The notes under the pieces: generated by a model | Database searches by the model: none | The model's input: the letters and a program-made list of their open reading frames with translations, nothing else | What the model was told of the DNA's origin: nothing | Part shown: positions 1 through 64,000 of the stretch, piece by piece | Numbering within the stretch: position 1 is the first letter of the stretch | How the letters are laid out: every line of letters begins with the position of its first letter | DNA from: Nitrospira defluvii | GTDB taxonomy: Bacteria > Nitrospirota > Nitrospiria > Nitrospirales > Nitrospiraceae | Length of the DNA: 64,000 nt | NCBI GenBank assembly: GCA_011525625.1 | Contig: WYAX01000012.1 | Span: forward strand, 372,001-436,000 | Reading direction: 5' to 3' | Program-made: the position numbers and the translations under genes

Positions 1-63
1 CCCGTTCCCGGCTGGAATACTGGCGCCGGAGTTCGTACACTGCGTGCTGAATCAATTGATCTT

Positions 64-279
64 GTGATGCGCAAACCCGGCGAACCTATCTATCTGCGAG
101 TTCATCTGATCGCGCTGGCCATGGTGCTCATTGCCACTGTGGCCGTGCCCCGGGTGGCGGAGCTGTTTGTGGGGCCGCTGGGATTCGGCACTCATGCCTT
201 GCTGGGCCTCGGTATCGCTGTGATTGGGGGTATTGTCCTGTACTGGCGCTACAATGCCTCAGCACGAAACGAACCCTAG
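64..279 (+). CDS. Small two-helix membrane protein, unknown function
   Basis: The 71-residue product has two hydrophobic stretches, roughly residues 10-30 and 40-60, with a short polar tail, so it is probably a small inner-membrane protein. I do not recognise a family. The frame is open upstream to base 1 without a stop, so this could be the C-terminal part of a longer protein that begins outside the window. The GTG at 64 and ATG at 67 are only the first start codons visible, and neither has a clear Shine-Dalgarno sequence. Confidence 0.5.
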   Translation: MMRKPGEPIYLRVHLIALAMVLIATVAVPRVAELFVGPLGFGTHALLGLGIAVIGGIVLYWRYNASARNEP

Positions 280-485
280 CGCGTTCCCGGTTCCGGTTGA
301 CCCTGGTATCGCCCAAGCGAACGGGCGGCCGTACAGATTCGCTTCAGTGCTTCCCCTTGGACGACGATTCCTCAGCGGGACCTTCTGCATTCGATATCCC
401 TCCGACCCACTCTGCAAAGTTGTCCAGTTTGGGCGATCGATTGCCTGTTATGATCGGAGAATGCCTCGCCGATGGAGCAAGCACC

Positions 486-1127
486 ATGGTGGATAGAAGG
501 TGTGCGTCAATCGGACTCGTTGCCAGTCTTGTGCTCTGTTGGCTTCTTTTCTTTCTCCCCTCCGGTTCTCTTGCGGAATGGTACGTCGCCGGTCAGTTCG
601 GATGGAACTTCGTCGACCCCCTTCGTAACGTCAGGGGGACTGGTGCACTTGCCGGTCAAGACTTCCTCAATTTTAACCTGAAAACCAGCCCAGCCTTCGG
701 CGGTAAGGTAGGAATGTTCCCCGGTCATGGCATGTTCGGCGTTGAATTGGATGTGACGCATAGCAATCCGCACATCAAGAACCTGGACGATGCGCCAGGC
801 ATTCATCTGTCAGTGACCACGATCGGCGCCAATGTGTTGTTGCGATATCCAGGCGTTACCTGGCAGCCCTACATTGGCGGAGGCCCAGCGCTGCTCGTGG
901 CACATTTGGGGCGATCTTCAGAGACGGAACGTGATACGCAGCACTCGTTCGGTGGGAATGTGCTGGTTGGCATTCGTGCATTCGTCACGCCCAAGGTGGC
1001 ATGGTTCACGGAGTATAAATATACCGACTCTACGCTTCGCTTCGGTGGCGCACTGGGGCCGCTAGGGGGCTTCGAGGGAACCTATCGCGCCCATCAACTC
1101 TTCATGGGTTTGTCGTATCATTTCTGA
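486..1127 (+). CDS. Outer-membrane beta-barrel protein, exported
   Basis: The product is about 213 residues. It opens with a signal peptide (a basic MVDRR start, then a Leu/Phe-rich core ending near SGSLAEW). The mature part has alternating aromatic and polar stretches and Gly-rich turns, and it ends in Phe (GLSYHF), as outer-membrane barrels usually do. This resembles the small eight-stranded OmpA/OmpW/Opa-like porin families. The frame is open further upstream to 297, but the ATG at 486 was chosen because it follows GGAG at suitable spacing and starts the signal peptide directly. The function (structural, adhesin or channel) cannot be read from the sequence. Confidence 0.72.
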   Translation: MVDRRCASIGLVASLVLCWLLFFLPSGSLAEWYVAGQFGWNFVDPLRNVRGTGALAGQDFLNFNLKTSPAFGGKVGMFPGHGMFGVELDVTHSNPHIKNLDDAPGIHLSVTTIGANVLLRYPGVTWQPYIGGGPALLVAHLGRSSETERDTQHSFGGNVLVGIRAFVTPKVAWFTEYKYTDSTLRFGGALGPLGGFEGTYRAHQLFMGLSYHF

Positions 1128-1140
1128 GAGGGTCTCGCCT

Positions 1141-1635
1141 ATGCCCCTACGCGATCGGCTCATCGTCGCCTCACCCGCAATTTCAAAGAACGTATTGAGG
1201 TGCCGGCCTGTGTCGGCTGTGAATGACGCAAATGGGTACCGCACCGTCGGAGCAGCAATCGCCAATGTCGTTGGGCGCATCGCCTTGGCGCTCTGCCTGT
1301 ATGGGGCGCTGTCGGCCTGTGCAGAATCTGTTCATCAGACGGAGCGGCGTTCGAGGCAGGATTTTATGCTGGATCCGGGGTATGCTGGTGCGCAGTCCTA
1401 TGCCCATTGGCCTGGCCCTGGTTATGGTCCGGGGTATGGGATCGGCTACGGCGCAGGATATTGGGGAAATCCGCTGGGCTACTACGGGCTGCCCTATGGG
1501 GCCTATGGACCAGGCGGAATGGGATGGTATGGCGGATATGGAGGCTTCGGCGCGGCACGTCCGCCGGGTGGTTCGTCGGCCCCACGGCCAGCCTTACCTC
1601 CCAATACGCCTTCGCGGTTTAGAAAAGTTCACTGA
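1141..1635 (+). CDS. Gly/Tyr-rich putative lipoprotein
   Basis: The 164-residue product has a hydrophobic segment around residues 45-59 followed by a lipobox-like LSAC, so residue C60 may be lipidated. The region from about residue 78 to 140 is very rich in Gly, Tyr, Pro and Trp (repeated GYG/YGG-type units), suggesting a low-complexity, flexible surface segment. It starts 13 bases after the upstream barrel gene, so the two may be co-transcribed. The N-terminal 40 residues before the hydrophobic core are unusually long for a lipoprotein signal, so the true start may be further in; no internal start has a better ribosome-binding site. Function unknown. Confidence 0.55.
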   Translation: MPLRDRLIVASPAISKNVLRCRPVSAVNDANGYRTVGAAIANVVGRIALALCLYGALSACAESVHQTERRSRQDFMLDPGYAGAQSYAHWPGPGYGPGYGIGYGAGYWGNPLGYYGLPYGAYGPGGMGWYGGYGGFGAARPPGGSSAPRPALPPNTPSRFRKVH

Positions 1636-1769
1636 GTGGTCGGCTCAGTTCACATCGAGAGGGCTTCTCCTGATTTTCATCTGTAGAGCGGCACAGTGAC
1701 GGCAATTCTACTGTGCCTGGATGATCGAACGGCATGCGTGACGCACTGCTTTCAAAGACCCACGACAAT

Positions 1770-1797
1770 TTGACACATTCTTTGAAGCTGTGCTAAT
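1770..1797 (+). promoter_or_regulatory. Sigma-70-type promoter of the rpsF operon
   Basis: A perfect -35 box TTGACA (1770-1775) is followed, after 16 bases, by GCTAAT (1792-1797), which matches the last four positions of the -10 consensus. It is preceded by the TGn extended -10 element (1789-1791). Transcription would begin near 1804, leaving a leader of about 80 bases before rpsF. The rest of the 1636-1881 interval shows nothing else I can name. Confidence 0.55.
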
Positions 1798-1881
1798 TTC
1801 CCCAGCTCATGTCGGCTGATCCGGCATGCCTACACCTCGCTCCCATCTGTGAATGGGGGCCATTGTTCAGGAGGATTCTGC

Positions 1882-2241
1882 ATGGAGCTCTACGAGTCCC
1901 TGTTTATCATTCGTCCGACGTTAAGCGACGACGAAACGTCTGCCCTGATTGAAAAAATGAAGGGTGCCGTGACCAAACACGGTGCCACCCTCGTGCGGGC
2001 CGAAAATTGGGGCCGAAAAAAGCTTGCCTATGAGATCAAGCGTGAGCGTAAGGGTACTTACGTGTACTTTTATTTCCAGGGGCCTGGATCGACCATCGCC
2101 GAACTGGAGCGGGCTTACCGGCTTGAAGATTCGATCATCAAGTTTCTTACCGTAAAATTGGAGCAGGAGCCTGCTCCGCCAAGAGGTGCCCCCGTGGCCG
2201 CACCAGCCGCACAAGGAGCCACCGTTGGCGGGGTTCAATAA
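1882..2241 (+). CDS. rpsF: 30S ribosomal protein bS6
   Basis: The 119-residue product matches bS6: a MELYESLFIIRP opening, the central GRKKLAYEIK-type motif and a basic RNA-binding strand, with an Ala/Pro-rich tail after residue 100. bS6 pairs with bS18 on the platform of the small subunit. The start at 1882 is fixed by AGGAGG at 1869-1874; the GTG at 1849 would add eleven non-conserved residues. It is the first gene of the long ribosome/fatty-acid operon and overlaps ssb by 17 bases. Confidence 0.95.
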   Translation: MELYESLFIIRPTLSDDETSALIEKMKGAVTKHGATLVRAENWGRKKLAYEIKRERKGTYVYFYFQGPGSTIAELERAYRLEDSIIKFLTVKLEQEPAPPRGAPVAAPAAQGATVGGVQ

Positions 2242-2620
2242 AGTCATCCTGGTCGGAAATCTGACCCGGAACCCTGAGCTGCGGTATACGCCCAGCGGGA
2301 CCCCGGTCGCCAGCTTTGGCTTGGCGACCAGTCGACGCTTCAAGCAAGGCAATGAGCTGAAGGAAGAAGTGTGCTTCATCGACATCGTCGTGTTTGGCAA
2401 ACAGGCCGAACATTGCGGGCAATACTTGAGCAAGGGAAACGGAGTGATCATCGACGGGCGTCTTCAGCAGCGTCGATGGGAGACGGAAGATGGCCAGAAG
2501 CGAAGTAAACACGAAGTGGTGGCTCAAGGCGTGACCTTTTTGCCGAAGCGTGGCGAGGCCGGAGGTGAGGGCGGCAGCCTTCACGAAGAGCCACCTTCAT
2601 ACGAAGACGAACAGTTGTAG
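2225..2620 (+). CDS. ssb: Single-stranded DNA-binding protein, TTG start
   Basis: The 131-residue product has the OB-fold of bacterial SSB: AGFNKVILVGNLTRNPELRY at the N-terminus, then a CFIDIVVFGKQAE core with the aromatic DNA-stacking positions and an acidic C-terminal tip. The tip reads SYEDEQL rather than the usual DDIPF-type ending, so partner recruitment through the tail may differ. I place the start at TTG 2225, inside the 3' end of rpsF, because AAGGAG at 2213-2218 lies six bases before it and the family begins at this Ala-Gly-Phe-Asn. An upstream ATG at 2186 would add 13 unrelated residues. Confidence 0.9.
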   Translation: MAGFNKVILVGNLTRNPELRYTPSGTPVASFGLATSRRFKQGNELKEEVCFIDIVVFGKQAEHCGQYLSKGNGVIIDGRLQQRRWETEDGQKRSKHEVVAQGVTFLPKRGEAGGEGGSLHEEPPSYEDEQL

Positions 2621-2635
2621 GAGACGGAGGCGATC

Positions 2636-2893
2636 ATGGAACGAGGAGATCGTGGAAACAGCGGAGGGGGCGGCGGTCGATTTTTTCAGCGCCGGAAGCC
2701 GTGCCGGTTTTGCGTCGATAAAGCCCCGATTGATTTCAAGGATATCGGCCTGTTGCGGAATTTTCTCACCGAGCGGGGCCGGATCGTGCCTCGCCGTATT
2801 TCCGGCAATTGCTTGCAGCACCAACGCGTGTTGACGGTGGCGGTCAAGAGGGCTCGCCAAATCGCCTTAGTCAGTTTCGCGGAAGAGCGATAG
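2636..2893 (+). CDS. rpsR: 30S ribosomal protein bS18
   Basis: The 85-residue product has the bS18 hallmarks: a Gly/Arg-rich N-terminus, the KPCRFC segment, and the [21 protein letters not shown] and [10 protein letters not shown] stretches. It completes the rpsF-ssb-rpsR trio. In many bacteria rplI follows rpsR; here it is absent and a yceD-type gene comes next. Confidence 0.95.
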
Positions 2894-2977
2894 GGCAAGG
2901 GGTTGGTGTTGGTTCGTTGTGACTCACTCGGTGGAGCGGTGGGCCTTCCGTCCCGTTCATCGGCAGTGCGTGCAGGT

Positions 2978-3583
2978 ATGACGGTGCCTATGGAGACGCT
3001 CAATCCAGCGATTGTCGATATCGGCCCGGAAGGCCTGTCCGTCTCCTGTACGGTGACGGGGGCACAGTTGGGCCTGAGCGAGTCGGAGGACAAGTTCGAG
3101 GGGCCCCTTCAAATTCACGTGGAGCTCGAGAAGCAGGATGGTCCGATCGCAGTGACCGGCACGTTGGAGGGCACGGCAATCCGGCAGTGCGTCCGCTGTC
3201 TTGTTGACTATGCCGATCCTCTGTATGTCAGCCTCTATGCGGAGTATCTTCCGCAGACCGGCGTGACAGCTAAACCGGCCGTGGCAGAGCAGGGCCGGAA
3301 GAAGGCGAAACGTGCCGCTCAACCCGTTGAGCCGATTGAGGAAGCGGACGAGGAAGACGAATTGTATTGGTTTCAGGGAGATCATCTCGATTTGGCCCCG
3401 ATGTTGCGCGAGCAGGTGATCCTGGCCGCTCCGATGCAGCCGGTGTGTCGAGAGGAGTGTCTGGGGCTCTGTTCCCAGTGCGGACAGAATCTCAACGAAC
3501 GCCGCTGTGGTTGCCCGCCCGAACAGGCGCCTAGTCCGTTCCGAGTGCTGCGGGGACGCCAATCCAAGGGTGGTAACGCATAG
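2978..3583 (+). CDS. yceD: YceD/DUF177 family protein, large-subunit assembly-linked
   Basis: The product is about 201 residues. It has the CxxC of the central RQCVRCL motif and a C-terminal Cys cluster (CREECLGLC, CGQNLN, CGC) typical of DUF177 proteins. These are nearly always encoded just before rpmF, as here, and are linked to 23S rRNA accumulation and ribosome assembly. A Lys/Glu-rich linker at about residues 110-135 is longer than in many family members. The start is uncertain: the ATG at 2978 or 2990 fits the family's N-terminus, while a TTG at 2909 has a better-placed AAGGGG (2897-2902) and would add 23 residues. Confidence 0.82.
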   Translation: MTVPMETLNPAIVDIGPEGLSVSCTVTGAQLGLSESEDKFEGPLQIHVELEKQDGPIAVTGTLEGTAIRQCVRCLVDYADPLYVSLYAEYLPQTGVTAKPAVAEQGRKKAKRAAQPVEPIEEADEEDELYWFQGDHLDLAPMLREQVILAAPMQPVCREECLGLCSQCGQNLNERRCGCPPEQAPSPFRVLRGRQSKGGNA

Positions 3584-3621
3584 TGTATTAACCGGGTCGT
3601 GGGCCCGTTGAAGGAGTCGTC

Positions 3622-3807
3622 ATGCCAAATCCAAAACACAAACATTCACGATCCCGGCGAGATATGCGGAGAACGGCCAAGATGCGGCTGGTGCCTCCAG
3701 GATTTTCGCTCTGCCCGCAGTGTCACGAATTGAAGCTGCCGCATTACACGTGCATGAACTGTGGTACGTACAAGGGCAAGGCCGTCATCGTCGTCGAGGA
3801 ATCCTAG
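3622..3807 (+). CDS. rpmF: 50S ribosomal protein bL32
   Basis: The 61-residue product begins MPNPKHKHSRSRRDMRR and carries the zinc-ribbon pair CPQC and CMNC, so it is a zinc-binding (C+) form of bL32. It has a strong ribosome-binding site (AAGGAG) about seven bases before the ATG. It lies between yceD and plsX, the conserved arrangement in many bacteria. Confidence 0.95.
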   Translation: MPNPKHKHSRSRRDMRRTAKMRLVPPGFSLCPQCHELKLPHYTCMNCGTYKGKAVIVVEES

Positions 3808-3959
3808 GTCAGTGTTATGTTCCTGACGTGATTCGGGTACAATCATCCGCCGTGATCACGATTCAACGTCATGCCATGCGTGAGGCCCGTTCAGGTCCTG
3901 GCCGGCAGGGCGTCTCTACACGATTCTTCAGTTCTCTATCCGTGGACCGTTAACCGCAC

Positions 3960-4991
3960 ATGAAGATTGCCGTCGATGCGATGGGCGGAGACCACGGGCC
4001 GGCCCCGGTCATTGAAGGCGCGATGCAAGCCGCGCAGGAGCTGGGTGTCGGCATCATCCTCGTCGGTAAGGAAGGCGAGCTGTCCGCCGCCTGCCGCAAG
4101 CTCAACTGTTACGACGAGCGGATCACGATTCATCATGCCCCGCAGGTGGTCGAGATGCACGAGTCACCGGCTGCGGTGGCGCGGAAGAAGCGGGACTCGT
4201 CCATCTGGATTGCCACGGAGTTAGTCAAGTCGGGGGATGCTGACGCCGTGGTGAGTCCGGGCAACACGGGTGCCAGTATGGTCTCCTCGTTTTTCGTCCT
4301 GGGGTTGATCAAAGGCGTCGAGCGCCCGGCGATTGCCACGATGCTCCCTACGTTGACGGGCAGCGCCGTGATGTTGGATGTCGGTGCGAACGTCGATTGC
4401 ACGGCTCAGCACCTGGAACAATTTGCGTTGATGGGCAACGAGTTCGCGAAGCATGTGTACGCAAAACCTAATCCACGGGTCGGTTTGCTCAGTATCGGCG
4501 AGGAAGACAGTAAAGGTAATGAAGTCACTAAGGAAGCGTTTAGGTTGTTGAAGGCCAGCCCGCTGAATTTTATCGGCAACATTGAGGGCCGCGAGGTCTA
4601 CAGCGGAAGCGCAGACGTGGTGGTGTGTGACGGATTCATCGGAAACGTGGCCCTGAAAATTTCCGAGGGGGTGGCGGACGTCATCAAGAAGTTGCTGATG
4701 AAGGAACTCTCGGGGTCGTGGCTGGGCCGCTTGGCCTACCCACTGATCGCGAAGCCGCTGTTGAATCTGAAACGAAAAATCGACTATGCCGAGTTCGGGG
4801 GTGCTCCCTTGTTAGGCGTAAACGGGACCACGATGATTTGCCATGGTCGGTCGTCAGCCAAGGCGATCAAGAACGCCATTCGTCGGGCGAAGGGCTTGGC
4901 AGAGACCCGGCTGGATGAGTTGATTCAGCGCGACATCGAAGAGAGTCTGCGTCGGCATCAAAATGAACGGCCGGAAGGAAAACGGGTGTGA
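3960..4991 (+). CDS. plsX: Phosphate acyltransferase PlsX
   Basis: The 343-residue product starts MKIAVDAMGGDHGP, the diagnostic PlsX N-terminus, and keeps the VVSPGNTGA, MLDVGAN, GLLSIGEEDSKGNE and VVCDGFIGNV motifs. It converts acyl-ACP and phosphate into acyl-phosphate for phosphatidic acid synthesis and acts peripherally at the membrane. It links the ribosomal genes to the fab block. It overlaps fabH by four bases (GTGA), suggesting translational coupling. Confidence 0.95.
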   Translation: MKIAVDAMGGDHGPAPVIEGAMQAAQELGVGIILVGKEGELSAACRKLNCYDERITIHHAPQVVEMHESPAAVARKKRDSSIWIATELVKSGDADAVVSPGNTGASMVSSFFVLGLIKGVERPAIATMLPTLTGSAVMLDVGANVDCTAQHLEQFALMGNEFAKHVYAKPNPRVGLLSIGEEDSKGNEVTKEAFRLLKASPLNFIGNIEGREVYSGSADVVVCDGFIGNVALKISEGVADVIKKLLMKELSGSWLGRLAYPLIAKPLLNLKRKIDYAEFGGAPLLGVNGTTMICHGRSSAKAIKNAIRRAKGLAETRLDELIQRDIEESLRRHQNERPEGKRV

Positions 4992-5965
4992 GACGCGCGC
5001 GAATTACCGGAACCGGCTCCTATGCCCCAGAGCGCGTGATGACCAACGCCGAGCTGGAACAATTGGTCGCGACGTCCGATGAATGGATTCGTGAACGCAC
5101 CGGCATCCGGGAACGTCGGATTGCGGCGAAAGGGCAGGCCTGCTCCGATCTGGGGATGATTGCGGCAGAGCGTGCCTTGAAGGCGGCGGGTGTGTCCGCC
5201 GGTGAGCTCGACATGATCCTCCTGGCGACCTGCACAGGGGACATGCCGTTGCCCTCGACGGCCTGCTTGCTCCAACATCGATTGGGTGCGACCCGCGCGG
5301 CAGCGTGTGATCTGTCTGCGGCCTGTTGTGGGTTCGTCTATGCGTTGGGTGTTGCCGATGCGTACGTCAAGACCGGAATGCGACATGTGTTGGTCGTGGG
5401 ATCGGAGGTGATGTCGACGATCACCGATTGGACCGACCGTAACACCTGCATTTTGTTTGGGGACGGTGCCGGAGCAGCCGTCGTGAGTGCGTCTGATGGT
5501 GATCGAGGCATCCTGTCCACGCATCTGCATTCCGATGGAAGTCTGTCGGATTTGATCGTGGTGCCGGGCGGCGGGACGCGGATTCCTCCTTCCGAACCCA
5601 TGATGAACGATCGCGCGCAATACATCAAAATGAAGGGCAATGAAACCTTCAAAGTGGCGGTCCGGACGCTTGAGGACGTGGCACGGGAGACTCTTGCGGC
5701 GCACAATCTTTCCGTGGAGGATCTGGACCTGTACATTCCGCATCAAGCCAACCTGCGGATTATCAAAGCGGTGGCTGATCGCCTAGGCTTGCCGCTTGAA
5801 AAAGTCGTCCTGAACATGGACCGGTACGGCAACACGTCCGCCGCCTCTATCCCCATCGCGCTGGACGAAGCGGTGCGTGACGGGCGGGTCAAGGAGGGTC
5901 AGTTGGTGATGTTCGGGGCATTCGGTGCAGGACTCACCTGGGCCTCGACGTTACTGCGCTGGTAG
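4988..5965 (+). CDS. fabH: 3-oxoacyl-ACP synthase III
   Basis: The 325-residue KAS III starts the fatty-acid chain by condensing acetyl-CoA with malonyl-ACP. The catalytic triad is visible: Cys in the AACCGF motif (about residue 112), His in the PHQANLRI motif and Asn in the YGNTSAAS motif. The GTG start at 4988 overlaps the plsX stop and follows AAGGA. A RITGTGSYAPE N-terminus confirms it. Confidence 0.95.
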   Translation: MRRARITGTGSYAPERVMTNAELEQLVATSDEWIRERTGIRERRIAAKGQACSDLGMIAAERALKAAGVSAGELDMILLATCTGDMPLPSTACLLQHRLGATRAAACDLSAACCGFVYALGVADAYVKTGMRHVLVVGSEVMSTITDWTDRNTCILFGDGAGAAVVSASDGDRGILSTHLHSDGSLSDLIVVPGGGTRIPPSEPMMNDRAQYIKMKGNETFKVAVRTLEDVARETLAAHNLSVEDLDLYIPHQANLRIIKAVADRLGLPLEKVVLNMDRYGNTSAASIPIALDEAVRDGRVKEGQLVMFGAFGAGLTWASTLLRW

Positions 5966-6074
5966 GGGCGAGAGGCCGGGCAGGAACGACCGGCGAGGTG
6001 GGTGCGGGCTGCATCGATCGTTCAGCTTTTTCCCGTTGACATTGAACGTGGTTTCTACGATACCTTACGCGGCT

Positions 6075-7022
6075 ATGACAGTTTCAGGAATCGGATTTTT
6101 GTTCCCCGGACAGGGGTCGCAGTCGGTGGGCATGGGGCGCGGATTCTACGATGCGTCCCCAACGATAAGGGCCCTGTACGACGAAGCGTCTTCTATCCTG
6201 GGGTACGATATTGCGCAACTGTGTTTTGAGGGGCCGGCTGAACGGTTGAATTTGACGGAACATACTCAGCCCGCGTTGTTTGTGAGCAGTGCGGCGGCGT
6301 TGAAAGCCATGGAGCCCGCGGGGCTGGTACCGTTGGTGGTTGCGGGACATAGTTTGGGCGAGTATTCGGCCTTGTATGCCGCGGGGGGGGTATCGTTCCA
6401 TGACGCAGTCGCGCTGGTGCAGAAACGGGGTCGCTATATGTCCGAGGCTGTGCCGCCAGGTACGGGCTTGGTCGCGGCGCTGTTGGGCTTGTCGGCAGAG
6501 GTCGTCAAGGCTGCGTGTCAGGAGGCTGCTTCTCTGGGAGTTGTCGCCGCGGCGAATTACAATTCTCCCGGACAAGTAGTGATTGCCGGGGACAAGGCCG
6601 CGGTTGAACGGGCCATTGCAATCGCCAAGAGTAAGGGATGCAAAAAAGCTATTCCGCTCCCAGTGAGTGTGCCGGTGCATACCCCGCTGATGCAGGGCGC
6701 CGCAAGCCGCTTGGCTGCGGAATTTGGTAGGGTTGTCTGGCACGACCTGCGGGTGCCGTTGATGAATAATGCTGAAGCGGTGGCGTTGCAACGAGCCGAG
6801 GACATTCGGACATCGTTAGTTCGACAACTCCCGTCGTCCGTACGATGGGAAGAATCGGTGCAGAAGATGGTCGAATTAGGCGTCACCACCTTTGTGGAAA
6901 TCGGGCCGGGGACCGTCCTCACCGGATTGGTGAAGCGGATTCTTCCGGGCGCTGTGACGGCGAACGTCCATGATCCGAAATCATTGGATGCCGCGCTGAT
7001 CACGTTGGGTGTGAAGCAGTAA
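6075..7022 (+). CDS. fabD: Malonyl-CoA:ACP transacylase
   Basis: The 315-residue product carries the FLFPGQGSQ opening and the GHSLGEYSA nucleophile elbow (catalytic Ser), with a late PVHTPLM His region. It transfers malonyl from CoA to ACP. The frame is open upstream to 5925, but the family begins at the MTVSGIGFLFPGQ Met, so the ATG at 6075 is used. No clear Shine-Dalgarno precedes it. A TTGACA at 6036-6041, with only weak -10 candidates behind it, might give a secondary promoter. Confidence 0.93.
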   Translation: MTVSGIGFLFPGQGSQSVGMGRGFYDASPTIRALYDEASSILGYDIAQLCFEGPAERLNLTEHTQPALFVSSAAALKAMEPAGLVPLVVAGHSLGEYSALYAAGGVSFHDAVALVQKRGRYMSEAVPPGTGLVAALLGLSAEVVKAACQEAASLGVVAAANYNSPGQVVIAGDKAAVERAIAIAKSKGCKKAIPLPVSVPVHTPLMQGAASRLAAEFGRVVWHDLRVPLMNNAEAVALQRAEDIRTSLVRQLPSSVRWEESVQKMVELGVTTFVEIGPGTVLTGLVKRILPGAVTANVHDPKSLDAALITLGVKQ

Positions 7023-7048
7023 GACTAGAGACTGCGGAGAAGAGGCCG

Positions 7049-7792
7049 ATGTCATTACAGGGAAAAGTCGCGATCGTGACGGGTGGAGCGCAGGGAATCG
7101 GACGCGCCATTGCCGAAGGCTTGGCGGAGGATGGCGCCGACATTGTCGTGGCGGATCTTGATCCCACGCGCTCGCAAGAGGCTGTGGCGGCGATTGAAAA
7201 ATTGGGACGGCGGGCGCTGAGTGTAAAAGTCAATGTGGCCGATTGGAACGATGCCAAGGCCATGGCCGATCAGGTCATGAAAGCGTGGGGACGGATCGAC
7301 ATCCTGGTGAACAACGCCGGCATTACGCGTGACGGGTTGTTGCTGCGGATGAAGGAAGAGGATTGGAATCTAGTCCTACAAGTCAATTTGAACGGGACCT
7401 TCCACTGCACGAAGGCCGTACTGCTCCCGATGACGAAGCAGCGGTTTGGGCGTATCGTGAACATTGCGTCGATCGTCGGGGCGATGGGTAATGTGGGCCA
7501 GGCGAACTACTCGGCTTCCAAAGCGGCGGTGATGGGGTTTACCAAAACTGTGGCGCGCGAATATGCGAGTCGTGCAGTCACGGTCAACGCGGTGGCTCCC
7601 GGCTTTATCGACACGGCAATGACACAGGGATTGCCGCTGGAGGTCAAGGAGGCTTTGCAGAAGCAGATTCCATTGGGACGGTTGGGGCTTCCCTCCGATA
7701 TTGCCGCGGCAGTGCGATTTCTGGTGTCTGATGCCGCGTCGTACATCACGGGGCAGGTGTTGCACGTGAACGGCGGCATGCTCATGGTATAA
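7049..7792 (+). CDS. fabG: 3-oxoacyl-ACP reductase
   Basis: The 247-residue short-chain dehydrogenase has the [13 protein letters not shown]-binding turn, the NNAG motif and the Ser...Tyr-x3-Lys catalytic set (NIASIVG and YSASKAA). It reduces 3-oxoacyl-ACP in the elongation cycle. Its place between fabD and acpP, and its 247-residue length, support FabG over other SDR enzymes. Confidence 0.94.
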
Positions 7793-7893
7793 GGATGTTG
7801 GGTCGGGGCCGTGGATCGATAGGAGTCGGTTCACGAGGTCTCGGCGAGGAATGGGGCAGCAACGTGCGATTGGGGAAGGAGGTGGGCAAGTCC

Positions 7894-8127
7894 ATGGCAA
7901 CAGTAGATGAACGGGTGAAGAAGATTATTGCGGAACAGTTGGGGGTTGAAGAAGAAGAGGTGACGCCGGAAGCGCACTTCGTCGAAGACTTGGGCGCGGA
8001 TTCGCTCGACACGGTTGAGCTGGTGATGGCGCTTGAGGAGGAGTTTGAAATCGAGATCCCCGATGAGGATGCGGAAAAAATTCTCACGGTCGGTAAAGCG
8101 CTGGATTACATTAAAGAGAAGGCCTAG
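7894..8127 (+). CDS. acpP: Acyl carrier protein
   Basis: The 77-residue acidic product has the phosphopantetheine site DSLDTVE within [13 protein letters not shown], and a typical KALDYIKEK end. It carries acyl intermediates for the neighbouring fab enzymes. The ATG at 7894 follows an excellent AAGGAGGTG (7876-7884), suited to a highly expressed protein. The open frame beginning at 7795 would add 33 non-conserved residues. Confidence 0.95.
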
Positions 8128-8139
8128 CAGACAGTACCT

Positions 8140-9390
8140 ATGCAGGATCAATCCGTCAGACGCGTCGTGATAACCGGTCTCGGACTGGTGACTCCCTTGG
8201 GCACCGGAGTAGACAAGACCTGGAAAGCGTTATGCGCCGGGGAGTCGGGCATCGGACGAATCACGCGATTCGATCCCACCGGGTACGATGCGCAAATCGC
8301 CGGCGAGGTCAAAGATTTCGATCCGGCCCGGTTCATCGAGAAAAAAGAAATCAAGAAGATGGACACCTTCATCCACTATGCGGTGGGCGCCAGCCAGCTT
8401 GCGGTGGACGACGCGAATCTCAGGGTGTCGCCGGAAGAGGCGACGAGAGTCGGTGTGTATATCGGGTCGGGGATCGGTGGGTTGGGCTCCATCGAGCATT
8501 ACCACGACGTGCTGAGGGAGAAGGGGCCCGGACGGGTGTCACCGTTTTTCATTCCGATGACCATCATCAACCTGGCCTCAGGGCAGGTGGCGATACGGGT
8601 TGGCGCCAAAGGGCCGAATTCCTGTGCGGTGACGGCCTGTGCGACGGGCAATCACTGCATCGGGGATGCGTATCGGCTCATTCAACGGAACGACGCCGAT
8701 GTGATGATTGCCGGCGGTGCGGAGGCGGCGATTACCCCGTTGGGTGTTGCAGGATTTGCTTCGGCCAAAGCGCTGTCCTTCAGAAACAGCGACCCTACCA
8801 AAGCCAGCCGGCCTTTCGATAAAGACCGTGACGGCTTCGTCTTGGGCGAAGGCGCCGGGGTGGTTGTTCTCGAAGAATTGGAGCACGCCCGCGCGCGCGG
8901 AGTACACATCTACGCCGAGCTGATCGGCTATGCGATGAACAGCGACGCCTACCACATCACCGCGCCGCCGGAAGAGGGCGAAGGCGCCGTGCGTTGTATG
9001 GAGATGGCGCTGAAGAACGCCGGGGTCACAAAAACCGACATCGGGTACATCAATGCGCATGGCACCTCGACGATGGCGGATGCCATTGAAACGAAGGCGA
9101 TCAAGCATGTGTTCGGAGAGCAGGCCTACCGCATTCCCGTCAGCTCTACGAAGTCCATGACAGGGCATTTGCTCGGTGCGGCTGGTGGGATTGAGGCCGT
9201 GTTCAGCATCCTTGCATTACATCATGGCATCCTACCCCCTACCATCAACCTGGATTATCCCGATCCCGCCTGCGATCTGGATTACGTGCCTAATCAGGCG
9301 CGTCCTGCCAAGATTCAGGTGGCCCTTTCAAATTCGTTTGGTTTCGGCGGGGTCAATGCCTGCCTGATCTTTCGCAGATGTGATCAGTAA
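8140..9390 (+). CDS. fabF: 3-oxoacyl-ACP synthase II
   Basis: The 416-residue KAS II has catalytic Cys in TACATGNH, His in NAHGTSTM and His in KSMTGHLLG. It performs the elongating condensations. It starts 12 bases after acpP, the standard order, and is followed by rnc. Confidence 0.95.
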
Positions 9391-9416
9391 TCCTTCCAGG
9401 GTGTGAGTCTGGTGGT

Positions 9417-10124
9417 ATGACACCCGCAACGTCAATTGAGGCGGTCCAACGCCTGTTGGGCTACCGGTTCCATCAACCTCGCCTCCTGGAAGAAGCGCTG
9501 ACCCATAAGTCCTACTCCAACGAGCGGCGCACCAAGGCCCGCACTCAGAATGAGCGCCTCGAGTTTCTCGGGGATGCGGTCTTGTCGCTGGTCATGAGCG
9601 AATATCTCGCCGCGGAGTTCCCGGGCAGTAACGAAGGCGGACTGTCCAAGCTGAAAGCGCATCTCGTCAGCGAAGCCTCGTTGGCGAGGGCTGCTCGACG
9701 GATGAAGCTCGGGCGGCTCTTGCGTTTGGGCAAAGGCGAGGAATTGTCGAAGGGGCGCGAGAAGCATTCCCTGTTGGCCGACGCGCTGGAAGCGTTGATT
9801 GCGGCGGTGTATCTCGATGGGGGACTTGAGGCGAGTCGAGCGTTCACCTTACGGGTCCTGGAGGAGGAGTTGCTGGCTGCGCGAGCAGAGCAGGCTCGTC
9901 CGGGGATGGAAGATTACAAAACGCAATTGCAGGAACTGTGTCAAAAGCGCTTTGAGAGTTTGCCTCAGTACGCGACCGTACGGGAATCGGGCCCCGATCA
10001 TGAAAAGGTGTTTGAGGTCGAGTTAACGATTTTGGGTGTGATGCGAGGCATTGGGTGCGGACACAGCAAGAAAGAGGCGGAACAGATGGCCGCGAAGGAA
10101 GCGCTGACACAGTTAACCGTGTAG
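9417..10124 (+). CDS. rnc: Ribonuclease III
   Basis: The 235-residue product has an N-terminal RNase III domain with the NERLEFLGDAVL signature holding the metal-binding acidic residues, a second acidic site at LLADALEALIAAVYLD, and a C-terminal dsRNA-binding domain (about residues 160-233, ending KKEAEQMAAKEAL). It processes rRNA precursors and structured mRNAs. It is the last gene of the ribosome/fatty-acid operon. Confidence 0.95.
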   Translation: MTPATSIEAVQRLLGYRFHQPRLLEEALTHKSYSNERRTKARTQNERLEFLGDAVLSLVMSEYLAAEFPGSNEGGLSKLKAHLVSEASLARAARRMKLGRLLRLGKGEELSKGREKHSLLADALEALIAAVYLDGGLEASRAFTLRVLEEELLAARAEQARPGMEDYKTQLQELCQKRFESLPQYATVRESGPDHEKVFEVELTILGVMRGIGCGHSKKEAEQMAAKEALTQLTV

Positions 10125-10156
10125 CGCCGCTGGATGTGAATCGACAGGAAGGAGGC

Positions 10157-10813
10157 ATGATGGCACAGGGACATTGGTGGAGTCGCGTGGGACTTGCGGG
10201 ATTCCTGGGTGTGGCGATGGCCGTCGGTATAGCCGAGATCGGCATGGCAGCCGACACAGCTCCCCCTTCGGGAAGCGAGGTGACGAATGCGAGCAACGCG
10301 CGCGCGGTGATCAAGACGAAGTTTGGCGACATCGAGATTAAATTCATGCCTGAGGTGGCGCCAAAGCATGTGGAGAACTTCATCAAGCTGGCCAAGAGCG
10401 GGTTCTATAACGGCACGATTTTTCATCGAGTGATCCCGGGGTTTATGATCCAGGGTGGGGATCCGAATACCAAGGATTCCCTCAAAAAGGGCAGCTATGG
10501 GCAAGGTGGTCCCGGTCACAACGTCAAGGCCGAATTCAGCGACCTGCCGCACAAGCGGGGTGTGGTGTCGATGGCGCGTGCGCAGGATCCGGATAGCGCG
10601 GGGTCCCAGTTTTTCGTTGTTGTGGAGGACTCGCGCTTCTTGGATCGGAAATATACGATCTTCGGGGAAGTCGTCAAAGGGATCGGGGTTGCGGACAAGA
10701 TTGTCGCCTTACCCAGAGTTATGTGCCAAGCTGGTCCACCGAACCCTCCAGATAAGGGGCCCTGTGATAATCCAATCGACAGGGTGGAGATGACGGTGAC
10801 GATTCTCGAATGA
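10157..10813 (+). CDS. ppiA: Exported cyclophilin-type peptidyl-prolyl isomerase
   Basis: The product is about 218 residues. A signal peptide (residues 1-27, cleaved near GMAA/DTAPP) is followed by a single cyclophilin domain with the catalytic FHRVIPGFMIQGGDP segment (active-site Arg, Phe, Gln) and SAGSQFFV. It probably assists folding in the periplasm. A strong AGGAAGGAGG (10146-10155) precedes a Met-Met start; the second ATG (10160) has the better spacing. A Cys-containing insert (VMCQAGPPNPPDKGPCDNP) near the C-terminus could form a disulfide. The frame extends upstream into rnc, but that part is not cyclophilin-like. Confidence 0.92.
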   Translation: MMAQGHWWSRVGLAGFLGVAMAVGIAEIGMAADTAPPSGSEVTNASNARAVIKTKFGDIEIKFMPEVAPKHVENFIKLAKSGFYNGTIFHRVIPGFMIQGGDPNTKDSLKKGSYGQGGPGHNVKAEFSDLPHKRGVVSMARAQDPDSAGSQFFVVVEDSRFLDRKYTIFGEVVKGIGVADKIVALPRVMCQAGPPNPPDKGPCDNPIDRVEMTVTILE

Positions 10814-10830
10814 AGGAGCATCAGCCGGAG

Positions 10831-10861
10831 TGAGCCGACCGTTCAAGGAACGGTCGGCTCA
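10831..10861. terminator. Perfect hairpin between convergent genes
   Basis: A perfect 14-bp inverted repeat (10831-10844 and 10848-10861) with a 3-base loop lies between ppiA on the plus strand and the minus-strand gene ending at 10883. There is no marked T-run on either side, but the position and the stem (9 G/C of 14) fit a bidirectional terminator. Confidence 0.75.
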
Positions 10862-10882
10862 TGTACGTCGAGGACCATACTG

Positions 10883-11461
10883 CTAGAATGGCTGGTTCTG
10901 CCGCTGTGCGTGTACTAAGCCGAGCAGGTGTGCGAGAGCCTTGGTCATGCGTTCCGCGTGGGATGCCGAACGAAACAGGACCGTATCCTCTGCGAACTGC
11001 CCTTCGAGCGAAGGCACCGCGCCGGTGCAGAAGCTGGTCTTCATGATGCAGGGGCTGATACTGGTGCAGGTGAGGCGGACGCCGTATAGCACCAGGTTGT
11101 TGTCCCGAGTATCTTGCCCTTGATACTCGATCGATTCGATATCATGCAGGTCGAAGTGGGTATACCCGGTATTAACCTCGTCATGCCCATGATTGAGTTC
11201 GACGGTGCCGAGCTTGGTGCCTGTGGGGATCACACTGTAGATCTCGGTGATTTTCGTTGGTTTTCCTGCCTTGGGATTTCGACAACTCAGCGCGCGGACA
11301 AAGCCGTGTGTATTGGCCATGTCGCTGATGAACTGGACGGTATCCTCGACTGTCTGACTCAAGCCAGGCACCGGAGACAGTAGAAGCGCCAGAGATGCCA
11401 CGGCCAAGCCGGCGGTGAGGAATCGATGTCGTCGATGATGAGCTTGCGCCTCGTCCGTCAT
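10883..11461 (-). CDS. Exported protein of unknown function
   Basis: The 192-residue product starts at an ATG with GGAG nearby. It has a signal peptide (residues 1-36, LALLLSPVPGLSQT). The mature part holds four Cys residues (ALSCRNP, LTCTSISPC and SFCTG), which suggests one or two disulfides. I recognise no family. It stands alone between the ppiA hairpin and the deacetylase gene. The upstream interval contains ACTGAA-N4-TTCAGT (11513-11528), a short dyad that could be an operator. Confidence 0.65.
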   Translation of the reverse strand: MTDEAQAHHRRHRFLTAGLAVASLALLLSPVPGLSQTVEDTVQFISDMANTHGFVRALSCRNPKAGKPTKITEIYSVIPTGTKLGTVELNHGHDEVNTGYTHFDLHDIESIEYQGQDTRDNNLVLYGVRLTCTSISPCIMKTSFCTGAVPSLEGQFAEDTVLFRSASHAERMTKALAHLLGLVHAQRQNQPF

Positions 11462-11617
11462 AAGTCTCCTTCACCCCACGCGCGGGTCCTGTTGCAGGGC
11501 AGAGCATAACGTACTGAAACTGTTCAGTCAGTGCAATCCCTAGTTTGACACAGAGCCAGTCAGTGACGGCTTCTCTAATCAATTGAGTGTCAATTTATGG
11601 TTCTTGGGAGGAGAGGA

Positions 11618-12511
11618 TCAAGCCACGTCCTGAGCAATCTCCGCCGGGGGAATGGCCGGAAACACTGTTTGCTCGATGGGGAGAATCGGGGAGAGGTCGA
11701 TCTGCTCGGAGATAGGTCCGAAGCGGAAGGTGTTGAGAAGGGTGGTGATTCGAGGTTCCATCTTGTCCAGGTTCAGGTAGTGAGCCAGTTGCGAGAAAAA
11801 CGGCCCTTCCATTCGCGGTTGCTGAGGGTCAAGTTCCCACGGGTGAAAATACATCACTAACGGATGGCCATTGAGCTCAATGCGGCGCATCAGGCCACAC
11901 AGCGCAGCGAAGGGAAGTAGACGGAAATAGCTTCCACCCGCAATCGGAATTCGCACCCCGCCGAGATTGACCGTAGAAGGAGGAACTTCCCAAATGGGGC
12001 CGGAGGAGGTCTGCCTCACATGATGCCAAGGATCTGAGCCGGGCAGCCCGCAGTGCTCGTGCCGGATGGGAACGAGGCTGGAGTCATAGGTGTACCCTTC
12101 TTCCGCGAGGATCGGAAGAGCCCATGGCGTCTCGCGGGTGATCGTAAACCCTGGGGCTCGGTAGCCTTGAATGGGTGCTCCTGTGAGGTCCTCAAGGAGC
12201 CGCTTGGATTTTCTGACGTCGGCTCGAAACAGTTCCGGTGTTTGAGCCGTGACTAATTCGTGACCGTAGCCGTGAGACGCAATCTCATGCCCACACTCGG
12301 CAATTTGCTTAATCAGCCCAGGGTGCCGCTCCGCTACCCACCCTAAGACGAAAAAAGTAGCTCTGGTTTGATACCTGGCGAGCAGCTCCAACACCTTGCA
12401 GGTGTTAGCAGTGACTCGGCTTTCGAATGCCCCCCAGTGTCGCCGACGGATCGGGGAATCAAATCGCGAGACCTGAAAATGTTCTTCAATGTCGAATGTG
12501 AGGCAATGCAA
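11618..12511 (-). CDS. XrtA-type polysaccharide deacetylase (DUF3473)
   Basis: The 297-residue product starts directly with the NodB-fold motif (LTFDIEEHF) and keeps the second metal motif HEIASHGYGHE, the RAPGFTIT catalytic strand and a C-terminal DUF3473 part (FHPWELDP). In the established family, this deacetylase subtype is encoded with exosortase (PEP-CTERM) exopolysaccharide loci and removes acetyl groups from the exported polymer. Here no exosortase or glycosyltransferase gene is adjacent, so it is a lone member of that system. An AAGGAAC site precedes the ATG. A sigma-54-type promoter lies 135-150 bases upstream. Confidence 0.85.
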   Translation of the reverse strand: MHCLTFDIEEHFQVSRFDSPIRRRHWGAFESRVTANTCKVLELLARYQTRATFFVLGWVAERHPGLIKQIAECGHEIASHGYGHELVTAQTPELFRADVRKSKRLLEDLTGAPIQGYRAPGFTITRETPWALPILAEEGYTYDSSLVPIRHEHCGLPGSDPWHHVRQTSSGPIWEVPPSTVNLGGVRIPIAGGSYFRLLPFAALCGLMRRIELNGHPLVMYFHPWELDPQQPRMEGPFFSQLAHYLNLDKMEPRITTLLNTFRFGPISEQIDLSPILPIEQTVFPAIPPAEIAQDVA

Positions 12512-12645
12512 GGGATCGTTCCTTATGTGTAGGGTTTCGCCTACAAGGCCCTAAGGGATGGTTGCGGCGTTGACGGTGGAGAGGAGGTGCCCAGTAACTG
12601 CCCCTTTCGACCTACTTTGTATACTATGAGTACGCGACGAAGTAA

Positions 12646-12661
12646 AGCAAAGAGTGAGCCA
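12646..12661 (-). promoter_or_regulatory. Sigma-54-type promoter of the deacetylase gene
   Basis: Read on the minus strand, this segment is TGGCTCACTCTTTGCT. The invariant GG and GC are separated by exactly ten bases, matching the -24/-12 consensus TGGCAC-N5-TTGCW at all but one of the conserved positions. The predicted start is near 12636, giving a leader of about 125 bases before the deacetylase ATG. The AT-rich stretch 12661-12700 beyond it includes TATCAAAATGATATG, a near match to an IHF site. Confidence 0.5.
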
Positions 12662-12717
12662 TTATAGTTTCATATATATATCAAAATGATATGAGATCAA
12701 TGGGGAAGGGAATCGGA

Positions 12718-12761
12718 AGACTGTATCGAGAAATCCGATAGACTGTATCCAGCTGGATACA
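12718..12761. promoter_or_regulatory. Tandem TGTATC half-sites with an 18-bp palindrome
   Basis: TGTATCCAGCTGGATACA at 12744-12761 is a perfect palindrome. The ten bases AGACTGTATC occur at 12718-12727 and again at 12740-12749, 22 bases apart (about two helical turns), so three TGTATC half-sites are present. The array lies roughly 80-125 bases upstream of the predicted sigma-54 start, where enhancer-binding activators bind. The rest of the 12512-12822 interval contains no gene that I can see. Confidence 0.5.
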
Positions 12762-12822
12762 CCAATAGGGGATGGATTAAATGTAAGAAAATCGGTAGGG
12801 GCTGGTGGCGATGGAAACCGGG

Positions 12823-14069
12823 TCACGCAGCTTGTTTCTTTCCCTCCATTTCGGCTTGGGGGAGTTGGAGGGGGACGGTAAACCGAAACACCGAGCCGAC
12901 GCCAGGCTCGCTCTCTGCGCCAATGTGTCCTCCCATCAGTTCAACGAGCTGCTTGCAAATGGCCAATCCCAAGCCTGTGCCTCCGTACTTTCTGGTGGTC
13001 GAGCCGTCGGCTTGCACAAAAGGCTGAAACAATTTACTGAACGCGCCGGGCTCAATGCCGATCCCGTTATCGACGACGGAAAACCGGAGATGGGTGACGT
13101 GCGGCTGATCCCCTGTCGATTCGTTGTCCTTGGGGGCTGGAAATTCAAGGCGCTGCTCGGGGGGGCGCTGATCAAGGTCTACATGTACGGTAACGGTCCC
13201 ACGCTCACTGAATTTGATCGCGTTCGCCAGTAAATTGCTGAGGACCTGTTGCAGACGGGTTGGATCTCCGCATAGCACAGGGGGGACATCGTCGGCAATG
13301 TATGAGTTGAGGAGGAGCCCTTTACGCTGCGCCCGCTCTGCGAACAACGCCATGATACGACCGAGGAACGTCGAGAGTTCAAAAGCCAGCAACTCAAGCG
13401 ATAGCTTTCCGGATTCAATTTTCGAGAAATCTAGAATGTCATTGATGATGACCATCAGGGCATCCCCCGAGGTCCGTATTGTTTGGGCGCAATCCAGTTG
13501 TTCGGGTGTCAGATCTGTCTCCAACAGCCAATCGGTCATGCCCAGTACGCCATTCATGGGGGTGCGGATTTCATGACTCATGGTCGCCAGGAATTCAGAT
13601 TTGAGCCTGGCGCCTTCGATCGCCGCATCCCGCGCTTGCGTCAGCGAGGCTTGGCTGGCTCGGAGCTCTTGCAGGACCTGATTGGCGCGCACCATATAGC
13701 GGATGCGGTGAGTCAGGAGCATCGCGTTCAACGGCTTCACGATAAAATCCGTTGCGCCGGCATCGTAGGCTTTCGTGATGGACTCGAAGTCGTCCAGTCC
13801 GGTCATGATCAGGATGGGAGTGTGTTCACCGCCCGGTAGTCGGCGCAGGGCGGCACAGGTAGCAAATCCGTCCATTTCAGGCATCATTACGTCGAGCAGC
13901 ACCACATCCGGTGTACGTTTTCGAATGCAAGGCAGGCGTCACGCCCGTTCTCCGCCTCCTCCACCTCCCATCCCACTTGCTCCAGGGCTTCGCGGGCGAA
14001 CATCCGGATGATGATGTCGTCATCCGTGACCAGGGCATAGGGGGATCGGCCGGATAAGAGGGGATTCAT
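12823..14069 (-). pseudogene. Receiver-histidine kinase, broken by one frameshift
   Basis: The gene starts at ATG 14069 and reads a receiver domain (MNPLLSGRSPYALVTDDDIIIR..., up to GRDACLAFE), then runs into a stop after a further 11 residues. The receiver continues in another frame as KRTPDVVLLDVMMPEMDG, followed by HisKA ([14 protein letters not shown]) and HATPase ([19 protein letters not shown]). Adding one A to the run of four at 13918-13921 restores a single 415-residue protein, so a one-base deletion in a homopolymer is the simplest explanation. The ATG overlaps the stop of the upstream hybrid kinase (ATGA). The downstream part alone could be translated from an internal start at 13905, but would lack the first half of the receiver. 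Confidence 0.8.
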
Positions 14070-17000
14070 GCTTGTTTCTCCTTGGCGATCTCATTGCGAA
14101 AGACGGTACAGGCAGCGGCATATTCAGATTGCAATTCCGCAAGAATGCGATCGGCGTCGATGAGATTCTTGCTGGCGCCCATGAGTTCCAAATCCTTGCA
14201 ACGGGCAGCGAGGCCAAGCGCCCCGAGCTGGGCACTGCTCGATTTGAGTCGATGGGCGATGGCTTGCAACCCTGCGGGGTCGTTGGCTCGGAGGGCATCG
14301 CGCAGCGCGTCGACGCTGTCTCTGGAATTGTCGAGGTATTTCCGAAGCACCGATGCCAGCACGTTCGGGCGGTTGGGTCGTTGCAAGGCGCGAATGGCGT
14401 CGAGGGCGTTGAGGTCGATGGCTGGTGTCTGAGCTTCGGCGGCAGACTCGGAGACAGAGTACGTTCCCGGCGTGGAGTCCCGGGAATCGGCAGTCGTCTG
14501 GTTGATGAGCACAGGTGCGGAAACAAGGGGCGCCTTCTTGCTCAGCCACTTGTGGACGGTTTCGCGTAGCTGCAGTTGCGTATAGGGTTTGGTCAGGTAA
14601 TCATCCATGCCGGCCGCCAGGCATCGTTCGCGATCGCCCTGCATGGCGTTGGCCGTCAATGCCACGATGGGCAGTCTGCCTCGTTCCGACCCGCTGTCAC
14701 GTCGGCGAATCTCTGCGGTCGCGGCGAGTCCGTCCATTTCTGGCATCTGACAATCCATCAGTACCAGGTCAAAACGACTCTCTGCCGTCGCCAGGAGCGC
14801 CTGCCGGCCGTTCTCCGCAACCTCAACCAGGTACCCCAATTGTTCGAGCATGCCGACGGCCACTTCCCGGTTCACAGGACTGTCTTCTGCCAGAAGTATG
14901 CGCCCCGCCGATTGTTGCTGTACGTGGGCGGCCGGTTCAGGCGGGGAGGGAAGTGGATGAGTCGGGTGCCCGGCAGGGTTGGGTGCGAGAGAGGGGGTGG
15001 GAACCGGTGCATATCGTGCGAGAGGTGTGGCCGATTCGGAGCCGAGGGGTTGCAATTCGAATTGCGCGGTAAATGCGAATGTGGAGCCGCGCCCGGGCTC
15101 ACTGTCTACCGTAATCGATCCGCCCATGAGTCCGACCAGCTGTTTCGCGATGGAGAGGCCGAGTCCGGTCCCCCCGTATCGCCGGGTAGTGGACCCGTCT
15201 GCCTGGGAAAAGGCTTCGAAGATGCGCAGCTTTGCCGCAGCCGGAATCCCGATCCCCGTATCGGTGACCGCAAATCGCAGTTGTGCATGGGTGGTGGTCC
15301 CACTCACGAATTCAGCAACGAGTGTGATGCCGCCGTTCTCCGTGAATTTGATGGCGTTGCTCAGGAGATTCATGAGGATCTGACGAAACCGCACGGGGTC
15401 GCCTTTCAGGTAGTGCGGCACCTTGTCGTCGATCTGCTGGGTGAGCTGCAGCTTCTTGCGACGGCCGGCTTCCATGAACAATTCGAGCGATTCTTCGAGT
15501 ACTTGCACAAGATCAAAGGCGACACATTCCAGGTCGAGTTTGCCGGCCTCTATTTTTGAAAAGTCCAGGATGTCATTGATGATCGCCAGCAGCGTGCGTC
15601 CCGACCGGTGCACCGTCGACGCCAGATGGCGCTGTTTGTCCGTCAACGCGCTGTTGAGCAGAAGTTCGGTCGTGCCCAGGACGCCGTTCATGGGGGTGCG
15701 GATTTCATGACTCATGTTCGCCAGGAACTCGCTCTTGGCCTTGCTGGCCGCTTCGGCCGCTTCCTTGGCCGCGCGGAGTTCCTCCTCGCTGCGCTTTCGG
15801 TCGGTGGTATCGATGTGGATGCCGACCATGCGCGCCGCCACGCCATACACGTCCCGGATCAGGCTACCGCGGGAGAGAATCCACCGGTAGCTGCCGTCCC
15901 GATGTCGCAGGCGGTGCTCGATTTCGAAGTGCGAGCATTCGCCATCGAGGCAGGATTGGATGGTTTTATGGACAAACGGCTGGTCATCAGAATGAATGCG
16001 CAGACGCCATTCATCGAACGCGTTGGGGAGTGTGGTGTCGTCGTGGCCGAGTTGGTGCTTCCATTGCGTGGAAAAATAGATGGCGCCAGTGGTGAGGTTC
16101 CAGTCCCAAATTCCAATGTGCGAGCCCTGGACCGTCATCATCAGACGGGCTTCGCTGGTCCGCAACGCTTCTTCTGCTTGCTTGCGCTCCGAGATATCCA
16201 CCACGAAGGCCGTAAAGGTGTACGCATTTTCCAGCCGGAGCGGGGTGAGTGACAATTCGATCGGAAACTCCGTGCCGTCGCGGCGCAAGGCGGTGACTTC
16301 AACCCGTTTGTTGAGGATCGGGCCTTCGCCGGTCTTGAGAAAATGGTCGAGCCCCCGTTGGTGGGCCTCACGGTGTGTGGGGGGGATGATGGTGTCCGCC
16401 AGGGAGCGGCCGATGGCTTCCTGGCTGGTCCATCCGAAGGTCTGCTCGGCCTGTGTATTCCAGGCCGTGATGCGGCCCTGGTCATCCATGTTGATCACCG
16501 CGCTCAGCGCGGTGTCGATGATCAGTCTGGTTCGGCCCTCACTCTTGCGTAGCGCGCCTTCGGCATGGAGGCGCTCGACGGCTTCGAGCGCCAGCGAGAC
16601 GAGCGAGGCAATCGCATGACCGAACTGCTGCTCTTCCAGCATCCAGGGGCGGATGGAGCCGACATGTTCGTGGCACAGTACCCCGACCAGTTTGCCTTTG
16701 AAGCGGATCGGGATGTCCAGCATCGCTGTAATCCCGAGTGGCGCCAGGTAGCTCGCAGTGAATTCGGAGGTGCGTGGATCGTGTTGTGCATCGGCGGCAT
16801 CGATGACGCGCTCGGAGAGGAGTTCACGGAAATAGCTTGGGAAATCGTGTGCGAGGAGTTCCGTTCCTGAGGAATAGGTCTCGGCCCCGGCATCATAGAG
16901 CGTTTTACATTGCAGGGCGGCATGGTCCTCGCCTAACAACCAGATGCTGCACCGGCGCACGTGTAGGGTGGTGGCCGAAACGCGGGTGATCTCGCGTAGG

Positions 17001-17704
17001 GCGGGCTCAAGCACGCCACTTTGGATGACGCTGTTGCTTGTCAACCCGAGCAGCGCAATTTGTTGTTGCCGGAGCAGGTCTTCGGTGTCGCGGCGACGGT
17101 TCTCAATGTGTTTGCGTTCGGTGATGTCACGAAAGACCAGGACGGCGCCAACCGGGTGATCGTCTCGCACGATGGGTGCTAACACGCAAGAGACGGGAAA
17201 CGACCGACCGGTAATCGAGGTCAGCACTCCGTCGTCGGTCCGAAAAGATTGTTCCTGCATCGGCGCGCTCTGCAGAGTCTGTGGGAGCAGTGTCTTGTGG
17301 GAGTCCGCGGCGGCAGACAATGAAATGATGTCCTGAAGCCGTCGACCAACCACTTCCTGTTCGCCGAGCCCCCAGAGTCGTTCGGCCTCGGGATTGAGCA
17401 ACACGATGTCCCAGTTGCCGTCTACGACGCAGAGACCGTCGCCCATCGACCGTAGCACGGTTTGAAGTTTATCCCGTTCTTCGGTGAGCCGGCTCTCGGA
17501 GGTGCGACGAAGCTGTTCGTTCAACGCCTGCATTTCCGAAGCGGAGAGCGCGATGGAGCGTTCAAGGAGTTCGCGTCCCTGGTCGGACTCCAGATAGCTT
17601 CGGCTCACCCGTTCGAGCAGCTGTTGCCAGATCTCGGGGGCCGGAGGGGCCGAGGTGTTGTCCAGCCCCAGTCGCTTCAGTTGCCGTGTCAGCAGCGGAT
17701 GCAT
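14066..17704 (-). CDS. Hybrid histidine kinase: PAS-GAF-PAS-PAS-HisKA-HATPase-REC-HPt
   Basis: The product is about 1,212 residues and has no membrane segment, so it is probably a cytosolic sensor. In order: a helical lead (1-75), PAS (75-195), GAF (215-370), PAS (380-500), PAS/PAC (510-630), HisKA with the phospho-acceptor His666 in the MSHEIRTP motif, HATPase, a receiver with Asp984 in the [11 protein letters not shown] motif, and a C-terminal HPt with His1151 in the [12 protein letters not shown] motif. It can therefore run a complete His-Asp-His relay internally. The start at 17704 lies six bases after the FIST gene stop. The frame is open for another 192 codons, but that stretch is only a shadow of the FIST gene. 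The downstream receiver-kinase is translationally coupled to it. Confidence 0.9.
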   Translation of the reverse strand: MHPLLTRQLKRLGLDNTSAPPAPEIWQQLLERVSRSYLESDQGRELLERSIALSASEMQALNEQLRRTSESRLTEERDKLQTVLRSMGDGLCVVDGNWDIVLLNPEAERLWGLGEQEVVGRRLQDIISLSAAADSHKTLLPQTLQSAPMQEQSFRTDDGVLTSITGRSFPVSCVLAPIVRDDHPVGAVLVFRDITERKHIENRRRDTEDLLRQQQIALLGLTSNSVIQSGVLEPALREITRVSATTLHVRRCSIWLLGEDHAALQCKTLYDAGAETYSSGTELLAHDFPSYFRELLSERVIDAADAQHDPRTSEFTASYLAPLGITAMLDIPIRFKGKLVGVLCHEHVGSIRPWMLEEQQFGHAIASLVSLALEAVERLHAEGALRKSEGRTRLIIDTALSAVINMDDQGRITAWNTQAEQTFGWTSQEAIGRSLADTIIPPTHREAHQRGLDHFLKTGEGPILNKRVEVTALRRDGTEFPIELSLTPLRLENAYTFTAFVVDISERKQAEEALRTSEARLMMTVQGSHIGIWDWNLTTGAIYFSTQWKHQLGHDDTTLPNAFDEWRLRIHSDDQPFVHKTIQSCLDGECSHFEIEHRLRHRDGSYRWILSRGSLIRDVYGVAARMVGIHIDTTDRKRSEEELRAAKEAAEAASKAKSEFLANMSHEIRTPMNGVLGTTELLLNSALTDKQRHLASTVHRSGRTLLAIINDILDFSKIEAGKLDLECVAFDLVQVLEESLELFMEAGRRKKLQLTQQIDDKVPHYLKGDPVRFRQILMNLLSNAIKFTENGGITLVAEFVSGTTTHAQLRFAVTDTGIGIPAAAKLRIFEAFSQADGSTTRRYGGTGLGLSIAKQLVGLMGGSITVDSEPGRGSTFAFTAQFELQPLGSESATPLARYAPVPTPSLAPNPAGHPTHPLPSPPEPAAHVQQQSAGRILLAEDSPVNREVAVGMLEQLGYLVEVAENGRQALLATAESRFDLVLMDCQMPEMDGLAATAEIRRRDSGSERGRLPIVALTANAMQGDRERCLAAGMDDYLTKPYTQLQLRETVHKWLSKKAPLVSAPVLINQTTADSRDSTPGTYSVSESAAEAQTPAIDLNALDAIRALQRPNRPNVLASVLRKYLDNSRDSVDALRDALRANDPAGLQAIAHRLKSSSAQLGALGLAARCKDLELMGASKNLIDADRILAELQSEYAAACTVFRNEIAKEKQA

Positions 17705-17709
17705 CGGCC

Positions 17710-18858
17710 TTAGTCTTCGGAGATGGTGGTCAACGTCATGGTTTGATTGTGGAGATCGCAGGCTCCGCTGGCATACGGCGAAATTTCGCCGTAGGAGTAG
17801 AACCCGACCTGGCTGCTGCCTTTGGGTAGGATGTCCAAGGTGGCTTCGATCTCTTCCTCGGTCCGTTCTCCGAGGACCAACCGGCGCCCGACGCAACTGA
17901 TGGCGATGGAGAGGGTCGGAGACGGTGTGGCTGCGTCGTCCTGCTTGTTGACGGCAAGGGTGGCCGCTTCGGAGGCCCCTTGAACTAATCGGTCGAAGTT
18001 CGCGCGCATCAACTGCGCCAGCACGCCTTCCGGGATATCGCCTGCGAACGTCATCGACTGTGCGGCCTCGTCGACAGCCAGGATGGTTCGTACCAGCACC
18101 TTGCTGTCGGATGTCGACGTTCGAATCGCGAGGGGAAAGAGCAGGCCTGTCGCCGGGAGGCCGGCGGCACGATCGCCCAGGTATTCTTTGTACAACTGCA
18201 GTGCAGGACGCCCATCCAACTCGTACAGCACATTCCCCTTGGATTGTGTCACCAGCCGCTCCGGCCCGAACTTGTCCCATCCGCCCTTGGAGCCGTGTCC
18301 GAGCTTGACGTGGTCGCCATAGAAACCGATCGCCGTGACATACCCGCCGATCGGCGTACGATCTTTAATGACCCAGGTCCGCTTAAAGTCGGTTCCGTCT
18401 CCGGCCAGACCGCCAGTGACCACGACGTCCCCTCCCAGCGTATCGTTGAGGCCCTTCACGAGTTCGCTGCCGTTGACATTCAAGCCGTCTGAGAGCACGA
18501 GCACGCCTCGAAGCGTCGACTGTGTGAGTTGCCCAGCGATGGCGCATCCGGCCGCGTAGGAGTCCGTGGGACTGTGTACGGCTGCGTGGGCGGTACGGAG
18601 TGTGGTGTGATCGAAGCGGACGGCTGCCACGACCAGGCTTTGATCCGAAATCTCACACCCATGAATTTCCCCGGCGGTAGAGCAGCCCAACACGGAACTT
18701 CGAGGGTAGGCGTCGAGCACTTGACGGAGGTGTTCCGGTTTGTCGATCAGGCCGGGTGTGCCGAACAGCAGCAGGAGGGTGGCGTCGGAATCGAGTTGAG
18801 ACAGCTCTTTCAGGGACCAGGACTGATCGGCTCGTATGCGGGTGGTGGTGACTTGCAT
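17710..18858 (-). CDS. FIST-domain sensory protein
   Basis: The 382-residue product has an N-terminal FIST domain (about 30-220; FGTPGLIDKP, GCSTAGEI, LSDGLNVNG, VVTGGLAGDG) and a C-terminal FIST_C domain (about 225-365; GFYSYGEISP). FIST proteins are cytosolic sensory modules thought to bind small ligands such as amino acids. A strong GAGGAGG precedes the ATG. The kinase starts six bases downstream, so FIST protein and PAS/GAF kinase probably form one sensory unit in which the FIST protein supplies the ligand input. Confidence 0.88.
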   Translation of the reverse strand: MQVTTTRIRADQSWSLKELSQLDSDATLLLLFGTPGLIDKPEHLRQVLDAYPRSSVLGCSTAGEIHGCEISDQSLVVAAVRFDHTTLRTAHAAVHSPTDSYAAGCAIAGQLTQSTLRGVLVLSDGLNVNGSELVKGLNDTLGGDVVVTGGLAGDGTDFKRTWVIKDRTPIGGYVTAIGFYGDHVKLGHGSKGGWDKFGPERLVTQSKGNVLYELDGRPALQLYKEYLGDRAAGLPATGLLFPLAIRTSTSDSKVLVRTILAVDEAAQSMTFAGDIPEGVLAQLMRANFDRLVQGASEAATLAVNKQDDAATPSPTLSIAISCVGRRLVLGERTEEEIEATLDILPKGSSQVGFYSYGEISPYASGACDLHNQTMTLTTISED

Positions 18859-19337
18859 GGAAGGTCCTCCTCATTAACGATGGCTGGCCGGCAATGCTTT
18901 CCCCCCAGGGGGTGTGGTTCGTGGGCGAGGATGCGTGGTGACGGCCCATTGTGGCTGGCCCACCCTTCGCGTCAGTGGCCGATGAGGCGCTTTCCTTGTC
19001 GTGCAGTCCTGCCGTCGAGCAACGCAGATCCGTGCCGGTGCTAATCGATGGGGTTCACGCCTGAAGTAGCTCGGGGGCTCGTTCCTACCGTTCCGTCGGC
19101 GCTGTGTGCCCCGCAGAGCAGCTGAGAGCAGATCGGTGAGGAATGTGCGCATAGGTTTCAATAAGTTATGAAGTAAGACCCCGCCCGCATCCTGTCCTGG
19201 GTGCAGAATGTGGCTCAATTGTATCGGCAGAATCGACGGGCAACTAAAGGGGAGGAACGAGGATGTTGTGGGCGAACGTCAGTGATCGTGTGGCGGTGGT
19301 CTGGGTTGTGGCTGTATCCCGGTTGCGGCTGTGGTGG
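18859..19337. other. 479-bp intergenic interval, no gene recognised
   Basis: This lies upstream of the FIST gene and downstream of the Cys/His-rich protein gene. It has weakly open frames with Arg/Pro-rich, non-conserved translations and no clear promoter hexamers. On the plus strand, GGGGAGG at 19251-19257 precedes an ATG at 19263, but that frame runs antisense through the next gene and is not credible. It presumably holds the promoter of the FIST-kinase unit. Confidence 0.5.
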
Positions 19338-20036
19338 CTAGTGGTGATGGTGGTGGCACTCGGGACCATGGACATGGGAGGGCTCCGGCGGCGGCGGGGT
19401 CAACTGTCCGGGGAGCACAATCCGGCCCGCCTCGTGTTGTTTGGTCAGATGTTCGGCAATCTCGGGGTGGAAAGTTTTGACGTAGCCGATCATCCCGTTC
19501 AGAAACCGGCGCGACTGAAAGTCCTGGCCGGAAAATTCGGTCAGTAGAGCCAGTGCGCGATCAAGAATTTCTGGGGCCGATCCGGCGTCGACGATCTGTT
19601 GTGGTTGCTGTTTTACAAAGGTGTCGTATTCCTTCTTGAGGCGCTCGGCAAATACCGGCATGGGGGCGGACGGGACATGGAGCGGGCTTAAGGTGCGGCG
19701 CAGGGCCTGGATGGCGGCGAACACTTCCGCGTCCTGTCCGTCGCGACGGTCGTGGAAGTAGCCGAAGGTGACCACTTCGATCAAATTGAACAGGGCCGCA
19801 GCCTTCTCGCCTCCCGCCACGCTGAGTTGACGGTAGAGTTCACGCCGGACCGGGGCAAACTGTTCTCCCAAACGCTTTTGCTGATAATCGCTTCCGGTAT
19901 CCAGGTAGTCGCAGTCGGGCGGGCACGTGATGCGTGTGAGGCGATGCTCCCCGCAACATTGGCTGCAGATCAGGCCCGTCAGAGCTGGACAGGAGCGTTT
20001 CCCCTTACGCTGGTTGCAATACACACATCGGCTCAT
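19338..20036 (-). CDS. Cys-rich zinc-ribbon protein with His-rich tail
   Basis: The 232-residue product has an N-terminal Cys cluster (CVYCNQRKGKRSC, then CSQCCGEH and CPPDC within the first 43 residues), suggesting a zinc-binding double ribbon. A mostly helical middle follows, and a Pro-rich end finishes HVHGPECHHHHH, a natural metal-binding tail. I recognise no named family. Its ATG overlaps the stop of the upstream NHL-type gene by four bases, so the two are translationally coupled. A role in metal binding is inference from composition only. Confidence 0.72.
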   Translation of the reverse strand: MSRCVYCNQRKGKRSCPALTGLICSQCCGEHRLTRITCPPDCDYLDTGSDYQQKRLGEQFAPVRRELYRQLSVAGGEKAAALFNLIEVVTFGYFHDRRDGQDAEVFAAIQALRRTLSPLHVPSAPMPVFAERLKKEYDTFVKQQPQQIVDAGSAPEILDRALALLTEFSGQDFQSRRFLNGMIGYVKTFHPEIAEHLTKQHEAGRIVLPGQLTPPPPEPSHVHGPECHHHHH

Positions 20037-21046
20037 TTGCGTGACGATCCTTCCTTCTCGGATTTTTTCGGCTCGACGAACCCGTAGTCTGCCAGCGTGC
20101 GCTTGGTGCGGTCGCCTGTCGCCGCGGTGGGAGATTCGAGGCCGTTGACTTCGGCCGCGTTCGAGTCCTGATAGGGCACGAGAATCAAGTGATTCACGCG
20201 GTCGATGCCGATATCCGAGGGGCCAGGGAGATACTCCGCGATCACTTGAAACTTGTGGTTCGGCAGCATCCGCCAGATCTTTCCCTTCGTGACGTCGGCG
20301 ACGTACATGCTACCCCATCGGTCGAAATCCACGCCGCTCAAATTTTGGAACCGCCCAGTAAAAAATCCGTTCGAGGCGAGTTCGCTGAGGGTGCCTTCAG
20401 GCGTGATGTCGAAGATCTTACCCGTGTCATAACTGACGACAGCCAGATGGCCGGTTTTGGGATTCACGGCGACGCCCGAGGGCCCCGCCAAGTGAGCTCC
20501 TGACAGGTATAGCGTGAGGGTCGGCGTCGGTGTCAGGTCAACCCGGTAAATCGCATTGCCACCCTGGTCGGCCAGGTAGAGATGGCCGTGGCCGTCGGGG
20601 GCGATGCCGACCAGCGACTGGGTGAGCTTCCCATCGGTCGGGCGAGGAAGTGCTAAGGTTGCGAGTGGTTTGCCGCTCGTCTTGTCGAAGGCCCGCAGGG
20701 AATCCAAGTCCGTGACGTACAAGACTTGATCCACAACGGCCATGCCTTTCGGGGCATGGAGGGTCACGTCTCCCTGGCCACCCTCGATGAATTTAAAGGC
20801 GGTGATGCGCCCATCGTCGCTGAGTTTGGTGATGAAGCCGTTGTTGTCGCGGGCGTCCGGCTCACCATTGATATTGGAAATAAAATACGACCGGGACGCG
20901 GGATCGGCCAGGAAGCTGTGCGGCGATTCCAATCCGCTCACTTGCAGAGCCCAGGCCCCCGAACCGGTCAGGAGTGCACCTGTTGTCCAAGCGAGGGCCA
21001 GACCGAGACGGCGGCGGAACGGCCGAGACGAAACACGGTGGCGCAT
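20033..21046 (-). CDS. Exported NHL/SMP-30-like beta-propeller protein
   Basis: The product is about 337 residues. A signal peptide (basic RPFRRR, then a hydrophobic core ending GSGAWA) is followed by repeated propeller strands of the NHL/SMP-30 type (GLESPHSFLADP, LHAPKGMAVVDQVLYVTD, GPSGVAVNPKTGHLAV, LSGVDFDRWGSMYVAD, GPSDIGIDRVNHLILVP). Such propellers may be lactonases or binding proteins; no catalytic set can be assigned. The open frame starts at 21229, but the export signal indicates a start at 21061 or 21046. Neither has a good ribosome-binding site. Confidence 0.78.
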   Translation of the reverse strand: MRHRVSSRPFRRRLGLALAWTTGALLTGSGAWALQVSGLESPHSFLADPASRSYFISNINGEPDARDNNGFITKLSDDGRITAFKFIEGGQGDVTLHAPKGMAVVDQVLYVTDLDSLRAFDKTSGKPLATLALPRPTDGKLTQSLVGIAPDGHGHLYLADQGGNAIYRVDLTPTPTLTLYLSGAHLAGPSGVAVNPKTGHLAVVSYDTGKIFDITPEGTLSELASNGFFTGRFQNLSGVDFDRWGSMYVADVTKGKIWRMLPNHKFQVIAEYLPGPSDIGIDRVNHLILVPYQDSNAAEVNGLESPTAATGDRTKRTLADYGFVEPKKSEKEGSSRK

Positions 21047-21315
21047 GGTGGTGGATCTCATTAACGAAGGTGTCGGACAGACGATACTGTTGCTGCATCG
21101 TAGCCAAGGGTCTGGAAGACTGTCAAGGAAGCGAGGGAAACGCAGTGGCGGGGCGGGAACCTGTTGCGCAAGGTGTATCGACGACTCGCCGGCGAGTGCT
21201 GGTTTCTCCATCGGTTGGACGACGGTCACCTCGCCTTCACCAGCGTTGACTTGATGAAAAATTGCCTGCTATGGTGCCCACACTTTTTGCTGTCATTCAG
21301 GCCAGGGAGGATATT

Positions 21316-22176
21316 GTGGTTGCACGGATTATCGATGGGAAAGCGTTGGCACAGCAGGTCCGAGAACGGCTGGCTGTGGAGTCGGCTGCGGTGCTGGCCA
21401 AAACAGGAGTCAAGCCCGGACTGGCGACCATTTTGGTGGGGGACGATCCTGCGTCGCACGTCTACGTTAAAAATAAACAAAAAGCCTGCGAATTAGCGGG
21501 GATTTATGTCGACGATCACAAGCTGCCGGCCAGTACCTCGCAGGCCGAGTTGCTGGCGTTGATCGAAAAGAAAAACGCCGATCCGAAAATTCACGGGATC
21601 TTGGTTCAGCTGCCGTTGCCCAAGCACATCGAGAGTCGTGTCGTGCTGGAGGCGGTCTCGCCCAACAAGGATGCCGACGGGTTTCACCCCTACAATTTCG
21701 GCCGGTTGGTCGAAGGCAATCCGGTCTTCGAAGCCTGTACGCCGAAGGGGGTCATCAAGATGATCGAATCGGCCGGTGTTTCCATCGAAGGGAAGCGTGC
21801 CGTGGTCGTCGGGCGCAGCAATATCGTGGGCAAACCGTTGGCGTTGATGTTGCTCCAGCGGAATGCCACGGTCACGATCTGCCATTCGAAAACGAAAGAT
21901 CTTGCGGCGGTTTGCCGCGAGGCCGATCTCCTGTTGGTCGCGATCGGAAAGGCAAAGTTCGTGACGGCGGATATGGTGCGAGAGGGGGCGGTGGTCATCG
22001 ACGTGGGGACCAACAAGGGGCCGGACGGGAAGCTTTGCGGCGACGTGGATTTCGAGCCGGTCAGCCACAAGGCCGGGTGGATCAGCCCGGTGCCGGGCGG
22101 CGTCGGGCCGATGACGATTGCGATGTTGCTCGACAATACCGTTGAATCTGCTAAGAGAATGGCAGGGATGAAATAG
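21316..22176 (+). CDS. folD: Methylene-THF dehydrogenase/cyclohydrolase
   Basis: The 286-residue bifunctional enzyme interconverts 5,10-methylene-THF, methenyl-THF and 10-formyl-THF. Visible motifs include YVKNKQKACELAGI (catalytic Lys of the YxxxK set), VQLPLPKH, the NADP-binding GRSNIVGKP and the late PGGVGPMT. The GTG start at 21316 is supported by AGGGAGG (21304-21310). Together with metF and panB downstream it forms a one-carbon gene group. Confidence 0.94.
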   Translation: MVARIIDGKALAQQVRERLAVESAAVLAKTGVKPGLATILVGDDPASHVYVKNKQKACELAGIYVDDHKLPASTSQAELLALIEKKNADPKIHGILVQLPLPKHIESRVVLEAVSPNKDADGFHPYNFGRLVEGNPVFEACTPKGVIKMIESAGVSIEGKRAVVVGRSNIVGKPLALMLLQRNATVTICHSKTKDLAAVCREADLLLVAIGKAKFVTADMVREGAVVIDVGTNKGPDGKLCGDVDFEPVSHKAGWISPVPGGVGPMTIAMLLDNTVESAKRMAGMK

Positions 22177-22338
22177 GGCCGATCGAGACGACCCCGTTGC
22201 TCGCAGACCGCGCACGATCAGAATGTGCTCGGTCGATGCGCGCAGTCGGGATGTCCCGTCCGCCCTATTTCGAGTGAGGTGGGGGGAGGGATAGGGCCGG
22301 AACGATAGGGAGACGAAACGTATGCAGGGGAAATCGAC

Positions 22339-23229
22339 ATGAGTCGGGAGCCGAGGCGATTACGAGACGTGCTGGCGCAGGGGCAGTTTGCCGTGACGGT
22401 GGAATATAACCCACCGAAGGGTACGAATCTCACCCATGTGGTCGACAGCGCCAAATCGCTGGTCGGCCGGGTGCACGGGGTTAACGTGACGGACAATACC
22501 GCGGCGATCGTTCGGGCCGGGTCGCTGCCGGTGTGCCGGGTCCTGTATGAACTGGGCCATGATCCGGTCATGCAGTTGACCTGTCGAGACCGCAACCGCA
22601 TCGCGATGCAGTCCGATCTCATGGGGGCCCATATCCTCGGCATTCGCAACATCCTCTGTCTGACCGGAGACTACCCGACGGTCGGCGATCACAAGGATGC
22701 GAAACCGGTCTACGACCTCGACTCAGTCCAGGTCATGCAACTGGTGACGGGGCTGAACAACGGCAAGGACTACGCGGGCAACAAGCTTGACGGGTCCACC
22801 GCCTTCACGATCGGCGGCGCCGTCACTCCGGAGGCGGATCCCCTCGGGCCCATGCTGGTGAAGTTCGAGGTCAAGGTGCGGGCCGGCGCCGAGTTTTTCC
22901 AGACCCAGGCGATCTACCAACCGGAGCAGTTCAAGAAATTCATGGAGGCGGTTCGCCCGTTCAAGGTCAAGGTCCTCGCCGGGATTCTTTTATTGCGCAA
23001 TGCCAAGATGGCCGAATTCATGAACGCCAATATCCCCGGCGTCTGCGTCCCTCAGGACATGATCGACGAGATGCGCGCGGCCGGCGATAAGCGGGCCCTG
23101 GACGCAGGCGTGGAGATCGCGGTCCGGACGATCAAGGCGGTCCGGCCGTATTGTGACGGCGTCCACATCATGGCGATCAAATCGACGGAGCGGTTGCCGG
23201 AAATCCTGACGAAAGCCGAGCTCGGATAA
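22339..23229 (+). CDS. metF: Methylenetetrahydrofolate reductase
   Basis: The 296-residue TIM-barrel product matches MetF: VTVEYNPPKG at the N-terminus, LTCRDRNR and NILCLTGDYP around the flavin site, and EFFQTQAIY with the conserved Gln-Thr-Gln. It reduces 5,10-methylene-THF to 5-methyl-THF. It carries no C-terminal Cys-rich domain; a separate small gene at 35007-35255 encodes one. Its TAA stop overlaps the panB ATG (TAATG), so the two are coupled. Confidence 0.9.
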   Translation: MSREPRRLRDVLAQGQFAVTVEYNPPKGTNLTHVVDSAKSLVGRVHGVNVTDNTAAIVRAGSLPVCRVLYELGHDPVMQLTCRDRNRIAMQSDLMGAHILGIRNILCLTGDYPTVGDHKDAKPVYDLDSVQVMQLVTGLNNGKDYAGNKLDGSTAFTIGGAVTPEADPLGPMLVKFEVKVRAGAEFFQTQAIYQPEQFKKFMEAVRPFKVKVLAGILLLRNAKMAEFMNANIPGVCVPQDMIDEMRAAGDKRALDAGVEIAVRTIKAVRPYCDGVHIMAIKSTERLPEILTKAELG

Positions 23230-24017
23230 TGACGGTCCCGGACTTGCAGAAGTGCAAGCGTGACGGACGGAAGATCGTGGTCGTGACGGCCTATGATGCG
23301 CTGTTCGCACGGATCGTCGAACAGGCCGGTCTGGATGTGATTCTGGTGGGCGACTCGCTGGGCATCGTGGTGCAGGGTAAGTCCAACACGCTTTCGGTGA
23401 CCATGGATGAGATGCTGTACCACACCAAGCTGGTCGCCGAGGCGGCTCAGCGTTCCTTGGTGATCGGCGACATGCCCTTTCTCTCGTATCAGGTCAGTCG
23501 GGAGGAGGCTGTTCGAAACGCCGGGCGGTTCCTGCAGGTCGGGGCCCATGCGGTGAAAGTCGAAGGGGGCGCGGCGGTGGCTGATCGCGTGGCGGCGATG
23601 ACCAAGATCGGAATCCCGGTGATCGGCCATCTTGGCATGACTCCCCAATCGGTTCAGCAATATGGCGGCTACAAGGTGCAGGGAAAAGGGCGCGATCGAG
23701 CACAGCAACTGCTCGATGATGCCCAGGCGTTAGCGGCGGCCGGGGCCTCCGCCATCGTGCTCGAGGCGATTCCTGCCGGATTGGCAAAAACGGTCAGCGA
23801 GGCCCTGCCCATCCCGACGATCGGCATCGGCGCCGGTCCGCATTGTGACGGACAGGTATTGGTGCTCTATGATCTGTTGGGCCTCTTCGATGAGTTCGTG
23901 CCGAAGTTTGTGAAGCCCTATGGCCGGCTCAAGGCTGACGCGATCCATGCGCTCCGCCGGTATAAGGATGAAGTCGAGCAGGGCGCCTTTCCTTCCGATA
24001 CTGAAAGCTACCACTAG
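23229..24017 (+). CDS. panB: 3-methyl-2-oxobutanoate hydroxymethyltransferase
   Basis: The 262-residue product has the PanB motifs: VTAYDALFARI, LVGDSLGIVVQG (metal-binding Asp), VKVEGG, GHLGMTPQS and IGIGAGPHCDGQVLV. It uses 5,10-methylene-THF to make ketopantoate for coenzyme A synthesis, so folD, metF and panB share one cofactor pool. Confidence 0.94.
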   Translation: MTVPDLQKCKRDGRKIVVVTAYDALFARIVEQAGLDVILVGDSLGIVVQGKSNTLSVTMDEMLYHTKLVAEAAQRSLVIGDMPFLSYQVSREEAVRNAGRFLQVGAHAVKVEGGAAVADRVAAMTKIGIPVIGHLGMTPQSVQQYGGYKVQGKGRDRAQQLLDDAQALAAAGASAIVLEAIPAGLAKTVSEALPIPTIGIGAGPHCDGQVLVLYDLLGLFDEFVPKFVKPYGRLKADAIHALRRYKDEVEQGAFPSDTESYH

Positions 24018-24047
24018 CTCCGTCGAGGGGTCGCCTGCGTTCAGCCG

Positions 24048-24557
24048 TCACGGTGTTCGAACCACCTCCTCAGCCCCCGGCCATTCCAGCCGGATCCGGA
24101 CAGCCGGCCGGCGTTCGTTCAGCCATTGCGTGAGCTCTTCGGCGAACGTTGCGGTGTTGATTCCCATATAGTGGGCAGGCGTCTGTCGCAGACGGGCGAG
24201 GCCGCTTGCAACAAGCTTGCGGGTGGCCGGCTCATGGTCGAGTTCGCGCTTGAGATTGGCGGCCGCGCATTGAATAAGCGCCTGGAAGAAATTGCCCGCC
24301 TCGCTCATGCGACCACAGGCGTGCCAGAATCCCTCAAACACTTCGTGTGCTTCCCACCAATAGGACCGGTTGTAGAGATCAATGCCGTACAGATAGTCCT
24401 CGGAGGTCATCCATCGTTCCGGCTCGAACGGGCTCAGGTGCGGTTCTGGTTGTTCGAACGCATGGCCTTGTGGATGGCGGCGGGGATGAGGGGTTCGGCC
24501 CGGAAGGAAGCGGTAGGCGGGCAAGACCCTGGTACTGTATGTCGGCCACTCAGCCAT
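24048..24557 (-). CDS. DUF309 family protein
   Basis: The 169-residue product has the DUF309 signature: GIDLYNRSYWWEAHEVFEGFWHACG, then FFQALIQCAAANLK. It forms a helical bundle with conserved His and Glu residues. The biochemical role of the family is not established. Its ATG lies inside the last codons of apaH (8-base overlap), so it is coupled to apaH at the distal end of the long minus-strand gene run. Confidence 0.78.
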   Translation of the reverse strand: MAEWPTYSTRVLPAYRFLPGRTPHPRRHPQGHAFEQPEPHLSPFEPERWMTSEDYLYGIDLYNRSYWWEAHEVFEGFWHACGRMSEAGNFFQALIQCAAANLKRELDHEPATRKLVASGLARLRQTPAHYMGINTATFAEELTQWLNERRPAVRIRLEWPGAEEVVRTP

Positions 24558-25386
24558 AACGGGCGGCTGAGTCTCTGCGATCGGCGGCCTCGCAGCGCAC
24601 CTGGAACACTGTGCGATCCTCCAACCGCACAGCGGTCAAGAGGCGACCGTATACGCAGCCGCTATCCAATCCCAGCAGATTCGGCGCGATCTTTAGACCC
24701 ATGGCCGCCCAGTGCCCGAAGATCACGGTGGAGGACGCGCTGCACCGACCGGGAATGTCGAACCAAGGATGGAAGCCTTCCGGCGTCAGCTCCGGCGGCC
24801 CAGAAAAAGATGACTCCATGGCCCCCTCTGCTGAACAGGTCCTGATGCGAGTGAGCACCTTGATGATGGTGGCCAGGCGAGTCGGGCCGGTGAGATCGCG
24901 ACTCCATTGCAGGAGGCCGCTGGGATGGAGTGCGCGCAAAGTCGCGACGCACTGATCGCCTCCGAGCGCGGTCTGGGCCTCACAAGCCAGGCCCTCGGCC
25001 TGTTCCACCGTCCAGTCAGGCAGCAGCCCCGCATGCAACATCAGGAAGGAGTCTTGGCGATAGAGCAGCGGTTGTTGCCGTAGCCACGCCATCAGTTCAT
25101 CGCAATCCGGTGCGTCTAAGATCTGGGTCAAGGTATCACTTGCGCGAACGGGCGTGATTCCGGCTGCAACGGCGAGCAAGAAGAGGTCGTGATTGCCCAG
25201 GACGGTGACAGCGGCGGACCCGAGGCCACGAATGTACCGCAGCACGTTGAGGGAGTCTGGGCCCCGGTTGACGAGGTCGCCGACAAACCAGAGTTGATCG
25301 TGGTTCGGATTGAATCGAATGGTCTTGGTGAGTGCGATGAGTGAGGCGTAGCAGCCTTGCACGTCACCGATTGCATAGGTGGCCAT
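24550..25386 (-). CDS. apaH: Symmetrical diadenosine tetraphosphatase
   Basis: The 278-residue metallophosphatase has the ordered metal-ligand motifs GDVQGCY, GDLVNRGPDS, GNHD, a HAG site and the C-terminal GHW. It cleaves Ap4A to two ADP, removing an alarmone that builds up under stress. The Met at 25386 (MATYAIGDVQG) is the family start; the upstream open frame is a poorly conserved extension. It lies 64 bases after the second hybrid kinase. Confidence 0.9.
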   Translation of the reverse strand: MATYAIGDVQGCYASLIALTKTIRFNPNHDQLWFVGDLVNRGPDSLNVLRYIRGLGSAAVTVLGNHDLFLLAVAAGITPVRASDTLTQILDAPDCDELMAWLRQQPLLYRQDSFLMLHAGLLPDWTVEQAEGLACEAQTALGGDQCVATLRALHPSGLLQWSRDLTGPTRLATIIKVLTRIRTCSAEGAMESSFSGPPELTPEGFHPWFDIPGRCSASSTVIFGHWAAMGLKIAPNLLGLDSGCVYGRLLTAVRLEDRTVFQVRCEAADRRDSAARYG

Positions 25387-25450
25387 GGCGGGCAAGACTA
25401 GCGCGGACGAACGTGGTTGGCAAGTCGGGACGGCAGGGAACGTGGACACG

Positions 25451-28417
25451 TCAGGATGAAGGACGCTGCTGGAGTTCGGTGAGAATGGCGGCGCAGGCAA
25501 CCTGATGGGCCTCAGTGAGTTGCGTCATCAGGCGTGCGGCATCGTCGAGGCGAGCGAGGCGGCCGAGTTGTTCCAGTTCTTTGCAGTGGGCTGCGGTAGC
25601 GAGGGCGCCGAGCTGCGCGCTGCTGGACTTCAATCGATGTGCCGCTTTGGCGAGGGTGTCTGCGTCTTGGGCCTCCACGGCGGCGCGAATCTCCTCCACC
25701 AGCGTTCGCGCATCGTTTAGATACGTGGTGAGGACTTTCGCGAGAATATCGGGGCGCCCCGGGCGTTGGAGCGCCCGTATCGCCTCCCAGGCGGTCGTAT
25801 CGATCTCCGCTTCCGTGGCAGTCTGCGCTTTCTCGTGGGGCGATTCAGCTGACGCTGCCTGTGCGGGCGCGGACGGAGCCGCAGCGTCAGCCGTGGCCGG
25901 TGTCAGCCATTGGGTGAGGATAGTGCCAAGTTGAGCTACGGCAAACGGCTTGGCCAGATAATCATCCATGCCGGCGGCGAGACAGCGGGTGCGATCGCCG
26001 TCCATCGCATTGGCCGTTAAGGCGATGATCGGGATGCGGTGATGACCACCCGACCGATTCTCCTGTTGCCGAATGGCGGCGGTCGCGGTGAAACCGTCCA
26101 TTTCCGGCATCTGACAATCCATCAAAATAAGATCAAATCGTTCCCGTGCGATGGCTTCAAGGGCGAGACGCCCGTTCTCAACTGCGTGTACCGAATATCC
26201 CAGGATCTCCAACATCCCGGTGGCGACCTCCCGGTTGACCGGTGTGTCTTCGACTAAGAGGAGCCGCGCCGAGGGGGAGCCTGCCGTCGGCGGTTCAGAT
26301 ACTACGGACTCCGGCCGGCGAATCAGTGCACGCTGTCCTGTCCGGAGCAGGCCAAGGATGGCCTGTTGCAGCAGGGTTTTCCTGACGGGTTTGGTGACCC
26401 AGCCGTCGACGGCGGGCACTCCGGGAGCCCCGGCGTCGTACCCCACCGATGTGAGCATCAATAGGCGCACGGAGGCCAACTGCGGGTCGGCTCGGATCGC
26501 GTGCGCCAGTTGCATGCCGTCCATATCCGGCATTTGGAAATCGAGAATAGCCAGCTCGAACGGGTGCTTCGCCGCGGCCGTTCGAAGCGCCGCGAGCGCC
26601 TCGCCGGCGGATGCGGCCAGCATGGGGATCGCTCCCCACGAGCGGAGATGATCGTCCAGAATCTCCCGATTGGCGGCGGTGTCATCGACGACGAGAATCC
26701 GTCGTTGGAGCAGGGCATGTTCCGGATGCTGCTCCTCGACGATCGATGGTTGTCGCTCAAAGACCGCGGTAAACCAGAAGGTGGAGCCTTGGCCGACCTG
26801 GCTGTCTACGCCGATCTGTCCCTGCATGAGGGATACGAGTTCTTTCACGATCGTGAGTCCGAGTCCTGTTCCACCGAAGCGGCGGGTAGTCGTGCCGTCG
26901 GCTTGTGAGAAGGCTTCGAAGATGCGCTGATGGGCCTCGGCCGGAATACCGACACCGGAATCTTTCACGGCGAACCGCAAGGTCACGGTGGTGTCTGTCT
27001 CGCTCACCGCGTCGATGCGTACGTTGATTTCTCCGGTTGCGGTGAACTTCAGGGCATTGCTGATGAGGTTCAGTAGTGCCTGCCGAAGCCTGATCGGGTC
27101 GCCGCGAAGCGTTCGCGGAATCGAACTCGGCATGTGGCAGGTGAGCTCAAGCCCCTTGCGTTGGGCCGGGGTGGCAAAGAGTTCCACGGCGTTGTCCACC
27201 GTATCCTGAAGATCGAAGTCCAGTCGTTCCAGCTGCAGTTTGCCCGCTTCGATTTTGGAGAAGTCGAGGATGTCATTGATGATGGCCAGGAGCGCTTCCC
27301 CGGATTGTTGAATGGTCCGCGTCAGGTGGCGTTGCCGGGTGTCGAGCCCAGTTGTCAGCAGCAGCTCGGTCATGCCGAGCACGCCGTTCATCGGCGTCCG
27401 GATCTCATGGCTCATGTTGGCGAGGAATTGCGACTTGGTGCGGCTGGCGGCTTCCGCAGCTTCTTTTGCCAACAGCAGTTCCTGCGCGGTCCGTTTGAGC
27501 GGGGTGATGTCGGAGGCGACGCCGAGGTAGCCCGTGATCTTGCCGTCAGTGTCCCGCAGGGCCGTGATATTGAGCAGAACCGTTCTCCTGGTGCCGTCTT
27601 TTCGAATGTACGTCCACTCATGCTCATTGGGCAAATTGCGCCGGCATTTTTCGACGAAGACGTCGAATCCCGGGGCGATGGTCGTGCCGAATTGTTCGGA
27701 GAGTTGTCTCGCCCGCTCCACGATTTCCTCGTGAACGTGAAAGATGCCTGGGTGTTGGCGGCCGATCAGTTCGTCGGCGCTGTACCCGAGCAGGGCTTCC
27801 GCCGCCGGATTGAAGAGTTGAATAATGCCGTCGGGCCGGCAGGAAATAATCGCGTAGCCCGCATTGTCCAGAATGGCTCGCTGAAACGTGGCATAGGCGC
27901 GTAGTTCGGTTTCGGCCCGGCGTTGCTCGGTAATGTCGCGAACGGTCGCCTGCAATCCCTCAACGCCTTGGAGCGTGATGCGGGTCAACTGGACGCTTGC
28001 CAGAAAGTTCGACCCGCCGACGCGTTTGTGCATCCATTCGAACAGGTAGAAGCCTTCGCGCATGGCGGCCTCGATGGCCGTTGGAGCTTTGACCATGGAC
28101 AGCTCTCCGTCCGGCTGATACTCGGGAGAGACATCGCCAGGACCGAGTGACGTGAAGTGCGCTTCGTCCCTTGCCCCGAACAGTTCGACTGTCGCCGGGT
28201 TGCAGGCAATAAAGTTCCACTGGGGTGGATACAAGATCATGATCGCGTCGCGCGACGATTCGAAGAGGCGCCGGAATTTCTCTTCGCTCTCCCGCAGACT
28301 CGACTCGTACTGCTGCCGCACGATGGCCTGTTCCGGGTCATCCATGCCCTGGATCGATCTGCGTTGTCCCTCCTGCTTGAAGGGCCACAGCTGTTGCCAC
28401 ATTCGGCGGATGGTCAC
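25451..28417 (-). CDS. Hybrid histidine kinase: PAS-PAS-HisKA-HATPase-REC-REC-HPt
   Basis: The product is about 988 residues with no membrane helix. It carries two PAS domains (about 35-160 and 165-290), HisKA with His337, HATPase, two receivers (Asp626 in the LDFQMPDMDG motif, Asp767 in the [11 protein letters not shown] motif) and an HPt with His927. The GTG at 28417 was chosen because GGAG precedes it and it lies just after the stop of the membrane kinase gene. The ATG at 28402 is the alternative. The open frame to 28570 overlaps the upstream gene and is not needed. Its phosphorelay half has the same layout as the neighbouring kinase, suggesting tandem duplication with different sensors. 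Confidence 0.9.
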   Translation of the reverse strand: MTIRRMWQQLWPFKQEGQRRSIQGMDDPEQAIVRQQYESSLRESEEKFRRLFESSRDAIMILYPPQWNFIACNPATVELFGARDEAHFTSLGPGDVSPEYQPDGELSMVKAPTAIEAAMREGFYLFEWMHKRVGGSNFLASVQLTRITLQGVEGLQATVRDITEQRRAETELRAYATFQRAILDNAGYAIISCRPDGIIQLFNPAAEALLGYSADELIGRQHPGIFHVHEEIVERARQLSEQFGTTIAPGFDVFVEKCRRNLPNEHEWTYIRKDGTRRTVLLNITALRDTDGKITGYLGVASDITPLKRTAQELLLAKEAAEAASRTKSQFLANMSHEIRTPMNGVLGMTELLLTTGLDTRQRHLTRTIQQSGEALLAIINDILDFSKIEAGKLQLERLDFDLQDTVDNAVELFATPAQRKGLELTCHMPSSIPRTLRGDPIRLRQALLNLISNALKFTATGEINVRIDAVSETDTTVTLRFAVKDSGVGIPAEAHQRIFEAFSQADGTTTRRFGGTGLGLTIVKELVSLMQGQIGVDSQVGQGSTFWFTAVFERQPSIVEEQHPEHALLQRRILVVDDTAANREILDDHLRSWGAIPMLAASAGEALAALRTAAAKHPFELAILDFQMPDMDGMQLAHAIRADPQLASVRLLMLTSVGYDAGAPGVPAVDGWVTKPVRKTLLQQAILGLLRTGQRALIRRPESVVSEPPTAGSPSARLLLVEDTPVNREVATGMLEILGYSVHAVENGRLALEAIARERFDLILMDCQMPEMDGFTATAAIRQQENRSGGHHRIPIIALTANAMDGDRTRCLAAGMDDYLAKPFAVAQLGTILTQWLTPATADAAAPSAPAQAASAESPHEKAQTATEAEIDTTAWEAIRALQRPGRPDILAKVLTTYLNDARTLVEEIRAAVEAQDADTLAKAAHRLKSSSAQLGALATAAHCKELEQLGRLARLDDAARLMTQLTEAHQVACAAILTELQQRPSS

Positions 28418-28430
28418 GATGCGGGCTCCG

Positions 28431-31367
28431 TCATGCTGCGGACTGTCCTGTTCGTTCAAGCTCGTCCTGCATCGGGGCACAGACTGCGTGGTGTTCGGTA
28501 CGCAGGCCTTCGGCAAGCCCGGGGAGTTCCTCGGTGTCGCCTGCGCGTCCTGCCGCTTCCACTTCCCCATAGAGGGCGGCGAGCCGGCGTGCCCCGAGTT
28601 GTGCCGAAGACGACTTCAAAGTATGGGCGATGGTCGTGACGGCTTCGACGTTGCCGTCTCGTATGTATTGCTCAAGCAGGGTCAGCTGTGCCTCGGCGTG
28701 GGGAATATAGAGTGAGAGTGCTTTGAGCAAGAAGTCCGTCTGCCCCTGTCTCTGGCGGGCACGGATGGCCTGCCAGGCACTCAGGTCTAGGCGGTCGTCG
28801 GGTGCGAGTTGCGGGAGCGCGACGGGGGTAGGTGTCTCCAGGGGGGCATCGTCGTTCGAGGGCCGTGACTGGGGAGGCGCCGTCGAGGCGGCCACAGACC
28901 CGCTTGGAAGCCAACGCTGGAGGGTTGTCTTGAGTTGATTCAAGGTAAAAGGCTTCGTCAGATAGTCGTCCATGCCCGCAGCGAGACAGCGTTGGCGGTC
29001 TCCTTCCAATGCATTGGCCGTGAGGGCGACGATGGGGGTGTGGCGGTGATGCGCTCGGTTCCCCTCATGTGTGCGGATCACGCCTGTGGCCGTTAGGCCG
29101 TCCATCTCGGGCATCTGGCAATCCATGAGGATCAGATCAAACGCACCGTGTTCGACTGCGGCCACTGCTTCCATGCCGTTTTCTGCGACGGCGGTATTAC
29201 AGCCGAGGAGCTCCAGCATGGTGCAGGCCACCTCGCGATTGACGGGATTGTCTTCCGCCAGCAGGACATGGCCGACGAACGTCTGGGGTTGATTCTGCGG
29301 CTGAACGAGTGCCGGGGGGTGATTCTCCGGGGCTTTCCAGCAGAGGCGCGTCAGGCAGTCCTTGAGTAACGATTGGTGGACCGGCTTCCTCAACCAGGCA
29401 TCGAACAGATCGGGGGAGAGTCGGGGATCCTGGTCCGGTTGTCCGACGGAGCTCAATGCCACTAAGAGCAGGTCATGCAGTCCGGCGGAGTTCCTGATGG
29501 CTCGGGCGAGATCGATGCCGTCCATGTCCGGCATATGGATATCCAGCACCGCCAGGGCCACCTTGGGATGAGAGGCGCTCTGTTCGCCGAGGTAGTGCAA
29601 GGCGTCATGGGCTGAAGTCGCGGAGTGCACGATGGCACCCCAGCTGGTTAAGTGAGCTTCGAGAATCTGTCGGTTCGTGGGGTTGTCGTCGACGATCAGG
29701 ACGGGCATGCCTCTTAATGCAGCCGCCTTTGACTCCGCCGCGATCCTTGTCTCTGTCGTAGTCCCCAGCATCGCAGTGAACCAGAAAGTCGAGCCCTGAC
29801 CAGAGACACTGTCGACCCCCACCTCGCCTCCCATCAAGTGCGCCAGTTGCTTGACGATGGCCAGGCCGAGGCCGGTGCCGCCGAACTGCCTGGTAGTGGA
29901 GCCGTCCGCCTGAGAGAATGCCTGAAAAAGTCGTACGCGGGCGGACTCGGAAATGCCGACGCCGGTGTCGCGGACCGCACATTTGAGCACCACGTTACCG
30001 GACTCTTGCGCGATGAGTGCGAGGGAGACTGAGACCTCACCGATATGCGTAAACTTGATGGCGTTGCCGACCAGATTCAAGACAATCTGGCGGAGTCGTA
30101 CAGGGTCACCCACCACCGCATCAGGTATCTCTTCCGGCACGAAGCAGGTCAGTTCGAGATGTTTGCGATTGGCCGATTCCGCCAGGAGGTCGACGGCATC
30201 TTCGATGGTCTGCCGCAAGCCGAACTCAATCCGTTCGAGTTGCAGTTTTCCGGCTTCGATTTTAGAGAAATCCAGGATCTCATTGATAATGTCGAGGAGC
30301 CCGGTGCCGGAGCGATGAAGGGTTTCCGCGAGCGACCGCTGTTTGGGCGTCAGTGCGGTCGTCAGCAACAGTTCCGCCATGCCCAACACGCCGTTCATCG
30401 GCGTGCGGATCTCGTGGCTCATATTCGCGAGGAATTGGGATTTCGCCCGATTGGCCGTCTCGGCTGCGTCCTTGGCCTGGCGAAGTTCGGCCGTTCGCTC
30501 CCGTACGGCATGCTCCAATGAGTGCGTGAACGATTGGAGCCGTTGCGCTTGCGTGGTGAGGAGGGTGGTCGTGGTTTCCACAAGCGACACCATCTGCTCG
30601 AGTTCGCCCGTGTGGGACACGATGGCGGTGTTCGCGTCGGAGACGTTGTGCGCTTCATCTTCGGACAGTACCTGTTCCGAAGGGTGATGAAGGGTCTCCA
30701 GTGTGTGCTGCAGTTTTCCAGCTGTGTCGCGAAACAGTGCCGACATGCGTCGGAAGCCCAACTGGCTGACGACAATTGTCATGGCCATCAATAAGGCGGA
30801 GAACAGGAGCAACTGACGAAACTCCCGCGCCACTTCCTGGCGCATCGCCGAGAGCGAGAACTCCAGGCGGACCCAGGCCGCGATAGTCTGTTCGTTCAAC
30901 AGCGGTGTGACGACCACCAGCGTCGGCGTTCCGTCCGGCTGCAGGTTGTGGGCGAGGGTTTCTGCGCCCGTGGCTTGAGCTTGCGACAATGTGGGATCGT
31001 CAAGCTGTCGACCAATCATGCCGGGGGCGGTCGCCGCCACGATCATATTGTCAGGATCGATGAGCACGATACCGACGATGTCGGCGTCCTGGGCATAACG
31101 AATCAGGGCCTCTTGAATGCGGAACAGATTGTCCAGGACTGCCGCGGCGCCCATCATGGCGAAGGTGCGACTGACCGCCAGTGCACGGGCCTGTGCTGCA
31201 TCCTCGACGGAGCGATGGATTTCGATCAGGCGGTAGGTTGCAACCAGGGTCATGCCAAGGGTGATGATCACCGCCATCCCAACGCTGAGACGGAGACGAA
31301 GACTGCCTTGCCACATGGCCCAGAGGCGGCCGAGCCAATTCCCTTTATTGTTTCCTGGCGTCCGCAT
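28431..31367 (-). CDS. Membrane hybrid histidine kinase: TM sensor-HisKA-HATPase-REC-REC-HPt
   Basis: The 978-residue product has a first membrane helix (about residues 25-47), a periplasmic sensor of about 140 residues, a second helix (about 187-210) and a predicted coiled coil. HisKA with His318, HATPase, receivers with Asp609 and Asp749, and an HPt with His915 follow. It is thus a periplasmic sensor feeding a complete relay. Its ATG lies 23 bases inside the 3' end of the cupredoxin-like gene, so its translation is tied to the redox-protein genes upstream; this suggests it senses a related signal. No DNA-binding response regulator is encoded nearby. Confidence 0.9.
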
Positions 31368-32060
31368 GCTTCGGATATTCGAGCGTGATCTGAGTTTCTC
31401 CCTGCGCGGGAATGGTCACCGACTGGTGGATTGTGCCCAACGTGTCATGCCAGATGGTCACCTGATGTTCGCCTGCGGGTAGGTTGGGAATCCGAAACGC
31501 GCCCGTCTCGTCTGTGACCCTGAAATAGGGGTGTGTGAATGCGAGGACGTGCGCTTGCATGAATTTGTGCGCGTCGCATTTCACCGTGTAGCTCCCAGGC
31601 TGCTTAAGGGGTTTCCCGACCGGTCGGCTTGCGGGAATCCGACATTTACGAAGGTGCGCGGCCCCATCGAGATATGTGTGTTATGCATGATCGGGTCGTC
31701 GTTGCGGATTTCCACCTGTTGTCCGACGATGCCGACGGCAATGCGAGGAGCGAAGGCACAGTGGATATTCGTCAACACCAGTGGGGGCATTGCAGCATCA
31801 GATGCAGGCAATGCAATCCCGTCGATGCTCACGACTGCGCCTTCGAGGCCTCGTGTTATGGAATGAATGGCAACCGCTCGATGGGTGGTTTGCGCTCCAC
31901 AAAAGGCCGTGTCCCGGGTGACCTCGATCACCTGTTCAGGAATGGCCGGGCCGACATACAGGATCCGGCCGACCAACGTGCCGGTCGGCGGTTCCGCGTG
32001 CGAGAGCGAGGCGTCGTGCACGGCAAACAGCACTGTCGCAAGGATCAGTAGCGCTTTCAT
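31345..32060 (-). pseudogene. Exported cupredoxin-like/carboxypeptidase-regulatory-domain protein, frameshifted
   Basis: A signal peptide (MKALLILATVLFAVHDASLSHA) is followed by a domain with Cys37-type FCGAQ and the segment NDDPIMHNTHI. The frame then ends at 31581. The missing continuation, VGKPLKQPGSYTVKCDAHKFMQ and a carboxypeptidase-regulatory-like beta domain (YFRVTDETGAFRIPNLPAGEH), is in another frame. Adding one base near 31618-31624 restores a 238-residue protein. His in the first segment plus Cys, His and Met in the CDAHKFM motif resemble a type 1 copper site. It lies between the dihaem cytochrome and the membrane kinase. AAGGAAC precedes the ATG at 32060. Confidence 0.75.
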
Positions 32061-32140
32061 GAAGCCTGTTCCTTCCCCGAGGCGGTAGAAGGTGCGTGCG
32101 AATGTTGGGACGTGGTGTAGGGGGTGCTCATAGCCGTGGG

Positions 32141-32917
32141 TTATCTTCCCTGTTGCCCTGATAATGATTGGATGTACCAGACCAAGTCCCACAGTGCTTC
32201 CTCCTGCCCGTCAAACTCATTGGCGTAAGATGGCATCGGTGTGCCGTCCAGTCCTGTCATGAGGGTGCGGAGGAGATCGTGCGAGGAAGCCCCGTTCTTC
32301 CATGCCGACGGGTCGGTAAGATTTGTGGCCCGGATCCGGAGGTTGTCTGCATCGCGTAAGTGCCCGGCGGTGGCCTCCGGCCCGTCTCCCTCTCCGTTGT
32401 CTCCGTGGCACACCCGGCAGTCGAGTTTCACATAGAGATGCCGGCCGTGTTGTATGCCGGCTTCAGTTGGGCCTGGTGGGGCAGAGGGAAACGTGAGTGG
32501 AGCGGGCGTTTCTTCTTCGAAAGCGGAGTTCCATGATTTGAGGTAGGCAATGACCTGCCATCGTTCCCGTTCGTTGAGTGAACGGTAGGCCGGCATGACG
32601 CCGGGAATGCCTTGTGTGATGACTCTGAACAGGTTCTGATCCGTGGGAAGTTCGCCTGAAGCCGTGCTGCGCAGCTTATACCCGTCATTCACAAAGTTTC
32701 GAGGACGCGGGCTGGTGTAACGGCCGATGAACCACCCGGCAGGTCCGTCTCCCTCGCCGCCGATGCCGTGGCACCAAGCGCAGGCCTGCTCGTAGATCCG
32801 ACGTCCCTCCATGAGCGTGTCCCGGTTGGTGGCGGGTTTCACGGCTTGGGCGGTCGATGCGCAGAGCCCTGTGACAATCAGCAGGGCTGCGTATTTCAGG
32901 TGTTTCGCGTGCATCAT
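32141..32917 (-). CDS. Exported dihaem cytochrome c
   Basis: The 258-residue product has a signal peptide (ALLIVTGLCASTAQA) and two c-type haem sites, CAWCH and CRVCH, each followed by a GEGDGP loop, in two tandem cytochrome c domains. Met residues in VMPAYRSL and PMPSYANEF are likely axial ligands. It is a periplasmic electron carrier, encoded 19 bases after the barrel-cytochrome gene. A Met-Met start (32917/32914) was preferred over the longer open frame because it begins the signal peptide. Confidence 0.88.
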   Translation of the reverse strand: MMHAKHLKYAALLIVTGLCASTAQAVKPATNRDTLMEGRRIYEQACAWCHGIGGEGDGPAGWFIGRYTSPRPRNFVNDGYKLRSTASGELPTDQNLFRVITQGIPGVMPAYRSLNERERWQVIAYLKSWNSAFEEETPAPLTFPSAPPGPTEAGIQHGRHLYVKLDCRVCHGDNGEGDGPEATAGHLRDADNLRIRATNLTDPSAWKNGASSHDLLRTLMTGLDGTPMPSYANEFDGQEEALWDLVWYIQSLSGQQGR

Positions 32918-32936
32918 GGTGCGGTGTCCTGGTCCT

Positions 32937-34305
32937 CTAATAGGCGATATCGATTCCCGCGAAAAAGGCGTGTCGCAAATTACGGGCCGCTGCATTGCCG
33001 TCTTCTGCTCGTCGGAGGTTGAAGTCGTTTCGAGCATACAGGGCCACATTGGACCGCACGTATTGTTTGATCTGAACCCCGGCGAAGCTTTGGGACGTGC
33101 GCTGGCTGAGATCCCCGCCGGTATCCATGTTGTCGTATCGCAGTGAGAGGAGCGTACGGTCGGTCACACGCCACCGACAATCCGCTGGCGCTCGTATCAA
33201 AGTTGGCGAGGGCGGCGGTCGGCACGTGGGCGATGCGGTCAAGGGTGTACATCCCATAAAGGTCAAACATTTTGTAACGCACATGCGCGGCCATGCCGTA
33301 GCGATGCCAGTTTACGTCTGCCTGCCCGGCTCCCGTGAGGACGGTGGCATTGCTATTGCCGAGGTAGGCGAATGCGGACAGACTTGCCGAAAAGTTTGCG
33401 GAGCGGGCATAGTCGAACCGCACGGCTCCATAGAAGTCTTTGCCCTTGTTGGAGTCGCCGAATGTTTCGTTGGCGCCGTTCAGCATGCCGACTTGATACA
33501 TGAACCAATCGCCGAACGGCCGTCCCCGTACCTCAATTCCTGTTTCCGCGACGGCGTTATACAGCGAAGGGGCGTAGGGAGAAATGGCAGTACCGGACCG
33601 GTTGCGCAGGCCGTAAAACTTGGCTGAGGCTGCAAGCGGAAACAGTCCCGCGCGTTGGACCGTGTCAGTCGACGTGTTCATGCTCTCTCCGACCAGCTCC
33701 AGTTGTTGTCGGAGGGTGGAAAACGAGAATGTCGCGGAGGGATCCATTCTGCCGATGCGGATATTGGCAACATTGGTCCCGCCTAGATTGTTGAATGTTA
33801 CGAATGCTCGCTCAATGCCCGTTGACGATTCTTCCATGTTGGATTCGAGCTCGGTAAAGAATCCGATGTTTTTCGTCAATGAACCAGCCGTGAAGAGGCT
33901 GAAGATCTCCGGGAACCCGAGTTCGCTGTTGTTGTGAACAGTTCCCGCTTCTGCCGCGGGCGGACTCTGTCGCTTAAAGTTGTGGCTGCGTAGCATGTTG
34001 CCTCGGAGCCGACCCCCCGTGTGGTTGGCGAAATCGTCTAAACTCAGATCACCGAGGTGTTTCTTGGCCGTGATGCCGCCATCCTCGGTGCCGGGGAGCT
34101 GATACCCGTTCTCCAGGAACCGTTCCCCGAACGTATTCAGACGAGGCGGGGCGGTATGGCAGACGGCGCAATTCATTGTGTACTTCCTTGCGAAAGCAGG
34201 AATGGCCTCGGCGCTTGGAACGGACACCGCATAGGTTCCGGACACAAGGGCGAACACCGTCATGACTAATGGGGCAATCGCCGCTGCCGCCGAAGGTCTG
34301 CTCAA
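32937..34305 (-). pseudogene. Outer-membrane beta-barrel with N-terminal haem motif, frameshifted
   Basis: After a signal peptide (residues 1-35) comes FARKYTMNCAVCHTAPPRLNTFGERFLENGYQ, shown here in two parts: the haem-binding segment NCAVCH within a conserved FARKY...GERF context, followed by a long barrel of alternating strands. The frame continues to 32980 with an Arg/Pro-rich, non-barrel end, while barrel sequence (WRVTDRTLLSLRYDNMD ... FFAGIDIAY) resumes in another frame near 33170. Removing one base restores a 455-residue barrel ending in Tyr. TTG at 34305 follows GAGG and begins the signal peptide; ATG 34263 is the alternative. Proteins of this type may form porin-cytochrome conduits across the outer membrane. 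Confidence 0.75.
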
Positions 34306-34551
34306 AACCGCATCCTCTGCTTACCGGTGTGCGGTCACGTGGCAACGCGGACGTACCCCGGGCCTGGTAGTCATGTACTTCGACAGTCTGATGTCGGCGG
34401 ATTCCGTACAGGACTTGAGGCGTGCGACCTGGGCCACTCTGTCTTCCAGGAGACGTCGATGGGACGGAGGATCGGTAATGAGGGGTAATGTGGGGTGCCT
34501 GAGCCAGTTTTGGGTGACTCGTACGTCTTTCGGGCCCAGGGATAAAGTGAT
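34306..34551. other. Intergenic interval upstream of the cytochrome operon
   Basis: This 246-base stretch separates the queF stop from the first gene of the minus-strand cytochrome/kinase run and should contain that operon's promoter. I see no consensus promoter. A plus-strand frame (34262-34684) is open across it but is antisense to both neighbours and has no ribosome-binding site. Confidence 0.4.
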
Positions 34552-34971
34552 TTACTCGGGATATCTGGCTTCGATCACGCTTCGAAGTCCGCCACGAGCG
34601 GCGAATTCTCCTGTGACTTTAGCCCAAACCGGCCGGCAGGATGCGACGACGTCGTGCAGAATTCGGTTCACGGCATTTTCATAAAAAATGCCAACATTTC
34701 GATAAGCGTGGATATACATTTTGAGTGCTTTGAGCTCAAGGCAGGCTTCGTCCGGTTTGTAGTGAAGGGTGATGGTGCCAAAGTCCGGCAGATTGGTCTT
34801 GGGGCAGATAGCCGTGTACTCCGGAATGACAATCGTGATTTCATATCCCTTGTATTGATTGGGAAACGTCTCGATGTCAGGCAGTGCGGTGGAAATCCCA
34901 CTTTTCGCGTGACGCTCGTTGTAGCCCAGTTTGGTGGTTGCGCCTTTCCGTTTCGTTTTTTTGCTGCCCAT
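34552..34971 (-). CDS. queF: NADPH-dependent preQ0 reductase
   Basis: The 139-residue product is a short QueF: FPNQYKGYEITIVIPEYTAICPKTNLPDFGTI, given here by its parts, holds the active-site Cys (AICPKT) and catalytic Asp (PDFGT), and ELKALKMYIHAYRNVGIFYE holds the NADPH-binding region. It reduces 7-cyano-7-deazaguanine to preQ1 in queuosine synthesis. The ATG at 34971 starts a basic GSKKTKRKG lead. Longer starts reach into the upstream gene. No other queuosine gene is nearby. Confidence 0.9.
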   Translation of the reverse strand: MGSKKTKRKGATTKLGYNERHAKSGISTALPDIETFPNQYKGYEITIVIPEYTAICPKTNLPDFGTITLHYKPDEACLELKALKMYIHAYRNVGIFYENAVNRILHDVVASCRPVWAKVTGEFAARGGLRSVIEARYPE

Positions 34972-35006
34972 CCTGTTCACACCCTTACCTCTCTTGCCCA
35001 GCACAG

Positions 35007-35255
35007 TTAGACCTGTTTCATCCATTCCAGTTGGCCTAGGTCTTGAAGTTTGTGGAACAGCGTCACCCAGGGGCAGGTCATGTCCGGGTAGACTTCGCAA
35101 AACCCCCCTCTGCGGACGCCCCCGCATGGTCCATGACTCATGAATTTCGGACATTCGGCTTTGAGGGAGCCATCAGGGATCGGTGGCCGCTTGTGGACAC
35201 CTCCCACATGCTGGTCGCCATGTTCTTCGCCAGGGACAAGGACTCGTATCGGCAT
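35007..35255 (-). CDS. Stand-alone MTHFR C-terminal domain protein
   Basis: The product is about 82 residues. Its second half, CPKFMSHGPCGGV then GGFCEVYPDMTCPWV, matches the Cys-rich C-terminal domain found with methylenetetrahydrofolate reductases (PF12225 type; MetV-like in acetogens). Four Cys residues could bind zinc or an Fe-S cluster. It is encoded apart from metF (22.3 kb) and just upstream of queF. The start is uncertain: ATG 35255 has only a weak ribosome-binding site, and a TTG at 35318 would extend it by 21 residues. Confidence 0.65.
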   Translation of the reverse strand: MPIRVLVPGEEHGDQHVGGVHKRPPIPDGSLKAECPKFMSHGPCGGVRRGGFCEVYPDMTCPWVTLFHKLQDLGQLEWMKQV

Positions 35256-35720
35256 AATGTCGCAGTCATCCAATGACGTTAAGCAACAATTTTTACCCGC
35301 TTCTCCAGGGAACTGCAACTGAATTGAACCTTATTTGTCCCGGACGGTGGTGGTAAAATCTTTGCGTTCAAGCGCGTTTAGGGCCATGGACCTAGCGAGC
35401 TTGTTCGCAGTAGGCCTTCTTTCGTCTCGGGTGGGCCTTCTGCAAAGTTGCAATGCTTTTGCGTACTCGATTACGATTGCAACGGACTGGGATTGAGTGG
35501 CTCCTTTGATTTTGTCGTCCAGGTGCGATTGACAGATTTTTTCATGCTTTGTTACACTCGGCACCGGTTCGAAATCAAAAGCACTCAAACATTCCTATCC
35601 GTTTCAGAAACGCAGTTCAGTACTCAGGCCAAATAACGTCGATCTAATCTGCACTTGGCTTTTCCGGTTGTGAATATAGACCGGAACTGAGCCACCAGCG
35701 CATAAAAGGGAGGGAGTCCT
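35256..35720. promoter_or_regulatory. Divergent control region upstream of the oxidoreductase operon
   Basis: The interval lies between the MTHFR_C-like gene (minus) and the oxidoreductase operon (plus). A dyad TTCCGGT-N11-ACCGGAA sits at 35662-35686, and TATAGA at 35675-35680, a plausible -10 box, lies in its spacer. No good -35 box is present. A minus-strand frame at 35331-35588 is open but has no ribosome-binding site or recognisable product. GGGAGGG at 35708-35714 serves the first gene. Confidence 0.45.
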
Positions 35721-36620
35721 ATGAGCCTTGATTACGTCAAGTTTTCAAACGGCTTTGAAAAGTTCATGCCGAAAGAATATCGGGACATGGTCGAGCATGG
35801 TCCCTTCGGGAAAAAAGTCTCTGTCTCACAGATGGGGTCTTTTAAGGAAGTGCTCGAGGAACATCCGATGTGCGCCGGCTGCGCCATGACCCTCTTTATC
35901 CGCCTTGCCATGATTGCATTCCCTAACCCCGAAGATACCATCACCGTTGGCACCGCCGGTTGCGGGCGTTTGGCGATTTCACAAGCCGCCATTCCATTTG
36001 TGTATGGGAACTATGGTGACCAAAATGGCGTGGCGAGCGGTCTGTCCAGAGGTCTTCGCCTACGTTTCGGTGACAAACCCAAAGACGTGGTCGTGATGGC
36101 TGGCGACGGCGGTACGGCCGACATTGGCTTTCAGCAAGTGCTTCACTCTTGGTTCCGCAAGGAGCGTTTCACGACGATCATGCTGGACAATGAGGTCTAT
36201 GGAAACACCGGTGGGCAAGAAAGCGGCATGACGAATCGTGGTGCTGTGTTGAAGATGGCTCCGCTCGGTAAGAAGTTTGAGAAGATGGATATGCTGCAGA
36301 TGGCCAAGGTTGCTGGGTGTGCCTACGTTGCGACCGTGGTTCCAAACAATCCTCGTCGAGTGGAGAGCGTAATCAAGAAGGCTGTGTTGATCGCTAGAGA
36401 GGTTGGGTCCACCTATATCCAGGCGTACACTTCCTGCAACATCGAATACGCGATTCCGACCGACAAGGTCATGGAAGACGCGAAGAATGTGGAAAACGAT
36501 CGGTATCAGTTTACGGAGTATATCAGCGACGAAGCGAAGCAGTATCTGACTGAGCGGTACGGCTACAAAGAGTTCTTGCAGAAGCCGGCGGCCCAGACCC
36601 AGAGCCTTCCGAAGGCATAG
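35721..36620 (+). CDS. 2-oxoacid:ferredoxin oxidoreductase, beta (TPP) subunit
   Basis: The 299-residue product has an N-terminal CAGC near residue 53 and the thiamine-diphosphate/Mg motif GDGGTADIG...N with EVYGNTGGQESG. This subunit binds TPP and performs decarboxylation or, in the rTCA direction, reductive carboxylation of acetyl-CoA or succinyl-CoA. From sequence alone I cannot tell pyruvate from 2-oxoglutarate specificity. It is the first gene of a five-gene operon (beta, gamma, delta, fifth subunit, alpha), similar in composition to the five-subunit enzymes of Hydrogenobacter. Confidence 0.9.
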   Translation: MSLDYVKFSNGFEKFMPKEYRDMVEHGPFGKKVSVSQMGSFKEVLEEHPMCAGCAMTLFIRLAMIAFPNPEDTITVGTAGCGRLAISQAAIPFVYGNYGDQNGVASGLSRGLRLRFGDKPKDVVVMAGDGGTADIGFQQVLHSWFRKERFTTIMLDNEVYGNTGGQESGMTNRGAVLKMAPLGKKFEKMDMLQMAKVAGCAYVATVVPNNPRRVESVIKKAVLIAREVGSTYIQAYTSCNIEYAIPTDKVMEDAKNVENDRYQFTEYISDEAKQYLTERYGYKEFLQKPAAQTQSLPKA

Positions 36621-36647
36621 GGCGGATTTCCTTAAGGAGGATCGAGC

Positions 36648-37367
36648 ATGGCGAAACGATTCAACATCCGTATGGCCGGCGTGGGCGGTCAGGGCGTGGT
36701 CACCGGCTCACACATTCTGAGTACGGCAGTGATCAACGCGGGCGGAGAAAGCACCATCGTCCCGTTCTATGGATCAGAGAAGCGGATGGCTCCGGTTGAA
36801 AGTTATGTGCGGGTTTCCGATGAACCAATTTATGAAATTGGTGAGATCACCTTTCCGCACATCATCATCATTTTCCATCCTCAGGTCATCACTCACGGCA
36901 AGTCGTATACGATGCCGTTCTATTTTGGACTGAAAGAGGACGGCATCGCGCTGATCAACAACGATGGGCCGATGAAATTACACAAGGACCAGGCCCGTGA
37001 ATTGGAAGAACGGCGCGCCAAGCTGTACTACTTCCCAGCCACCAAGATCTCCCTGGATGTTGCCGGGATGGATCTGGCCACTAACATGGCGCTGATGGGC
37101 TGCATTGGTGCAATTACCGGTTTGACGAATATGATTGGCCTGGAACAGGCCGTGAAAGATCGCTTCCTCGGCAAGGGGTTCGTGGTGTCCGGCGGTACTG
37201 CCGCATTGGACAGCGTCGTCGAGAGGAAATTCAAGAAGAAGCAGGAGTTGATCGAGAAGAACGTCGCGGTGATGCGGGCCGGATGGAACTACGCGGTTGA
37301 CCACGGTTGGGCTTCTCCGGATGTGAAGCGCGCGGAAGAGCCGGTGGCTGCAGCCGCCGCGAACTAG
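36648..37367 (+). CDS. 2-oxoacid:ferredoxin oxidoreductase, gamma subunit
   Basis: The 239-residue product begins RMAGVGGQGVVTGSHIL, the hallmark of the gamma (CoA-binding) subunit, followed by GSEKRMAPVESYVRVSDEPI. An Ala-rich tail (last 10 residues) is appended. AAGGAGG precedes the ATG. It is co-transcribed with the beta subunit gene. Confidence 0.9.
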   Translation: MAKRFNIRMAGVGGQGVVTGSHILSTAVINAGGESTIVPFYGSEKRMAPVESYVRVSDEPIYEIGEITFPHIIIIFHPQVITHGKSYTMPFYFGLKEDGIALINNDGPMKLHKDQARELEERRAKLYYFPATKISLDVAGMDLATNMALMGCIGAITGLTNMIGLEQAVKDRFLGKGFVVSGGTAALDSVVERKFKKKQELIEKNVAVMRAGWNYAVDHGWASPDVKRAEEPVAAAAAN

Positions 37368-37386
37368 GAATGCGGAAGGAGCGTTC

Positions 37387-37710
37387 ATGTATCTCGTAGC
37401 CGATATCAACGTTGAGATTTGCGCCGCGAAGAGTTGCAAGCTGTGCACGCAGTACTGCCCAGAGGCCAATACCATTCTGTACAGCGATGAAATGGGGAAG
37501 GATAAAGGCTTTAAGTATGGTTCAGCCTATGTGGCGGTCGACCGCTGCAAGGGGTGTGCGCAGTGCGTCTGGGTCTGTGACAATATGGCTAAGAATAACG
37601 CCATTAAAATGATTATGATTGACCAGCTTCCGGTGGCCGCATTGACAGACAACATTACCTATGGGGAAAAGAGTACGACTGCAACATTGGTCAGCCCTGT
37701 AGTTGGGTAA
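37387..37710 (+). CDS. 2-oxoacid:ferredoxin oxidoreductase, ferredoxin-type delta subunit
   Basis: The 107-residue product has two Cys groups, CAAKSCKLCTQYCPEA and CKGCAQCVWVC, fitting two [4Fe-4S] clusters. It would pass electrons from ferredoxin to the TPP site. The first group has a wider first spacing (C-x4-C-x2-C-x3-C) than standard ferredoxins. Located between the gamma gene and the fifth-subunit gene. Confidence 0.88.
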   Translation: MYLVADINVEICAAKSCKLCTQYCPEANTILYSDEMGKDKGFKYGSAYVAVDRCKGCAQCVWVCDNMAKNNAIKMIMIDQLPVAALTDNITYGEKSTTATLVSPVVG

Positions 37711-37731
37711 TCGTACGAAAGGGGAACGGGC

Positions 37732-38496
37732 GTGGGAACGACACAAGATACGAGAGAACGGATTATCGTGCCGGGACCGGCAGGGTTCCATCCGCCGTCA
37801 GCGGCTCAATTGGGGGTGTCGTTGCCTGATCCCGGGCAAGGCCTCTATTACGGACTTCTGGAGCCGAATGAAGACGTTGTCATCGAGGAGATGGCTCGAA
37901 AAATGCTGACGAGCCCGAATGCAACGATTTTCCCGGGGCCTCTCGTCCTGTGGGCATGGAACAACCATGCTGTTGAAAAGGCACAGGCGGTGTTGGAAAT
38001 TGCTGCTCAGATTCCCGACGTGATGATTATCCCCATGCCGGACTATCGCCCCAAATATCCGAAGATTGATCCAGAAGAAGTCATCAACCCGAACCACCCC
38101 AACCTTACAATTTGGGGTAACAAGATTGAAGCGTGCATCTTTATCGGTGTGCACTGTCACTATGCCAATCTTACCCTTAAGATGATCCGTGCGGGGACCA
38201 ATTGTTGCACTATGGCCATTTGCGCCGAGCAAGGGCACGAGGACGCCATGCTGACGATCCGGGATTCAGATACGTTGAAATTGAGGAAAACGGCTCAAAT
38301 CTTCAAAAAAGTGCGTGAAGAGATGGGTATTAAATTGCCCAATAATGGCGAAAACGTCCGATTCACAGGCACTCAATCCAAGGTCCATAACGGCCAAACG
38401 CATACCAATCCTATGACTTTCATGCCTTCGGCCAGCGGCGTGGGTAGTGCTGCTGTTTTTGGTCACTCTGCTGATCAAATGAAACGCGAAGGCTAA
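37732..38496 (+). CDS. Fifth (epsilon-type) subunit of the 2-oxoacid:ferredoxin oxidoreductase
   Basis: The 254-residue product is not one of the usual four oxidoreductase subunits. It has GPLVLWAWNNHAVEKAQAVLE and CIFIGVHCHYANLTLKMIRAGTNC-like segments, given here in part, with three Cys and several His residues in the central region. The layout resembles the small CO-dehydrogenase/ACS epsilon-like fold family. Because it sits between the delta and alpha genes with short spacers, it is almost certainly the extra subunit seen in five-subunit oxidoreductases of rTCA bacteria. Its role is unknown; oxygen protection or assembly are possible inferences. Confidence 0.7.
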   Translation: MGTTQDTRERIIVPGPAGFHPPSAAQLGVSLPDPGQGLYYGLLEPNEDVVIEEMARKMLTSPNATIFPGPLVLWAWNNHAVEKAQAVLEIAAQIPDVMIIPMPDYRPKYPKIDPEEVINPNHPNLTIWGNKIEACIFIGVHCHYANLTLKMIRAGTNCCTMAICAEQGHEDAMLTIRDSDTLKLRKTAQIFKKVREEMGIKLPNNGENVRFTGTQSKVHNGQTHTNPMTFMPSASGVGSAAVFGHSADQMKREG

Positions 38497-38532
38497 GTTT
38501 TAGGCGACGGCATACAGGTAAGAGGTGCAACC

Positions 38533-39879
38533 ATGAGCGAAACATTGGACCCCAAGCAAAAGACCGGTACCCAGGCTGATCCTGCCACGAGTGTGTCGGC
38601 TCCTAAGGCACAAGTGAAGCAGGATCCACATGCAGCGGCGAAGCAGCAGAAGATCGTGACCCCCGAATATCTGTTCTTGGAAGCTCCCCGGACTAAGGAA
38701 TTCATCACTGGGAGTGAGGCAGCTAAGGAGGCGATTCGTCGATCTAACGTAGACCTTGCGATTGCATACCCGATTACCCCGCAAAGCGAGACCATGCAGT
38801 TGGTCGGCGTCTTGTATGGGGAAGGGTATGTGAAGGAATATTACCGTGGTGAGGAAGAAGTCGGCGTCATGGCGGCGATTGCGGGCGGCTCCCGAGCTGG
38901 CGTTCGCTGTTATACGGCGACCGCGGGTCCAGGAACTCTGAGAGGCTTGGAAGGGATTGCTTCCTGGCCAGGGCACCGACTCCCAGTAGTGGCCATGTTT
39001 ACCTGTCGAGTGGTGAATGCCCCATTGGCCATCCAACCGGACAATATTGAAGTCTCCTACTTGCTGAATTGCGGCATGATCGTGTTCCACGCTGAAAATC
39101 AACAGGATATGTTTGATTTTACACTGGCCGGGTTCACGATCAGTGAGAAGAACGATGTAACGTTGCCGGTTGGTGTGTGCTGCGACGGCTTCTTCGTAAC
39201 CCACGCACGAGGATACGTGCGGATGCAGGATCGAAGCCTGAAGCTTCCCCCGCGTGAGCCTTGGCGGGGCGCAGTTCCTGTTCTTGACGCAGAGAATCCT
39301 CCTGCTCGCCTCTCGCGCGATGCCCCGGTTCAGAAATCGAATTTTATGGCCTACAATATCCACGCAGTGTGGCAGCAGGAGGTGTGGGCAGCTGTCGAAC
39401 GTTCGCGGAAGTACATCAATCAGTACTTGGGCGGCTTGCTGACTGCTGAAAACGTTGATGGAGCGGAAGCCATCATCGTCGCTTCAGGAAGTGCAGCAGC
39501 GCAATCTCGTGAAGCGGTCAGGCTGTGCTCCGAAAAGGGAATCAAGGTTGGTCTGATTAAGGTACGCTCGCTGCGTCCATTCCCGACCCAGGAACTTCGC
39601 CAGCTTTGCGGCAAGGCCAAATTGATCGTCGTGCCTGAGTTCAATTACGTTGGATGGTTAGCGAAGGAAGTAGCCACTGCCATCTATGGATTTTCCAATG
39701 CCAAGATTATTGGCGGCCCGCGGGTTTATGGCGGGCAGTCCATGCCTGTGGAGTTGATCGTTGATGAAGTCGAGTCCGGTTTGACGGGCAAGAAGTCGAC
39801 GAACGTAGCGATTTCCCAGGTCATGGGTGCATCAACCGCAGACCATGAGGCTATGGGCCACTTTATGCGCAGCATCTAA
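38533..39879 (+). CDS. 2-oxoacid:ferredoxin oxidoreductase, alpha subunit
   Basis: The 448-residue product has the alpha-subunit pyrimidine-binding domain: FITGSEAAKEAIRRSNVDLAIAYPITPQSE (quoted only in part: GSEAAKEAIRR, AYPITPQSE), YYRGEEEVGVMAAIAG, TATAGPGTLRGLEGI. The C-terminal domain II contains SGSAAAQSREAV and VRSLRPFP. An N-terminal lead of about 50 residues is Lys/Gln/Ala-rich and likely disordered. It is the last gene of the operon and is followed by a strong terminator. Confidence 0.9.
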   Translation: MSETLDPKQKTGTQADPATSVSAPKAQVKQDPHAAAKQQKIVTPEYLFLEAPRTKEFITGSEAAKEAIRRSNVDLAIAYPITPQSETMQLVGVLYGEGYVKEYYRGEEEVGVMAAIAGGSRAGVRCYTATAGPGTLRGLEGIASWPGHRLPVVAMFTCRVVNAPLAIQPDNIEVSYLLNCGMIVFHAENQQDMFDFTLAGFTISEKNDVTLPVGVCCDGFFVTHARGYVRMQDRSLKLPPREPWRGAVPVLDAENPPARLSRDAPVQKSNFMAYNIHAVWQQEVWAAVERSRKYINQYLGGLLTAENVDGAEAIIVASGSAAAQSREAVRLCSEKGIKVGLIKVRSLRPFPTQELRQLCGKAKLIVVPEFNYVGWLAKEVATAIYGFSNAKIIGGPRVYGGQSMPVELIVDEVESGLTGKKSTNVAISQVMGASTADHEAMGHFMRSI

Positions 39880-39908
39880 ACGGGGGCAGCGTTTTTTCGA
39901 GCGAAGGG

Positions 39909-39935
39909 GGCCCGTTCGGTGGTACCGAACGGGCC
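39909..39935. terminator. Terminator of the oxidoreductase operon
   Basis: A perfect 12-bp stem (39909-39920 and 39924-39935; GGCCCGTTCGGT) with a 3-base loop is followed by TTCTGCATTT. It separates the alpha-subunit gene from the convergent 82-residue gene and may serve both strands. Confidence 0.85.
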
Positions 39936-39961
39936 TTCTGCATTTGGAGCGGTGGACAAAT

Positions 39962-40210
39962 TCAACCTTGGAGGTCGTCCTCCACCAGGTCTGGGCTTTC
40001 CGGCATTCCGGAGGCGATGTACTTTGCATACGAGAGATAGATGAGGCTGCTATCACGCATGGCCCTTGCTCCGTGCGTCATTCTTTCTAGGCGCTCTAAG
40101 TCGACTGGCTTGGAGGTTTGAAGGGCGGTAACATGTTCATCGAGAAGCAAGGTATATCGCTCCATGGCCATTTCGACTTCGCGATAAGCTTGCAAAATAT
40201 GATCTGTCAT
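39962..40210 (-). CDS. Small helical protein, unknown function
   Basis: The 82-residue product is predicted to be mostly helical and Met/Leu/Glu-rich (ILQAYREVEMAMERYTLL, LERLERMTHGARAMRD). AAGGAGAGGAG lies upstream of its ATG, giving a good ribosome-binding site. I recognise no family; the size and helix pattern are like small chaperones or anti-sigma-type regulators, but that is speculation. It is divergent to the Rsm22-type gene. Confidence 0.65.
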   Translation of the reverse strand: MTDHILQAYREVEMAMERYTLLLDEHVTALQTSKPVDLERLERMTHGARAMRDSSLIYLSYAKYIASGMPESPDLVEDDLQG

Positions 40211-40281
40211 GTGAAGTACTCCTCTCCTTGGTCAGGATACTGCAGCTGGGATTTGGGGGTCAACCAGAAGGCTGGAGTGTA

Positions 40282-41493
40282 ATGTACGAGTTATCTTCAA
40301 GGATATCAAAAGTCTTGGCGACGTGTGCACGATTGGATGGATCCGAACCACGGCCAGATGCCTTGAGAGACATTTCGCGCGGCGTGATCCGGCTATCGGA
40401 AATGTTCACCCGTGGCAGTTCGGGGATCGGGACAAGCTATTTAGAGGACGTGCAATTGCGGCGGGCTTATTTAGCTTACTATGTGCCGGTGAACCTCGCT
40501 AAAGTCCAGATCCTTTTGGCCGAGCTGCAGCCGCTCATCGCAGAACGCAAAGGGCAGGAATTTCGAGTCCTAGACATTGGCGGAGGACCGGGTACCGGAG
40601 CCCTTGCCCTCCTTGACTGGGCCTGTTCAACCTCAGCCCCGCCCTCTGGCACGCTTCGCATGACGGCGATGGACCGATCGGGGGCGGCGTTGAGAGCATG
40701 CACCGAGCTTTGGGAAAGTTACCTTGCGGAAGTACCGGAGTGTCGGAACCTCTCGTTGCAAACTGTAGAGTGTAACTTGGAGCGCACGTTTCCCATGCCT
40801 GTTCAGGTAGGCACGCAAGTGTCCGGCTATCATCTTATTGTGGCTCAGAATGTACTGTCTGAACTCTATAGCGAGAGTCTAAATGCCGTGGAGAAAAGAG
40901 TTACCTTGGTGGCAAAACTCCTGAGCGTTTTGGAAGAGGACGGGAGTTTGATGCTGATTGAACCAGCCCTTAGGGCAACCTCACGGGGGCTTCATGAGTT
41001 GCGGAACCAGCTACTCGGTCACTATGAATGCTCAGTATATAGCCCCTGCCTACATGACGAAAACTGTCCGGCATTGGTACATCAGGATGACTGGTGTCAC
41101 GAAGAACGGCACTGGGAGCGACCGGCTTGGGTCGCGCAGCTTGATGAGGCAGTGGGATTTATCAAAGATACTCTAAAGTTTTCCTACGTCGTCTTCCGCA
41201 AAGATGGGAAAACCCTGGTTTCGAGAAACGAGCCCTTCCATCGGGTCGTGAGCGAATTGCGGGTAATGAAGGGAGAAAAGAGGGTCTGGCTGTGTGATTC
41301 GGCGGGGAGATCAGAAGTGGGGCGTCAGGACAAGGATCATTCGGAGTCGAATGCCGCGTTTGAGCAGTTCCACCGAGGCGCGATTGTCAAAATCGGCGAC
41401 ATTGTTCGGAAGGAACGAAAAGGCAAACTTTCCACTCTCGGGCGAATTCTCCCGACTGGCACGGCGGAAATTATTCGTCCAGCCCAGAACTAG
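40282..41493 (+). CDS. Rsm22-family methyltransferase-like protein with Cys cluster motif
   Basis: The 403-residue product has a Rossmann SAM-binding motif (VLDIGGGPGTGALAL, about residue 95) and the Rsm22 C-terminal region. Around residues 250-275, Cys residues in CSVYSPCLHDENCPAL and DWCHEERHW match the [4Fe-4S]-type Cys pattern reported for the Rsm22/METTL17 group. These proteins act in assembly of the small ribosomal subunit. ATG 40282 was chosen because GGAG precedes it; the open frame to 40228 adds 18 residues without a site. The end shares bases with the convergent 68-residue gene. Confidence 0.82.
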   Translation: MYELSSRISKVLATCARLDGSEPRPDALRDISRGVIRLSEMFTRGSSGIGTSYLEDVQLRRAYLAYYVPVNLAKVQILLAELQPLIAERKGQEFRVLDIGGGPGTGALALLDWACSTSAPPSGTLRMTAMDRSGAALRACTELWESYLAEVPECRNLSLQTVECNLERTFPMPVQVGTQVSGYHLIVAQNVLSELYSESLNAVEKRVTLVAKLLSVLEEDGSLMLIEPALRATSRGLHELRNQLLGHYECSVYSPCLHDENCPALVHQDDWCHEERHWERPAWVAQLDEAVGFIKDTLKFSYVVFRKDGKTLVSRNEPFHRVVSELRVMKGEKRVWLCDSAGRSEVGRQDKDHSESNAAFEQFHRGAIVKIGDIVRKERKGKLSTLGRILPTGTAEIIRPAQN

Positions 41494-41696
41494 TCCGACT
41501 CCGGCTCAGAAGAGCCATGCTGATGCGACACTCGGTCCTCATCAAAAAGCTCGGCCATCTCTGCCGCGATCATATCCCGATCGTTTGGAACCGAAATGAG
41601 GGGGATTTCTTTGCGAGGTTTTGGTGTCGTCTCAGGCGCGGAGAGATGTTCTTGTGGCTGTTTCGGATGTGGGGTGTCGTTCATATCAATCAACAT
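41490..41696 (-). CDS. Small acidic protein, doubtful
   Basis: A 68-residue frame rich in Pro, Glu, Asp and His (MNDTPHPKQPQEHLSAPE at the front, FDEDRVSHQHGSSEPESD at the end). The likely start is either ATG 41696 or 41684; neither has a clear ribosome-binding site. Its stop overlaps that of the Rsm22-type gene on the other strand. Composition is protein-like rather than shadow-like, but I cannot support a function. Confidence 0.4.
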   Translation of the reverse strand: MLIDMNDTPHPKQPQEHLSAPETTPKPRKEIPLISVPNDRDMIAAEMAELFDEDRVSHQHGSSEPESD

Positions 41697-41722
41697 TATA
41701 CACTAAAACGAGGATAGAAAGG

Positions 41723-42082
41723 CTACTCAAACGCCTCCAGGGATGATCGCTCGGCAAACTGAGCCTGGCAGGTGCTGCAGGTCACGAAGTAAACTGCCTC
41801 ACGGACCGACATGGTGATGCGGAAGTCAAGCGACACGCCACGATGCTGACAGTTTGAGCAAGAGATATCTCTCAATCGATAGGGGACGTCCGGCTGAGTT
41901 CGCAGATAAAACTCCATATCCGTATAAACAGGGAAATTGTACCGACACTTCAAGCACACCCCCCTACACTCTCCATCTGACTGTAAGGTTCGCCGATCAA
42001 TGCCGAAGGTGCTGGCTTTACAAATGGCGCAGTGTACGCTCGACAATCGTTGTTCTACGTCCTCAAGTGCAATGCGTGGCAT
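41723..42082 (-). CDS. Zinc-ribbon protein, unknown function
   Basis: The 119-residue product has four Cys pairs: CAIC, CRGVCLKC, CSNC and CSTC, arranged as two zinc ribbons. GGGAGG stands four bases before ATG 42082, a strong start. The longer frame to 42175 has no such site. It is divergent to the phosphatase gene. A nucleic-acid or protein-binding role is possible but not shown. Confidence 0.72.
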   Translation of the reverse strand: MPRIALEDVEQRLSSVHCAICKASTFGIDRRTLQSDGECRGVCLKCRYNFPVYTDMEFYLRTQPDVPYRLRDISCSNCQHRGVSLDFRITMSVREAVYFVTCSTCQAQFAERSSLEAFE

Positions 42083-42203
42083 TGGTCCTCCCTTCGATGG
42101 ACGGGCTGAGTATACGCAGCCTGAGGAAACATCTTCAACCATGCGTCCGGTAATCGTTGGAATGCCTTGACCCACAGCCGATGCCTTCTATACTAACAAC
42201 ACC

Positions 42204-42641
42204 ATGCATATGATTAATAAGCGACTGCTCGTTGGTAATGCCCATGATGCCAAAAATCCACCTCCTCAGGTGGGGGCTGTCTTGATGGTAGCTGAGGAGC
42301 AACATGTAACAGTTCCCGAACGTGTCCTGTATGCCAAAATTCCTCTGAAGGAATTCGGTGAGCCTGGGGCCACGGCGCTCACTCAGGCCGTAGATTGGAT
42401 TGAGGTCAATCTGCCGAAGCAGCGGTTGATGGTCTGTTGTCGGGTTGGGATGGGACGTTCAGTCTCCGTGGTGATTGCTTACTTGTGTTGTGTCGAGGGG
42501 TTGACGTATCCCGATGCGGTCAAGCTTGTGTTGACCAGGCGGCCTGGCGGCATGCCGTTGCCTCGCCTCGAGGAAGTTATCGACGTGGTGAACCGCCGTC
42601 GCCGTGACCGACTCGCCCCGCCACCGCCTACCATCGTATAA
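42204..42641 (+). CDS. Dual-specificity-like protein phosphatase
   Basis: The 145-residue product has the Cys-x5-Arg phosphatase loop as CRVGMGRS (Cys79, Arg85), with the surrounding fold of small dual-specificity phosphatases (GNAHDA near the N-terminus, an Ala/Val-rich helix after the loop). The residue before the catalytic Cys is Cys rather than the usual His, giving VCCRVGMGRS. Pro-rich tail. Substrate unknown: phosphoprotein, phosphoinositide or nucleotide. Confidence 0.75.
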   Translation: MHMINKRLLVGNAHDAKNPPPQVGAVLMVAEEQHVTVPERVLYAKIPLKEFGEPGATALTQAVDWIEVNLPKQRLMVCCRVGMGRSVSVVIAYLCCVEGLTYPDAVKLVLTRRPGGMPLPRLEEVIDVVNRRRRDRLAPPPPTIV

Positions 42642-42821
42642 TTCTCCACCGTCGTCGGTCTTTCGGGCCCCTGTGTTTTTCAATTGAAATTCGTTCCATT
42701 GTGGCTCTTGCTACACAAAGTCGTTGTCGGCCCTGCGCCGGAGTTGCATTTTGTGTTGGCCACGTGGCGTAATTCTCGCCGATTAGCGTTCTGAGACCTG
42801 GTTTCTCAGGAAAATATTGCT

Positions 42822-43667
42822 ATGCCCGAATTGCCGGAAGCGGAAGTTGCTGCTCGTCAACTGCGCGCTCGCGTGATGGGATCGACGGTGCGAAATTGTT
42901 GGATTGGGCGGCCAGATATTGTGAGGGAGGGGCTCGCGTCGTTGGAGTGGTACCGTGGGACGAAGATCGCAGGGGTGGAGCGCCGTGGGAAAAGTGTGAT
43001 CCTAACATTTGCCGGTGCGACGCAAGCCAGATTTCTTGCCGCAGAATTAGGCATGACCGGACTACTCTTGTTCCAGGGGGCTCAGACCAAACATCCTCAG
43101 CATACGCATTGTATTTTGCAACTTGAGGGGGCGGATGAGCCGGAAATTCGCTACTGGAACCCTCGCCGATTCGGGCGTCTATCGTTTCTGGATCAAACGG
43201 GGTTGGATCAGTACACATCGCGTCGCTTTGGTTACGATCCCCTTACGATCACTCTAGGGCAATTTGTTCAGGTGCTTGGATCCACGCGACGGAGGCTCAA
43301 GCCACTGTTGATGCACCAACAAGTGATCGCGGGCATTGGAAATATCTATGCGAATGAGATTCTATTCCGTGCTGGCCTTCACCCCGATCAGCCGGCTGAC
43401 CGGGTGGGAGGCAAGGCGGCAACACGCCTGTATGAAATGATGGGAGAGGTGTTACGCGAAGCCATTTTGATGGGGGGCTCAAGTGTGCGCGATTACTTTG
43501 CGCCGGATGGGACGGAGGGGCGTTATAAACAGAAACATTTGGTCTATGGGAAGGCTGGTGAGTGTTGTCCGAATGGGTGCGAGGCTATCATTGAGCGCTC
43601 AGTTGGCGAGCGAAGTTCCTTCTATTGCCCTGTTTGCCAACGGCTGAAGTCTCGACGCCGCGCATAG
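42822..43667 (+). CDS. mutM: Formamidopyrimidine-DNA glycosylase
   Basis: The 281-residue product begins MPELPEAEV (catalytic Pro2 and Glu3), has the helix-two-turn-helix IAGIGNIYANEILF, and ends with a zinc finger (CCPNGC, then SFYCPVCQ). It removes oxidised purines such as 8-oxoguanine. The intergenic stretch before it (42642-42821) shows no clear promoter. Confidence 0.92.
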   Translation: MPELPEAEVAARQLRARVMGSTVRNCWIGRPDIVREGLASLEWYRGTKIAGVERRGKSVILTFAGATQARFLAAELGMTGLLLFQGAQTKHPQHTHCILQLEGADEPEIRYWNPRRFGRLSFLDQTGLDQYTSRRFGYDPLTITLGQFVQVLGSTRRRLKPLLMHQQVIAGIGNIYANEILFRAGLHPDQPADRVGGKAATRLYEMMGEVLREAILMGGSSVRDYFAPDGTEGRYKQKHLVYGKAGECCPNGCEAIIERSVGERSSFYCPVCQRLKSRRRA

Positions 43668-43764
43668 GCTCGGGAGCAGGTCCGCTGAGCACCATTCAGG
43701 GACAGTATAAACTTATCAATAATTTATGGTGATGAATCTTCAGTGCCGATTGTGGTAGGACTTC

Positions 43765-43822
43765 TGAGCTCAAAGTGTAGGCCCTTTGGCGGATTGAGCT
43801 CATCGGCAGAATTCGGTACTCT
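43765..43822 (+). promoter_or_regulatory. Candidate promoter and paired TGAGCTCA palindromes ahead of aclB
   Basis: The 8-bp palindrome TGAGCTCA occurs at 43765-43772 and 43795-43802, exactly 30 bases apart (about three helical turns). The second copy overlaps TTGAGC (43794-43799), a possible -35 box with TACTCT (43817-43822) 17 bases on as a weak -10. The pair could bind a dimeric regulator of the citrate-lyase operon. Confidence 0.35.
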
Positions 43823-43867
43823 GTCCATCCTTTTCTTTGCCCGTTCACATACAAGGAGTCGTCAACC

Positions 43868-45067
43868 ATGGCGAAAGTGCTAGAAGGCCCAGGCATGGGG
43901 CTGATGAAGAAGTGGGGGATCCACGTTCCGAACTATGCGGTGGTGACCTCTGCTGATGAACTCACCAAACTTGGACAGGCTAATGACTGGATGAAGACAT
44001 CCAAGTTGGTTGCCAAGGCGCATGAAGCATTGGGCTCGCGCTTCAAGCTCGGCCTGGTGAAGGTCGGCTTAGATTTGCAGGGTGCCATAGCTGCGACGAA
44101 GGAAATGATTGGTCGGCAAGTCGGAAGCATTACGGTGTCGCAAGTCATCGTCTCGGAGATGGTTCCGCACAAGGAAGAATATTACTGCGCCGTGAAGTCG
44201 ACACGAGAAGGCAGCGAGATTCTCGTCGCCAACTGCGGTGGCATCGAGGTCGAATCGAACTGGGAGCGCGTCAAGCGGTTGTGCCTCGATGTGGGCCAGC
44301 AGCCGACTTCAGATGGGTTGGAGAAGTTAGCGAAGGAGGCCGGATTTACCGGGGCCTTGGCCAAGAAGATGGCGGAATTCGCCGGCAAGATGTTCACCTG
44401 CTTCGACAGCGAGGATGCCCAGTATCTTGAAGTGAATCCGGTCGTCACCCGTGAAAGTGATGGAGAGTTAGTCGCACTGGATGCTGTGACACTTCTTGAT
44501 GGTGACGCCAAGTTCCGACATCCGGACTGGAATTTCGCCTTCGCGGCGGAATTCGGACGCGCCTATTCCAAGGATGAAGTTGAAGTCATGGCGGTGGACA
44601 GTAAAATCAAGGGCTCAGTCAAATTTATCGAAATCCCCGGGGGCGACACGGCAATGCTGCCTGCCGGCGGTGGTGCCAGCGTGTACTACTCCGATGCAGT
44701 GGTAGCCCGAGGTGGGAAATTGGCCAATTATGCGGAATATTCTGGGGATCCTCCAGACTGGGCTGTCGAGGTATTGACCGAGAAGGTCTGCTCGTTGCCG
44801 GGGATCAAGAACATCATTGTCGGTGGTGCGATCGCGAACTTCACCGACGTGAAGAAGACCTTCGGTGGCATCATCAACGGCTTCCGCAAGGCGAAAGCGG
44901 ATGGCAAGTTGAAGGGCGTGAAGATTTGGGTTCGCCGTGGCGGGCCGCGCGAAAGGGAAGGTCTCGACGCGATGCGGGCTTTGAAGGAAGAAGGCTTCGA
45001 TATCAATGTCTTCGACCGGAATACGCCGCTGACCGACATTGTCGACAAGGCGCTCCAAGCGAAATGA
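43868..45067 (+). CDS. aclB: ATP-citrate lyase, small (beta) subunit
   Basis: The 399-residue product has the length and sequence of the ATP-grasp-type small subunit of the two-subunit bacterial ATP-citrate lyase (AKVLEGPGMGLMKKWGIHVPNY, EVNPVVTRESDGELVALDAVT and AIANFTDVKKTFGG). With AclA it splits citrate into acetyl-CoA and oxaloacetate, the key step of the reductive TCA cycle. AAGGAG precedes the ATG. It heads the large rTCA operon; no terminator is seen before aclA. Confidence 0.9.
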   Translation: MAKVLEGPGMGLMKKWGIHVPNYAVVTSADELTKLGQANDWMKTSKLVAKAHEALGSRFKLGLVKVGLDLQGAIAATKEMIGRQVGSITVSQVIVSEMVPHKEEYYCAVKSTREGSEILVANCGGIEVESNWERVKRLCLDVGQQPTSDGLEKLAKEAGFTGALAKKMAEFAGKMFTCFDSEDAQYLEVNPVVTRESDGELVALDAVTLLDGDAKFRHPDWNFAFAAEFGRAYSKDEVEVMAVDSKIKGSVKFIEIPGGDTAMLPAGGGASVYYSDAVVARGGKLANYAEYSGDPPDWAVEVLTEKVCSLPGIKNIIVGGAIANFTDVKKTFGGIINGFRKAKADGKLKGVKIWVRRGGPREREGLDAMRALKEEGFDINVFDRNTPLTDIVDKALQAK

Positions 45068-45172
45068 TGCGTACCGAGTGATGTGTCACGTGTGACAGGA
45101 CTGCAGGGGCCTAGCTCCTTCTCGTCACCTGTCAACCGTCGCTCTTCACGGATTTTTAAGAGGGAGACCCCG

Positions 45173-46993
45173 ATGAGTATTCTGGCAAACAAGGACACCC
45201 GCGTAGTGATTCAGGGTGGTCAAGCAGGTGTCAACGCGGCGCGGCGGATGGCGGAGTTTTGCTACCTGATCAAGCGTCCTCTGAACGTGGAAGCCTTTGT
45301 GTACCCCCCCGATGCTGGAAAAACGAATGAAATCCCCTATGGCAGCGGATTGATCGCCATTCCTGTCTACAAGAGCATCGCGGAGGCGACCAAGCATCAC
45401 CCTAGTATCAATACCAGTCTTGTCTACATCGGCGCCGACCGCGCTATGAAAGGCGGGATGGAAGCCCTGGATGATTCCCACATCAAGGTGGTCTCAATGA
45501 TCACCGAGGGTGTGCCCGAAAAAGATGCCAAGTTGCTGGGTGCTCATGCTCGAAAGCTCGGCAAGGTCTTTAATGGTCCTTCTTCCATCGGCATCATTTC
45601 GGCCGGTGCCTGCCGTTTGGGAGTTATCGGCGGTGCATTCGACAACCTTGTCCTTTCCAAGCTTTATCGAGAAGGTTCGTTCGGCGTCATTACGAAGTCG
45701 GGCGGCCTTTCTAATGAGATCATCTGGATCTGCTCCCAGTTCGCAGACGGTATCACGACGGCGATCGGCATCGGTGGCGACGCTTATCCTGGGACCGATT
45801 ACGTCAGCTATCTGGAGATGTTCGAAAACGATCCGCAGACCAAGGCGGTCGTGATTGTCGGGGAAATGGGTGGCGATCTTGAGGAGCGTGCAGCCGAGTG
45901 GTATGGCGCGAAGAAGCGGCGGATCAAGCTAATCGGCGTTGTGTCGGGCTTCTGTCAGGAGAGCTTGCCGAAGGGGATGAAATTCGGTCATGCCGGGGCA
46001 AAGGAGGGCATGAAGGGCGAAGGGTCGGCGCGCTCCAAATCAGATGCGCTGAAGAAGTCGGGCGCCATTGTCCCGCCGACGTTTGGCGCCTTGGGTCCAG
46101 TCATCAAGGAAACGTACGAAGAGTTGCTCAAGTCCGGTCAGGTGAAACCAGTGGTGGAGCCGGCAACCCTGCCGAGGCTGCCAAAGTCTATAGAAGAAGC
46201 AATGAAGGCCGATGAAGTCATGGTGGCCCCGTTGATCCGCACCACGATCAGCGACGACCGGGGCGATGAGCCCTGTTACGACGGATACCCGGCCTCCGAG
46301 CTCATCAACAAAGGCTACGAAATCCCGCACGTGATCGGTCTGCTCTGGGATAAGCGGCTTATCTCCAAGCAAGAAGCTGAAATTATCAAGCGCATTATGA
46401 TGCTTTCTGCTGATCACGGTCCCTGCGTGAGTGGCGCCTATGCGACCATCCTTGCAGCTTGTGCCGGTATCGGTTTGTCCCAGGCGGTAGCTGCTGGTCT
46501 GATTATGATCGGGCCTCGGTTCGGCGGGGCCGTTACGGATGCTGGACGATTTTTCAAGTACGCCGTCGACAATAAGATGGCGGTGGACGAATTCCTGGCC
46601 TACATGAAGAAAAATCACGGTCCGGTTCCGGGCATCGGCCATCGCGTGAAGAGCCTGCGTAACCCAGACAAGCGTGTGAAGGAACTGGTTGGGTACGTAA
46701 AGAGCCTGAACATTAAGACCCCCTGCCTTGACTTCGCGTTGGAAGTCGAGAAAGTTACAGCAGTCAAGAAGGACAATCTGATTCTGAATGTCGACGGGAC
46801 CATGGCGGCCGTGTTGGTCGATATCGGGTTCCCGGTCGACAGTTTAAACGGCTTCTTTATTCTTTCCCGGACGATTGGTCTGATCGGCCATTGGGTGGAC
46901 CAGAAGCGCCAGGAGAGCCGCTTGATACGGTTGTTCGATTATCTGGTGAATTATGCGGCGCCCAAACGACGCGAAGTGCCGCCGCTTAAATAG
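45173..46993 (+). CDS. aclA: ATP-citrate lyase, large (alpha) subunit
   Basis: The 606-residue product joins a succinyl-CoA-synthetase-alpha-like half, with the phosphorylated His273 in the FGHAGAKEGM motif, to a citrate-synthase-like half (GPCVSGAYATILAACAG, RFGGAVTDAGRFF, VPGIGHRVKS). AGAGGGAG precedes ATG 45173; the longer frame to 45083 adds 30 residues lacking family similarity. Length matches the Chlorobium-type AclA (about 608 residues). Confidence 0.93.
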   Translation: MSILANKDTRVVIQGGQAGVNAARRMAEFCYLIKRPLNVEAFVYPPDAGKTNEIPYGSGLIAIPVYKSIAEATKHHPSINTSLVYIGADRAMKGGMEALDDSHIKVVSMITEGVPEKDAKLLGAHARKLGKVFNGPSSIGIISAGACRLGVIGGAFDNLVLSKLYREGSFGVITKSGGLSNEIIWICSQFADGITTAIGIGGDAYPGTDYVSYLEMFENDPQTKAVVIVGEMGGDLEERAAEWYGAKKRRIKLIGVVSGFCQESLPKGMKFGHAGAKEGMKGEGSARSKSDALKKSGAIVPPTFGALGPVIKETYEELLKSGQVKPVVEPATLPRLPKSIEEAMKADEVMVAPLIRTTISDDRGDEPCYDGYPASELINKGYEIPHVIGLLWDKRLISKQEAEIIKRIMMLSADHGPCVSGAYATILAACAGIGLSQAVAAGLIMIGPRFGGAVTDAGRFFKYAVDNKMAVDEFLAYMKKNHGPVPGIGHRVKSLRNPDKRVKELVGYVKSLNIKTPCLDFALEVEKVTAVKKDNLILNVDGTMAAVLVDIGFPVDSLNGFFILSRTIGLIGHWVDQKRQESRLIRLFDYLVNYAAPKRREVPPLK

Positions 46994-47101
46994 TATTAAA
47001 CGAGGCCGGTCTTTTGTGAGATGGTGCTGGCTGGAGCTGGCTGCCTCGCGGAGGATGGGTCGCGCATTCCATAGATCGTACTAACAGACGGAGAACCTAC
47101 T

Positions 47102-51599
<4,498 letters not shown>

Positions 51600-51686
51600 G
51601 CGGTTATGATTTGATCCGGTGTCAGGTGTAAGGGGAGCGGAGCGGCTCTCCTTACGCCGTACCTTTTCACGATTCACGAGAGAGCC

Positions 51687-52397
51687 ATGGCACAAGAAGA
51701 CACGAACGTGATCGATCAGCCCGAAGTATTGCGCCACAAGATGGTGACGATTGAAATCTCCGGGAAGAAGTATGAAGTGCCGGAGGGGATCACCGTAATC
51801 AAGGCCTTGTGGCACACCGGACAAGAAGTGGTACGCGGAGCCGGTTGCCTGGGTGGATTTTGTGGGGCTTGCGCGACGTATTATCGGACGAAGGACGATC
51901 CTAAGGTTCGGACCTGTTTGGCTTGCCAGATGGCCGTCGAAGATGGAATGTCCTTTACCATCATGCCTCCGTTTCCAGCGCGCAAAGCGCTCTACGACAT
52001 CCAGTCTCTCAAAGATCCGAAGCAAGATCTGTTTAATTTGTACCCTGAGGCGCCGCTCTGTAGGAATTGCAATGCCTGTACGGAAGCGTGCCCACAGAAG
52101 ATCGATGTGCGGGAAGGGGTATGGAAGGCCGTCTTCGGGGATTTTAAGAGCGTTTCTGAGATGTTCATGGATTGCGTGATGTGCGGCATGTGCACACCGG
52201 TGTGCATCGCAGATATCGCCCCTAATCTCGTGGCGTTGTATGTAAGCCGTGCACAGGGCGCTCATTTTACGGAAAAACCGCAGGGCCTCGATATCCGCAT
52301 TAAAGAGATTCAGGAAGGCCGCTATCACGACGAGTGGAAGAAAGTGCTCGGCATGAATGAGCAGGAGTTAGCCGACCACTGCGCGACAGTGAAATAA
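51687..52397 (+). CDS. frdB: Fumarate reductase-type iron-sulfur subunit
   Basis: The 236-residue product has an N-terminal [2Fe-2S] ferredoxin domain (Cys54, Cys59, Cys62 and the CLAC near residue 77) followed by CRNCNACTEACP and CVMCGMCTPVC, fitting two [4Fe-4S] clusters. Usual FrdB/SdhB proteins have one [4Fe-4S] and one [3Fe-4S] cluster, so this resembles the soluble fumarate reductase-linked types. It is paired with the flavoprotein gene that follows; no membrane-anchor gene is present. Confidence 0.8.
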   Translation: MAQEDTNVIDQPEVLRHKMVTIEISGKKYEVPEGITVIKALWHTGQEVVRGAGCLGGFCGACATYYRTKDDPKVRTCLACQMAVEDGMSFTIMPPFPARKALYDIQSLKDPKQDLFNLYPEAPLCRNCNACTEACPQKIDVREGVWKAVFGDFKSVSEMFMDCVMCGMCTPVCIADIAPNLVALYVSRAQGAHFTEKPQGLDIRIKEIQEGRYHDEWKKVLGMNEQELADHCATVK

Positions 52398-52466
52398 CGC
52401 ATTGTGTCTTCAGCCGGTCTCGGACGACTTTGTTCAGGGATTGAGCGTTGCACTGAAAGCGAAATC

Positions 52467-54068
52467 ATGGATATTCACGCACTCCAGCAGATTGTTCATC
52501 AAACACGAGATGCCCGCCGCAAGCAGACAATCCCGAAATTTTCCCCTGCAGACCGAGACCAACTGATTCACAAGTATCACCCAGACTATCGGGCCACCGC
52601 ATACCGACCGATTCGATTTGGTCCCAATGCCAATGACAAAACGGTTGTGGAGCTTGCTGCCTTGCTAGAAGGCGATAGTTCAATCCCTGAGAATCTTGAT
52701 TTGACTCCGCAGTATACGACGGACGTCCTGGTCGTCGGCGGCGGTGGTGCCGGGTGCGCGGCGGCACTTCATGCCCATGCGAGCGGAGCGAGGGTGATTC
52801 TTGCCACCAAGCTTCGCCTGGGCGACTCCAATAGCGTCATGGCGCAAGGGGGGATGCAAATTTCGGTTGCACCCGAAGACTCACCGGTCACCCATTTTCT
52901 TGACACCCTGAAGGGTGGGCACATGCAAAATGACCATGAGCTGCTCAAGGTCATGGTTGAGGAGGGGCCATCCATTGCCAAGTGGCTCATTGAACTCGGC
53001 GTGCTCTTTGATCGCCAGGCCGACGGTAATTTGCATGTGAAAAAGGGAGGTGGAAGTTCCAAACCGCGTCTTCTTACCTGCTCCGACTATACCGGCCTTG
53101 AAATTATGCGCGTCTTGAAGGATGAGGTTCTGAATCAAAAGATTCAGCTGTTGGAATTTTGTGCCGCGGTGGAGTTGCTCAGCGACGACAATGGTCAATG
53201 CAGCGGTGCGATATTTAAAGATCTCGACAATCAGCGGCATGTGATCGTTGCAGCAAAGTCTGTGATCCTCGCGACGGGCGGGATCGGGCGATTACATATT
53301 CAAGGGTTCCCGACGAGCAATCACTATGGGGCAACCGGTGATGGCTTGTGCTTGTCGTACCGGATGGGCGCCCAGCTCGACCATATCGATACGTTTCAAT
53401 ATCACCCTTCCGGTGCAGTGTATCCTGAGCAACTGATTGGGGCTCTGGTGACCGAAGGCATTCGGTCGGAGGGTGGCCACTTGGTGAATGCCAAGGGGGA
53501 ACGATTCGTTAATGAGCTTGATACTCGTGATGTTGTTTCCTCCTCAATCATTCGAGAGTGCGAGGAAGGTCGAGGCATTAGGACGATGTCCGGCCGGGTA
53601 GGGGTCTGGTTGGATACCCCGTTGCTTGATGCCGAACATGGTCCTGGAACCGTGGAAAAACACTTCCCGGCGATGATGATGCAATTTGAACGATTCGGCA
53701 TCGACATCAGCAAGGACCCTGTGCTGATTTACCCGACGTTGCATTATCAGAATGGCGGAGTGAAGATCGATGCGAACTCGGAAACCAATGTGAAGAATTT
53801 GTTCGTTGCGGGGGAAGCTTCCGGAGGCCTTCATGGGCGAAATCGATTGATGGGTAATTCCCTCCTCGATCTCATGGTGTTCGGCAAGCGATCTGGCTTG
53901 ACCGCCGCTGCTCGAGCCGTCTCCATGCAGCAAGGGAAATTGACGCTCAATCATCTGCAGAGGTTTAGGGCCGAAGCCAAGAAACACGGCAGTTCCAGCG
54001 GTGTGATTTCTCCGATGATTCTTCCCGCCTATACGCGCAAAGAACCAGAACGTACCGTGACGACTTGA
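52467..54068 (+). CDS. frdA: Fumarate reductase-type flavoprotein subunit
   Basis: The 533-residue product has about 85 extra residues before the FAD Rossmann motif (VVGGGGAGCAAALHA), then MAQGGMQISV, QYHPSGAV, TEGIRSEGG and GRNRLMGNSLLDLMVFG near the C-terminus. These support a fumarate reductase/succinate dehydrogenase-type flavoprotein. The context (rTCA operon, no heme b anchor) favours fumarate reduction by a soluble complex. The start was set at ATG 52467 because the family-like part begins there; the ribosome-binding site is weak. Confidence 0.85.
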   Translation: MDIHALQQIVHQTRDARRKQTIPKFSPADRDQLIHKYHPDYRATAYRPIRFGPNANDKTVVELAALLEGDSSIPENLDLTPQYTTDVLVVGGGGAGCAAALHAHASGARVILATKLRLGDSNSVMAQGGMQISVAPEDSPVTHFLDTLKGGHMQNDHELLKVMVEEGPSIAKWLIELGVLFDRQADGNLHVKKGGGSSKPRLLTCSDYTGLEIMRVLKDEVLNQKIQLLEFCAAVELLSDDNGQCSGAIFKDLDNQRHVIVAAKSVILATGGIGRLHIQGFPTSNHYGATGDGLCLSYRMGAQLDHIDTFQYHPSGAVYPEQLIGALVTEGIRSEGGHLVNAKGERFVNELDTRDVVSSSIIRECEEGRGIRTMSGRVGVWLDTPLLDAEHGPGTVEKHFPAMMMQFERFGIDISKDPVLIYPTLHYQNGGVKIDANSETNVKNLFVAGEASGGLHGRNRLMGNSLLDLMVFGKRSGLTAAARAVSMQQGKLTLNHLQRFRAEAKKHGSSSGVISPMILPAYTRKEPERTVTT

Positions 54069-54156
54069 TGGCTGAAGGTTTTGTCGACAAAGCCGCGTCC
54101 TCGCGTGCACGGGTTACGTCATATGTCATGAGCCAATTAGCTCTTATGAGGAATCA

Positions 54157-55335
54157 ATGAACGTTCATGAATTTCAAGCCAAGTCGTTGTTCGCACAATT
54201 CGGCGTGCCGGTACCGCGGGGGAAAGAGATCACGTCTCCTGACGCGGCAACAGCCTGGGCCAATGAGTTGAACACGCCGGTGTTTGTCGTTAAGGCGCAG
54301 ATTCATGCCGGTGGGCGTGGCAAGGCCGGCGGTGTCAAAATTACCAAAGATAAGGCAGCGGTCGCGGGGTTGGCCAAGGAACTGATAGGAAAAACGCTTG
54401 TCACGCATCAGACCGGTTCGAAGGGCCGCGTGGTGCACCGTCTCTTGATGGAAGAAGGCGCGAATATCGCCAAGGAGCTCTACCTCAGCATCCTGGTTGA
54501 TCGGGACACCGGATGGGCTACGTTTATTGCGAGTACCGAAGGCGGCATGGAAATCGAAGAGGTTGCCGAGAAGACTCCGGAAAAGATCATCAAGGAGGCC
54601 GTTGATCCTGCTGTCGGATTCCAGGGCCATAATGGTCGGAATGTCGCGTTCGCGCTCGGATTGCAAAGCATTGAACCGGCTGTCATCAATCCATTCGTAC
54701 AGCTGCTCGGGAACCTGTATCGGCTTTTTATGGAAAAGAACGCCGCCTTAGTGGAGATTAATCCACTGATCATCACGAAAGAAAAGACCTTAGTGGCACT
54801 GGATGGAAAGGTCTCCTTCGATGACAACGCCATCTTTAAGCATGAAGATGTGCAGAAGATGCGTGATCTGAATGAAGAAGATCCCTTGGAGATTGAGGCT
54901 ACGGCGAGCAATCTCAATTACGTCAAGCTCGACGGCAACATTGGTTGCATGGTGAATGGCGCCGGGTTAGCCATGGCCACGATGGACGTGATCAAGCTCG
55001 CCGGCAGCGAGCCTGCCAACTTTCTGGACGTCGGCGGCGGAGCCACAAAGGATACGGTCGCAGCCGGTTTTAGAATTCTTCTGAAAGACCCTAACGTCAA
55101 AGGTATTTTCATCAACATTTTCGGCGGAATCGTCCGTTGTGAACGCATTGCCCACGGTGTGATTGAGGCAGCCAAAGAAGTGAAAATCAATGTGCCCCTC
55201 GTGGTGCGCCTGCAGGGTACGAATGCGCCAGAAGGACGGAAGCTGCTAGCGGAATCCGGCTTGAAAGTCGACGTTGCCGATGACCTCTGGGAGGCAGCCC
55301 AGAAGATTGTGAAGTTGACGGGAAAGGCCGCGTAA
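54157..55335 (+). CDS. sucC: Succinyl-CoA synthetase, beta subunit
   Basis: The 392-residue ATP-grasp protein has the MNVHEFQAKSLFAQFGVPVP opening, KAQIHAGGRGKAGGVK and EINPLIITKEKTLVALDGK. It makes succinyl-CoA from succinate and CoA, the direction needed in the rTCA cycle. It is coupled with sucD at the end of the operon. Confidence 0.94.
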   Translation: MNVHEFQAKSLFAQFGVPVPRGKEITSPDAATAWANELNTPVFVVKAQIHAGGRGKAGGVKITKDKAAVAGLAKELIGKTLVTHQTGSKGRVVHRLLMEEGANIAKELYLSILVDRDTGWATFIASTEGGMEIEEVAEKTPEKIIKEAVDPAVGFQGHNGRNVAFALGLQSIEPAVINPFVQLLGNLYRLFMEKNAALVEINPLIITKEKTLVALDGKVSFDDNAIFKHEDVQKMRDLNEEDPLEIEATASNLNYVKLDGNIGCMVNGAGLAMATMDVIKLAGSEPANFLDVGGGATKDTVAAGFRILLKDPNVKGIFINIFGGIVRCERIAHGVIEAAKEVKINVPLVVRLQGTNAPEGRKLLAESGLKVDVADDLWEAAQKIVKLTGKAA

Positions 55336-55493
55336 GTCCGGCGAATCCGGGTTGGATTCTTGCTCCCCACGCATCGCGCGAATCGGCGGAAGCTCGGGTT
55401 AGACGCAACTAGGACAGCGTTCACCATGACGCAGGTCAGTGATTGTACGCCTGCCCGGTGCTCCGGGGGAGGCGGGAAAGAGAAGAGGATATC

Positions 55494-56366
55494 GTGAGCA
55501 TCTTGGTCAATAAGAATACGCGAGTAGTCGTGCAGGGGATCACGGGAAAGGAAGGCTCCTTCCACGCGACCCAGTGCAAGGCCTATGGAACCCAGGTGGT
55601 CGCCGGCGTGACGCCCGGCAAAGCCGGTCAGGAAGTCGAGGGCATTCCGGTCTTCAATACCGTGCGAGATGCCGTGAAAAAGGCCGACTGTGACACCTCC
55701 CTCATTTTTGTGCCGCCCCCATTCTGCGCGGATGCAATCCTGGAAGCTGCGGATGCCGGGATCAAGCTCGTGATCTGCATCACCGAAGGGATTCCCGTCA
55801 ACGATATGGTTAGGGTGAAGCGGGCGTTGCGCGGGCGCGATGTCCGGCTGGTCGGTCCAAATTGTCCTGGCGTCATCACGGTCGATGAAGCCAAAATTGG
55901 GATTATGCCGGGATTCATTCATAAGAAGGGTGTCGTCGGGGTGGTCTCCCGCAGTGGGACCCTCACGTATGAAGCTGTCCATCAGTTGTCGACCCTTGGG
56001 CTTGGAGAGACGACCTGCGTTGGCATCGGCGGTGACCCGGTCAATGGAACGGGCTTTGTGGATGTGTTGCCGTTATTTGAGAAGGATCCAGAAACGCAGG
56101 CCATCGTTATGATCGGCGAAATCGGTGGAGACGCGGAAGAGAAGGCGGCAGAGTTTATCAAGAAGCAGGTCAAGAAGCCTGTCGTGAGTTTCATCGCGGG
56201 GATCACGGCACCTCCTGGACGTCGAATGGGCCATGCTGGCGCGATTATTTCCGGAGGTAAGGGTACGGCGTCTGAAAAGATGAAGGCTCTAGAATCAGCT
56301 GGTGTGCGAGTGGTGAAAAATCCCGCAGAGATCGGCCACGCCGTGAAAACCGCGTTGGGGCGATAG
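55494..56366 (+). CDS. sucD: Succinyl-CoA synthetase, alpha subunit
   Basis: The 290-residue product has the CoA-binding front ([16 protein letters not shown]) and the phosphorylated His247 in the [10 protein letters not shown] motif. GTG 55494, with AGAGG before it, fits the normal length; the open frame to 55443 adds 17 unrelated residues. It closes the rTCA operon and is followed by a strong terminator. Confidence 0.94.
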
Positions 56367-56389
56367 CCATAGTCGAAGACCGTATACGA

Positions 56390-56420
56390 ACGGGGGCGCC
56401 GGATCTTCCGGCGCCCCCGT
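56390..56420 (+). terminator. Rho-independent terminator of the rTCA operon
   Basis: A perfect 14-bp GC-rich stem (56390-56403 and 56407-56420) with a 3-base TCT loop is followed by TGTATTTT. It ends the transcript that begins ahead of aclB. Confidence 0.88.
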
Positions 56421-56501
56421 TGTATTTTCGGGGTTGAGTTTCATGCCCAGCTTGGGCATGCTGCAACCTTGGGGAAAGTTACCGAGCATCGTGGAGGGGC
56501 T

Positions 56502-57359
56502 ATGAGAATTCGGGTTGTTACGGCACTGCTGGTGGTTGCATTATGGGGGGCCTGGGCGGAGGCGGCTGAACAACGCACGACCCTCACCTGGCACGGGCAC
56601 GCAGCATTTGAAGTCACTACGCCAAAGGGTAGGGTCATTTTGATCGATCCATGGCTGCAGAACCCGCTGAATCCGCTGGTCAAGGCCAAGCAAAACCCGA
56701 TCGACCATATTGCGAAGGCAGATTACATTCTCATCACACACGGGCATTTCGATCATGTGGGCGATGCGGTGGCGATCGCTAAGAAAACCGGCGCGACTCT
56801 TGTGGCCAATTTCGAATTGGCTTCAACTCTGGCCAAGCTCCATGGGTACCCGAAGGACCAAATCGGATTTCCCACGTTTATGAATCCTGGTGGGGAAATT
56901 CGCATTGCCGACGGAGAAGTGCTCGTGGCAATGACGGCCGCAGTCCACTCGAGCGGCCTTGGCAATCCGTTCGCGAAGGAGCAGGAGTCGGATTTTGTCT
57001 ACGGCGGGAACCCAGCTGGTTTCGTCCTGAAGATCCAGGATGGCCCGACGCTCTATCATTCCGGCGATACGGCCTACTTCAAGGATATGGACGTCATCGG
57101 CGAGCAATACACACCCGACGTGGCGCTGTTGAATATCGGGGGGCATTTCGGGATGGAAGCGGACATGGCGGCAAGGGCGGCGGTGAGCGTGAAGGCCAAG
57201 TATGCGATTCCGCATCATTATGGTACTTTTCCTGTGCTGACACAGGATGCGCGAGGGTTCGGCGAAGCGGTGAAGAGCCGGCAGATCAGATTCTTGCTCA
57301 TGCAACCCGGGGAAACCTTGATCTTCGAGGGGGCTCAGCCGCGCGTTCCGCAACACTGA
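56502..57359 (+). CDS. Exported metallo-beta-lactamase-fold hydrolase (UPF0173-like)
   Basis: The 285-residue product has a signal peptide (about residues 1-22, cleaved near AEA/AEQ) and then the UPF0173/MBL fold: LTWHGHAAFEV, ITHGHFDHVGDA (metal-binding HxHxDH), LYHSGDTAYF and AIPHHYGTFP. UPF0173 proteins are generally cytosolic, so an exported form is unusual. GGAGG precedes ATG 56502. Substrate unknown. Confidence 0.85.
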   Translation: MRIRVVTALLVVALWGAWAEAAEQRTTLTWHGHAAFEVTTPKGRVILIDPWLQNPLNPLVKAKQNPIDHIAKADYILITHGHFDHVGDAVAIAKKTGATLVANFELASTLAKLHGYPKDQIGFPTFMNPGGEIRIADGEVLVAMTAAVHSSGLGNPFAKEQESDFVYGGNPAGFVLKIQDGPTLYHSGDTAYFKDMDVIGEQYTPDVALLNIGGHFGMEADMAARAAVSVKAKYAIPHHYGTFPVLTQDARGFGEAVKSRQIRFLLMQPGETLIFEGAQPRVPQH

Positions 57360-57488
57360 ATTCCGAGATTGGTTCTTTTCCCCTATGGGCCAGTCGTGAT
57401 AGGCTGCAGGCCCTTCGGGTTGCAATCGGTCTGATAGGGTGTGTAGCTCGACGCTCATCCACTCCTTTCCCAGAATAGGGACGCTGAC

Positions 57489-59123
57489 ATGTTGGTGTTT
57501 CTGATACACGTTCGCGATCCCCAGTTTTACGCCTTGCCCGCCAAGACTCGGGCCAAGAACGGCAGGATTCGAGTCATGGGCTTTCCCCCGATCGGCGTCA
57601 TGTCGCTGTCCGCCGTGCTCAAACAGGCGGGGCATGATTGTGTGATGTTCGATCAAGCCAACCCGGAAACCCCCAATGACGTGATTCTGGAACAGATCAA
57701 GAGGCGAAAGCCGGCGCTCGTCGGCATGAGTTTCCTGAGCACAACGAGCTACCCCTACGCCAAGATCCTCGCCAGGCAGATCCGTGCCGCGGATGCGCAG
57801 GTGAAGTTGGCTTTCGGGGGAGTGTTTGCCAGCCTGAATGCCGGGTTGGTGAAGCTCCAATGTCCTGAAGTGGATTTCGTCTGCCGTGGCGATGGGGAGC
57901 AGCTCCTGCTGGATCTACTCAAGAACATGGACGATCCCAGCGGCGTCGGAGGTGTAACCTGGGCAAGGGATGGGCGAGTGGTGAATAACCCCAATCGCCC
58001 TGTGGAACGTCATCTCGATCAGTGGGCATTTCCGGATCGGGAAAGCCTTGAATTGGACTTCGTGGAATCAATGCCGCTGGACGTACCAGCGGTCCTCTCT
58101 ATGGAACGATTTACCACCATGCAGACCTCACGAGGCTGCCCCTGGCCCTGTGTTTTTTGCGATATCCCGATCTTCAACGAGGGGAAGTGGCGGGCCAGGA
58201 GTGCAGATCACGTGGTGGCCGAGCTGAAGCATTTGGAGGCCAACGGGTACGGGTCAGTCTACTTCGTCGACGACCATTTCCTGCTCCAGCCGAAACGTAT
58301 CGACGCCATCTGTAAGGGCGTTATTGAGGCCAAGCTCTCGATCCAGTGGGGCATCGAAGGACGGGTGGACTCGGTGGCCCAGCATCTGTTTCCCATTATG
58401 GCGCAGGCGCACTGCCGAACGGTGATGTTCGGAATCGAAAGCGGAAGCCAGAAGATTCTGGATCGTCTGCAGAAAGAGCAGACCCTGGAGGAAGTGGAGA
58501 CGGCTGTTCGCAATGCGAAGAAGGCGGGGATTGAAATCGTCCATGGATTCTTCACCGTCGGGAATCCGGATGAGACCGTTGAGGACATGCAGAAAACCTT
58601 CGAGTTCGCGTCACGGCTGCCGTTGGACACATTCGGCTTCAATCGGCTCTGTGTCTACCGGGGGACTCCCCTATGGCAGGAATATGTCAAGCGAGGGTTG
58701 GTGAGTGATGCCAAGGACTGGTACAAGTACTTCAAATGTTCCGAAATCGATCCCACCTGCCTCCCGGGCGAAGTGATCAATCAGGTCCGTCAGGAAGGGT
58801 TGAAGAAGTTATTCCTCTACAAGCTGACCCGCTATCCCATTCAAACCTTCAAGTTGCTGCGTCGATTCCTTCGATACATGCCGTTCCGTGACGTGGCCTA
58901 TCTCATCATGAAGCCATTCCTTGGGCAAAAGAAGGGGGCCACCAAGGCAGAGGTGCTCTCTCGCGCCGTGGAGCATGCCGAGATGAAGGATGCCGCTGCT
59001 CAGCTCACTCAGCTGAGCGACGAGTTATTGCACAATGTGATGGAAGAATCCAAAGCCGAACGTCAGCGGATTCAACAGGAAGCGGAAGGTACGCGGGAAC
59101 TGCCTATGGTGAATACTCGCTAA
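57489..59123 (+). CDS. B12-binding radical SAM protein
   Basis: The 544-residue product has an N-terminal cobalamin-binding-like Rossmann domain (about 1-150; GFPPIGVMSLSAVLKQAGH, FGGVFASL) and a radical SAM domain with the [4Fe-4S] motif C-PWP-C-VF-C in the SRGCPWPCVFCD segment (about residue 215-226). The C-terminal part is helical. This layout is shared by the BchE/HpnJ-like and many lipid- or cofactor-modifying families. The exact substrate cannot be told. It stands alone between the MBL-fold gene and the ahcY region. Confidence 0.82.
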   Translation: MLVFLIHVRDPQFYALPAKTRAKNGRIRVMGFPPIGVMSLSAVLKQAGHDCVMFDQANPETPNDVILEQIKRRKPALVGMSFLSTTSYPYAKILARQIRAADAQVKLAFGGVFASLNAGLVKLQCPEVDFVCRGDGEQLLLDLLKNMDDPSGVGGVTWARDGRVVNNPNRPVERHLDQWAFPDRESLELDFVESMPLDVPAVLSMERFTTMQTSRGCPWPCVFCDIPIFNEGKWRARSADHVVAELKHLEANGYGSVYFVDDHFLLQPKRIDAICKGVIEAKLSIQWGIEGRVDSVAQHLFPIMAQAHCRTVMFGIESGSQKILDRLQKEQTLEEVETAVRNAKKAGIEIVHGFFTVGNPDETVEDMQKTFEFASRLPLDTFGFNRLCVYRGTPLWQEYVKRGLVSDAKDWYKYFKCSEIDPTCLPGEVINQVRQEGLKKLFLYKLTRYPIQTFKLLRRFLRYMPFRDVAYLIMKPFLGQKKGATKAEVLSRAVEHAEMKDAAAQLTQLSDELLHNVMEESKAERQRIQQEAEGTRELPMVNTR

Positions 59124-59493
59124 CGGCCTTCCCTCAGTCGCCTGTTTGTAATTTGCCTCGCCGGAGGATTGCCCACGTTGTCACTGAGCCTTGCGAGCCT
59201 CCTTCCCTAGGCTGACAGTGACGTCATTCTGGCGATGCGCCCAACGCCCGCTTCCCTCTCGCCGTTTCAGCTCCTGCTTGTCAGCATGGCCTATGTGAAC
59301 TATGGCCTGGTCTGCCGCGGTGGTGCGATTCTCGCGGGAAAGAACCGGTGCGAGGAGACCTGGCTGCGGGTGATGGGGTGGCGTATGCGCGGCGGAAATT
59401 GATCGAGCGGTATTGTGGCGGTAATGGGTTGGTACTGCAAGAAAAGAGCGGCCGGAGCCTCGATGCACGAAGCTCCGGCACGGGTTGGTTCTG
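59124..59493. other. Intergenic interval with two hairpins
   Basis: It separates the radical SAM gene (plus) and ahcY (minus). An interrupted inverted repeat at 59180-59191/59209-59222 (GTCACTG-AGCCT against AGGCT-GA-CAGTGAC) could end the plus transcript, and a second hairpin at 59451-59479 serves ahcY. The minus-strand frame 59181-59468 is Arg/His/Pro-rich and has no ribosome-binding site. Confidence 0.5.
59451..59479 (-). terminator. Terminator of ahcY
   Basis: Read on the minus strand, GCCGGAGC and GCTCCGGC pair around a 13-base loop with further partial pairing (TTCG/CGA), followed by CGCTCTTTTCTT. It starts 15 bases after the ahcY stop. Confidence 0.7.
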
Positions 59494-60852
<1,359 letters not shown>

Positions 60853-62001
60853 TTAGAGTCCTGCATCCTTCCGCAGGGCTTTCGCCTTATCGGTTTTTTC
60901 CCATGTGAACTCCGGCTCATTGCGGCCGAAGTGTCCATAGGCGGCCGTCTTCCTGAAGATCGGCCGGCGAAGCTTGAGATGGTCGATAATTCCACGCGGG
61001 GTCAGGGGGAAATGTTTCCGAACCAACTTGTCCAAGTTTTCGGGGGCGACGTTCTCCGTGTCTTTGGTATCGACCAGCACCGAGACGGGGTCAGCGACTC
61101 CAATTGCATAGGCCAGTTGGACTTCACATTTAGCGGCTAGACCTGCGGCGACGATATTTTTGGCAATGTAGCGGGCCATGTAAGAGGCCGAGCGGTCCAC
61201 CTTGGATGGATCTTTTCCCGAGAATGCGCCGCCACCATGGCTGCCGTGGCCTCCGTAGGTATCGACAATAATCTTGCGGCCGGTCAGACCGGTGTCGCCC
61301 ATCGGGCCGCCGACCACAAAACGACCGGTCGGGTTGATGTGATGTTTGACGCTGGTCGGATCATACAGGCCCTTCGGCATGACCGGGCGAATCACGTGCT
61401 CCATCAAATCCTTTTCGATCTGCTTATTGGTCACATCCGGACTATGCTGGGTGGATACGACGATGGTGTCGACTCGGAAGGGTTTGCCGTCTTTGTATTC
61501 GACCGTGACTTGGGATTTGCCGTCTGGGCGAACCCATTTGAGAATTTTTTTCTTCCGCACTTCGGCTAGACGCTTGGTCAGCCGATGAGCCAACACGATC
61601 GGCATTGGCATGAGTTCCGCCGTTTCGTTGGTTGCATAGCCGAACATGAGCCCCTGATCTCCTGCGCCGCCGGAATCCACCCCCATGGCGATATCGCCGG
61701 ACTGTTGATGGATGGAGGTCAGGACGGAGCAGGTGTTGGAGTCGAAGCCCCACGAGGCATCGGTGTACCCGACGTCCTTGATCACGTCACGGATGATATC
61801 GGGAATCTCGACATACGCTTTTGTGGAAATTTCTCCGGCAACGAAGGCGATACCGGTCGTCAGGATCGTCTCGCAAGCGACCCGGGAAAGCTTGTCTTGG
61901 GCGATAATGGCATCGAGAATTCCGTCGGAGATTTGATCGGCGATCTTGTCCGGGTGCCCTTCGGTGACCGACTCTGACGTAAACAAATAGTTATGTCTCA
62001 T
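60853..62001 (-). CDS. metK: S-adenosylmethionine synthetase
   Basis: The 382-residue product has [18 protein letters not shown] at the N-terminus, [22 protein letters not shown] (shown in part), and [19 protein letters not shown]. It makes SAM from Met and ATP. GGGGG precedes the ATG. The ahcY gene lies downstream on the same strand. I see no SAM riboswitch in the upstream interval. Confidence 0.95.
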
Positions 62002-62400
62002 TGTTCCCCCTGGAAGTGAAGTGATTCGAGGATGCGGCGGTTAGAGTTAGGCGGCACGACGACCGAACGTGGAAGCTTCTGCACGTGCACTGATACGGCA
62101 ACTCCGCAAAAAAACTAAGGCAATAGTAGCTGACCGGAGGATTTTTGTCCACCGTTCTATCGGAATTGGTGCGGCGTTGGTCGGCAGGTGCGGCTTGCTT
62201 GACAGCTCTTCGAGGCGACTTGTAAGATGGCTTACTTTTCGCGTATTTGGAACATTTTCATCGTAGACGCTCTGCTCCGGCAGTTCCAACCTCGTGGTAC
62301 CGGCCTCCATTGGCCGCGGAATCCCACACGCTGCTCATCATTGAGTATGATGGTGGGGGCTGTATGACGGCCAGATCGAAGCGACGAGGCGTGTAGATTC
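62002..62400. other. Divergent intergenic interval between metK and resB
   Basis: It must contain the metK promoter (minus) and the resB promoter (plus, see the next entry). No riboswitch or small gene is recognised; the minus-strand frame 62047-62310 has no ribosome-binding site. Confidence 0.5.
62199..62228 (+). promoter_or_regulatory. Sigma-70-type promoter ahead of resB
   Basis: TTGACA (62199-62204) is followed after 18 bases by TAAGAT (62223-62228). The -35 box is perfect and the -10 matches four of six positions. The predicted start near 62235 gives a leader of about 165 bases before resB. Confidence 0.45.
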
Positions 62401-63837
62401 ATGAACGATAAATCCGACGCAGCATCCGATGTGAGTGCACCCCGGCCGTCTACCTCCGGACTGGGATGGGAAGAGTTTTCGCGCGAAGTCGTGGACTTTT
62501 TCGCCTCGATCAAGCTGGCGATGTTCCTGTTCATTGTCCTTGCCATGACTGCCACGATCGGCACCGTGATTCAGCAGGGCGAACGTCCGGAAACCTATGT
62601 GCAGGAGTATGGGGAAGAGGCCTATCGCTGGTTTCTCCGCCTGGGGTTTACGGATGTGTATCACACCTGGTGGTTTACCGGTCTACTTGGTTTGCTGTGC
62701 GTCAATTCGCTCACCTGCTTCTATAAACGGTTTCCCAGCGTTTGGCGCTCCATGCGTCACGATAAAGTCAGTGTTTCGCTGTCGTTTATCCAGGGGATGA
62801 AGCAGCAGACCACCCTCGCACTCAGTCAACCCAAAGAAACCGTCGCCGAGGGCCTCGTGAGGCTTTTTGCTGAAAAGGGCTACCGAGTCCTGGCGAAAAG
62901 TGATCCTGGGGAAGTCACCGTCTATGCGACCAAAGGCATCATGGGTCGGATCGGGGCGCATGTCGCTCATTTGAGTGCTACTGTGATCGTGTTGGGGGGG
63001 CTTCTTGGTAGTTATTATGGGTTCCAGGAGTTCGGGGTCTGTCTCGAGGGGCAGACCTATCACATCCCGCGGGGCAACTTTGATCTCCGTGTCGATAAGT
63101 TCTGGATCGACTACCATGAAAACGGTTCGGTGAAGTCCTACAACAGCACCTTGACGGTCATCGATCAGGGAACACCGACCATGACGAAGACCATCACCGT
63201 CAATGATCCGTTGGTCTACAAAGGCATCTGGTTCTACCAGTCCAGCTATGGGGATGCGTGGGATCAGATCGAGGCGGCTCGAATCAATATCAAAGACAAG
63301 GCGAATGATAAAATCCTGGCGACGGTGGACTTGGAGTGGAACAAGGAGAAGGCCGTCGACGGACTTCCCTTAAAGATGAAAATGACCGATTTTGTGGCAG
63401 ATTTCGCGTTTAACTCAACCGAAAAAAAGGTCTTCTCGAAGACCGCCGAACATGCCAATCCGGCGATTCGGCTGGCGGTAGATGAGCGCAGCTCCGTACA
63501 ATCCACGCCCTGGGTGTTCTATCATTATCCGGATCTGTTCGAGATCAAGGACTCCGCGTATCAGTTCGAATTTATCGGGTATCAGCCCAAGAAATTCACC
63601 GGCTTGCAGATTGCCAGAAATCCCGGCATCAACATGGTATGGATCGGGTGTACGATGTTGGTGGTGGGTATGACGTTGTCGTCGCTGATCTATCACCGGC
63701 GACTGTGGGCGAAAATTATTCCCGGCGAGTCGGGGGTGACGTTGCACCTCGGGGGTACTACGCATAAGAGCCAAATCGATTTTCAAAAAGAGTTCAAGAA
63801 ACTGACGGAAAAGATTCAAGCAAAGACCTCATCCTGA
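62401..63837 (+). CDS. resB: Cytochrome c biogenesis protein ResB/Ccs1
   Basis: The 478-residue product has three N-terminal membrane helices (about 36-58, 88-108 and 175-200), a large periplasmic domain and a C-terminal helix (about 405-428), the ResB/Ccs1 topology. It works with CcsA in system II cytochrome c maturation, delivering haem to apocytochromes outside the membrane. The dihaem cytochrome and barrel-cytochrome in this window would need such a system. ccsA follows directly. Confidence 0.9.
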   Translation: MNDKSDAASDVSAPRPSTSGLGWEEFSREVVDFFASIKLAMFLFIVLAMTATIGTVIQQGERPETYVQEYGEEAYRWFLRLGFTDVYHTWWFTGLLGLLCVNSLTCFYKRFPSVWRSMRHDKVSVSLSFIQGMKQQTTLALSQPKETVAEGLVRLFAEKGYRVLAKSDPGEVTVYATKGIMGRIGAHVAHLSATVIVLGGLLGSYYGFQEFGVCLEGQTYHIPRGNFDLRVDKFWIDYHENGSVKSYNSTLTVIDQGTPTMTKTITVNDPLVYKGIWFYQSSYGDAWDQIEAARINIKDKANDKILATVDLEWNKEKAVDGLPLKMKMTDFVADFAFNSTEKKVFSKTAEHANPAIRLAVDERSSVQSTPWVFYHYPDLFEIKDSAYQFEFIGYQPKKFTGLQIARNPGINMVWIGCTMLVVGMTLSSLIYHRRLWAKIIPGESGVTLHLGGTTHKSQIDFQKEFKKLTEKIQAKTSS

Positions 63838-63914
63838 AGACTGATGTCGTGCCGCCCAAAGGAAACGTCTTTGGCGTCGGGTTGCACGCGACGATATGAG
63901 AGACGGAGGCCCGT

Positions 63915-64000
63915 ATGATGCGATCGTTGTTTCTCTTTGATATGACATTTTGGCTCTACTTGGCCGCACTGGGTTTGTATGTGGCCTATCTCTTCGCAAA
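63915..64000 (+). CDS. ccsA: Cytochrome c biogenesis protein CcsA, N-terminal part
   Basis: Only the first 28 residues are inside the window (MMRSLFLFDMTFWLYLAALG, then a hydrophobic segment). CGGAGG at 63904-63909 precedes a Met-Met start. The membrane helix and the position after resB suggest CcsA/ResC, the haem handling partner of ResB. The gene runs off the window end, so the family assignment rests largely on context. Confidence 0.6.
   Translation, partial: MMRSLFLFDMTFWLYLAALGLYVAYLFA

Follow-up and report, generated by a model that had tools for sequence, protein, structure and literature searches.

How is an XrtA-type polysaccharide deacetylase controlled when its gene stands outside the exosortase and exopolysaccharide loci for which it is named? 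The gene in question lies in the window, by which we mean the whole 64-kb stretch of DNA that was analysed (contig C32, 372001-436000; the genome measures 4.6 Mb in 35 contigs). Its product scores 341.5 bits against TIGR03006, above the equivalog cut-off of 276.2, and its neighbours look, by eye, like fatty-acid-synthesis and sensor-kinase genes. The initial annotation of this DNA had placed a sigma-54 promoter with distal dyads upstream of such a deacetylase, and had pointed to the PrsK/PrsR control of exosortase-linked genes as a precedent. Our analysis supports this interpretation in part: the promoter, the distal enhancer and the regulon stand, and the link to exosortases and PrsK/PrsR does not. 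On the strength of sequence comparisons, we consider it probable that the locus carries an enhancer-dependent sigma-54 promoter that belongs to a Nitrospira-wide regulon, with an NtrC-type response regulator encoded on contig C6 (the C6 regulator) as the proposed activator.

The elements of the promoter are collected in Table 1. The -24/-12 element, GG-N10-GC with near-consensus flanks, is the sole match to TGGCNCN5TTGCW across the window, and is weak evidence by itself because 0.44 such matches are expected by chance. A looser search (TGGYACGN4TTGCW, two mismatches allowed) yielded 8 window sites including this one, against 16 expected. The sigma factor itself is encoded in the genome, where rpoN scores 420.2 bits against TIGR02395 (cut-off 277.35). 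The distal 18-bp palindrome, TGTATCCAGCTGGATACA, is beyond chance; no second copy occurs in the window even with three mismatches allowed, and 0.02 sites are expected. The sigma-54 site lies 84 bp downstream of it on the minus strand. The third TGTATC half-site of the proposed array is also present (12722-12727), 22 bp from the full box on the side of the promoter, which is the position where other targets of the regulon have a second box. Order and spacing are thus as first described. Tandem dyads some 80-200 bp upstream of a sigma-54 site, the arrangement by which an NtrC-type enhancer is recognised, occur here as one full box and one half.

Table 1. Features of the deacetylase promoter region and the gene of the candidate activator. 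Coordinates are those of the window unless a contig is given.
Feature	Coordinates	Strand	Basis or content
XrtA-system-type polysaccharide deacetylase with DUF3473, 297 aa, TTG start	11618-12511	-	TIGR03006, PF01522, PF11959
Shine-Dalgarno AAGGA	12520-12524	-	Deacetylase leader
Inverted repeat TGTAGG...CCTACA	12528-12545	-	Conserved in alignment; just upstream of Shine-Dalgarno
Conserved stretch 3' of the -12 element: TTTACTTC, then GTATAC (12619-12624)	12615-12645	-	Orthologue alignment
Sigma-54 -24/-12 element TGGCTCACTCTTTGCT (GG-N10-GC)	12646-12661	-	Consensus scan and orthologue alignment
AT-rich spacer, palindrome to GG of the -24 element, 84 bp	12661-12744	-	Length 84-86 bp in 28/28 orthologues
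Promoter-proximal half-site, GTATC on + / GATAC on -	12723-12727	.	Conserved alignment columns
Full enhancer palindrome GTATC-N6-GATAC	12745-12760 (TGTATC-N6-GATACA = 12744-12761)	.	Window scan, orthologue alignment
Candidate activator, orphan NtrC-type response regulator	C6:36963-38339		Receiver, AAA+ sigma-54-interaction and Fis-type helix-turn-helix domains

The spacer also holds the best IHF-like match in the window, TATCAAAATGATA (12679-12691, one mismatch), a match equalled or bettered in 17 of 100 shuffled spacers. The best match carries one mismatch in 7 of the 28 orthologues, two in 19 and three in 2, although a TTGA core at this position is nearly invariant in the alignment. The putative IHF site does no better than shuffles in most orthologues and is the weak part of the proposed arrangement.

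Conservation separates this promoter from a chance arrangement. A search of 61 genomes for the deacetylase returned matches in 40, and a close-type deacetylase is present in 29/29 genus genomes, the 28 relatives being 77-97% identical. Candidatus Nitrospira defluvii is among these orthologues, and, judged by this protein, the nearest named relatives belong to Nitrospira. Upstream DNA could be compared at 28 of the 29 genus loci, the remaining one (L052) ending before the upstream region. At all 28, the arms of the palindrome are invariant and its six core bases vary widely, GG-N10-GCTTTACTTC is invariant at the sigma-54 site, and the distance from palindrome to GG is 84-86 bp despite a largely diverged spacer sequence. 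Because all 28 keep the arms, the sigma-54 core and the spacing, we take the promoter to be real beyond chance. The alignment columns of the half-site are at least 90% conserved, and the last two are invariant.

This arrangement does not extend to deacetylases of the family at large. A scan of named genomes gave 57 deacetylase loci, and a perfect palindrome was found at 18/18 close-type loci with upstream DNA (a nineteenth, L244, begins inside the gene) versus none of the 38 more distant loci (at most 62% identical), two of which offer just 12 or 205 bp of upstream sequence; one of the 38 has a site with one mismatch. The palindrome is therefore specific to this orthologue and is not a property of the deacetylase family.

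The stretch immediately 3' of the -12 element is conserved as well as the promoter, with TTTACTTC and TATAC invariant in 28/28 orthologues, and these blocks may represent an overlapping promoter or operator. One could envision that the conserved block is accounted for by a sigma-70-type promoter, TTTACT-N17-TATACA, which would overlap the supposed -12 element and would draw on the fact that the two blocks are kept as faithfully as that element. However, a consensus scan returned neither a sigma-70 promoter nor a terminator, and a sigma-70 promoter leaves both GG-N10-GC and the palindrome at its fixed distance unexplained. We regard it as very unlikely to be the full account of this region; it could coexist with the sigma-54 promoter as a basal promoter. 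Closer to the gene, the inverted repeat beside the Shine-Dalgarno sequence could be a translational element, and a search of Rfam over 12300-12900 gave zero matches.

If the deacetylase were controlled as its family name suggests, the palindrome would be a PrsR box and the regulon would be the PEP-CTERM/exopolysaccharide set. Beyond the membership of the deacetylase in the XrtA-system family, there are precedents for this idea: proteobacterial PEP-CTERM genes have a motif assigned to PrsR near a sigma-54 site (PMC1569441, accessible text), and transcription of pepA is RpoN1-dependent according to the accessible part of another report (PMC9850573). However, neither regulator reaches its cut-off in this genome, where the best protein scores 477.2 bits for PrsR (TIGR02915; cut-off 502.6) and the best kinase 145.7 bits for PrsK (TIGR02916; cut-off 300). 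The palindrome had been expected near other exosortase-linked genes. The genome has a single exosortase locus (exosortase C3:424221; PEP-CTERM proteins C3:420639 and C3:421707), and no palindrome was found at up to one mismatch in the 16 kb that cover it (L089). It is also absent from a 6-kb stretch around a second TIGR03006-like deacetylase gene (C31:1554; L205:1473-2387, minus strand), which is about 60% identical to the first and lies among apparent polysaccharide genes. Moreover, the length and half-site of the PrsR motif are unlike those found here, and most of the named regulon targets have no exosortase connection. PrsK/PrsR control is thus highly improbable, and we reject the exosortase/PrsR link for this genome on the absence of PrsK and PrsR matches over cut-off and of a palindrome at the exosortase locus. 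The case shows that a deacetylase may bear the name of the exosortase system and still answer to a quite different regulator.

The suggestion that the regulon could be found by its motif was fruitful. This genome has 24 perfect GTATC-N6-GATAC sites, and 29/29 genus genomes have 14-38 each. In the same 29 genomes the reversed palindrome occurs 0-2 times per genome; a second control, GTTAC-N6-GTAAC, also occurs 0-2 times, and its reverse 0-8 times. We grouped the 24 sites into 19 clusters, and those of a relative (G023) into 21. A second box with at most two mismatches lies 20-23 bp away in 14/19 and 16/21 clusters, respectively, whereas six bins of control offsets were all empty in this genome and held 1, 0, 0, 0, 0 and 0 in the relative. 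Outward-facing sigma-54 sites with at most two mismatches, GG and GC being required, were found 60-200 bp off in 8/19 and 6/21 clusters. Random positions in the same loci gave an expectation of 0.2 in each genome, a contrast that is favoured by the fact that these positions are mostly coding DNA. At three mismatches the counts rise to 11/19 and 13/21 against 1.2 and 1.3 expected, and 8 of the 19 clusters have no outward sigma-54 site even at this threshold.

Most clusters lie outside frames of at least 150 aa (14/19 in this genome and 17/21 in the relative), and some 10-11 regulon loci are common to the two genomes. One perfect site, C2:5999, is inside a coding frame and is probably a chance occurrence; it is nevertheless counted in the 19 clusters. 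Two boxes with one mismatch (C2:223495 and C2:223523) were set aside as lying inside a coding frame.

A search of the literature for the motif led to RhpR of Pseudomonas syringae, for which DNase I footprinting and EMSA establish precisely this sequence, GTATC-N6-GATAC, as the binding site in the accessible part of the study (PMC4191427), and not to the regulon described here. RhpRS orthologues are described as widespread (PMC6426608, in part), and a further report gives a different motif in its accessible text (PMC5715377). The palindrome could then serve a two-component regulator of the RhpR kind whose action does not involve the sigma-54 site. Against this, tandem boxes 20-23 bp apart and outward sigma-54 sites 60-200 bp off occur far above expectation, and palindromes adjoin operons for enhancer-binding proteins in other genomes. 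We find an RhpR-like regulator extremely unlikely here, and the identity of the two sites is probably convergence.

What would a sigma-54 regulon of this kind control? Genes downstream of the clusters encode proteins that match, in Pfam, vanadium-chloroperoxidase/PAP2 (haloperoxidase-like), tyrosinase, T6SS Tle1-like (two genes), subtilase, TonB receptor, patatin, PilZ, SNase and reprolysin-like peptidase families; a Pfam match at E 0.01 was obtained for all but 7 of the 20 target proteins scanned. The Tle1-like and patatin targets are lipases, and the XrtA-type deacetylase is a further member. The PilZ and SNase assignments are weak because more than 600 bp separate the box from the start of either gene. 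In other genomes FadL-type outer-membrane proteins recur, in one case directly downstream of a box and a sigma-54 site (L126) and in another in the operon of the activator (G040, L140). Sites of the regulon appear to have as neighbours mostly genes whose products are secreted or lie in the outer membrane, rather than exosortase genes. This distribution fits the argument, made in the accessible part of PMC3162934, that control of the bacterial exterior is a general role of sigma-54.

Some members of this set stand out on their own account. A large protein of at least 805 aa (L079:2686-5100, plus strand; L118:1-1938, minus strand) has no Pfam match, is conserved between the two genomes compared above and has a box pair and a sigma-54 site. 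Two regulon proteins (L072:1776-2390 and L106:1228-1824, both minus strand) have a start that resembles, by eye, that of PEP-CTERM proteins; the former is without a Pfam match, its C-terminus is rich in Arg and Lys, and the matches listed for it include none to PEP-CTERM. Boxes at L085, L130, L139 and in the window adjoin apparent genes for sensor histidine kinases, and these kinases may feed an orphan regulator. In the window this kinase gene lies upstream of the deacetylase (12823-13947, minus strand), and the N-terminus of its product may be broken because the receiver-domain match (C32:385567-385947) has an in-frame TGA.

The genome encodes 29 enhancer-binding proteins (TIGR02915 above 280 bits, none over the cut-off of that model), and it was the adjacency of palindromes to activator genes in other genomes that led us to the C6 regulator. 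In G040 and G053 the operon of an enhancer-binding protein is preceded by a box or box pair, and in G037 and G051 by a box pair; in G030 a box pair is 2.4 kb from the activator gene, with an oppositely oriented gene between. All of these activators end in a recognition helix of the LQRTYLARLIKQ type, and among the 29 enhancer-binding proteins of this genome only the C6 regulator has the helix LQRTYLARLIKQ. Near the start of paralogues in G014 and G028 there is a perfect box. A perfect box or pair was present at 7/23 family loci versus 0/28 other activator loci (Fisher p 0.002), a comparison that includes four family loci selected in the knowledge of the site (L139, L140, L141 and L206); the count without them is 3/19.

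The distribution of the C6 regulator is consistent with this choice. An orthologue is present in 29/29 genus genomes, a match passes the same threshold in 20/32 others, and the helix type is kept in 30/30 activator loci fetched. Outside the genus, the 20 genomes with the activator average 6.95 palindromes versus 2.5 in the 12 without it (p 0.005; p 0.02 per Mb after subtraction of the control). One genome (G049) has a box pair and no activator match at the threshold, and several have the activator and few boxes; some of the absences may be false because no more than 27 candidates per genome were scored in the initial screen. In this genome, no palindrome was found in the 18 kb read around the C6 gene, no kinase gene was recognised by eye beside it, and none of the 29 enhancer-binding-protein genes has a box pair beside it.

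We infer from the helix and from the neighbourhoods in other genomes that the C6 regulator is the likely activator. The same sigma-54 regulon might instead answer to another of the 29 enhancer-binding proteins, or to the C6 regulator together with a paralogue, given 28 further activators in the genome and paralogues with a helix of the same type in G014, G021, G023 and G028. The lack of any box pair or perfect box at the other activator loci, and the confinement of the matching helix to the C6 protein, make this unlikely.

With the C6 regulator as activator, regulation of the deacetylase could proceed as follows. The regulator would be phosphorylated by one or more kinases in response to a presumed signal, and would assemble on tandem GTATC-N6-GATAC boxes, here the full box and the half-site 22 bp away. 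It would then contact RpoN polymerase bound at TGGC-N7-TTGC across a loop of 84 bp, and its hydrolysis of ATP would open the promoter. The deacetylase, acting on a putative polysaccharide substrate, would be switched on together with other secreted and outer-membrane enzymes. A bolder proposal, which we offer as speculation and hold to be rather doubtful as it stands, is that this orphan enhancer-binding protein is a Nitrospirales hub that reads pairs of GTATC-N6-GATAC boxes and turns on extracellular enzymes of attack or matrix remodelling (lipases, proteases, tyrosinase, haloperoxidase and deacetylase), possibly fed by several sensor kinases encoded next to its targets.

The regulon and its candidate activator are the new part of this work. 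No Nitrospira sigma-54 regulon is described in the papers that literature searches on sigma-54 regulation in this genus gave, judged by titles and abstract openings, and PMC12316311 makes no mention of Nitrospir-. The motif, the target list and the candidate activator would make control of the cell exterior in these nitrifiers directly testable.

The system proposed here can be compared with three that are known. Like other NtrC-type enhancer-binding proteins, the C6 regulator combines a receiver, a sigma-54-interaction AAA+ domain and a Fis-type helix-turn-helix; unlike them, it has a distinctive recognition helix and no kinase gene recognised beside its own. The inverted-repeat consensus is identical to that of RhpR, which is autoregulated, but RhpR is not described as a sigma-54 activator, and no tandem pairing at 20-23 bp is mentioned, in the accessible part of that study (PMC4191427). 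A parallel in architecture is the PrsR element of PEP-CTERM genes, reported for Proteobacteria only, in which an activator motif, sometimes repeated, precedes a sigma-54 site by tens of base pairs (about 63 bp) at genes for the cell exterior (Haft et al., 2006, PMC1569441, accessible text). That element is a 17-nt motif ending in TTTACA, whereas the element here is GTATC-N6-GATAC, and the exosortase locus of this genome is without it.
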